Shown: piece by piece, positions 1-26,091 of the stretch
Numbering within the stretch: the first letter of the stretch is position 1
Layout of the letters: each line of letters opens with the position of its first letter
IMG/VR virus record: IMGVR_UViG_3300030102_006920
Location: 1-26,091 of that record
Direction: 5' to 3' (one strand)
Length of the DNA: 26,091 nucleotides
Source: a virus
Notes under the pieces: model-generated
Databases searched by the model: none
Told to the model about the DNA's origin: nothing
What the model saw: only the letters and a program-made list of their open reading frames with translations
Program-made: the position numbers and the translations under genes

Positions 1-1064
1 TTACTGGAAACTCTTTAACATCTTCAGTTGGTACAGGAGTTGCTACAGCTGATGTAAATATAACACCAACTGGTGTAAATCTGACATCTACTATAGGTCA
101 AGTAGGATCTATGGCTGAAGCTGGCACTTTAGCTTTAACATCCTCCATAGGAACTTTTTCCATATCTGGTGATTCACAAATAACTGTTGTAGCGGCAAGT
201 GAACCTGAATTAGATATATCAATAGGCACAGCCTCTGTAGAAATAGGTAAAACAGCTTTTCCATCAGGTAATGCTATTACTGCAAGTCTTGGCACAGAAG
301 TTGTAACAGGTAACGCTATCGTTAGCCCTACTGGTGTATCAAACACAGCATCTCTTGGAACTGAGGTTGCATCTACAGATGTTAATGTCGTAGGTGTTGG
401 TGGATTTATAACCAAAACTGTTACAGTAGTTAGAAACGCAGCTGATACAGCTAATATTTATGCTATAGATGGTGTTCCACAGCCTACTTTAGAATTAGCA
501 GAGGGTAATACATATAGATTTGATCAATCTGATGGATCTAATGATTCACATCGTTTAAAATTTTCTGAAACTTCTGATGGAACGCATGCAGGTGGTAGTG
601 AATATACTACAGGAGTAACCGTAGTAGGGACGTCTGGAACAGCTGGAGCATACACTGAAATTACTGTGGCTTCTGGTGCTCCTACATTATTTTACTATTG
701 TATTAATCACTCTGGAATGGGTGGTCAGGCAAATACTCCTTCATCTGATGCTAACGCCTTTTCTGCAAGCGGATTAACAAGTTCGATTGGTCAAATAGAC
801 TTTGTAGGATCTGTTTCTGCAGCAGCGTCTGGTAATGCTTTAGCTGCCTCACTTGGCGAAGAAAGTCAGTCTTCATCGTATGCATTTACGGGTGTAAGTG
901 CTTTATCAAACATAGGAACTTTAACAGTTACTGGAACTTCGACTTTGACACTTCCAGGAGTTTCTGCTACAATTAGCACTGGCACTCTACAAGGGACTTT
1001 TTGGTCAGAAGTAGATGACTCAAACAGCGATATAAGTTGGACAGAAGTTCACAAAGCTGCATAA
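1..1064 (+). CDS. Tail-fibre/appendage-type repeat protein with an internal cupredoxin-like domain (5' partial)
   Basis: The reading frame is open from base 3 at the window edge, so the start lies upstream; the first in-frame ATG (111) is only an internal Met. The protein consists of degenerate repeats of about 16-20 residues of the type GNxLTxSxGT...TG, seen before base 405 and again after about 750. Between them is a compact domain (405-749) with an IDGVPQPTLELAEG-type strand, SHRLKF (His codon 549-551) and YYCINHSGMGG (Cys 699, His 708, Met 717). Cys-x-x-His-x-x-Met after an upstream His matches the type-1 copper ligand set and the loop spacing of amicyanin. The C-terminus ends WSEVDDS...WTEVHKAA, an ending I associate with marine phage appendage proteins. 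The repeats and the neighbouring structural genes suggest an exposed virion protein. The structural role is fairly likely; copper binding is only inferred from residues. Confidence 0.75.
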   Translation, partial: TGNSLTSSVGTGVATADVNITPTGVNLTSTIGQVGSMAEAGTLALTSSIGTFSISGDSQITVVAASEPELDISIGTASVEIGKTAFPSGNAITASLGTEVVTGNAIVSPTGVSNTASLGTEVASTDVNVVGVGGFITKTVTVVRNAADTANIYAIDGVPQPTLELAEGNTYRFDQSDGSNDSHRLKFSETSDGTHAGGSEYTTGVTVVGTSGTAGAYTEITVASGAPTLFYYCINHSGMGGQANTPSSDANAFSASGLTSSIGQIDFVGSVSAAASGNALAASLGEESQSSSYAFTGVSALSNIGTLTVTGTSTLTLPGVSATISTGTLQGTFWSEVDDSNSDISWTEVHKAA

Positions 1065-1069
1065 AAGTT

Positions 1070-1099
1070 TTGACAAACTTTAATTTATAACTTTATATA
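1070..1099 (+). promoter_or_regulatory. Possible promoter just before the 404-aa structural gene
   Basis: A perfect TTGACA (1070-1075) is followed 18 nt later by TATATA (1094-1099). The next gene starts at 1109 with a ribosome site GGAGAT at about 1100-1105, so a transcript from here would begin almost at the start codon and lose that site. It may be fortuitous, or active only as a weak or leaderless start. Confidence 0.2.
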
Positions 1100-1108
1100 G
1101 GAGATATT

Positions 1109-2323
1109 ATGAGTTCGACGTATTCGACAAGTTTGAGAATAGAGCTACAAGGCACTGGTGAAAATTCAGGAACTTGGGGTACTATCACTAATAACAATTT
1201 TTCCCAATCGTTAGAATTTTCTATTGCTGGTACAGTAAATGTGGCTTGTGGGGATGCTGCAGTTACAACACTAACAAATAACGATGGACCACAAACTCAA
1301 GCAAACAACCAAGCCAGAAATGCACATATAAGATTAACTGGTGCACATGGTGCAGTAAGAATAGCACAATTCCCAGCTACACAAAAAGTTTATTTAATCA
1401 CAAACGCTACAACTGATTCTGGATCTTCTGGTCCATATGCGATGACTTGCAGACTAGGAGCGTCAGGTAACACTATTTCAATTGAAAACGGGGCTACAAG
1501 ATTAGTAGCAACAAACGGAACTGATTGGTTTGATGTTTTTGCTTCACCAGGCACTGTAACAGCGCCTGTAGATTTAAATGGTCAAACACTTACATTAGAC
1601 GCCGATGCTGATACAACTATCTCAGCAGCTTCTGATGATGTAATTACATTCAAAGTTGCAAATGCAAATCAATTAACACTTTCAGACGGAGCGTTATCTC
1701 CGTCTACAACAAACGACATTGATCTTGGAACTTCGTCTTTAGAATTTAAAGACGCATTTTTTGATGGAACTGTGCGTATGGACGCAATAGGTTTTGGAAC
1801 TACTTCTATGACACTGCCTACAAGTGATGGATCTGCAGATCAATTTTTAAAAACAAACGGCACTGGTACTTTATCTTTTGCAACAGTCTCAACAACCACT
1901 GCATTAGATGATATTGCTACAGGTGACGCTGAATCAACTTTAGCTACTACGACAGGAAATATAATTTTAGACGCACAAGGTAATGATACTGACATAGTAT
2001 TCAAAGGCACAGATAATACCGCTGACATAACCATGCTTACTCTTGACGGTAGTGAAGCTGGCACAGCAACATTTAATTCAGGTGCTGTTTTTGGAGGGTC
2101 TGTTTTACCTTCCGCTGATGATACTCATGATTTAGGATCTTCAACAAAACAGTGGAGGGACATATACACTGGTGACTTAAATTTAAACAATACAAAAACA
2201 AGAGCCAACGAAGTTGATGGCACATCAGGTCATTGGACTATTCAAGAGGGAGATGAAAACCTCTTTATTTTAAATAGATTAAATGGTAAAAAATATAAAT
2301 TCAACTTAGAGGAGATAGAGTAA
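1109..2323 (+). CDS. Phage tail-fibre/appendage structural protein
   Basis: The 404-residue protein starts SSTYSTSLRIELQGTGENSG and continues with a TWGTITNNNF segment, an N-terminal module I associate with appendage proteins of marine phages. The middle is rich in Thr, Ser, Asp and Gly with beta-type repeats such as DLGTSSLEFKDAFFDGTV and DLGSSTKQWRDIYTGDL. These two are copies of one shaft/baseplate-like repeat (DLG[ST]SS..[FW][KR]D...G), at about residues 201 and 340. The C-terminus (WTIQEGDENLFILNRLNGKKYKFNL) could be a tip or trimerisation region. The start has a strong AGGAGAT ribosome site 5-6 nt upstream. The stop overlaps the next start as TAATG, indicating coupled translation. No enzymatic motif is seen. 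It could equally be a neck fibre; the exact virion position is unknown. Confidence 0.7.
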   Translation: MSSTYSTSLRIELQGTGENSGTWGTITNNNFSQSLEFSIAGTVNVACGDAAVTTLTNNDGPQTQANNQARNAHIRLTGAHGAVRIAQFPATQKVYLITNATTDSGSSGPYAMTCRLGASGNTISIENGATRLVATNGTDWFDVFASPGTVTAPVDLNGQTLTLDADADTTISAASDDVITFKVANANQLTLSDGALSPSTTNDIDLGTSSLEFKDAFFDGTVRMDAIGFGTTSMTLPTSDGSADQFLKTNGTGTLSFATVSTTTALDDIATGDAESTLATTTGNIILDAQGNDTDIVFKGTDNTADITMLTLDGSEAGTATFNSGAVFGGSVLPSADDTHDLGSSTKQWRDIYTGDLNLNNTKTRANEVDGTSGHWTIQEGDENLFILNRLNGKKYKFNLEEIE

Positions 2324-2652
2324 TGGCTTTAATAGTAGGTGGAACAACGGTAACTGGAACACAAACCTTAGATGCAACTAAGCTTACTGGTAATTTACCA
2401 GCAATAAACGGATCTTCCCTAACCAATTTACCTGCAGCAACGTTTAGTAATGCAGATACAGTAGGAGTATTTTTACTAGGACTTCCTGACAACAACAATG
2501 TTCAGCCAAGTGCCACACAAGGTGGTTCTTCAGTTCAATATACTAATACAAACAATAACATTTCAAACCCAATTCCAAGACCAAGTGGTACTTTAAGAAT
2601 TATGGGTTATGCTGCTCACAGTGGTGGTAGTGTTTATCAAAGAATTTCATAG
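2323..2652 (+). CDS. Small phage structural protein (fibre-associated)
   Basis: This 109-residue protein starts inside the previous stop (TAATG), behind a GAGGAGAT ribosome site. Residues about 18-40 contain LTGNLPAINGSSLTNLPA, a motif typical of phage tail-fibre proteins (LTG.LPAI.GS.LTNL). The rest is Asn/Ser/Gly rich and ends in GTLRIMGYAAHSGGSVYQRI. It lacks obvious hydrophobic or enzymatic features. Its place between two other fibre-region genes suggests a minor fibre or fibre-tip component. The short length could also mean it is a C-terminal module split from a longer fibre gene in relatives. Confidence 0.6.
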   Translation: MALIVGGTTVTGTQTLDATKLTGNLPAINGSSLTNLPAATFSNADTVGVFLLGLPDNNNVQPSATQGGSSVQYTNTNNNISNPIPRPSGTLRIMGYAAHSGGSVYQRIS

Positions 2653-2661
2653 GAGGTAATC

Positions 2662-2985
2662 ATGGATTGTGTTTTAATTGATGCTAAAAACCCAAGATAC
2701 GAATATTTAGTTGAGCCCGCTTTAGAATCAGATGGCACTTTAAAAAAAGATTCAAATGGTAATAACATACTTTACTATGAAAAAGATGATAGTGGTAACA
2801 GAGCAAAAGGTTTGGTAATTGACGCAAAATGGCAACACGTTGAAGAGTTAGGTTACACACCTTTTCATGCAACCTCTTATGACAATGAACAACACGGTAA
2901 GGATTTGTATGCTGCAATTATGAATGGTGATTATGGAGCTATAGCGGCAGCTCAAGATAAACCAGGCGTAACTGACGCTCCTTAA
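2662..2985 (+). CDS. Conserved-looking small phage protein, function unknown
   Basis: I do not recognise this 107-residue protein. It follows the preceding gene by 9 nt with a strong AGGAGG ribosome site at about 2651-2656. The sequence is hydrophilic and mixed alpha/beta in look: it begins MDCVLIDAKNPRYEYLVEPAL, has a Lys/Asp-rich turn (KKDSNGNNILYYEKDD) and later WQHVEELGYTPFHATSYDNEQHGKDLYAAIMNGDYGAI. It is the last plus-strand gene before a tail-to-tail junction with the minus-strand block, with only 6 nt between the stops. Position suggests a virion or fibre-assembly accessory protein, but this is only context. Confidence 0.55.
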   Translation: MDCVLIDAKNPRYEYLVEPALESDGTLKKDSNGNNILYYEKDDSGNRAKGLVIDAKWQHVEELGYTPFHATSYDNEQHGKDLYAAIMNGDYGAIAAAQDKPGVTDAP

Positions 2986-2991
2986 AGTCTT

Positions 2992-3630
2992 TCACATTTT
3001 AGTATTATTATTACTTAAAAACCATGGTAAACCTAACATAGGCCTACCGTCATACTTGTTTAAATCTTTAAAAGGACCGTTCATATCATTATAATGTAAA
3101 AAAGTTTGACAACAGTCTTGACCCTGAAAAGGCTCTCTCCAATGTTCTAAATCGCAGCCACTATAAACTAACATATCGCCTGGATTTAAAAATACTTTTA
3201 TACCCTTTTTGTCAGTTCCTTCGCTAGGATCTAAATTTATTGGCCACTCATCTCCTCCTAAATTTAATGTGCAAGAAATTTCGCAAGAGGGTCTATCTTT
3301 ATGTCTTTTTAAAATATCTCCGTTTTTGTAAATCCTTAAAAAAGAATAACAAGGAACTAATTTTTTTCCTGTTATTTCCATCATTTTTGTTTTTAATTTT
3401 ACCAACAATGTTTCTGTAAGTATGTCGCCGTAGTTTACATATGTGTTAGGAACGGAAGTATCATCCCAAACACCCCATAAACTCTCGCCGTTTCTTACGT
3501 TTATTATTTCTTTATTATGTAAATATTTTACTACTTCTCTTTTCTGTAATAAATATGCGTAACAAAAATTAGCTAAATCTTCAGTTATTGCGTTTCTAAT
3601 AATCTCGTATTTATTTTCTTTAAAACTCAT
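2992..3630 (-). CDS. Fe(II)/2-oxoglutarate-dependent oxygenase-like protein, lacking the usual 2OG-binding Arg
   Basis: The protein is 212 residues from the ATG at 3630. A GTG 24 nt earlier (3654) is in frame, but the 3630 ATG overlaps the upstream stop as ATGA, so I prefer it. The core is FLRIYKNGDILKRHKDRPSCE, a strand followed by a His-x-Asp iron motif (H110, D112), then CTLNLGGDEWPINL, then NPGDMLVYSGCDLEHWREPF with the distal His (H163). That is the double-stranded beta-helix layout of prolyl-hydroxylase-like 2OG oxygenases. About 10 residues after H163, where an Arg or Lys normally holds 2-oxoglutarate, there is QDCCQTF instead. It may use another residue, a different cosubstrate, or be inactive. 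It is the last gene of the minus-strand block, and the substrate is unknown. Confidence 0.65.
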   Translation of the reverse strand: MSFKENKYEIIRNAITEDLANFCYAYLLQKREVVKYLHNKEIINVRNGESLWGVWDDTSVPNTYVNYGDILTETLLVKLKTKMMEITGKKLVPCYSFLRIYKNGDILKRHKDRPSCEISCTLNLGGDEWPINLDPSEGTDKKGIKVFLNPGDMLVYSGCDLEHWREPFQGQDCCQTFLHYNDMNGPFKDLNKYDGRPMLGLPWFLSNNNTKM

Positions 3631-4220
3631 TGAAATGTTGGTCCGTGCGCCCACCCGACAACTGCAAACCTTCTCCCCTTTGTTATTTCTGTTACCCTAT
3701 GAAAAACAAAACTTGGAAAAATAATTAGTGTGCCTTTCTCTCTTGTTCTTTTATCAAACTCTTGCCCAAAAAATTCTAAATCACCACCCTCGTACTCATC
3801 TGAATCAGATAATTGTAATGTAAATCCAAGCTTTCTAGTTGGAGAAGATCCACCTACGTCAAAGTGCCAATCAAATTTTCCTCCAACATCATAACGAAAC
3901 ACTTGAGGTTGATCTGTAAGCATGTCAAAACCAGTAATATCAAATTTCCAATAGTCAGAATTTATTTCTGCAATTGAGTTTGATATTTGTGGGTATGGGA
4001 AATGTTCGTCAATAATTTTAAGAGGCTGTTCATTACCTACTCTTTGTTTTGTTAAATCATCATTCATCTCATTTGTAACAGATTGCACTACCTCTGATTT
4101 AAACCAATCTTTTTCTAAAGAATCAATTATCTTTTGTATTCCCATGTTGTCAAATATTTTAGTGCAAACATATGTGTATCCTATGCTACGATTACCTTTT
4201 GGTTTAATTGTATAATACAT
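3627..4220 (-). CDS. PKHD-type Fe(II)/2-oxoglutarate-dependent oxygenase (prolyl hydroxylase-like)
   Basis: This 197-residue protein is the clearest oxygenase of the set. FRYDVGGKFDWHFDVGG carries the HxD iron motif (H119, D121). GFTLQLSDSDEYEGGDLEFF is the typical central region of the PKHD/YbiX-like group. GTLIIFPSFVFHRVTEITKGRR gives the distal His (H174) and the 2-oxoglutarate Arg ten residues later (R184). It ends VGWAHGP, a common ending in this group. The family hydroxylates amino-acid side chains or small molecules using O2 and 2-oxoglutarate; its substrate here cannot be told. The start has AAAAAGAAG just upstream. It is translated before, and coupled to, the next oxygenase (ATGA overlap at 3627-3630). 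The upstream 125 nt separates it from a plus-strand small gene, so it may have its own promoter. Confidence 0.88.
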   Translation of the reverse strand: MYYTIKPKGNRSIGYTYVCTKIFDNMGIQKIIDSLEKDWFKSEVVQSVTNEMNDDLTKQRVGNEQPLKIIDEHFPYPQISNSIAEINSDYWKFDITGFDMLTDQPQVFRYDVGGKFDWHFDVGGSSPTRKLGFTLQLSDSDEYEGGDLEFFGQEFDKRTREKGTLIIFPSFVFHRVTEITKGRRFAVVGWAHGPTFQ

Positions 4221-4345
4221 TCTTCTTTTTAAGTTTTATAACACAAAAGCAATGTCAAGAAAACAATTTTAAAAAATACTATTGCGAAGACTAAAAATAT
4301 GCTTACATTAGGTTCTCACCAAAATTAACAATCACAGGAGATATT

Positions 4346-4504
4346 ATGAGCGAACAAGATTATTTAAAAGCCATTGCTGTCCTTGCTGACAAGGTGAGCA
4401 GATACCACGAAAGACTATTAGCTGTCGAAAGAGACATGGAAAAACATCAAAAAGATTCAAATAGTCATTGTTGTGATGACTGTGAATGTAAGAAATCTAC
4501 TTAG
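4346..4504 (+). CDS. Small 52-aa protein with Cys-rich tail, on the plus strand inside the minus-strand block
   Basis: An ATG with a perfect AGGAG ribosome site (4337-4341) opens a 52-codon frame: MSEQDYLKAIAVLADKVSRY, then helical RLLAVERDMEKHQKD, then HCCDDCECKKST. The N-terminal 40 residues read as one amphipathic helix or short coiled coil. The tail has four Cys and one His in ten residues, suggesting metal binding or disulfides. The gene lies opposite in strand to everything around it and ends 8 nt into the 3' end of the convergent 84-aa gene. The strong ribosome site, clean composition and otherwise unexplained 125-nt upstream gap support it as real. I do not recognise the family. It could be a small regulator or a metal chaperone. 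Confidence 0.6.
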   Translation: MSEQDYLKAIAVLADKVSRYHERLLAVERDMEKHQKDSNSHCCDDCECKKST

Positions 4505-4751
4505 GAGTCGAACCCAACATATCTTTTAATGATGGAGCAAATACTTTTACATCTCGCTTAATTTTTTCTGCGGTTGTAGAAGTGTTTGGATCATCTATGT
4601 CTGCTTGCATAGCTTCTTCTGAATCATATTCTTGACCAGTGTCCATATTAGTTAATGTTGTTTCAGTTTTGACCTTATATCTTGGTATTACTCTACCGTC
4701 CTCTAAAGTCATAGTTCCTATTTGTTCAGCTGGTGTAATTATCGGCATCAT
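4497..4751 (-). CDS. Small conserved phage protein, function unknown
   Basis: This 84-residue protein begins MMPIITPAEQIGTMTLEDGR, continues VIPRYKVKTETTLTNMDTGQ, and has an acidic centre (EYDSEEAMQADIDDPNTST) with a basic, Pro-containing end. It has two start Mets in a row directly behind a GGAGGA ribosome site, so either ATG (4751 or 4748) may be used. It overlaps the upstream oxygenase stop by 26 nt, so the two are probably co-translated. There is no membrane segment or known catalytic motif. Its position next to virion genes in the same block makes a structural or assembly role possible, but nothing in the sequence proves it. Confidence 0.65.
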   Translation of the reverse strand: MMPIITPAEQIGTMTLEDGRVIPRYKVKTETTLTNMDTGQEYDSEEAMQADIDDPNTSTTAEKIKRDVKVFAPSLKDMLGSTPK

Positions 4752-5325
4752 TCCTCCAATTTATATTAAAACTTAAAATAACTCTATCTTCGTTAGAACT
4801 ATTATATTGTACTTCATGTTGTAACCATGACGGGAAAAAAATCAAGCTATTCTCCTCTGGCTCCCAAGAAACACTATGTGCTATGTGCACAGAGGCTTTT
4901 TCTTTTTTTGGAGGTGATAATACCTCAGCTTGTGGTTTAGGCTCCAGAAACACTAAATTACCGCTTTTTTTAGGCACTTTTAAATAGTAAACACCTGAGA
5001 GGTAATTGTAAGGGTGTGTATGAACATTATTTCTTGATCCAGGTGGATTAATCATTCCCCATAAACCTGTCATCTCTGGATTGTAATCGTCCTGAACATC
5101 TAAATGTTGAAAACACTCTTTAGCTTTTAGCAGTATATCTCCAACGGTGCTTTTAAATTCCACATCTTTGTATAATTCATCATGGCTATGCCATCCTCCT
5201 ATGTTTGATCGTGGCATGCCTTTTTCGTCTTTATCTTTGATTTCATAAAGCCTATCTATCAAGTGCCCATGGCCCTCAATTTTAGTCATCAAGATTGGTG
5301 TTATAAATAATGATTGTAATTCCAT
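4726..5325 (-). CDS. Putative 2OG-Fe(II) oxygenase of the TIGR02466-like type
   Basis: The 199-residue protein has the fold signature of a 2OG-Fe(II) oxygenase, with a variant metal motif. LWGMINPPGSRNNVHTHPYN contains H102-T-H104 in the position of HxD, followed by YLSGVYYLKVP, which resembles the TIGR02466 group. Later ENSLIFFPSWLQHEVQYNSS supplies the distal His (H170), and EDRVILSFNINWR the Arg (R181) eleven residues on. N-terminal YKDVEFKSTVGDIL-type helices fit the family. It starts behind a clean AGGAG site 6 nt upstream of the ATG and follows the 123-aa virion-type gene by 13 nt. The reaction is probably O2- and 2-oxoglutarate-dependent hydroxylation; the substrate is unknown. Confidence 0.8.
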   Translation of the reverse strand: MELQSLFITPILMTKIEGHGHLIDRLYEIKDKDEKGMPRSNIGGWHSHDELYKDVEFKSTVGDILLKAKECFQHLDVQDDYNPEMTGLWGMINPPGSRNNVHTHPYNYLSGVYYLKVPKKSGNLVFLEPKPQAEVLSPPKKEKASVHIAHSVSWEPEENSLIFFPSWLQHEVQYNSSNEDRVILSFNINWRNDADNYTS

Positions 5326-5338
5326 GCTTTCTCCTTTT

Positions 5339-5710
5339 TTAAAGTTGACCTTTTGTGACCTCCATAAAACTGACAGTCACGTGAACCTGATTAGCTGCGT
5401 TGGCTTGAACCTTTAATACGTCAGATTCTTGCAATACTAAAGTTGAACCGAGCTCGGCCAACGGATCTTTTGTAGTATTAGTAGTTATACTAAAAGCCTT
5501 AAATATTTCAAAAGTAGCAGAGGATCTCACAACTTCTAAATCAACTAATGTTGTAGAACCAGAGTCATTGCATATTAAAATTGATTTTACTACAGCTGTC
5601 GTTGGTGGAACTGGTGGTGTAGCACCAGGATCAGCCGTCGGTACAGTTACAACTGTCGTTAAATCTGTTGAGGTGACGTCCACCATTGCACTTTTGAATG
5701 TATTAGCCAA
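5339..5710 (-). CDS. Small virion-type protein (beta-rich), TTG start
   Basis: This 123-residue protein is beta-rich in look: KSILICNDSGSTTLVDLEVV, SATFEIFKAFSITTNTTKDP, LAELGSTLVLQESDVLKVQA, and a C-terminal VHVTVSFMEVTKG. The alternation of short strands and Asn/Thr/Ser turns resembles small head or tail decoration proteins of marine phages. The frame opens with TTG, not ATG: the start TTGGCTAA overlaps the stop of the upstream 55-aa gene by 8 nt. An in-frame ATG eight codons later (MVDVTSTDL) is a possible alternative, but the overlap arrangement favours TTG. A short poly-Pro segment (DPGATPPVPPTT) lies near residue 30. The function is inferred from composition and neighbours. Confidence 0.65.
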   Translation of the reverse strand: MANTFKSAMVDVTSTDLTTVVTVPTADPGATPPVPPTTAVVKSILICNDSGSTTLVDLEVVRSSATFEIFKAFSITTNTTKDPLAELGSTLVLQESDVLKVQANAANQVHVTVSFMEVTKGQL

Positions 5711-5870
5711 GGAAAAAACTCTCTGCTTGTGAATCTTCTTTGAGATCTTGTTGATAGTTTGTATTTAATAATAATATTATTTGATCTAATAATTTTACTA
5801 ATTGATCAAATTGTCCAGGATTATACTCTGGGGTTGCGTTGGGTAATCTAGTAATTGTAATTTTAGCCAT
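5703..5870 (-). CDS. Small 55-aa phage protein with an amphipathic helix
   Basis: An ATG at 5870 opens a 55-codon frame: MAKITITRLPNATPEYNPGQ, then FDQLVKLLDQIILLLNTNYQ, then QDLKEDSQAESFFLG. The middle is a Leu/Ile-rich amphipathic helix that could oligomerise. The start overlaps the oxygenase stop upstream as ATGGCTAA (8 nt), and its own stop overlaps the next start as TTGGCTAA (8 nt). It therefore fits exactly into an otherwise unexplained 150-nt gap, which is strong evidence that it is real. Function unknown; a small neck or tail accessory protein is one possibility. Confidence 0.7.
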   Translation of the reverse strand: MAKITITRLPNATPEYNPGQFDQLVKLLDQIILLLNTNYQQDLKEDSQAESFFLG

Positions 5871-6297
5871 TTTTATACCAAATAGACAAAGTGTGTCTTA
5901 TTCCTTTTACAACATTTAATACAGCATGTTTGTACATCCTACCATCAAAATAATAGGTTCTACCCTTAATTGGAGATATTTTAATAGCCTCAACTAGAGC
6001 CTCTCCCCCAATAAAATTGTCATTTAAAAAGGTTATTGACGCTCCAGTTGTAGTTTCTCTAGCCTGATCGAAGTGAAAGGGCATAGATCCTCCTAAAGGA
6101 TATGAAACTATTTGTGCTAACTCTACGTTTTTAAATTTATTATCAACAGATTGATTTAAAATTTTAGTCACTGAAGGATGATTATGATTAATATCGACAG
6201 TAAAGCTGTCTCCCCATTTTTCATTTGGATAATTTGTAAATTCTAATAGTTTTTTAATTTCTTCTTCTGATAATGTATTATCTTTAATACAGATCAT
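5863..6297 (-). CDS. Compact Fe(II)/2-oxoglutarate-dependent oxygenase
   Basis: At 144 residues this is a short but complete-looking oxygenase core. IVSYPLGGSMPFHFDQARET carries HxD (H75, D77). SITFLNDNFIGGEALV is the mid-core region. GRTYYFDGRMYKHAVLNVV holds the distal His (H124), and KGIRHTLSIWY places the 2-oxoglutarate Arg (R134) ten residues on. All metal and cosubstrate residues of the P4H-like group are present. The start overlaps the end of the large structural gene as ATGA, and the stop overlaps the 55-aa gene, so it is embedded in a virion-gene transcript. The short N-terminal region (about 60 residues before the core) suggests a minimal enzyme; the substrate is unknown. Confidence 0.85.
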   Translation of the reverse strand: MICIKDNTLSEEEIKKLLEFTNYPNEKWGDSFTVDINHNHPSVTKILNQSVDNKFKNVELAQIVSYPLGGSMPFHFDQARETTTGASITFLNDNFIGGEALVEAIKISPIKGRTYYFDGRMYKHAVLNVVKGIRHTLSIWYKNG

Positions 6298-8138
6298 CTT
6301 CTACCGTCTGGACGTAATTGTAATTTTTGAGATCCTAATCTCCAAGGTGTGTCATTAACTGTGGAAGTCTCGTATTTAATTTTTACTGCTCTGCCTCTTC
6401 CTCTTACATTAATTTTTTCTGTTGTGCTCGTAATACTGCCACTCGTTGTGACATTTGAACTTGACTGAGGATATTGTTCCAAAGTTAAAGTGGCTGTCAT
6501 TGTGTTTGCTAAGTTAGTAAAATCAGGCACTAATTTACTTACTGACATTAACTGATCCCCATCGGCAATTTCAACAGAACCTGTTTCTAAAAAGGCACTT
6601 ATAGCTGTGCCATCAGCTTGATTATTTCCTTGCTCATGTTCATAAACAAAAGATGCACCTGCTGTTAATCCCAAAATTGTAGATATGTTTGCAGTTAAGC
6701 TAGCATTATACTCTGTTGCTATTGGTGATTCATATACATAAGCTCCTAACCAAGTAGTTCTTCCCAAACTTACAGTATACCAAGTACCTTCTAGGTAGTT
6801 GTATGCTACCGCTCTATCTATCTGCGTTGCGTTAGCAGAAGGGTAATACCAAATAATTTCATTGTACGCTGTATTTAGACCCACAGCTATGTCATTTTTG
6901 TTTGTGTAGCTTATGTTGTCAAAAACAAAATCTTGAACCGAACAAGGCATTTTTTTAACAACACCATCATACAAGTAAAAAGCGTCGTCTGACATCCAAT
7001 AAGCTATTCCGTTAACTTCTATTGCTGCATGTTGTGCTATTAATCCAGCGTTAGCTCCTAACTGTCTCAGTCCAAAAGTAAAAGGTGTGCCCACAAATTG
7101 AACACCGTGTAAAGATGTATCTGTCCAAACTAATATTTGACCTGCAGATTTTACAGCTCCTACTATTCTTGAACCATCAGAAATACGTAATGAGCCCGCT
7201 TCGTTGGTTGCGACAGGTGTGTAATCTGTTGCGTCTTCTCTGTCAGAAAATCTTAATAGTAAATCATCTTGTGTTGAAGTGTTACCAATAGTTGTTTCAG
7301 TTCCAAAAATAAGTAAGTGTCTAGTGTCCGTAGATACTAAACTAAATCTTGATGCAGTAGGTGCATTTGATAATGCAGTAGCCCTATTGCTTAAACCTCC
7401 TGAAGTATCCCAAATAAAAGTGCCTCCGTCTAAAACTGTTGCTATTAAATCTTCACCAAAATTATCTAAAGACCAGTTACGTCCTGCTACAACAACATTT
7501 GATGATGATCTAGCAGTGTCCCAAGTGCTCTCTCCCCATGTTAATGTACCCCAACCATAACCATAAGTAGAGGTAGAGGGTCCTACATTAATTTGATATT
7601 TAGCGTTGCCAGATCCTCCGCCACCAGAAGTAGATCCTGAAGCAGTGCTTGTATGAGTTACAGTGTATGTATTAGCTGACGGCACTGTAATGACCTCAAA
7701 TTCTTGATTCATGTCCAAACCATCTATTGATGAGAAAGAGTCAAATGTAACAAAATCGCCAACGATAGCTCCATGAGAAGCGTCTGTAACAGTGACTGTA
7801 GTAGAGCCATTGGTGGTAAACGGATTTGATAATGATTCTGTGTCACGTAAAGGAGTTATGTCTGATATTATACCTTCAGAGTAAATGTATAATTTTCTAT
7901 CAGTTCCTAAAGCTAGATATCTAGTTCCATCTAAACCTATCCAACTATGAGTGTCACGAACCACACCTACCACTGTTTTGTTTGGATTTGGTAGGAATTT
8001 CCATCCACCCCACCTTTCAGGTTTTCCGTAATGAAACCTTACAAAATCAGAGTCTATGTACTTTCTTGAGTCTCCTGCTGAATATGCTGAGTCTTGTTTA
8101 TCAACGCCTGGTTTAAATTTTAAATCTATTAATTGCAT
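6294..8138 (-). CDS. Large virion structural protein (connector/packaged-DNA stabilisation or tail-hub type)
   Basis: The 614-residue protein starts MQLIDLKFKPGVDKQDSAYS, then AGDSRKYIDSDFVRFHYGKP and ERWGGW. It is then mostly beta-rich, with propeller-like repeats: WIGLDGTRYLALGTDRKLYI, NWSLDNFGEDLIATVLDGGT, HLLIFGTE and FWIWYYPS-like segments. A Gly/Ser-rich linker (STASGSTSGGGGSGN) lies near residue 165-180. The opening and the DNFGEDLIA motif are what I associate with marine phage virion proteins comparable to the P22 gp10-type DNA stabilisation/tail proteins; that assignment is from memory and not certain. No Shine-Dalgarno sequence is visible in the 14 nt before the ATG, so translation probably depends on the gene just upstream. 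The ATGA overlap with the next oxygenase couples them. Confidence 0.75.
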   Translation of the reverse strand: MQLIDLKFKPGVDKQDSAYSAGDSRKYIDSDFVRFHYGKPERWGGWKFLPNPNKTVVGVVRDTHSWIGLDGTRYLALGTDRKLYIYSEGIISDITPLRDTESLSNPFTTNGSTTVTVTDASHGAIVGDFVTFDSFSSIDGLDMNQEFEVITVPSANTYTVTHTSTASGSTSGGGGSGNAKYQINVGPSTSTYGYGWGTLTWGESTWDTARSSSNVVVAGRNWSLDNFGEDLIATVLDGGTFIWDTSGGLSNRATALSNAPTASRFSLVSTDTRHLLIFGTETTIGNTSTQDDLLLRFSDREDATDYTPVATNEAGSLRISDGSRIVGAVKSAGQILVWTDTSLHGVQFVGTPFTFGLRQLGANAGLIAQHAAIEVNGIAYWMSDDAFYLYDGVVKKMPCSVQDFVFDNISYTNKNDIAVGLNTAYNEIIWYYPSANATQIDRAVAYNYLEGTWYTVSLGRTTWLGAYVYESPIATEYNASLTANISTILGLTAGASFVYEHEQGNNQADGTAISAFLETGSVEIADGDQLMSVSKLVPDFTNLANTMTATLTLEQYPQSSSNVTTSGSITSTTEKINVRGRGRAVKIKYETSTVNDTPWRLGSQKLQLRPDGRR

Positions 8139-8152
8139 GATTTATTATTAAA

Positions 8153-8953
8153 TTACTTATTGTTTTGTGGCAAGAATTGAGTTCCCACATTGCCTTTAAA
8201 TGCATAATTACCATAGTGAGTCATACCAGACACTATATCTGCGTAAATTTTACCGCCTATATTTTGCCATAAACGGCAGAAAGCATAATCTTCTGAGAGA
8301 TATCTTCTAGTTTTTGGCTCAATTATTGTGTCAAAAAAAGTAAAATTCCAGTTGGATGTTTTATGATAATCAAACTCTTTGTCATGTGATTGATTAATAT
8401 GTTGATCAGGAACAAAACTTAAATCAGGATAACTCTTTGCCATTTGTTCAAATACTTGCCTTTTAATTAACATAAATCCAGTAGGTCCGTCTAATACTTC
8501 TATAAAACCTTTATCTAACAGGATTTTTTCAGGGTTTTTAACATTTAAATTGTACTGCAAAGATGAGGCCAGTAACTCATCCTCCGATATGTTTGGATTT
8601 TCTTTAATTCTCTTCTTTACTTTTATCCAATCAATTGTTTTTCTAGGATATATTCCTGTGACAACGTCCTTATCGTAATCTAACATTCTAATTACAGCCT
8701 CTGGATTGAATGCTAAGTCTGCGTCAATAAATAAAAGATGAGTATAGTCACCATCCATAAACAATTGCACTAAAGTGTTTCTAGCTCTAGTTATCAAAGA
8801 CTCATTGCCTATGGTTCCAAACTGTAATTCTATTTTGTTGGAGGCCGCTAAAGCTACTAATTGCATGCAACTTTTAAAATAATCTGATGACAACATACCT
8901 CCATAGCAAGGGGTGCCAATAAAAAGTTTTATTTGTAATTTTTCCTTGTCCAT
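8153..8953 (-). CDS. GT-A-type glycosyltransferase
   Basis: This 266-residue protein begins IKLFIGTPCYGGMLSSDYF, the nucleotide-sugar-binding start of GT-A enzymes. A long helix follows with NESLITRARNTLVQLF, then THLLFIDADLAFNPEAVIRM, where D77-A-D79 is the DxD metal/nucleotide motif. Further on, DVVTGIYPRK, VLDGPTGFMLIKRQVFE and a late RYLSEDYAFCRLW (acidic ED in the acceptor/catalytic region) fit the same fold. This style is common in marine phages. The donor sugar and acceptor are unknown; candidates are virion proteins, host surface glycans or modified DNA. A clean AGGAG ribosome site lies 7 nt before the ATG, although the start also overlaps the upstream gene by 25 nt. The downstream neighbour is the 614-aa virion protein; two oxygenases flank it within about 2 kb. 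Confidence 0.85.
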   Translation of the reverse strand: MDKEKLQIKLFIGTPCYGGMLSSDYFKSCMQLVALAASNKIELQFGTIGNESLITRARNTLVQLFMDGDYTHLLFIDADLAFNPEAVIRMLDYDKDVVTGIYPRKTIDWIKVKKRIKENPNISEDELLASSLQYNLNVKNPEKILLDKGFIEVLDGPTGFMLIKRQVFEQMAKSYPDLSFVPDQHINQSHDKEFDYHKTSNWNFTFFDTIIEPKTRRYLSEDYAFCRLWQNIGGKIYADIVSGMTHYGNYAFKGNVGTQFLPQNNK

Positions 8954-9675
8954 ACTTTACTCCTGTATAAATCATACAAAGTTGAAAAATAATTCCAACT
9001 CCATATACTTATTTTTTTATTTAAGTTTGGGTCATTATTAATTTTCATCTCCCAGTCATCTCTTCTAAAAGGGAAGACTAGAGCAATCGGTGTGCCTTTC
9101 TTTACTACTTTTTTTCTAGAGACGTGATGATCCCAATCTTTTAAAAAAAATGGAAAATTTATAAACGTCTCATATTTGTCTGTATCTACCACTGCAGTTA
9201 TAATTCTTGTATCTCTTCGTTCTGTATTAAAAGGTGAAGTAAACAAACAACTGTATCCTGGTGGTGTTTTAATTACCCACGGATTTAAAAATTTAAATGC
9301 AACTGGCACCTCTTCGTCATAAATCATTGTTTTACTTATTTGTATTTCTGCGTGAGTTTGAACTCCAACATTGAACTCACTTTCTGTATGAACTTTATGT
9401 ATTGATTCATAATCTAAAAGCCTGGCAGGTCTAACTTTTATCTCATAATTATTATCTCCAAATGCTTCGTTTTTTGTAAATTGAATATCTATAGGGGACA
9501 ATATTGCGTATCCCATAGTCATGCTATCCAGTACGGGCTGACATTTTCTTATCGTATTATTATTTGCATCCTCTATAATTATTTTCATATTTTTGTACCA
9601 ATTTGGTATTACTTTTTTTATTGGCACAGGTTTTTCTAAATGATCTGCATATGAACTACTAAAACTAATTATCAC
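8929..9675 (-). CDS. DUF6065-like conserved protein, function unknown
   Basis: The 248-residue protein starts with GTG: GTGA overlaps the upstream oxygenase stop. Features: PIKKVIPNWYKNM near residue 20-30, FKFLNPWVIKTPPGYSCLFT at about 128-146, VVDTDKYETFINFPFFLKD at 162-180, and KKGTPIALVFPFRRDDWEM at 192-210. The order 'PPGY... / VDTD.... / KGTPIAL.FPF' matches what I remember of the DUF6065 family, a group without known function; I could not check this. The beta-rich appearance with an internal His cluster (WDHHVS) would allow a cupin-like fold. It sits between an oxygenase and a glycosyltransferase, with overlaps on both sides, suggesting a shared modification pathway. Confidence 0.65.
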   Translation of the reverse strand: MIISFSSSYADHLEKPVPIKKVIPNWYKNMKIIIEDANNNTIRKCQPVLDSMTMGYAILSPIDIQFTKNEAFGDNNYEIKVRPARLLDYESIHKVHTESEFNVGVQTHAEIQISKTMIYDEEVPVAFKFLNPWVIKTPPGYSCLFTSPFNTERRDTRIITAVVDTDKYETFINFPFFLKDWDHHVSRKKVVKKGTPIALVFPFRRDDWEMKINNDPNLNKKISIWSWNYFSTLYDLYRSKVWTRKNYK

Positions 9676-10217
9676 TTATCAGGCTCTCTAAAAAATATAT
9701 TTAGTGTATACCTCGGGCTACTTTCTCCAAGTGCTTGTAAATCTGAATGTAAAATTTTACTACAATTAAAAAATAAAGCTCTGTTTTCTACAAAACCAAT
9801 GTGTGATGACAGTTGTTGGTCATAAAGAAAACCCGTGCCATTGTTTAATAATGGCTCACCTTTGACAAACAAAAGGAAGATAGCACAAACGCCATCATCT
9901 GCATCCATATGAAACAAGGGTTCTCTCATAACATCTTTTATGTGAGCATGAATTGATACAGTTTCTAGATTTCTATTAGGATAAAACATGTCTTTTATTT
10001 GTTTTAAAATAGGATCATTTAAAATTTTCTTTCCAACATAAGCATCTGGTTTTTTTCTCATGTAAAAAGTGTGTCTTTTACCGTAAGCATTACCATGCAT
10101 ATCTTTTGCTATCCCGTAATTAAGATTGCTAAACGTTTCTTGCATATGTTTTAAATTTTTTTCTTCTAAAAAATTATCAACATACATAACAAATTCTGTG
10201 TCTTTATTGAGTTGCAT
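9672..10217 (-). CDS. Fe(II)/2-oxoglutarate-dependent oxygenase
   Basis: The 181-residue protein carries REPLFHMDADDGVCAIFLLF, with HxD (H103, D105) at the start of the core. Next come NGTGFLYDQQLSSHIGFVEN and RALFFNCSKILHSDL with the distal His (H157), then SSPRYTLNIFFREP with Arg (R169) twelve residues on. The spacing and order fit the phage 2OG-Fe(II) oxygenases that end in YTLNIFFR. The N-terminal half (DNFLEEKNLKHMQETFSNLN) is the usual helical lead-in. It overlaps the upstream 83-aa gene by 14 nt and the downstream DUF6065-like gene by 4 nt, so it is tightly coupled. Reaction: likely hydroxylation; substrate unknown. Confidence 0.82.
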   Translation of the reverse strand: MQLNKDTEFVMYVDNFLEEKNLKHMQETFSNLNYGIAKDMHGNAYGKRHTFYMRKKPDAYVGKKILNDPILKQIKDMFYPNRNLETVSIHAHIKDVMREPLFHMDADDGVCAIFLLFVKGEPLLNNGTGFLYDQQLSSHIGFVENRALFFNCSKILHSDLQALGESSPRYTLNIFFREPDK

Positions 10218-10455
10218 ATTCTACCTTTAAATATTCTATTTTTCTTACCCAACCACGTGGTATAGCGATAGCTCCTCCACCATGATTATCATCTTTATCT
10301 GTGCACCAAGATCTCATTATAATTAATTTATCATCATTGTTCACAACCATGTAGCCAACTTCTTGGCACACGGCTAACGGCGCAGCTTGTATTTCTTTTA
10401 ATTCAAGCCAACCAGTTTCCATATCCCTTGCGTCAAGCCATGTAATTCTAACCAT
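10204..10455 (-). CDS. Small conserved phage protein, function unknown
   Basis: From the ATG at 10455 this is 83 residues: MVRITWLDARDMETGWLELK, then EIQAAPLAVCQEVGYMVVNN, DDKLIIMRSWCTDKDDNHGG and IPRGWVRKIEYLKVEY. An earlier in-frame ATG at 10476 adds seven residues. I prefer 10455 because an AAGGA ribosome site lies about 10 nt before it, while 10476 has no clear site. The pattern of short strands (TWLDA, GWLEL, VGYMVVN, KLIIMRSW) suggests a small beta-barrel, perhaps a protein-interaction domain. It sits between two oxygenases. I do not recognise the family, so no function is assigned. Confidence 0.6.
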   Translation of the reverse strand: MVRITWLDARDMETGWLELKEIQAAPLAVCQEVGYMVVNNDDKLIIMRSWCTDKDDNHGGGAIAIPRGWVRKIEYLKVEYATQ

Positions 10456-10476
10456 AGGAAACTTTTCCTTACGCAT

Positions 10477-11256
10477 TTACTTTTTATAAGTTGCAGTAAA
10501 AACGCTATCCAGTCTATCTTCAACGGTTGTGTCTTGCACGACATCATCTTTTAAACCTTGAGGACCGCCAGTTTCTAATGACGGCTTATATTGCTCACTT
10601 GCCACTCCTCTCGGCACTACTTTAACATTAAAAGATGTAGATCTTCTCTCTTGGTTAGGTGTTCTAAATGGATAAACGCAATGCGTTAACCAAGAAGGAA
10701 ATAAAAAAATATCCCCCACTTTAGGGCTGTGTTGAAAATTGTTTTCACTAAAGTGTTGTGCGTTGCCATAAGAGAACACTATGTCACCGACTGCAGGAAA
10801 ATGATCTTCTTTAGATCTTTCTTCATCCATGCTTTCTGGTATCCTCGTATACAAAACACCTGATAAATCACCGTCGTGCACATGCATAGGATTAAAGTCA
10901 CCTGCCCACTGAGAAACAGTCCACATAGATTCTATTACAACTTTTTGTATTTTTTCTGATGGTATTGTATTCATCGCTGGTTTTATTGTACAATATGATT
11001 GTATCATTTGACCTAAAAACTGCACAAACTCTGAACAATGTTTTTCAAGCCAGTCTGGAGTAATTCTAACCTCTTGTTTTACGTTGCCTGCAAGATTCAT
11101 TGACCAGTCATGTTTTTTTGCTAATACTGGGTCATTTAACAGTTCAGATGAGTGTTCATCTATTTTTCTAACGATATTATTTGGCAATGTGCCCTTAACT
11201 ATTACAGGGCCCCAAGGCTGAATTGCTTGTAAATTGTACTTGGTTTCTTCAGTCAT
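10477..11256 (-). CDS. Putative 2OG-Fe(II) oxygenase with HVH metal motif; first gene of the minus-strand block
   Basis: The 259-residue protein contains ESMWTVSQWAGDFNPMHVHD, with H125-V-H127-D128 as the first metal motif. Next is GDLSGVLYTRIP, as in the TIGR02466-like group, then VGDIFLFPSWLTHCVYPFRT with distal His H192, and ERRSTSFNVKVV with Arg 204/205. Whether H125/H127 or H125/D128 bind iron cannot be decided from sequence. A roughly 25-residue insertion (SMDEERSKEDHFPAVGDI) separates the two halves. A C-terminal tail of about 45 residues (QYKPSLETGGPQGLKDD) is extra. An AAGGA ribosome site lies 7 nt before the ATG, and a good promoter stands about 50 nt upstream. It is the first reading frame of the transcript that carries the other oxygenases. 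Confidence 0.78.
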   Translation of the reverse strand: MTEETKYNLQAIQPWGPVIVKGTLPNNIVRKIDEHSSELLNDPVLAKKHDWSMNLAGNVKQEVRITPDWLEKHCSEFVQFLGQMIQSYCTIKPAMNTIPSEKIQKVVIESMWTVSQWAGDFNPMHVHDGDLSGVLYTRIPESMDEERSKEDHFPAVGDIVFSYGNAQHFSENNFQHSPKVGDIFLFPSWLTHCVYPFRTPNQERRSTSFNVKVVPRGVASEQYKPSLETGGPQGLKDDVVQDTTVEDRLDSVFTATYKK

Positions 11257-11277
11257 ATTATTCCTTTCTTTTTTATA

Positions 11278-11306
11278 TTGTCATATAGCAATATTTTGCC
11301 TATAAA
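11278..11306 (+). promoter_or_regulatory. Sigma70-type promoter for the ejection-protein operon
   Basis: TTGTCA at 11278-11283 and TATAAA at 11301-11306 are separated by exactly 17 nt, each differing from consensus at one base. Transcription would start near 11313, giving a leader of about 70 nt to the 11384 start codon. It shares its -10 bases with the minus-strand promoter on the other strand. Confidence 0.6.
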
Positions 11307-11334
11307 TATAGAATTAATTGGCTTTTTATTTCAA
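11305..11334 (-). promoter_or_regulatory. Sigma70-type promoter for the minus-strand (oxygenase/virion) block
   Basis: Read on the minus strand, TTGAAA (11334-11329) and TATATT (11310-11305) are separated by 18 nt, each one base off consensus. A start near 11298 would give a leader of about 42 nt to the ATG at 11256. Its -10 overlaps the plus-strand -10 within TATAAATATA (11301-11310). Confidence 0.55.
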
Positions 11335-11383
11335 GCGTAGCCTTCTTGCCGTAAACAATCACATAAATTGCATTAAGGAGATT

Positions 11384-12328
11384 ATGCTAAAAGGTTTAAA
11401 AGGGATTTTAGAAAAAGCAGTTCAGGTAGCAGCGCCTATTATTGGTAACATAGTTTTACCAGGAGGTATAGGGGCAGCGGCAGGATCAGGAATAGCAGGA
11501 TTATTGACAGGTCAAAAACCTAAAGATGCCATAATATCTGCAGGTCTTTCTGGATTATTAGCATCAAGACTACCAGGTGGCACGCCACCAAGCAGTATAA
11601 CCCAAGGCGAGACGGTTAGACGTGGCAATGAAATGTATGATAATATTACTAGAAGATTACCTAAAAAAAGTTTTTTCTCTAAAATAGGTGATGCCTTAGT
11701 TAGTGATAAAGGGCCAACGGCTCTCGGCACATCACTAGCAGTTGGTTTACCCGCAGTGCTAGCAGGAATAGCAGCGGCTCAAGATGCAAAAAAAGCACAA
11801 CCTATGGACCCAGCAATGTATCAAAGTGCTACTGATAGAATGTATGGTGGTCAGTTTGCATCGCCCCCAGCAAATAGAAGAATATCAAATTTAGAAGAAC
11901 AAATTACTTTGCCTCAAACGGTGTTTCAAACATCGCCGATTAGTAGAGCAGAGGGAGGAGTAATGAATGTAAGGCCTCCTAGTTATAGTGCCGTTGATGG
12001 ATCGACAGGTATCATGGGATTAGCAGAAGGTGGAGATGTAGACATTAAAGAGTTAGAGACACTAATGGAGGATGGCAAAATGACTTTAGAAGAAGCTATG
12101 GATTATCTAAAATCTATAGCCGATGACAAAGCTAAAGGCGGTTTTCCTAGAAAAACTGGCATGATTAATGGCCCAGGTGGACCAAAAGATGACAAAATTC
12201 CAGCTATGTTAAGTAATGGAGAGTTTGTATTTACAGCAAAAGCTGTTAAAGAAGCTGGTGGTCCAGGCGTTATGTACAGCATGATGAACAAACTAGATCC
12301 AGAATCGGAGAAACCTACAGATGGCTAA
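11384..12328 (+). CDS. Virion internal/ejection-type protein with IPAMLSNGEF motif
   Basis: I place the start at 11384 (314 residues) because AAGGAG precedes that ATG at the right distance. A longer frame from 11318 would begin within a few bases of the predicted transcription start and has no ribosome site. The N-terminus (MLKGLKGILEKAVQVAAPII, then GNIVLPGGIGAAAGSGIAGL) is a glycine-rich hydrophobic stretch, and a second lies at about residues 111-131 (ALGTSLAVGLPAVLAGIAAA). These are typical of proteins that insert into the host envelope during DNA ejection. The C-terminal DDKIPAMLSNGEFVFTAKAV (about residues 269-288) is a motif I know from many marine phage structural proteins. AEGG turns occur at about residues 189 and 215. 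It is the first gene of the virion operon and overlaps the next by 8 nt. Confidence 0.68.
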   Translation: MLKGLKGILEKAVQVAAPIIGNIVLPGGIGAAAGSGIAGLLTGQKPKDAIISAGLSGLLASRLPGGTPPSSITQGETVRRGNEMYDNITRRLPKKSFFSKIGDALVSDKGPTALGTSLAVGLPAVLAGIAAAQDAKKAQPMDPAMYQSATDRMYGGQFASPPANRRISNLEEQITLPQTVFQTSPISRAEGGVMNVRPPSYSAVDGSTGIMGLAEGGDVDIKELETLMEDGKMTLEEAMDYLKSIADDKAKGGFPRKTGMINGPGGPKDDKIPAMLSNGEFVFTAKAVKEAGGPGVMYSMMNKLDPESEKPTDG

Positions 12329-13379
12329 CGGACAACAAACAACACAAATAGCAAGAGAAGCTCCTTTTCTAGAGGATTATAGAAGACGATTACTTGATTC
12401 TGTATTTGGTGGTGTATACACAGAAGAAGACAAAAAGGCTGGTGTCATACCTGAGGGAATGAAGGTAGGTGATAAAAGACCTGGTTTAGCTGACACACGA
12501 GCTCCACAATTTCAAAGAGGTATTAGAGAATTAACAAGAGGTGAACAGGCAGGTATTACTGAAGCACAAAGAGCTTTAGGTATTGACCCCGCTACAGGAC
12601 AAAGAACTGGTGTCGCTTCTTTTGAACCATTTATACAAAGAGCAAGTGCAGGTTTAGATACTGCCGCAGCTACTGGAGCATTAGGAATACCCTCTTTACA
12701 ACAAGCACAACAACAATTTGATCCAACGACGGCTAATACTCAAGCTTTTATGAATCAATATCAAGCAGATGTTACTAAGGAGGCATTAAAACAATTAGAT
12801 GAACAAGCTGCAAAAGCACAATCCAATTTAGCAACTCAAGCACAAAAAGCAGGAGCTTTTGGCGGTGCAAGGTTTGGCGTACAAGAAGCAGAACTTGCCA
12901 AAAATTTACAAGACATAAAATCAAGAAGAATATTTGAAGATTTATCTAGAAACTTTATGCAAGCACAACAGCAAGCAATTGGGACAAGTGAGGCTGCAAG
13001 AGCTAGAAACTTACAGGCGGCACAAACATTTGGTCAATTAGGTGGGCAACAAGCTCAAATTGCTCAAGGTATAGGTAATGTAGGTGCACAACAGTTTGGT
13101 TTACAACAGTCGGGTATACAATCATTATTAGGCACTGGTAACGTTCAAAGAACTAGAGATCAAGCAGTTGAAGATGAGCTATTTAGATTTAGAACTGCGG
13201 AAGGATTAGAACCAAGATCTAGAGTTCAGTTTGCTTCTGATATATTATCAAGAACACCTTCTATACAACAAACGCTCACGCAACAGCCTTTCCCTTACAC
13301 TAACCCACTAGCAGCGGCAGCTGGTATGGGTGTTACAGCTTTAGGAGGTCTTGGAGCTTTCTTTAATAGAGGCGACTAA
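12321..13379 (+). CDS. Gln/Ala-rich virion protein, probable internal/ejection protein
   Basis: The 352-residue protein starts in the 8-nt overlap ATGGCTAA with the previous stop. It opens QIAREAPFLEDYRRRLLDSV, then has a long Gln/Ala-rich helical region (about residues 110-260) with heptad-like spacing: LDEQAAKAQSNLATQAQKAG and ARARNLQAAQTFGQLGGQQA. The C-terminus has a small hydrophobic patch (NPLAAAAGMGVTALGGLGAF). I see no enzymatic motif. Its place between two other ejection-type proteins, the low-complexity helical character and the lack of a signal peptide support an internal virion role. Its stop overlaps the next ATG as TAATG. Confidence 0.62.
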   Translation: MANGQQTTQIAREAPFLEDYRRRLLDSVFGGVYTEEDKKAGVIPEGMKVGDKRPGLADTRAPQFQRGIRELTRGEQAGITEAQRALGIDPATGQRTGVASFEPFIQRASAGLDTAAATGALGIPSLQQAQQQFDPTTANTQAFMNQYQADVTKEALKQLDEQAAKAQSNLATQAQKAGAFGGARFGVQEAELAKNLQDIKSRRIFEDLSRNFMQAQQQAIGTSEAARARNLQAAQTFGQLGGQQAQIAQGIGNVGAQQFGLQQSGIQSLLGTGNVQRTRDQAVEDELFRFRTAEGLEPRSRVQFASDILSRTPSIQQTLTQQPFPYTNPLAAAAGMGVTALGGLGAFFNRGD

Positions 13380-15064
13380 TGTCTGATTCAATATTTAACA
13401 GGCCACTTTTTTTAAATGCAGCCCCTGCACAAAGTGAGAAAAGAGCTAAAGAAATAGATATGGAAGGTAGACCATCGGTGCCTAGCAAAGTCGGTGGACC
13501 TATCACATATAGTTATGATCAAATTTATGATGCAGACATGTTACCTTTTAGTGATCAAGGCATTGCTGCTTTAATGCAAACATATGCACAACCACAAGCA
13601 GTAAAAGATGCATATAGAGATTATGCAGGAGAACCAAAAACAGCTGCAGATTTTGCAGCAGAGTATGACGCTTTAACGCCTGATGTAAGCACGCCAGAGG
13701 AAAACTTTAAATTTGAAAACTACCTTGCCTTAGCAAGATTAGGATTAGGGTTGATGCAGCCTACGCCAGGAGGTGCAATAGCGCCTGCAATATCAAAGGC
13801 AGGAACTAACTTCTTAGGCGATTTAGCAGCAATTAACGAAAGAAAAAGAAAATCAAGAGCAGCTAGAGCTGAGCAAGAGGCAGAAGAGGATAGAGCTAAA
13901 AGACAATTCATTCTAACTGCACTAAAAGATCAACAAGATTTGAATGACTCAAATGAGTTTGATTTATTTATGAAAACTTTGCAGTTCAATATGGACAGTG
14001 ATGAAGGTAATTTAAAATTTAAAAGAGAATTAGCAAAACAAAACTTTGCTTACAAATATGATGTAGATTTAATGGCAATGGAAAATAATGCTAAACTATT
14101 AACTGAAAAATTTAAACAAGAGCCACAAGTTTTTGCCATAAAGCCAAAAGGTTTAGATCAAACTGTAAAATATGTTACTGGTTATTATGGCGTAGATCCT
14201 AAAGATAATGTACGCAAACCTTTCATTCCAGAAGTTCGTGATGGTCAGGTTGTTTATATTCCAGCACCTTTAGATGCGGTAAAAGCAAATTTCAGTTTAA
14301 ATGATGATGGTAGTTTAAAAGCCGATGTTAAAGCACAAATACAACAAGCTGAAAAAATTAACTCTGGTAATCAAGCGTTATCATTTATTTCTGATATTAA
14401 ATTTTCTATTGCGGAAAACAGAGGTCGTGTTGGTTTACCTGGTGCTGTTAAAAAGACATTACAAAACATTAAAGGTACTATTCTTGACGTTGCAGACGTT
14501 TTGGTTGCTAATGAAATAATTGATAGAGAGGCATATGACGCCGCAAAAAATAAAATTGAAACAAGTGTATTTAATGATTTGGCAACAAGTTATGCAAATG
14601 AAACTGGCAGAAACGGCACAGACTTTTATGATGACAAAGAATCAGATGAAAATTTAATTTATAACGAATTTTTTGTAAAGCCTAGAGCAAACTATGATCC
14701 AGCTTTGGCAGCAAACATGATTAAATTAAATTCTATCTATTACGCTTTAGCTAGAGCAAGAAAACCTACTGGTAGACTAAACGTAGATGATGTAAACAAT
14801 GCTAAAAATTCTTTAAGACTATACGATCTTGATACTTCATCTGATACAGTAATCACTGCACTACAAGCTGTTGAACAAGAACTTAAAGGATTTGTAAACG
14901 CACAAAAACAAATTTACAGAAACGCTAATTATAATGAAGACTTTTTATTTAATTATGAACCATCACGTTTTCACATATCGGTAGATTTACCAGCAAACGC
15001 AGCAGGAAGCGGAGCTGTTTCTTCTGATCCGTACGAAAATATTCCATCTGATGTAGGAGGATAA
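13379..15064 (+). CDS. Virion-associated protein, probable internal/ejection protein (561 aa)
   Basis: No family is recognised. The protein starts at TAATG: SDSIFNRPLFLNAAPAQSEK. Near residues 115-180 it has a Gly/Pro-rich turn (LGLGLMQPTPGGAIAPAISK) followed by a highly charged helix (INERKRKSRAARAEQEAEED). The rest is helical and soluble, with clusters such as LNDDGSLKADVKAQIQQAEK and NGTDFYDDKESDENLIYNEF. The middle charged helix looks like a coiled coil or an RNA/DNA-contact surface. Order and spacing (1 nt overlap upstream, 1 nt gap downstream) place it in the same transcript as the other large virion proteins. The end (EPSRFHISVDLPANAAGSGA) is flexible. Confidence 0.58.
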   Translation: MSDSIFNRPLFLNAAPAQSEKRAKEIDMEGRPSVPSKVGGPITYSYDQIYDADMLPFSDQGIAALMQTYAQPQAVKDAYRDYAGEPKTAADFAAEYDALTPDVSTPEENFKFENYLALARLGLGLMQPTPGGAIAPAISKAGTNFLGDLAAINERKRKSRAARAEQEAEEDRAKRQFILTALKDQQDLNDSNEFDLFMKTLQFNMDSDEGNLKFKRELAKQNFAYKYDVDLMAMENNAKLLTEKFKQEPQVFAIKPKGLDQTVKYVTGYYGVDPKDNVRKPFIPEVRDGQVVYIPAPLDAVKANFSLNDDGSLKADVKAQIQQAEKINSGNQALSFISDIKFSIAENRGRVGLPGAVKKTLQNIKGTILDVADVLVANEIIDREAYDAAKNKIETSVFNDLATSYANETGRNGTDFYDDKESDENLIYNEFFVKPRANYDPALAANMIKLNSIYYALARARKPTGRLNVDDVNNAKNSLRLYDLDTSSDTVITALQAVEQELKGFVNAQKQIYRNANYNEDFLFNYEPSRFHISVDLPANAAGSGAVSSDPYENIPSDVGG

Positions 15065-15065
15065 T

Positions 15066-18000
15066 ATGGCAGTTGTAAGTATAAGAAAAAATTATGTTGG
15101 AGTTACACAACCAGGATATGAAGAAGTGGAATTGCTTCCACAGCAAACTGGGTTAAGAGGTTCAAGATTTGTAACTGTCTCTGAAGCTGCTGTACAAAGA
15201 AACATTGATCCACAAACTGGTGAAGATAGAGGTTTACCTAAAGTAAAAGATTATTTGTATGATGAGAGAAATATTGTACCTAGACAATTTGGATTGTTCG
15301 TGCCTAGAACAAGTGACGAGGCAACAGAAATTGTTGATTTAATTAACAAAGAAAGAGCTGAAGAAGAAAAAAATCCTATTAATGTTAATCAATTTAATTA
15401 TCAAACAAATCAATTGTCTAACGTTATTAGAGCTGAAAGAGCTTTACAAGATGAGGTTTCTAGAAGAGCAGACCCTTATAAATATTATATAAGTAAATTT
15501 AAAGATGAATATAGCCCGAGTAAATTAAAGCAGGCTACAGAAAATTCCTCTAGTATCTTTCAATTATTTAGAGATCCTAAAAAGTATGCTCAAGATAAAC
15601 AGACAGTTTTATCAGAACTTTTAAAATCTTCTGCTCCAAGTGGTAGAAATGATTTTATTATGTATGGAGATGTTGTTGGGTCACTGGCTGGTTTTAAAGG
15701 AGCAAAAACCCCTGGTATAGCTCAAGGTGGTTATAAAAGTTTAGCAGATGAAGTTTTGGAAAGTAATATTTTTAAAACCACTGCAGGTGCAACACTAGGT
15801 GGCACTGCAATGAGTCTAGTTTATGATTTAACAAACGCTGCAATTAGAAAAACACAAGGTATTCCAGATCCACAAGATGCACCAAACGCTGCTCTTGAAT
15901 CATTGGTGCATGGCAGAAACACATTAATGTTTACTGCAGGTGCCGCTGGATTGATGGGAGTTGCATCTGTCACAAGACCTATTTTGGGTAAAGCTTTATT
16001 TGGTTTGGATGGACCAAGATCTACTCTAGCAAATTTTGCAGATTTTTATAATGCACCTGTAGGTATCTCACAAATAACAAGAGGAGCAGGAGGAGGTTTG
16101 TCTGGAGCGGCCTCTGCTTACTTTAGAGTAATTGGTAAAATACCTTTCTTTGGTGCAGGGTTTCAAAAAAGAAACACTTTAGCTGGAATACAACTTACAA
16201 AAGGTATGCAAAAAGAATTAGGAGATTTAGGATCAGGACAAAGTGATGAACCACTCATAGATTACATTTCTAAATCATACAAGGCATTGCCACGTGAAGT
16301 TAGAAAAAGAATGGACACAGATGCAAGAAACGCAGGGTTTAGAAGTTACAAAGATATGATTAGTGCAGAGCTTAGAGTAAACGAATTAGCACCTATACAA
16401 CACATGAGTGATGTTGGTGTGTTTATGTTTGATGAAGCAGGTAAAAGGTACAGACAATTTTCATACATAAACGATCTGCTATACACAGACTTCGAAAACA
16501 AAGCGAAAAGAATATCTAAAAACTTTATTCCGACTAACAATACTAAATCGGTAGCACAAATGGCCAGAGATGAGTTAGAAGATGCGGCAATAAAATTAGA
16601 CAATTATGAAACACTAAAACCATCTTTAGATGCTATTGATGTATTTATTACAGAAAAATTAGCAAACCTACCACAATATATAAGGCCCAGAGATATAAGA
16701 ACTCTACAAAGAGAAATAAATAAATTATATCAAGAAGCAGAGGCTCTTATAGGGCCAGCAGCAAAGAAACAAGGCACACCAGGTGGTAGTCAATTAGCAA
16801 AAATAAGAAAAGCTTTGACAACTGATTTAAACGATTATGCAAACTGGGCACCTAATTTAAACGCTGAAGAAAAAGTTTTAGCAGAATCTGCAAAAAAATC
16901 TTTGTATAGAGCAAATGAAGTTTTCGCAAAAATGTCTCCTTTGTATAAAAGTCCAGCTGCAAAACAATTTAATTTAGTTGACCAAAATTTATTTACCGCA
17001 GGACCTGATTTACCTGGCTACTTTTATGCAGATGAAATAGGTAAGATGCTATTTAGGGATGGATTATCACCACAGCGTGTTAGAGATTATCAAGCATTGG
17101 TTGGTCAAAACGCATTTATGACTGGAGTAAGATCATGGATAAGTAATGGTTTTAAAGCTGCACTTAAAGATTCGCCAGAAATTACATTCGAAGTTATGAG
17201 CAAAACTGGTGACAGAAGTAAAATGAAAATTACTGAAAAAGTTATGGACATTGATAAGTTTAAACAAAACATTAATTTTGAGGATGAAGGATTTGTAGAG
17301 ATGATGAATCTTGCTGGATACAATGGAGATGCTTTTGTTACTAACATGAAACAATTAGTAAAATTACAAGAGCTTGTTAAAGAAGCAGGTATTGGAACTT
17401 CAACATCTCAATTAATAGCAAGACGTTTGTCATTAGGTGGTGTAAGATCTGCTGCTAGCACGTTTGCTATTTTTGGAACTGGTGCAATTGGCACTATGAG
17501 CGCAAGAGAGGAAGGTTTGATCTCTGGTAATGTAGGCACTGCGGGCGCCATAATGTTAGGTTTACTTACTCGTAGAACATCTAGATTCTTATCAACTCCA
17601 GATGCATTAAAAGCTTACACTAAAATAGTTGATCCTAAAACTGGCGATGTCGTCAAAAGGGCCGCCCTTGTAAACTTTATGAGAAGTTTTTTTAGAAACG
17701 AGGATGTTCAGTCTGACGTTCCAAAAGAATTTAATACACCACAAAAAGTTATTAGCAATCCTGAAGGATTTTTAGATTATTTATATAACAGTGAGTATCT
17801 TGCAATAACAGATAGTATGAATGATGGATTCATGAGAGATTATATGGATGAAAGGTATGGTAACAATACAAACTTAGACATTCAAGAATTAAACAATATT
17901 GAAACAGAAGAAAAACAATTAGAAAGAATAAACGAGGCTGAGGTTGAACAATCAATGAATAACACACAACCTGAAATAGAAGTGCCAGAAATTCCTAGTA

Positions 18001-18116
18001 TGGGATCAATGGATGTTGCATCTGCTCCAGCTACGCCCTTAAGCGCTGATCAAAGAGTTGCTTTAGCGGGAGATGATTTAGATGAAGCGATAGCTTTAGG
18101 ACAGAGAAATGTCTAA
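15066..18116 (+). CDS. Very large virion protein, probable DNA-ejection protein (1016 aa)
   Basis: The largest gene in the window begins right after the previous stop, behind an AGGAGG ribosome site. It is mainly helical and charged, with several short glycine/alanine hydrophobic segments at about residues 235-253 (FKTTAGATLGGTAMSLVYDL), 284-305 (NTLMFTAGAAGLMGVASV) and 795-835 (FAIFGTGAIGTM, GTAGAIMLGLL). Such segments fit proteins that are packaged in the capsid and make a channel in the cell envelope, as the P22 and T7 ejection proteins do. I see no lysozyme-type or protease motif. The C-terminal 90 residues are acidic and Asn/Gln rich. It overlaps the next gene by 8 nt as ATGTCTAA. Confidence 0.62.
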   Translation: MAVVSIRKNYVGVTQPGYEEVELLPQQTGLRGSRFVTVSEAAVQRNIDPQTGEDRGLPKVKDYLYDERNIVPRQFGLFVPRTSDEATEIVDLINKERAEEEKNPINVNQFNYQTNQLSNVIRAERALQDEVSRRADPYKYYISKFKDEYSPSKLKQATENSSSIFQLFRDPKKYAQDKQTVLSELLKSSAPSGRNDFIMYGDVVGSLAGFKGAKTPGIAQGGYKSLADEVLESNIFKTTAGATLGGTAMSLVYDLTNAAIRKTQGIPDPQDAPNAALESLVHGRNTLMFTAGAAGLMGVASVTRPILGKALFGLDGPRSTLANFADFYNAPVGISQITRGAGGGLSGAASAYFRVIGKIPFFGAGFQKRNTLAGIQLTKGMQKELGDLGSGQSDEPLIDYISKSYKALPREVRKRMDTDARNAGFRSYKDMISAELRVNELAPIQHMSDVGVFMFDEAGKRYRQFSYINDLLYTDFENKAKRISKNFIPTNNTKSVAQMARDELEDAAIKLDNYETLKPSLDAIDVFITEKLANLPQYIRPRDIRTLQREINKLYQEAEALIGPAAKKQGTPGGSQLAKIRKALTTDLNDYANWAPNLNAEEKVLAESAKKSLYRANEVFAKMSPLYKSPAAKQFNLVDQNLFTAGPDLPGYFYADEIGKMLFRDGLSPQRVRDYQALVGQNAFMTGVRSWISNGFKAALKDSPEITFEVMSKTGDRSKMKITEKVMDIDKFKQNINFEDEGFVEMMNLAGYNGDAFVTNMKQLVKLQELVKEAGIGTSTSQLIARRLSLGGVRSAASTFAIFGTGAIGTMSAREEGLISGNVGTAGAIMLGLLTRRTSRFLSTPDALKAYTKIVDPKTGDVVKRAALVNFMRSFFRNEDVQSDVPKEFNTPQKVISNPEGFLDYLYNSEYLAITDSMNDGFMRDYMDERYGNNTNLDIQELNNIETEEKQLERINEAEVEQSMNNTQPEIEVPEIPSMGSMDVASAPATPLSADQRVALAGDDLDEAIALGQRNV

Positions 18117-19317
18117 AAAAAATAAAAATAAAGGCGCTGGCGGCGATAGATCTGGGGCTTTAGAGAGCAGATTTAAAAGAAGTGTAAGCCAAGCAAGATC
18201 AAGGGGAATTGATACAAGAAACACTGCACAAAAACTAGCTGATCAAAGAAAAAAACTAGCTGATCAACAAGAGCAATTTAGAAATATTCAGGGTGATGGC
18301 AGATCACAAGGTGCACAAAAGTTAGCTTTAGGAATAAGAAACCAAGCATTACAAGCAAACATAGACAGAAATCAATTTTTGTTAGATCAACAACAGCGTA
18401 GGGCTGACATTTTATCTGGTAGAATAACACCTAAAAGATCTGATTTTACAGGTTTTGAGGGCGGTATTTTTGGCATCAGAGCTGGTGATTTTAGAGACAC
18501 AGGTTTACCTAAAATTAGAGAGGGGCTAACCTCTGCAGAGTATGCTGATTTTATGAGAGACTTAACGGACGCTAGACCTGAATTAGTAGAAGATTTTTTT
18601 CCAATAGCAAGTGGCAAAGCAGCTAGACTAGCTTTTACTCCTGCACCTTTTAAACTCTTAGCTGGCATGGCACAAGAAGGAGGAAGCACTTTATTAGAGG
18701 GGATAAAAAGATTAGCACAAGACAAAGGGATAATACCTACAGACACCATTTCAGTTGACACACAGACCACTGCCACTAAACCAGAATTTAGAGGTTCTGG
18801 TAATCCATATGCAGATACAATACAAAGAATAGTTAGTTTGCAACAACCAGAAACTGGCATTAAAACCATACAAGAACCAGAAACTGGCATTAAAACTTTA
18901 CAAGCAGATATTCCTTTCGATGAGTTTAATAGAAGAAACAGACTTGAATCTGAGGCTAAAGATAGACGCTTAGACCAGCTTATGAGTAATTTTAACTTTA
19001 GCTCCACTCCTGAAAATAATATAGATGTAATGCAATCATTTCCTAAAGTATTGACTTATCCGTTTAGAACAAGTGAGGGAGAGGGCGAAATAAGATCTCC
19101 CCAAGCACCAGGTGATTTTGATGGTATTGACGAAGCTCGTGCAATATTTGGGCTTCCAGGAACAGAGGGTTTCAGCCCTAATGTTGTAGTAACACCACCT
19201 GTGCTACCATTTACTTTTCCTAACTTAGAACCACCTTCTTTTAATGAAGGAGGCCTTGCATCAATAAATAATCCAGAATACAACATGCTTATGAAAGCTA
19301 GTAACTTTGACGTATGA
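18109..19317 (+). CDS. Virion-associated protein with coiled coil and small tandem repeats (402 aa)
   Basis: The protein begins with a basic, Lys/Gly/Arg-rich region (SKKNKNKGAGGDRSGAL), then a predicted coiled coil. Within that, residues about 41-54 are a duplicated heptad (KLADQRK / KLADQQE, from a 21-nt DNA duplication at 18231-18267). Around residues 246-262 there is a 10-residue tandem repeat (PETGIKTIQE / PETGIKTLQ) from an exact 21-nt repeat at a 30-nt period. The C-terminus (FNEGGLASINNPEYNMLMKA) resembles endings I know from marine phage internal virion proteins. It is coupled to both neighbours by 8-nt and 4-nt overlaps. No enzymatic motif is seen; the role is inferred from position as part of the ejection set. 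Confidence 0.6.
   Translation: MSKKNKNKGAGGDRSGALESRFKRSVSQARSRGIDTRNTAQKLADQRKKLADQQEQFRNIQGDGRSQGAQKLALGIRNQALQANIDRNQFLLDQQQRRADILSGRITPKRSDFTGFEGGIFGIRAGDFRDTGLPKIREGLTSAEYADFMRDLTDARPELVEDFFPIASGKAARLAFTPAPFKLLAGMAQEGGSTLLEGIKRLAQDKGIIPTDTISVDTQTTATKPEFRGSGNPYADTIQRIVSLQQPETGIKTIQEPETGIKTLQADIPFDEFNRRNRLESEAKDRRLDQLMSNFNFSSTPENNIDVMQSFPKVLTYPFRTSEGEGEIRSPQAPGDFDGIDEARAIFGLPGTEGFSPNVVVTPPVLPFTFPNLEPPSFNEGGLASINNPEYNMLMKASNFDV
18231..18267 (+). repeat. Direct 16-nt repeat, 21-nt period (heptad duplication)
   Basis: AAAACTAGCTGATCAA occurs at 18231-18246 and again at 18252-18267. The repeat unit is 21 nt, so it adds exactly one heptad to the coiled coil of the 402-aa virion protein and keeps frame. 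Confidence 0.85.
18846..18896 (+). repeat. Two 21-nt direct repeats at 30-nt period
   Basis: ACCAGAAACTGGCATTAAAA plus a final C occurs at 18846-18866 and 18876-18896. Each unit encodes PETGIKT, giving a 10-residue tandem repeat in the middle of the 402-aa virion protein. The near-identity at DNA level suggests a recent duplication. Confidence 0.85.
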
Positions 19318-19520
19318 TAGAAATTAATTTTAAGAACGCCGTTTGGTTTGGCATAATACTTGTTTCCGCAGGTATATCTTACGGTATGGTTTCCCAGAAA
19401 CTAGAGGCTCTAGAATCAAAGCAACAACTATTAGAAAAGGTAATAATGCAAGACATACCAGAAATAAAAGAACGAGTAATACGGCTCGAGATACTTCTTG
19501 AACAAGCATTAGTCGAATAA
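19314..19520 (+). CDS. Small protein with one membrane helix and a coiled coil (candidate lysis/membrane protein)
   Basis: This 68-residue protein starts in the ATGA overlap. Residues about 9-25 (VWFGIILVSAGISYGMV) are a clear single membrane helix after a short N-terminal segment. The remainder (KLEALESKQQLLEKVIMQDI, PEIKERVIRLEILLEQALVE) has heptad spacing typical of a coiled coil. The layout fits small phage membrane proteins such as inner-membrane spanins or holin-like proteins, but neither can be confirmed: there is no overlapping lipoprotein gene or endolysin next to it in the window. The stop overlaps the 3' end of the convergent helicase gene by 12 nt. It may instead anchor an ejection-protein complex. 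Confidence 0.6.
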   Translation: MIEINFKNAVWFGIILVSAGISYGMVSQKLEALESKQQLLEKVIMQDIPEIKERVIRLEILLEQALVE

Positions 19521-20945
19521 TATTTTCTTTGGGTCCTCGCCCATAACTTTACTAGCTAGATCTATTTTATTATTTAATGCTTTAACAATTTTTTCATCAA
19601 TCGTGCCTTCGGCTATAAGATCAATGTAAGTTACCTTATCTTTTTGACCTATTCTGTGTGCTCTATCTTCTGATTGCATGCGAACCTCTAAGCTGTAATC
19701 GTTAGAATAATACACAACAGTGTGACTGCAAGTAAGAGTAAGGCCATAACCCCCTGTCTTTGGGTTTCCGATAAAAAATCTAAGGTCACTGTCACTATCC
19801 ATAAAACTGTCAACAATAGACTGCCGTATAGAATCCTTAGTATCCCCATAATAACTTGCCACAGTCTCTTTACCATACTCATTTGCTATCTCCTTTTCTA
19901 TCGTTTGTATGTCATGACGGAACACGGCCCAAATAATAACCTTACCATTTGATTCTTGTAATACTTGTAACAACTCTTTTATTCTATTGTTCTTTAGAGG
20001 TCTAACTTCTCCGTCATCTGTCTTTACATGACCACAAGTTATTTGATGTAACCTTGTCATTTGTGTCAAAACTGAGGCAGCAGTCATAGGATTATCTTCA
20101 AAGAACGTAATTGCAGATCGTTTCATCTCGACGTATGCTTTCAATTGTTCTGGTGTCATGGCAACGATTCTTTTTGTGTATAGTTTTTCTGGTAAATCTA
20201 AACAGTCTTGTTTTAATATTCTTGTAGAAAACTCTCGTAATATTGCTGTTAATTCATCTAATCGTTGATATCCCATAACATGTTGAAATGAGTGTGAGCC
20301 TACACTTCTTTGTTGTATTATTGCATATCTAGCACGAAATGCGTAATAATTTGATTGTTCAAGGAACCAACTTCCTAAAAACTCTACCTGTGAAAACAAA
20401 TCTAATGGTGACTTTGTTACAGGAGAACCTGTCATAATACGTCTATACTTTGCAAGGTTAGCTATCTTCATAATGTTTTTTGTTCTTCTTGCTGCGTGAT
20501 TTTTTATGGTAGTTGATTCATCAACGACCATTAAAGTTGAACCAGGTAAAAGAAAACTACGTGCAAAGTCTACACCTCGTCCTGTGGACAAAGCTTCTAT
20601 ATTCATAATTAATATTTGTAACTTATCACTTATCTGACAAATATGCATGAGCTCATCTTGTTCTTTCACTTTTGGAGATGCTACCCAGACAGCATCCATA
20701 TACTCTACGTGATCTGGCATGTGGACAGACAATTCCTTACGCCAGTTTCTTTTTATACCGTTTGGTGCAATAACAAGTGCGCTATTTATTTTGCCTCTGT
20801 CATACAACATGGCAATATTATCTATGCAAACTTTAGTTTTGCCAGTTCCCATCTCCATAAACCAAGCCCAAGCTTGTTTATTCCAACTTTTTTCAAGCGC
20901 CTGTAACTGATGCTTAAACGGTTTCGTTTTAAATCTATAATCCAT
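19509..20945 (-). CDS. SNF2-type (superfamily 2) helicase/translocase
   Basis: The 478-residue protein has the full helicase motif set. FKHQLQALEKSW gives the Q motif region and FMEMGTGKTKV the Walker A (residues 32-37). MVVDESTTIKN is motif II in DEST form instead of DEAH (142-145), and RRIMTGSPVTKSP is motif III. Near the C-terminus, FFIGNPKTGGYGLTLTCSHT, then MQSEDRAHRIGQKDKVTYID, is the SNF2 motif V-VI pair. SNF2 proteins in phages are double-stranded DNA translocases that probably help replication, recombination or transcription. It is encoded on the opposite strand to all surrounding genes, divergent from the replication cluster, and could be expressed with early genes. No nuclease domain is attached. 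Confidence 0.92.
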   Translation of the reverse strand: MDYRFKTKPFKHQLQALEKSWNKQAWAWFMEMGTGKTKVCIDNIAMLYDRGKINSALVIAPNGIKRNWRKELSVHMPDHVEYMDAVWVASPKVKEQDELMHICQISDKLQILIMNIEALSTGRGVDFARSFLLPGSTLMVVDESTTIKNHAARRTKNIMKIANLAKYRRIMTGSPVTKSPLDLFSQVEFLGSWFLEQSNYYAFRARYAIIQQRSVGSHSFQHVMGYQRLDELTAILREFSTRILKQDCLDLPEKLYTKRIVAMTPEQLKAYVEMKRSAITFFEDNPMTAASVLTQMTRLHQITCGHVKTDDGEVRPLKNNRIKELLQVLQESNGKVIIWAVFRHDIQTIEKEIANEYGKETVASYYGDTKDSIRQSIVDSFMDSDSDLRFFIGNPKTGGYGLTLTCSHTVVYYSNDYSLEVRMQSEDRAHRIGQKDKVTYIDLIAEGTIDEKIVKALNNKIDLASKVMGEDPKKILFD

Positions 20946-20949
20946 ACTA

Positions 20950-21016
20950 ACTTTCTAAAATTGCAATATAATGGTTGCAAAACAAAATTACAAGTATAAA
21001 GGTTTAATTAGAAAGT
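20950..21016. promoter_or_regulatory. Divergent control region with 9-bp inverted repeat and palindromic TTGCAA pair
   Basis: ACTTTCTAA (20950-20958) and TTAGAAAGT (21008-21016) are perfect inverted copies placed just before the two divergent start codons, so each gene has the same AGAAAG-type ribosome site. Between them, TTGCAA, its own reverse complement, occurs twice (20961-20966, 20975-20980), which is operator-like. On the minus strand, TTGTAA (20993-20988) and TATATT (20970-20965) with 17-nt spacing form a possible promoter for the SNF2 gene. A good plus-strand promoter is not evident. Confidence 0.45.
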
Positions 21017-21391
21017 ATGACAGACGTAACATTCAGCAAACAAAAAATAGTAGGAGTACCTACTGTATTCTTAGTTCAAGAAAATCCTTACATTAGTGTT
21101 TTAAGTGCTACAGATTATGGCACAATAGTGACTTTATTTGAAAGTGGCTCACAGATTATGTTTAGTCCACAACCAGCTATTAAAAAACTTAAAAGAAAAT
21201 TAAAAGATTTTGATGATAACGATCATTTATTAATGATGGGTGACCCAGCAGCTATGGGTATTGCATGTTGTGTCGCCGCTGAAATGAATAGGGGTAAATT
21301 TAAAATACTTAAATGGGATAAAATGCAAAAGAGATATTATTCCGTTCAAGTAAATCTTAACGAGAAAGGCGAAATAGATGAGCAAGATTAA
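21017..21391 (+). CDS. Conserved phage early protein, function unknown
   Basis: This 124-residue protein is first of the plus-strand replication cluster. It reads TDVTFSKQKIVGVPTVFLVQ, then DYGTIVTLFESGSQIMFSPQ, then DNDHLLMMGDPAAMGIACCV, then KFKILKWDKMQKRYYSVQVN. The pattern 'F.PQP....L...L..F...D.LL..GDPA..GIA' is one I recall from marine podoviruses in this position, always without a known function. The start uses AGAAAG next to the ATG. It overlaps the next gene by 14 nt, so both are co-expressed. No nuclease or polymerase motif is seen; it may be a small DNA-associated regulator. Confidence 0.68.
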   Translation: MTDVTFSKQKIVGVPTVFLVQENPYISVLSATDYGTIVTLFESGSQIMFSPQPAIKKLKRKLKDFDDNDHLLMMGDPAAMGIACCVAAEMNRGKFKILKWDKMQKRYYSVQVNLNEKGEIDEQD

Positions 21392-21929
21392 CTTTGAAGA
21401 AGATGTGGCTAATATAGATCAAGAATCACTTGAATCTGTATCTGGTTTATTACAACAACAACTTACTATGGAGACAGAAGTTGAAATAGCTGAAGTTGAA
21501 TTACAAAATAAAAAAGAAAAACTTAGAAAATTATCTGAAGAAATAATACCTGCTAGGATGACAGAGTTAGGTATGTCTTCAACCACAATGGTAGATGGAT
21601 CAAAAGTAGATGTCGTAGAAAACATTTATGTATCCATACCAAAAGACCCAGAAAAGTCGTCACAATGTTATAATTGGTTAGAACAAAATGGTTTAGGAGA
21701 TATAATAAAAAATCAAGTAGGAATGAGTTTCGGTAAGGGCGAAGGCAAGGAAGCTAAATTGTTGGAAAGTACAATTAAAGATCTTGGCTTTATACCTGAA
21801 GTAAAAGTTTCAGTGCATCCATCTACACTGAAAGCAACTGTTAAACAGTTGGTAAAAGATGGAAAATCTGTCCCAGACATTTTTAATTTGTTTATCGGAC
21901 AGAAGACTAAAATAACAAAGAAAAAATAA
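21378..21929 (+). CDS. Conserved phage protein with N-terminal coiled coil, replication-associated
   Basis: The 183-residue protein has a long charged helix at residues about 8-60 (ESVSGLLQQQLTMETEVEIA, EVELQNKKEKLRKLSEEIIP). Then comes MTELGMSSTTMVDGSKVDVV, a compact core with PKDPEKSSQCYNWLEQNGLG and GDIIKNQVGMSFGKGEGKEA, and a basic C-terminus (KTKITKKK). The core style 'YNWLEQNGLGDIIKN.V...F' is common in marine phage replication clusters and reminds me weakly of Gam-like DNA-end or nuclease-modulating proteins; I would not commit to that. It overlaps the upstream gene by 14 nt and precedes the ssDNA-binding candidate by 9 nt. Confidence 0.62.
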   Translation: MSKINFEEDVANIDQESLESVSGLLQQQLTMETEVEIAEVELQNKKEKLRKLSEEIIPARMTELGMSSTTMVDGSKVDVVENIYVSIPKDPEKSSQCYNWLEQNGLGDIIKNQVGMSFGKGEGKEAKLLESTIKDLGFIPEVKVSVHPSTLKATVKQLVKDGKSVPDIFNLFIGQKTKITKKK

Positions 21930-21938
21930 GGAGTATTT

Positions 21939-22724
21939 ATGGCAAATGCAGTAAAGAAAACGACTACACAAACAAATGTTGTGGCTTTTGATCCAACAAT
22001 GTTTGAGGCCGATGCTAATGAAGGCTTAGGTCAATTAGGTCAAGACGATCTAGCTATACCTTTTTTACGTATTCTTGGTGATACTTCACCTCAAGTGAAG
22101 AAAAGAGATCCAGAATATGTTGAAGGTGCAGAGGTTGGAATGATTTACAACTCGCTGACAAAAGAAATTTTTGATGGCGAAAAAGGTGTTCAAGTAGTTC
22201 CTTGTTCTTACATTCGACAGTATATTGAATGGCAAGATAGAGGACAAGGCACAGGTGCACCTGTAAATATCTATCCTTCTGATAGTGATATTTTATCACA
22301 AACTACTCGGGACAAAGAGCGTAAAGATAGATTACCTAATGGTAATTATATTGAAGATACAGCTAATCACTTTGTACTAGTTCAGAACAGTCAAGGTATC
22401 TGGGAACAGTGCTTGATTGCGATGAAGAGCACACAACGTAAGAAGTCCAAAAAATGGAACTCACTTATGTTGGGTCTCAAATTGAAAGGGACGAAGGGTT
22501 TATTCACTCCCCCGTCTTATTCACATATATACTCAATGAAGACGATCGCTGAGTCGAATGATTTGGGTACATGGTTTGGTTGGGATATTTCTCGAATTGG
22601 ACCAGTGGAAGACCAAGACACCTATCAGCAAGCCAAAGCGTTTTCAGCGTCAGTAGCTGCTGGTGATGTAAAAGTCAAACACGAGGATGGGTCCAACGAG
22701 GAATCTGAGCAAGCTCCTTACTAA
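21939..22724 (+). CDS. Candidate single-stranded DNA-binding protein
   Basis: This 261-residue protein follows an AGGAG ribosome site. Its body is DDLAIPFLRILGDTSPQVKK, then EVGMIYNSLTKEIFDGEKGV, VVPCSYIRQYIEWQDRGQGT and QCLIAMKSTQRKKSKKWNSL. It contains several strands that could form an OB-like fold and many basic/aromatic pairs. The C-terminal tail is acidic and ends in Pro-Tyr (DGSNEESEQAPY). Acidic tails ending in an aromatic or near-aromatic residue are typical of SSB (DDDIPF) and T7 gp2.5-type proteins, which use them to recruit partners. It lies directly before a primase and a helicase, as such proteins often do. The assignment rests on tail, composition and context, not on a strong motif. 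Confidence 0.6.
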   Translation: MANAVKKTTTQTNVVAFDPTMFEADANEGLGQLGQDDLAIPFLRILGDTSPQVKKRDPEYVEGAEVGMIYNSLTKEIFDGEKGVQVVPCSYIRQYIEWQDRGQGTGAPVNIYPSDSDILSQTTRDKERKDRLPNGNYIEDTANHFVLVQNSQGIWEQCLIAMKSTQRKKSKKWNSLMLGLKLKGTKGLFTPPSYSHIYSMKTIAESNDLGTWFGWDISRIGPVEDQDTYQQAKAFSASVAAGDVKVKHEDGSNEESEQAPY

Positions 22725-22738
22725 ACTGCTCCTTGAAA

Positions 22739-22767
22739 GAGAGGGTGGCTTACATATCTGCCCTCTC
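22739..22767 (+). terminator. Stem-loop between the ssDNA-binding candidate and primase
   Basis: GAGAGGG (22739-22745) pairs with CCCTCTC (22761-22767). Three further pairs (two of them G-T) shorten the loop to nine bases. There is no run of T after it, so it is a weak terminator at best. It may act as an attenuator or RNA-processing/stability site that sets the expression ratio between the abundant upstream protein and the primase. Confidence 0.4.
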
Positions 22768-22790
22768 GCTAACGAATAAGAAAGATAATT

Positions 22791-24317
22791 ATGGACGACA
22801 GAAAAAAATTTATAGAGATATTTAGTGGTTTAGAGAGAGCCTATGGTCAGACTCAAAGTCGTTCAAAAAATGAGTCTGGAAAACTAGAGGCAAAATCTTG
22901 GATTGAAAAAGAACAGCTAACAGAACAAAAATGGATTGATCACTTAGATGGTAAAGAACCTTCACTTGGTATCATACCAATTAGAGATGATAACACATGC
23001 ACTTGGGGTGCAATTGACATTGACACCTACGATGGATTTGATCACAAAAAATTAATTAAAACAATAAACGAAAAGAATTTGCCGCTGGTGGTATGTAAGT
23101 CAAAGAGTGGCGGTGCTCATGTATTTTTATTTGTAAAAGAACCATGTACTGCAAAAGATATGCAGATAAAATTAACAGAGATAGCCGCATGGTTAGGCTA
23201 TGGTGAGAGTGAGATATTTCCAAAGCAAATTGAACTGAACTCAAAAGGTACAGGTAACTTTTTAAACTTGCCGTATAATCACCCAGAGTATCCGACAAGG
23301 TATGCGTTAGATGATGAAGGTAATGCATTGGATAATTTAAGTATGTTTATAAAGCATTACGAAAAGAAAGTCTTATCGAATATCAGCATGGTGGTTATCG
23401 AAAAACCTGTGACTGAAAAAAAGAATGATGATTTTAAAAATGCACCTCCGTGTCTTGTAACATTAGCATCAAGTGGTTTTAGTGAGGGCTCACGTAATCA
23501 ATGTATGTTTCAACTAGGTGTGTATCTACGACAACGGTTCCCTGAACAATTAGAAACTAAATTAGATTATTATAATACAAAATATTTTACACCGCCTTTA
23601 CCAAGTAGAGAAGTGCTTACAATTTTAAAACAAGTAGAAGATAAAAAATATTTTTATCGTTGTGAAGATCCCACATTTAAATCTGTGTGTGAAAAAATTA
23701 GATGTCAAACCATGAAGTTTGGTGTTGGTAACTCCGCATCTAACGATATTACAAGTCTAAAGAAATGGGTGTCTGACAGTCCGATGTATGAAGTTACACA
23801 CAACGGTAAAGTTATTATTTTATCAGTGGATCAATTGGCTAATCATGGTGAGTATCGTAAAGCATGTATCGCACAAGCAAATGAGAGTCCACGTCCTATG
23901 AGCCCTGCTATTTGGGCAGACATAGTGGATGGTCTTCTTAAAAACATGGGTGACGGTGATTACATACATCTACCTGGTGAAGTTACAGCTAAAGGTCAAT
24001 TCTTAGATCAATTAAAAATATTTTTGGAAAACAATGGTGGTGCAAAGGACAGACAAGATGTGTTGCAAGGAATGGTTTACGAGCATGAAAACTATTTATT
24101 TTTTAAACCGCAATCGTTTCGTGATTTTTTAAAGATGAAAAGATTTACAAAGATGTCAGACTCACATCAGTATAAAATATTTTCAGAATTTGGCGGAAAT
24201 ACAGCAAAATTGCGTGTAACAAATAAGTCTGAGCATGTTTGGAAAATACCTTCAAACATTGTTGATACTGAATATAAATTGAGAGATAAAGATTTTACTG
24301 AAGAGGACCCGTATTAA
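22791..24317 (+). CDS. Archaeo-eukaryotic-type DNA primase
   Basis: The 508-residue protein carries the primase core. TWGAIDIDTYDGFDHKKL has the D-x-D metal motif (D76, D78), VVCKSKSGGAHVFLFVKE the SGGxH nucleotide-binding motif (106-110), and SEIFPKQIELNSKGTGNFLN the third conserved part. NFLNLPYNHPEYPT completes it. The N-terminal region (about residues 1-60) is helical. The C-terminal about 300 residues (DDFKNAPPCLVTLASSGFSE, HVWKIPSNIVDTEYKLRDKD) look like a PriCT-type or accessory domain; I see no Walker A, so no helicase is fused. It synthesises primers for replication, probably with the adjacent SF1 helicase. The start has an AAGAAAG site. It overlaps the helicase start by 1 nt (TAATG). 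Confidence 0.85.
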   Translation: MDDRKKFIEIFSGLERAYGQTQSRSKNESGKLEAKSWIEKEQLTEQKWIDHLDGKEPSLGIIPIRDDNTCTWGAIDIDTYDGFDHKKLIKTINEKNLPLVVCKSKSGGAHVFLFVKEPCTAKDMQIKLTEIAAWLGYGESEIFPKQIELNSKGTGNFLNLPYNHPEYPTRYALDDEGNALDNLSMFIKHYEKKVLSNISMVVIEKPVTEKKNDDFKNAPPCLVTLASSGFSEGSRNQCMFQLGVYLRQRFPEQLETKLDYYNTKYFTPPLPSREVLTILKQVEDKKYFYRCEDPTFKSVCEKIRCQTMKFGVGNSASNDITSLKKWVSDSPMYEVTHNGKVIILSVDQLANHGEYRKACIAQANESPRPMSPAIWADIVDGLLKNMGDGDYIHLPGEVTAKGQFLDQLKIFLENNGGAKDRQDVLQGMVYEHENYLFFKPQSFRDFLKMKRFTKMSDSHQYKIFSEFGGNTAKLRVTNKSEHVWKIPSNIVDTEYKLRDKDFTEEDPY

Positions 24318-25945
24318 TGTATAAAAATATGTCTAGGAATATTGTTATAGGGCCACCAGGCACAGGCAAGACAACTTTTTTAAAGAACAAGGTTGATGCT
24401 ATTATAAAAGAAGGTAAAGCACAACCAAATGAGATCGGTTATTTTAGCTTCACAGTCAAGGCAGCTGAGGAGATAAGAAACCGTGTTGCGAGGGAGAGCT
24501 GGAGTGAAAATGAGCTAAAAAAAATGTACCCGTACTTTTGTACGCTACACTCCCTCGCTTATAAGTGTTTACGTTTAGAACCGCATGAGATTATGGACGA
24601 GTTAGACTACGAAGAATTGTCTGACATTACAGGTCGTAAGTTTGTCAATAAAATGAAAAAAGGTAACGGTTTAGACATATCAATGCCCACGGCTCAAAGT
24701 CAATACCAGGATACCATTAACTTAGCGTACGCTAAATATCCTAACGATGAAGATAGATTACAAAAAATATTTCGTGAAGTAAAATTATCAGACTATGGTG
24801 CACGTAATACTATTTTACAAATGGACAAAGATCTTTCTAACTTTAAAAGAGACAGACACAAGTTAGAATATGTAGATTACTTTAACAGTTTTTTACAATG
24901 TAAAAATCCACCAGCATTAAAATATTTATTTATTGATGAAGCACAGGATTTATCTGCACATCAATGGATGGTTGTCGACATGATTCAATATATTGCACAA
25001 CCAATCGAAACATATATTGCTGGCGATGATGATCAAGCAATCTTTCGCTGGGCTGGTGCAGACATAGAGCACTTTATTAAAATGGCTAAAAGTGAACTTA
25101 ATTATGTTTTTCCTCTAACACAATCATATCGTGTGCCTAAAAGTGTGCACACTCTTGCCACAAAAATGGCACAGTCAATTAGCAATAGAATTGATAAACA
25201 ATATGATCCTCGTGATGATGAAGGTGAAAGAAAAGTGTTAAACTTCAGACCCTTAAATAAAGATTTAGAAACTGGTGAATGGCTTATACTTTGTCGTACA
25301 CATGAAATTGTAAAACAAGTTTGTGAATCATTAGATAGATACGGGTGGCTGTATAAATGTTATGGTAAGTCTGTTGTGAATGAAAAAATAATTGAGGCCA
25401 TACTGTCGTGGACAGCTTTACAACGGGGTAAAAAAATATCAGGCTCAAGGGTTGATACTATTTATAGTTTTATGGACAGCACAAGAATAAAAAGGGGACA
25501 CGGAACATTTAAGGGTTCACACGCTGAGATGTATTCAATTGATGATTTGATAAATAATTACGGTTTACGTCAATACATAAGAGAAGATTTATTTACAAAA
25601 ACTTTAGACTGGTATGATGTTTTGAATGCTAAAGGTGTGAGAAAAAGAATTAGATACTTACGTGCAGTAATGCGTGATGGACATAAATTAGATGATAAAC
25701 CACGTATTGAAGTATCTACCATACATGCAAGTAAGGGTGGCGAGAGAGACAATGTTATGCTATTAACAGACTTATCGTATGGACCTTATAAGTCCTCACG
25801 TGACACACAACAGGGTCGTGATGATGAAGCGAGAGTTTTTTACGTCGGGGCAACTCGTGCCAAAAAGAAGTTAGTAATCGTGCATACAACGGAGGCGCAG
25901 TTTGAATACGAACCAATTTTTTTTCATGAAAGACAAGCCAGTTAA
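24317..25945 (+). CDS. UvrD/Rep-type SF1 DNA helicase
   Basis: The 542-residue protein has the SF1A motifs in order. NIVIGPPGTGKTTFLKNKV is Walker A (residues 12-20), YLFIDEAQDLSAHQWMVV is motif II DEAQ (207-210), and YIAGDDDQAIFRWAGADI is motif III (236-248). LTQSYRVPKSVHTLA is motif IV, VSTIHASKGGERDNV motif V, and RVFYVGATRAKKKLVI motif VI. It is shorter than cellular UvrD (about 700 residues), with reduced 1B/2B insertions. It probably unwinds DNA during phage replication next to the primase. An AGAGGA site precedes the ATG; an internal ATG four codons later (MSRNIVIG) is an alternative. It overlaps the next small gene by 20 nt. Confidence 0.93.
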   Translation: MYKNMSRNIVIGPPGTGKTTFLKNKVDAIIKEGKAQPNEIGYFSFTVKAAEEIRNRVARESWSENELKKMYPYFCTLHSLAYKCLRLEPHEIMDELDYEELSDITGRKFVNKMKKGNGLDISMPTAQSQYQDTINLAYAKYPNDEDRLQKIFREVKLSDYGARNTILQMDKDLSNFKRDRHKLEYVDYFNSFLQCKNPPALKYLFIDEAQDLSAHQWMVVDMIQYIAQPIETYIAGDDDQAIFRWAGADIEHFIKMAKSELNYVFPLTQSYRVPKSVHTLATKMAQSISNRIDKQYDPRDDEGERKVLNFRPLNKDLETGEWLILCRTHEIVKQVCESLDRYGWLYKCYGKSVVNEKIIEAILSWTALQRGKKISGSRVDTIYSFMDSTRIKRGHGTFKGSHAEMYSIDDLINNYGLRQYIREDLFTKTLDWYDVLNAKGVRKRIRYLRAVMRDGHKLDDKPRIEVSTIHASKGGERDNVMLLTDLSYGPYKSSRDTQQGRDDEARVFYVGATRAKKKLVIVHTTEAQFEYEPIFFHERQAS

Positions 25946-26075
25946 CAAAGAGTTTTTTGACAAGCTCGATAAAGCTGCTGCAAAGCATCTTGTTAGACTT
26001 GGTGTTGAGAAAGACTGGAGAGATGTTTATAGACGCATGAGGAACAGAAGGAATAAACGTGAAAGATCAACCTAA
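25926..26075 (+). CDS. Small basic protein (49 aa), function unknown
   Basis: A complete frame from ATG 25926 gives MKDKPVNKEFFDKLDKAAAK, then HLVRLGVEKDWRDVYRRMRN and RRNKRERST. It is strongly basic at the C-terminus and mostly helical. It overlaps the helicase gene by 20 nt in another frame and has no clear ribosome site of its own, so it would rely on coupling. It could be a small nucleic-acid-binding protein. The frame leaves little unexplained sequence, which supports it, but the family is unknown. Confidence 0.55.
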   Translation: MKDKPVNKEFFDKLDKAAAKHLVRLGVEKDWRDVYRRMRNRRNKRERST

Positions 26076-26091
26076 TTGGTTTCCTAAAGTA
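26059..26091 (+). CDS. Start of a further gene, cut by the window end
   Basis: A GTG at 26059 follows AAGGA with a good 6-nt spacing and opens an uninterrupted frame (VKDQPNWFPKV) to the window end. It overlaps the preceding small gene by 17 nt. Only eleven codons are visible, so identity is not determined; it is likely the next replication gene. Confidence 0.4.
   Translation, partial: MKDQPNWFPKV

Follow-up and report, generated by a model that had tools for sequence, protein, structure and literature searches.

A cupredoxin-like domain with a conserved type-1-like ligand set in structural proteins of marine phages

In this work we describe a domain of predicted cupredoxin fold that is inserted into a phage tail protein and carries the four residues, in order, of a type-1 copper site. 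Its fold and the conservation of its ligands are well supported, and the domain is widespread among marine phages, not confined to the one in which it was noticed. That it holds a real metal site, occupied mostly by copper, seems likely to us, although metal binding is here an inference. On balance, we lean towards a cupredoxin domain displayed on the virion, with a mononuclear and probably copper-binding site, serving as an attachment or metal-pinned docking module, in which both the metal and the function are inferred.

The carrier gene and its insert

The window, the whole stretch of 26,091 nucleotides that was analysed, corresponds to bases 1-26091 of a virus record of 30,369 bases, window base 1 being record base 1. 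The features considered are the following:

3..1064, plus strand: carrier, a tail-module protein built of repeats and truncated at its 5' end where the contig begins, with 353 amino acids visible
3..98, plus strand: degenerate repeat units upstream of the insert, TGNSLTSSVG at 3 and TGVNLTSTIG at 69
264..299, plus strand: repeat unit upstream of the insert, SGNAITASLG
about 396..749, plus strand: inserted cupredoxin-like domain, 118 amino acids, from an AlphaFold2 model for which cupredoxins head both PDB comparisons
549..551, plus strand: predicted metal ligand His, domain residue 52, directly before strand 54-57
699..701, plus strand: predicted metal ligand Cys, domain residue 102, ending strand 98-102
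708..710, plus strand: predicted metal ligand His, domain residue 105, in the loop following the Cys
717..719, plus strand: predicted axial metal ligand Met, domain residue 108, in the loop preceding strand 109-113
828..863, plus strand: repeat unit downstream of the insert, SGNALAASLG
1109..2323, plus strand: next gene, tail-fibre-like protein in the gp69 position of HTVC027P, from PHROG 31104, 13518 and 892 and gene order

The first-pass annotation had proposed a cupredoxin-like insert with intact copper ligands in a tail-type repeat protein. Its reading frame and residues were exact, and His549, Cys699, His708 and Met717 all lie in the frame of ORF 3-1064, but the gene is incomplete, as the contig start truncates this ORF; complete relatives (L003 and L006) have ~494 amino acids and the N-terminus MASLQGWGRQTWNSG. 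The degenerate repeats said to flank the insert are genuine, with units of the form (T/S)G(N/V)-x-(L/I)-x-(S/A)(S/T)-x-G at 3, 69, 264 and 828, the best pair (264-299 and 828-863) sharing 72% DNA identity. Three lines of evidence also back the "phage tail-type" label, namely gene order, PHROG matches of the carrier to tail-fibre/baseplate families and homology to HTVC027P, whose gp68 corresponds to the carrier in gene position and, weakly, in sequence and is a repeat protein of the same kind (30% identity, E 1e-9, to be taken with caution because of low complexity). PHROGs and gene order thus place it among the phage tail or virion structural proteins, presence in particles being documented only for a relative in phage P-SS2. 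No insert is found in HTVC027P gp68, and a profile search of HTVC027P positions 30000-57595, the only half searched, returned no such domain.

According to its DNA polymerase A and its stabilisation protein (phrog_3287), the nearest phages are the pelagiphages HTVC027P and HTVC023P, phage 023Pt_psg01 and Phage DSL-LC04. From the insert-bearing gene on, the gene order matches HTVC027P gp68 to gp87, with a tail protein, small tail genes, minus-strand 2OG-Fe(II) oxygenases, the stabilisation protein and an SNF2-type helicase in common, from which we infer that the record probably covers some half of a phage genome of ~60 kb. Across the window, the oxygenase genes are interleaved with tail genes, four of them being clear (3627-4220, 4726-5325, 5863-6297 and 10477-11256, all minus strand) and two more possible (2992-3654 and 9672-10217, minus strand); some PHROG labels on these genes (ferrochelatase, DNA endonuclease V) look wrong. 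Beside them, a weak glycosyltransferase family 2-like protein and a DUF6065 protein are encoded at 8153-8953 and 8929-9675 (minus strand), and together with the oxygenases they could possibly form a surface or base modification set.

The ligand loop is of the amicyanin type, C-x2-H-x2-M, as had been claimed, reading CINHSGM in the window and CTPHPFM in amicyanin. The four-residue motif is not a product of chance: H-x40-60-C-x2-H-x2-M was absent from all 20,000 shuffled versions of the domain, it has a single stop-free occurrence in a six-frame scan of the window, and it is conserved in relatives, as described below. Furthermore, Cys699 is the sole cysteine among the 353 visible residues of the carrier, so a disulfide cannot explain why it is conserved. 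Amicyanin, plastocyanin and pseudoazurin (PF00127) share with the domain the fold, the His-Cys-His-Met order and, in the case of amicyanin, the loop length. However, these are soluble exported electron carriers whereas the domain of the window is part of a virion protein and has no Pfam match over the cut-off, and its first His lies 50 residues from the Cys compared with 39 in amicyanin. Cyanophages do carry petE (PMC3037559), and a plastocyanin-type auxiliary metabolic gene for host photosynthesis could in principle be invoked here too. This can practically be discarded, as the domain is internal to a structural gene in which no signal peptide was seen, an architecture that already contradicts it, and it is also found in phages whose hosts, Pelagibacter and Methylophilales, are non-photosynthetic.

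Predicted fold of the domain

The insert, modelled with AlphaFold2 from 22 relatives, gave a pLDDT of 92.8 and a pTM of 0.87. When compared to the PDB with Foldseek, its leading matches were 2dv6 (E 4.5e-4), rusticyanin, AcoP, pseudoazurin, plastocyanin and amicyanin. Few of the E-values were below 0.001 and the TM-scores were moderate (0.5-0.6), so the fold assignment depends on the consistency of the list. With VIA-align the matches listed were copper-fold proteins, and domain I of the Hyphomicrobium nitrite reductase (2dv6) aligned over 100 residues (Z 9.2, rmsd 2.6). Another branch of the family, shorter than that of the window, was modelled independently (pLDDT 94.1) and matched the same domain over 81 residues (Z 8.8, rmsd 1.9), and all 50 of the matches listed for it were copper-fold proteins. 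The top PDB sequence match of the profile of this branch was plastocyanin 1b3i, with His, Cys and His in register, although its E-value of 0.053 is sub-significant alone. The N-terminal domain of the Hyphomicrobium denitrificans enzyme and rusticyanin are thus the best structural matches (Z 9.2 and 7-8, respectively), but they belong to enzymes or electron carriers and have less than 20% sequence identity to the domain of the window.

Residue 115 of the insert model aligns with rusticyanin residue 155 in VIA-align. Given this pairing, and a loop that is four residues longer in rusticyanin, the Cys102 of the model falls on rusticyanin residue 138, the copper cysteine of that protein, which agrees with the positions read from the strands. 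The comparison with copper proteins that had been suggested for the domain therefore upholds a cupredoxin fold (a Greek-key beta-sandwich of about eight strands, predicted and not solved), in whose topology the four residues take the places of type-1 copper ligands, and the other ground given for refutation, a fold that sets these residues far apart, is not borne out by the prediction. The assignment of a type-1 (blue) site, His, Cys and His plus Met, rests on sequence and secondary structure, the distances between ligands being unmeasured.

Sequence comparisons alone were less informative. Neither Pfam nor NCBIfam gave a significant match for the window protein, and no Pfam copper-protein model exceeded its cut-off for the domain; PF00127 (Copper-bind) did not match the window protein and was reached by 2 of 29 relatives with E 0.031 at best, under the cut-off, and the cut-off of PF25489 (At5g54830-like domain) was not met by the window or phage members. 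A profile-profile comparison to cupredoxins scored 25.0 against a mean of 10.2 (SD 2.2) for column-permuted profiles, none of 150 of which reached it, but a rotation control failed to separate it and no more than 18 columns were spanned by the default alignment, for which reason we place no weight on this score. PDB sequence searches with the single sequence and the first profile yielded nothing but antibody chains and other chance matches (E >0.03), which were rejected, as they were driven by a YYC motif. In the BFVD, Marseillevirus and pithovirus "beta-sandwich proteins" (A0A481YVH3, A0A481Z6J5 and A0A481Z7Q7) match the insert model with E about 1e-5 to 1e-6, hinting that the same predicted fold could be present in giant viruses.

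A genuine but structural site for another metal, such as zinc or iron, has to be considered, since His2Cys(Met) sites can bind zinc and a zinc-bound Bacillus Cupredoxin_1 structure (4hcg) is among the fold matches, and fibres of the T4 type bear iron at HxH sites (PMC11705849). We regard this as unlikely, because the ligand set, the loop spacing and the fold are those typical of copper proteins and the Met is invariant. Those iron sites resemble the domain in placing a metal within a tail appendage, and tailed-phage Ig-like domains in being modular beta domains of virion proteins (PMC11705849, PMC10579305), but the use of the fold and the ligand set are different.

Conservation and joint loss of the ligands

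Of the 241 homologous domains in the non-redundant set, 234 retain the complete set of four ligands, which rules out the non-conservation that would have refuted the initial proposal. As some search patterns contained the Cys motif, ligand-free patterns were used as a separate set, and the relatives from the loci found with these kept the ligands in every case (71/71). The four ligands do not vary among 22 close relatives, in contrast to another His (64), and in an alignment of the two phage branches with bacterial proteins they are among only seven fully conserved positions. Of the seven exceptions, four lack the first His, the Cys and the second His jointly and three are truncated or have the loop missing; not one of the 241 domains has lost just one or two ligands. 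Such joint loss is expected where a metal site is kept or lost as one unit.

Ligand-less copies are those of P-SS2 ORF 080 (L199 5995-6333) and L238-L241 and the second copy in L203. Here the first His is replaced by Asp, Ala or Tyr, the Cys by Ala and the second His by Thr or Pro, the remaining domain being retained, so that nature provides a ready-made control. In the case of P-SS2 ORF 080 the domain makes up the entire protein, and a mean of 9 peptides from it was detected by mass spectrometry in purified virions (PMC2784084, Table 2). This indicates that members of the family can sit in virions and that a metal-free scaffold can function; as this ligand-less protein is the one member known from particles, a role in the virion does not require metal.

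The persistence of such members (the P-SS2 group, with its protein in the virion, and one copy in Syn1_099) is what would be expected of a beta-sandwich with a merely structural function, which decorates the protein as Ig-like domains do, binds no metal and has kept its ligand residues by descent or chance. Nevertheless, we consider this very unlikely for the family as a whole, as the 234 domains keep the four ligands in both phages and bacteria, even where identity falls to about 30%, and the losses are joint. Against a metal site it also counts that phages are assembled in a reducing, copper-poor cytoplasm and that no metal has been measured.

As a separate observation, tandem double copies with all ligands in both are found in L067 (2971-3633), L072, L088, L247 and L248.

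Distribution, carriers and possible role

Two queries of 50,697 phage records matched 125 and 347 of them, and these were phages of Synechococcus, Prochlorococcus, Pelagibacter and Methylophilales together with unassigned marine or uncultured ones, with no others. Cultured phages that carry the domain include S-TIM5, S-SSM4, HTVC028P and EXVC032P. Structural proteins of at least five kinds serve as its carriers:

gp64-like protein (023Pt_psg01): domain N-terminal
gp65-like proteins: domain C-terminal
gp68-like proteins (the window): domain in the middle
pelagiphage tail fibres: domain C-terminal
baseplate wedge-tail fibre connector of T4-like cyanophages: domain C-terminal

The connector (PHROG 677; for example in S-SSM4) carries a member of the same family with intact ligands, but of the shorter branch and on a different carrier from that of the window, and apparently it has never been described as a cupredoxin; database labels for the domain are tail fibre, baseplate wedge or hypothetical/unknown. 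Although the fold and the metal site have long been known, we could not find their use in virions at such a scale in the openly licensed literature, where no relevant description of phage cupredoxins, plastocyanin-like tail domains or copper on tails was found. In a tree of the domain, the carrier classes are nearly monophyletic and 5 carrier changes are needed where 4 would be the minimum, which suggests that moves between carriers have been few. Free jumping between carriers was rejected on these grounds, with the reserve that the tree has few columns and many unresolved forks.

Outside phages, the domain with all four ligands is present in SAR86 lipoproteins (L109/L114, with a lipobox followed by CGGGGG), in larger gammaproteobacterial lipoproteins (L344-L349) and in Photobacterium surface-type proteins of ~4,000 residues. 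The lipoproteins, found by profile search, differ from the phage proteins in their location in the cell envelope and not in virions, and two of them (L345 and L348) pass the PF25489 cut-off, which the window domain does not. Recurrence in envelope and surface settings favours, by inference, a role in contact. Many matches in Pelagibacteraceae "genomes" were discarded as cell proteins, since they resemble phage-type tail fibres within single-cell assemblies.

A redox-active domain, which would transfer electrons or scavenge copper or reactive oxygen at the surface of the cell being infected, would agree with a fold and site typical of electron-transfer proteins, and PF25489, matched by the related lipoproteins, is named after Arabidopsis At5g54830, a protein mentioned in a paper on surface metalloreductases (PMC10784544). 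We find this highly improbable, as there is no redox partner, the carriers are many unrelated structural proteins and ligand-less versions persist. It is also conceivable that the loaded site acts as a copper "Ferrojan horse", letting the phage dock on a metal-uptake receptor of the host, for which there is a published parallel with iron in tail fibres (PMC11705849), and the phage records matched are all marine. However, the receptor is not known, the gp64-like and gp65-like carriers are not distal fibres and ligand-less copies occur, which makes it quite unlikely.

The explanation that we prefer, an attachment or docking module, could be drawn as follows. An independently folding cupredoxin domain would have been grafted into a repeat-built tail or neck protein of a pelagiphage-like podovirus or siphovirus, retaining a putatively complete mononuclear type-1-like site (His, Cys, His and Met) with the short amicyanin loop. 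The carrier would be made and assembled in the host cytoplasm, and because this is copper-poor, we infer that the site would probably be loaded, most likely with copper, only at lysis or in seawater. Once filled, it could pin the ligand loops of a module whose external display we deduce from its carriers. Most likely the module would serve to make contact, either with the surface of the host or with adjacent parts of the virion, and not for electron transfer, which the lack of partners makes unlikely. A broader version, in which a large share of marine tailed phages, many T4-like cyanophages and pelagiphages among them, bear copper-loaded cupredoxins on their virion appendages and attachment or host recognition is governed by the state of the metal, remains doubtful.

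Many ocean phages may nonetheless carry bound copper, metal binding being again inferred. If the site is filled, marine virions would be metalloprotein particles and possibly a reservoir of protein-bound copper in seawater that has gone unrecognised, and infection of the most abundant bacteria of the ocean could be affected by copper. In any case, hundreds of marine phage genomes contain a domain that is at present labelled merely "tail fiber", "baseplate wedge" or "hypothetical", and this domain is given a name and a testable chemistry.

Two minor features of the relatives can be added. The gammaproteobacterial lipoproteins L344-L349 have about 500 amino acids, with the domain copy on the N-terminal side (C-x2-H-x2-M intact) and a helical-looking C-terminal part. 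Finally, one gp65-like carrier (L085 5481-6291) has CxxC pairs (CDRCG...CRSCY) alongside the cupredoxin domain, possibly a zinc ribbon.

Follow-up and report, generated by a model that had tools for sequence, protein, structure and literature searches.

The window, i.e., the whole stretch of 26,091 nucleotides analyzed here, is by its sequence part of an uncultivated marine phage probably related to HTVC023P. Six genes for proteins resembling 2-oxoglutarate (2OG)/Fe(II) oxygenases (A to F) are tightly packed in one minus-strand block together with virion, glycosyltransferase-like and DUF6065 genes. With somewhat better than even confidence, we regard this block as a 2OG/Fe(II)-oxygenase cluster typical of the HTVC023P-related lineage whose products would hydroxylate protein side chains. 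The useful new point concerns PHROG 2954: the gene A family, called ferrochelatase in papers and databases, looks like another 2OG hydroxylase according to structure prediction. Crowded 2OG-oxygenase sets in marine phages are already described, and the arrangement is not new. The block is composed as follows:

2992..3654, minus strand: gene A, predicted 2OG-oxygenase-fold protein of PHROG 2954 (‘ferrochelatase’ family; PHROG, AlphaFold2, conserved motif)
3627..4220, minus strand: gene B, 2OG-Fe(II) oxygenase of family PF13640, PiuC/PKHD-like, probable partner upstream of A (Pfam, PHROG)
4497..4751, minus strand: small protein between C and B, no family (ORF; no match in Pfam or PHROG)
4726..5325, minus strand: gene C, putative 2OG-Fe(II) oxygenase, PF13759/TIGR02466, HxH...H (Pfam, PHROG, alignment)
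5339..5710, minus strand: small protein, PHROG 1276 (unknown function; PHROG)
5863..6297, minus strand: gene D, short 2OG-Fe(II) oxygenase, PF13640 (Pfam, PHROG, alignment)
6294..8138, minus strand: virion structural/stabilization protein, PHROG 3287 (PHROG)
8153..8953, minus strand: glycosyltransferase-like protein, weak PF00535, PHROG 1574 (Pfam, PHROG)
8929..9675, minus strand: DUF6065 protein, PF19541, PHROG 7084 (Pfam, PHROG)
9672..10217, minus strand: gene E, predicted 2OG-oxygenase-fold protein, no Pfam, partial PHROG 274 match (PHROG, AlphaFold2)
10204..10476, minus strand: small protein, PHROG 25889 (unknown function; PHROG)
10477..11256, minus strand: gene F, putative 2OG-Fe(II) oxygenase, PF13759, HxH...H, first gene of the block (Pfam, PHROG, alignment)

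An ORF check of the window confirms all six oxygenase-like genes on the minus strand at the ends given in the initial annotation. The observation of six such genes is well above chance and holds, as does their placement in a tight block with a virion gene (PHROG 3287). Four proteins match Pfam oxygenase families over the cut-off (B, PF13640, 1.1e-14; C, PF13759, 2e-24; D, PF13640, 7.7e-8; F, PF13759, 3.9e-17), while a Pfam search of A and E gave no match over the cut-off. A belongs to phrog_2954 (3e-51) and E matches phrog_274 (4e-12), to which B, C, and D have weak matches as well. We took the labels ‘DNA endonuclease V’ (PHROG 274) and ‘DNA endonuclease’ (PHROG 2297) for mislabels, as what these profiles hit in B, C, D, and E is the oxygenase domain. 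Profile-profile comparison revealed no convincing connection of A and E to B, C, D, and F; hence, their assignment rests on structure and conserved motifs. Searching the PDB by sequence, either with A by itself or with profiles of A and of E, returned nothing meaningful, and their structures were therefore predicted. The double-stranded beta-helix fold is assigned to B, C, D, and F via Pfam and to A and E via AlphaFold2 models compared with Foldseek and VIA.

In full-length profile comparison, clear kinship is restricted to the pairs B-D and C-F, and B and C have a short C-terminal stretch in common. The remaining pairs are remote, so judging from the sequences the earlier description of the six proteins as long diverged is right. 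Strong purifying selection acts on all six (median pN/pS 0.12-0.21).

The proposed iron-ligand layout is borne out by alignments of 18-85 sequences per family. The following residues are 100% conserved among the respective relatives: H118/D120/H171 in A (ORF numbering from 3654), H119/D121/H174/R184 in B, H102/H104/H170/R181 in C, H75/D77/H124/R134 in D, H103/D105/H157/R169 in E, and H125/H127/H192/R204 in F. The HxD...H triad is invariant in A, B, D, and E, whereas C and F, both matching PF13759, possess an invariant HxH...H instead. An invariant arginine 10-12 residues past the distal histidine in B, C, D, E, and F is the likely 2OG-binding residue. A carries an invariant Gln183 at this position and invariant R107, R121, and R173 elsewhere. 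Given HxH in place of HxD in C and F and Gln183 in place of arginine in A, these sequences do not assure catalysis by all six proteins.

Gene A probably starts at the ATG at 3630, which matches its relatives, yields 212 amino acids and the originally numbered H110/D112, and results in a 4-nt overlap between this gene and the stop of B. Its AlphaFold2 model is confident (mean pLDDT 89.7), and the top PDB matches listed are 2OG oxygenases. The 2OG-oxygenase beta fold is aligned across residues about 6-217 (VIA Z about 15-17), and the best fold matches are prolyl hydroxylases, namely the P. putida EF-Tu prolyl-4-hydroxylase (4iw3, Foldseek E 7e-10) and also PHD2. Ferrochelatases have an alpha/beta fold. 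Not even a weak match to the ferrochelatase Pfam family was found in 60 members of the A family, nor did any of eight published phage homologs match, all of which are annotated as ferrochelatase; HxD...H is kept in all aligned examples. The Pfam result and the confident beta-fold model speak against the ferrochelatase assignment for A. Two papers describe PHROG 2954 as a ‘ferrochelatase’ that occurs together with 2OG oxygenases (PMC9599517, PMC11561400), and our literature search found no publication doubting this label. Next to A-family genes, another 2OG gene was present in 72 of the 77 places where this could be tested.

The E model is likewise confident (mean pLDDT 87.9); its top PDB matches listed are 2OG oxygenases, and Foldseek matches include PHD2, P. 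putida P4H, and chlorella virus vCPH. A tblastn search of the phage collection found no relatives of E. A and E share fold and metal-site layout with prolyl-4-hydroxylases (P. putida P4H 4iw3/4j25, PHD2), albeit at only 9-20% identity in structural alignments, which, as far as the fold goes, supports the earlier reading of these two as protein-hydroxylase-like. Fold and metal-site layout link B to PiuC/YbiX and C to the TIGR02466 proteins 3bvc/2rg4; none of these resemblances points to a substrate. For D, weak Pfam and NCBIfam matches to leukocidin/hemolysin-type models were dismissed as chance, as they are below cut-off and cover 50-odd residues only, while PF13640 is over the cut-off.

We collected the lineage via the PHROG 3287 virion gene, whose product is 40-42% identical to that of HTVC023P-type pelagiphages, with similar local gene order. 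The initial annotation considered the arrangement unusual; however, six is the median number of 2OG genes per locus (maximum 12) in the 32 loci that span at least 12 kb around this virion gene. The densest sets reach 12 in 14 kb; ten genes of locus L013 were checked against Pfam. Gene content varies between related phages: C, E, F, and the glycosyltransferase frequently have counterparts in the lineage, while counterparts of A, B, and D turn up less often. C is a conserved member of the lineage’s oxygenase cluster, and the glycosyltransferase-like gene is conserved across the lineage. Of the 68 loci in which this could be tested, 48 have a 2OG gene immediately upstream of the glycosyltransferase; in the window itself, this position is taken by the DUF6065 gene. 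By inspection, a DNA polymerase and small ORFs make up what remains of the record (to 30369), with no evident further oxygenase. A search by eye alone turned up neither substrate clues in tail proteins nor glycosyltransferase-oxygenase fusions.

The earlier statement that no described system is known does not stand, as several are on record. HTVC023P-type pelagiphages are reported to carry eight non-orthologous 2OG genes (PMC9599517). Much as in the window’s lineage, 2OG genes of the HTVC023P, HTVC027P, and 023Pt genomes surround the gene of the corresponding virion protein, an annotated ‘ferrochelatase’ adjoins a 2OG gene, a glycosyltransferase follows downstream and a superfamily II helicase closes the block. 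In contrast, the window’s lineage has more 2OG genes in one region, and some members carry DUF6065 genes. Pelagibacter phage HTVC008M similarly has five consecutive genes (I899_gp068-gp072), of which four are annotated as 2OG oxygenases and one, a homolog of A, as ‘ferrochelatase’. A head-tail adaptor gene borders this run at one end, with a baseplate gene close to the opposite end, yet HTVC008M is a T4-like myovirus and its gene types are partly different (phytanoyl-CoA-dioxygenase-like). The cyanophages S-SCSM1 (24 2OG genes, including PF13640 and PF13759 types; PMC9602691) and S-SZBM1 (nine, described as scattered through the genome; PMC9146016) each hold numerous divergent 2OG genes as well, but in large T4-like genomes.

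In the reading we favor, protein hydroxylation is the most likely function, perhaps for virion proteins. The oxygenases would be synthesized alongside virion proteins and, with Fe(II), O2, and 2OG, would hydroxylate side chains, most likely of virion or host proteins. A and B would act as a pair, and some hydroxyls could be glycosylated by the neighboring glycosyltransferase. The fold matches do not force protein hydroxylation, because small-molecule oxygenases (SnoN, SptF, AviO1) are among the top Foldseek rows of E and A. Such enzymes would also suit a reprogramming of host metabolism, as proposed for cyanophages (PMC3037559), in which 2OG is drawn on or small metabolites are hydroxylated (2OG/nitrogen signaling). 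We consider this unlikely, though with some chance of being right: for 2OG drawdown, six divergent enzymes whose cores are conserved and distinct would be unnecessary, and no recognized pathway genes lie alongside. An action on nucleic acids, be it repair of the AlkB type or the oxidation of bases that are modified in the phage DNA, appears quite improbable. A DNA-repair role was proposed for cyanophage 2OG genes partly from uvs proximity (PMC3037559, PMC9146016), AlkB appears lower down in A’s Foldseek list, and D has a weak, sub-threshold match to PF09859 (Oxygenase-NA). However, the window’s genes sit with a virion gene, none of the six proteins has an AlkB or TET/JBP Pfam match, and prolyl hydroxylases rank best for A.

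Proximity to the virion gene may reflect only a late-gene insertion hotspot. That most genes are functionless, degenerate passengers of a recombination hotspot would fit the variable gene content, but is highly improbable given pN/pS well below 1 and invariant ligand residues in all six. Hardly any credence is left for an iron-handling module in which A, as ferrochelatase, supplies or regulates heme iron. Besides the database and paper annotation, the upregulation of the afuABC iron uptake genes on HTVC027P infection (PMC12753301) speaks for it; the A fold with its invariant HxD...H already contradicts it, and the empty ferrochelatase searches speak against it as well. The redox or iron control suggested earlier is weakened in its published ‘ferrochelatase’-partner version, because this partner looks like an oxygenase.

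Taken further, protein hydroxylation might be part of a variable hydroxylation-plus-glycosylation pathway by which the lineage alters the adhesin or coat chemistry of its own virion proteins. We deem this rather unlikely. It would comprise conserved oxygenases, a coupled glycosyltransferase and exchangeable accessory oxygenases; among the latter would be a hydroxylase of two subunits, A and B, so far taken for a ferrochelatase beside an oxygenase. Correcting the PHROG 2954 label is of consequence since one study builds on the phage ‘ferrochelatase’ as heme-iron partner (PMC9599517) and another uses it as a seasonal marker (PMC11561400). If PHROG 2954 is an oxygenase, the reported co-occurrence would be one of paired oxygenases, and the heme/iron interpretation would fall away. 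Large 2OG-oxygenase sets recur in abundant ocean phages as an unexplained trait, and their very high density in this lineage makes it a compact system in which to look for the substrates.

The 30.4-kb virus record is covered over most of its length by the window. In it, the block 2992-11256 (minus strand) is flanked on one side by tail-fibre-like genes and on the other by a series of plus-strand genes, one of them for a DNA-ejection-like protein. The genes A-F denote six 2OG/Fe(II)-oxygenase-like genes, and the order along transcription is:

10477-11256, minus strand, oxygenase-like gene F
minus strand, 90-aa protein
9672-10217, minus strand, oxygenase-like gene E
8929-9675, minus strand, DUF6065 protein
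8153-8953, minus strand, glycosyltransferase-like protein
6294-8138, minus strand, virion structural protein
5863-6297, minus strand, oxygenase-like gene D
minus strand, small protein
4726-5325, minus strand, oxygenase-like gene C
minus strand, 84-aa protein
3627-4220, minus strand, oxygenase-like gene B
2992-3654, minus strand, oxygenase-like gene A

Four-base overlaps join E to the DUF6065 gene and D to the virion protein gene, and 25 bases are shared by the DUF6065 and glycosyltransferase genes. If A starts at the ATG at 3630, which matches its relatives, there is a four-base overlap with the stop of B. Such overlaps between several neighbours suggest that the block genes are likely co-transcribed. 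Outside the block, the tail-fibre-like protein at 111-1064 (plus strand) had no match in a Pfam search and has a stretch resembling cupredoxins (DSHRLKF...FYYCINHSGMGG), which hints at a copper-site motif in a virion protein.

All six families show 100% conservation of the iron-ligand residues (alignments of 18-85 sequences per family), as HxD...H in A, B, D and E and as HxH...H in C and F. An Arg shortly after the distal His is the usual 2OG anchor. B-F have an invariant Arg 10-12 residues past this His, while A has an invariant Gln at the anchor position, with Arg invariant at positions 107, 121 and 173 instead. Median pN/pS is 0.12-0.21 in all six families (close pairs, 75-98% identical), which argues that the genes are in use.

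The oxygenase identity proposed in the initial annotation held for all six proteins, through Pfam for B, C, D and F and through the predicted fold for A and E. B and D belong to PF13640 and C and F to PF13759, all above the curated cut-off. B resembles PiuC/PKHD-type hydroxylases, and C resembles the solved proteins 3bvc and 2rg4. A and E matched no Pfam family. For these two, AlphaFold2 gave confident models (mean pLDDT 89.7 for A and 87.9 for E) from alignments of 60 (A) and 40 (E) sequences, taken from the window and from its relatives. The PDB matches listed for the E model are 2OG oxygenases, including PHD2, P. putida P4H and a chlorella virus collagen prolyl hydroxylase. The best PDB match of the A model is P. 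putida prolyl-4-hydroxylase bound to EF-Tu (Foldseek, E 7e-10); with VIA-align, its Z is about 15-17 for SnoN, PHD2 and P4H. Identities to the fold matches are about 9-20%, so the folds of A and E indicate class only and not substrate.

Gene A falls in PHROG 2954, labelled ferrochelatase, and is 51-56% identical to the "putative ferrochelatase" proteins of HTVC023P and HTVC033P. This label appears to be wrong. The Pfam ferrochelatase family matched none of 60 A-family members or eight published homologues from phages, all of them annotated as ferrochelatase, and H118, D120 and H171 are kept in all aligned examples, including those of the cyanophages syn9, P-SSM7, S-H9-2 and S-RIM32. Together with the modeled fold, this marks A as a 2OG-oxygenase-like protein. 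In a 2024 study (PMC11561400), PHROG 2954 was counted as a ferrochelatase signal that is seasonal and occurs together with 2OG oxygenases. The "ferrochelatase" family is itself duplicated in some relatives, as seen in a tandem pair of adjacent A-family genes in one related locus (L066, 9035-10196). The PHROG families "DNA endonuclease V" (274) and "DNA endonuclease" (2297), like 2954, match 2OG-oxygenase domains, and RefSeq phage records such as syn9 use these three names (L172, 800-3046; syn9 gp51, gp53, gp54).

A and B look like a functional pair, since the single profile of PHROG 3531 (362 positions) spans an A-like region (50-176, matched by A) and a B-like one (206-361, matched by B) and a 2OG gene adjoins 72 of the 77 A-family genes with enough flank. 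Possibly, the two would form a heterodimer.

The initial annotation took the arrangement to be undescribed, which is incorrect given published phages with multiple 2OG genes. HTVC023P-type pelagiphages are reported to carry eight 2OG-Fe(II) genes that are distinct and non-orthologous and often lie close together, and one or two "ferrochelatases", always next to an oxygenase (PMC9599517). HTVC008M has four 2OG genes and one "ferrochelatase", all consecutive. Cultured T4-like cyanophages reportedly have 1-5 2OG genes (PMC9602691; table in PMC3037559), S-SZBM1 nine (PMC9146016) and S-SCSM1 24 (PMC9602691). Phage 2OG proteins have been found to resemble EGLN3 with the iron-ligand histidines kept (Phold paper, PMC12774648).

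Nor is six an exceptional number. Using the virion protein of the block as query, we fetched 80 loci from viral contigs and counted the ORFs that matched one of the six profiles significantly and had the motif intact. Among the loci of 12 kb or more, 32 in number (isolate loci L082-L085 included, window left out), the median is 6 such ORFs and the maximum 12 (L013, 13.8 kb), with family letters approximate because the profiles were iterated. Hence, six 2OG genes are ordinary for this lineage. PF13759 alone has 2-9 matched places per record in ten records. The twelve genes of L013, a related viral contig, lie within about 11.3 kb (993-12300), the densest set among these loci; ten were compared with Pfam, where seven exceed a 2OG cut-off, one exceeds the DUF6445 cut-off and two have weak oxygenase matches only. 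Relatives are common for C (58 loci, median 80% identity), E (41), F (46) and the glycosyltransferase (73, 86%) and occur in fewer loci for A (12), B (7) and D (17), all of these locus counts being minimum figures, since many of the loci are fragmentary.

Activity, substrate and timing of A-F we infer. The enzymes could act on nucleic acids or on metabolites; we favour that they would hydroxylate proteins, as protein prolyl hydroxylases come closest to A in fold and the oxygenase genes share their block with a virion gene. Of 68 testable loci, 48 have a 2OG gene immediately upstream of the glycosyltransferase gene, often overlapping it, so that for at least one enzyme a glycosylation step after hydroxylation is a reasonable guess. 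The window differs in that the DUF6065 gene lies between the two. Most phage-collection relatives of the DUF6065 protein come from tailed haloarchaeal viruses (HF2, HRTV group; about 27-31% identity), and in related loci its gene often adjoins 2OG and glycosyltransferase genes, with two copies in L058.

The cluster is real, well conserved and of a known kind, and its interest lies mainly in the density of 2OG genes in this lineage and in the correction of the ferrochelatase label.
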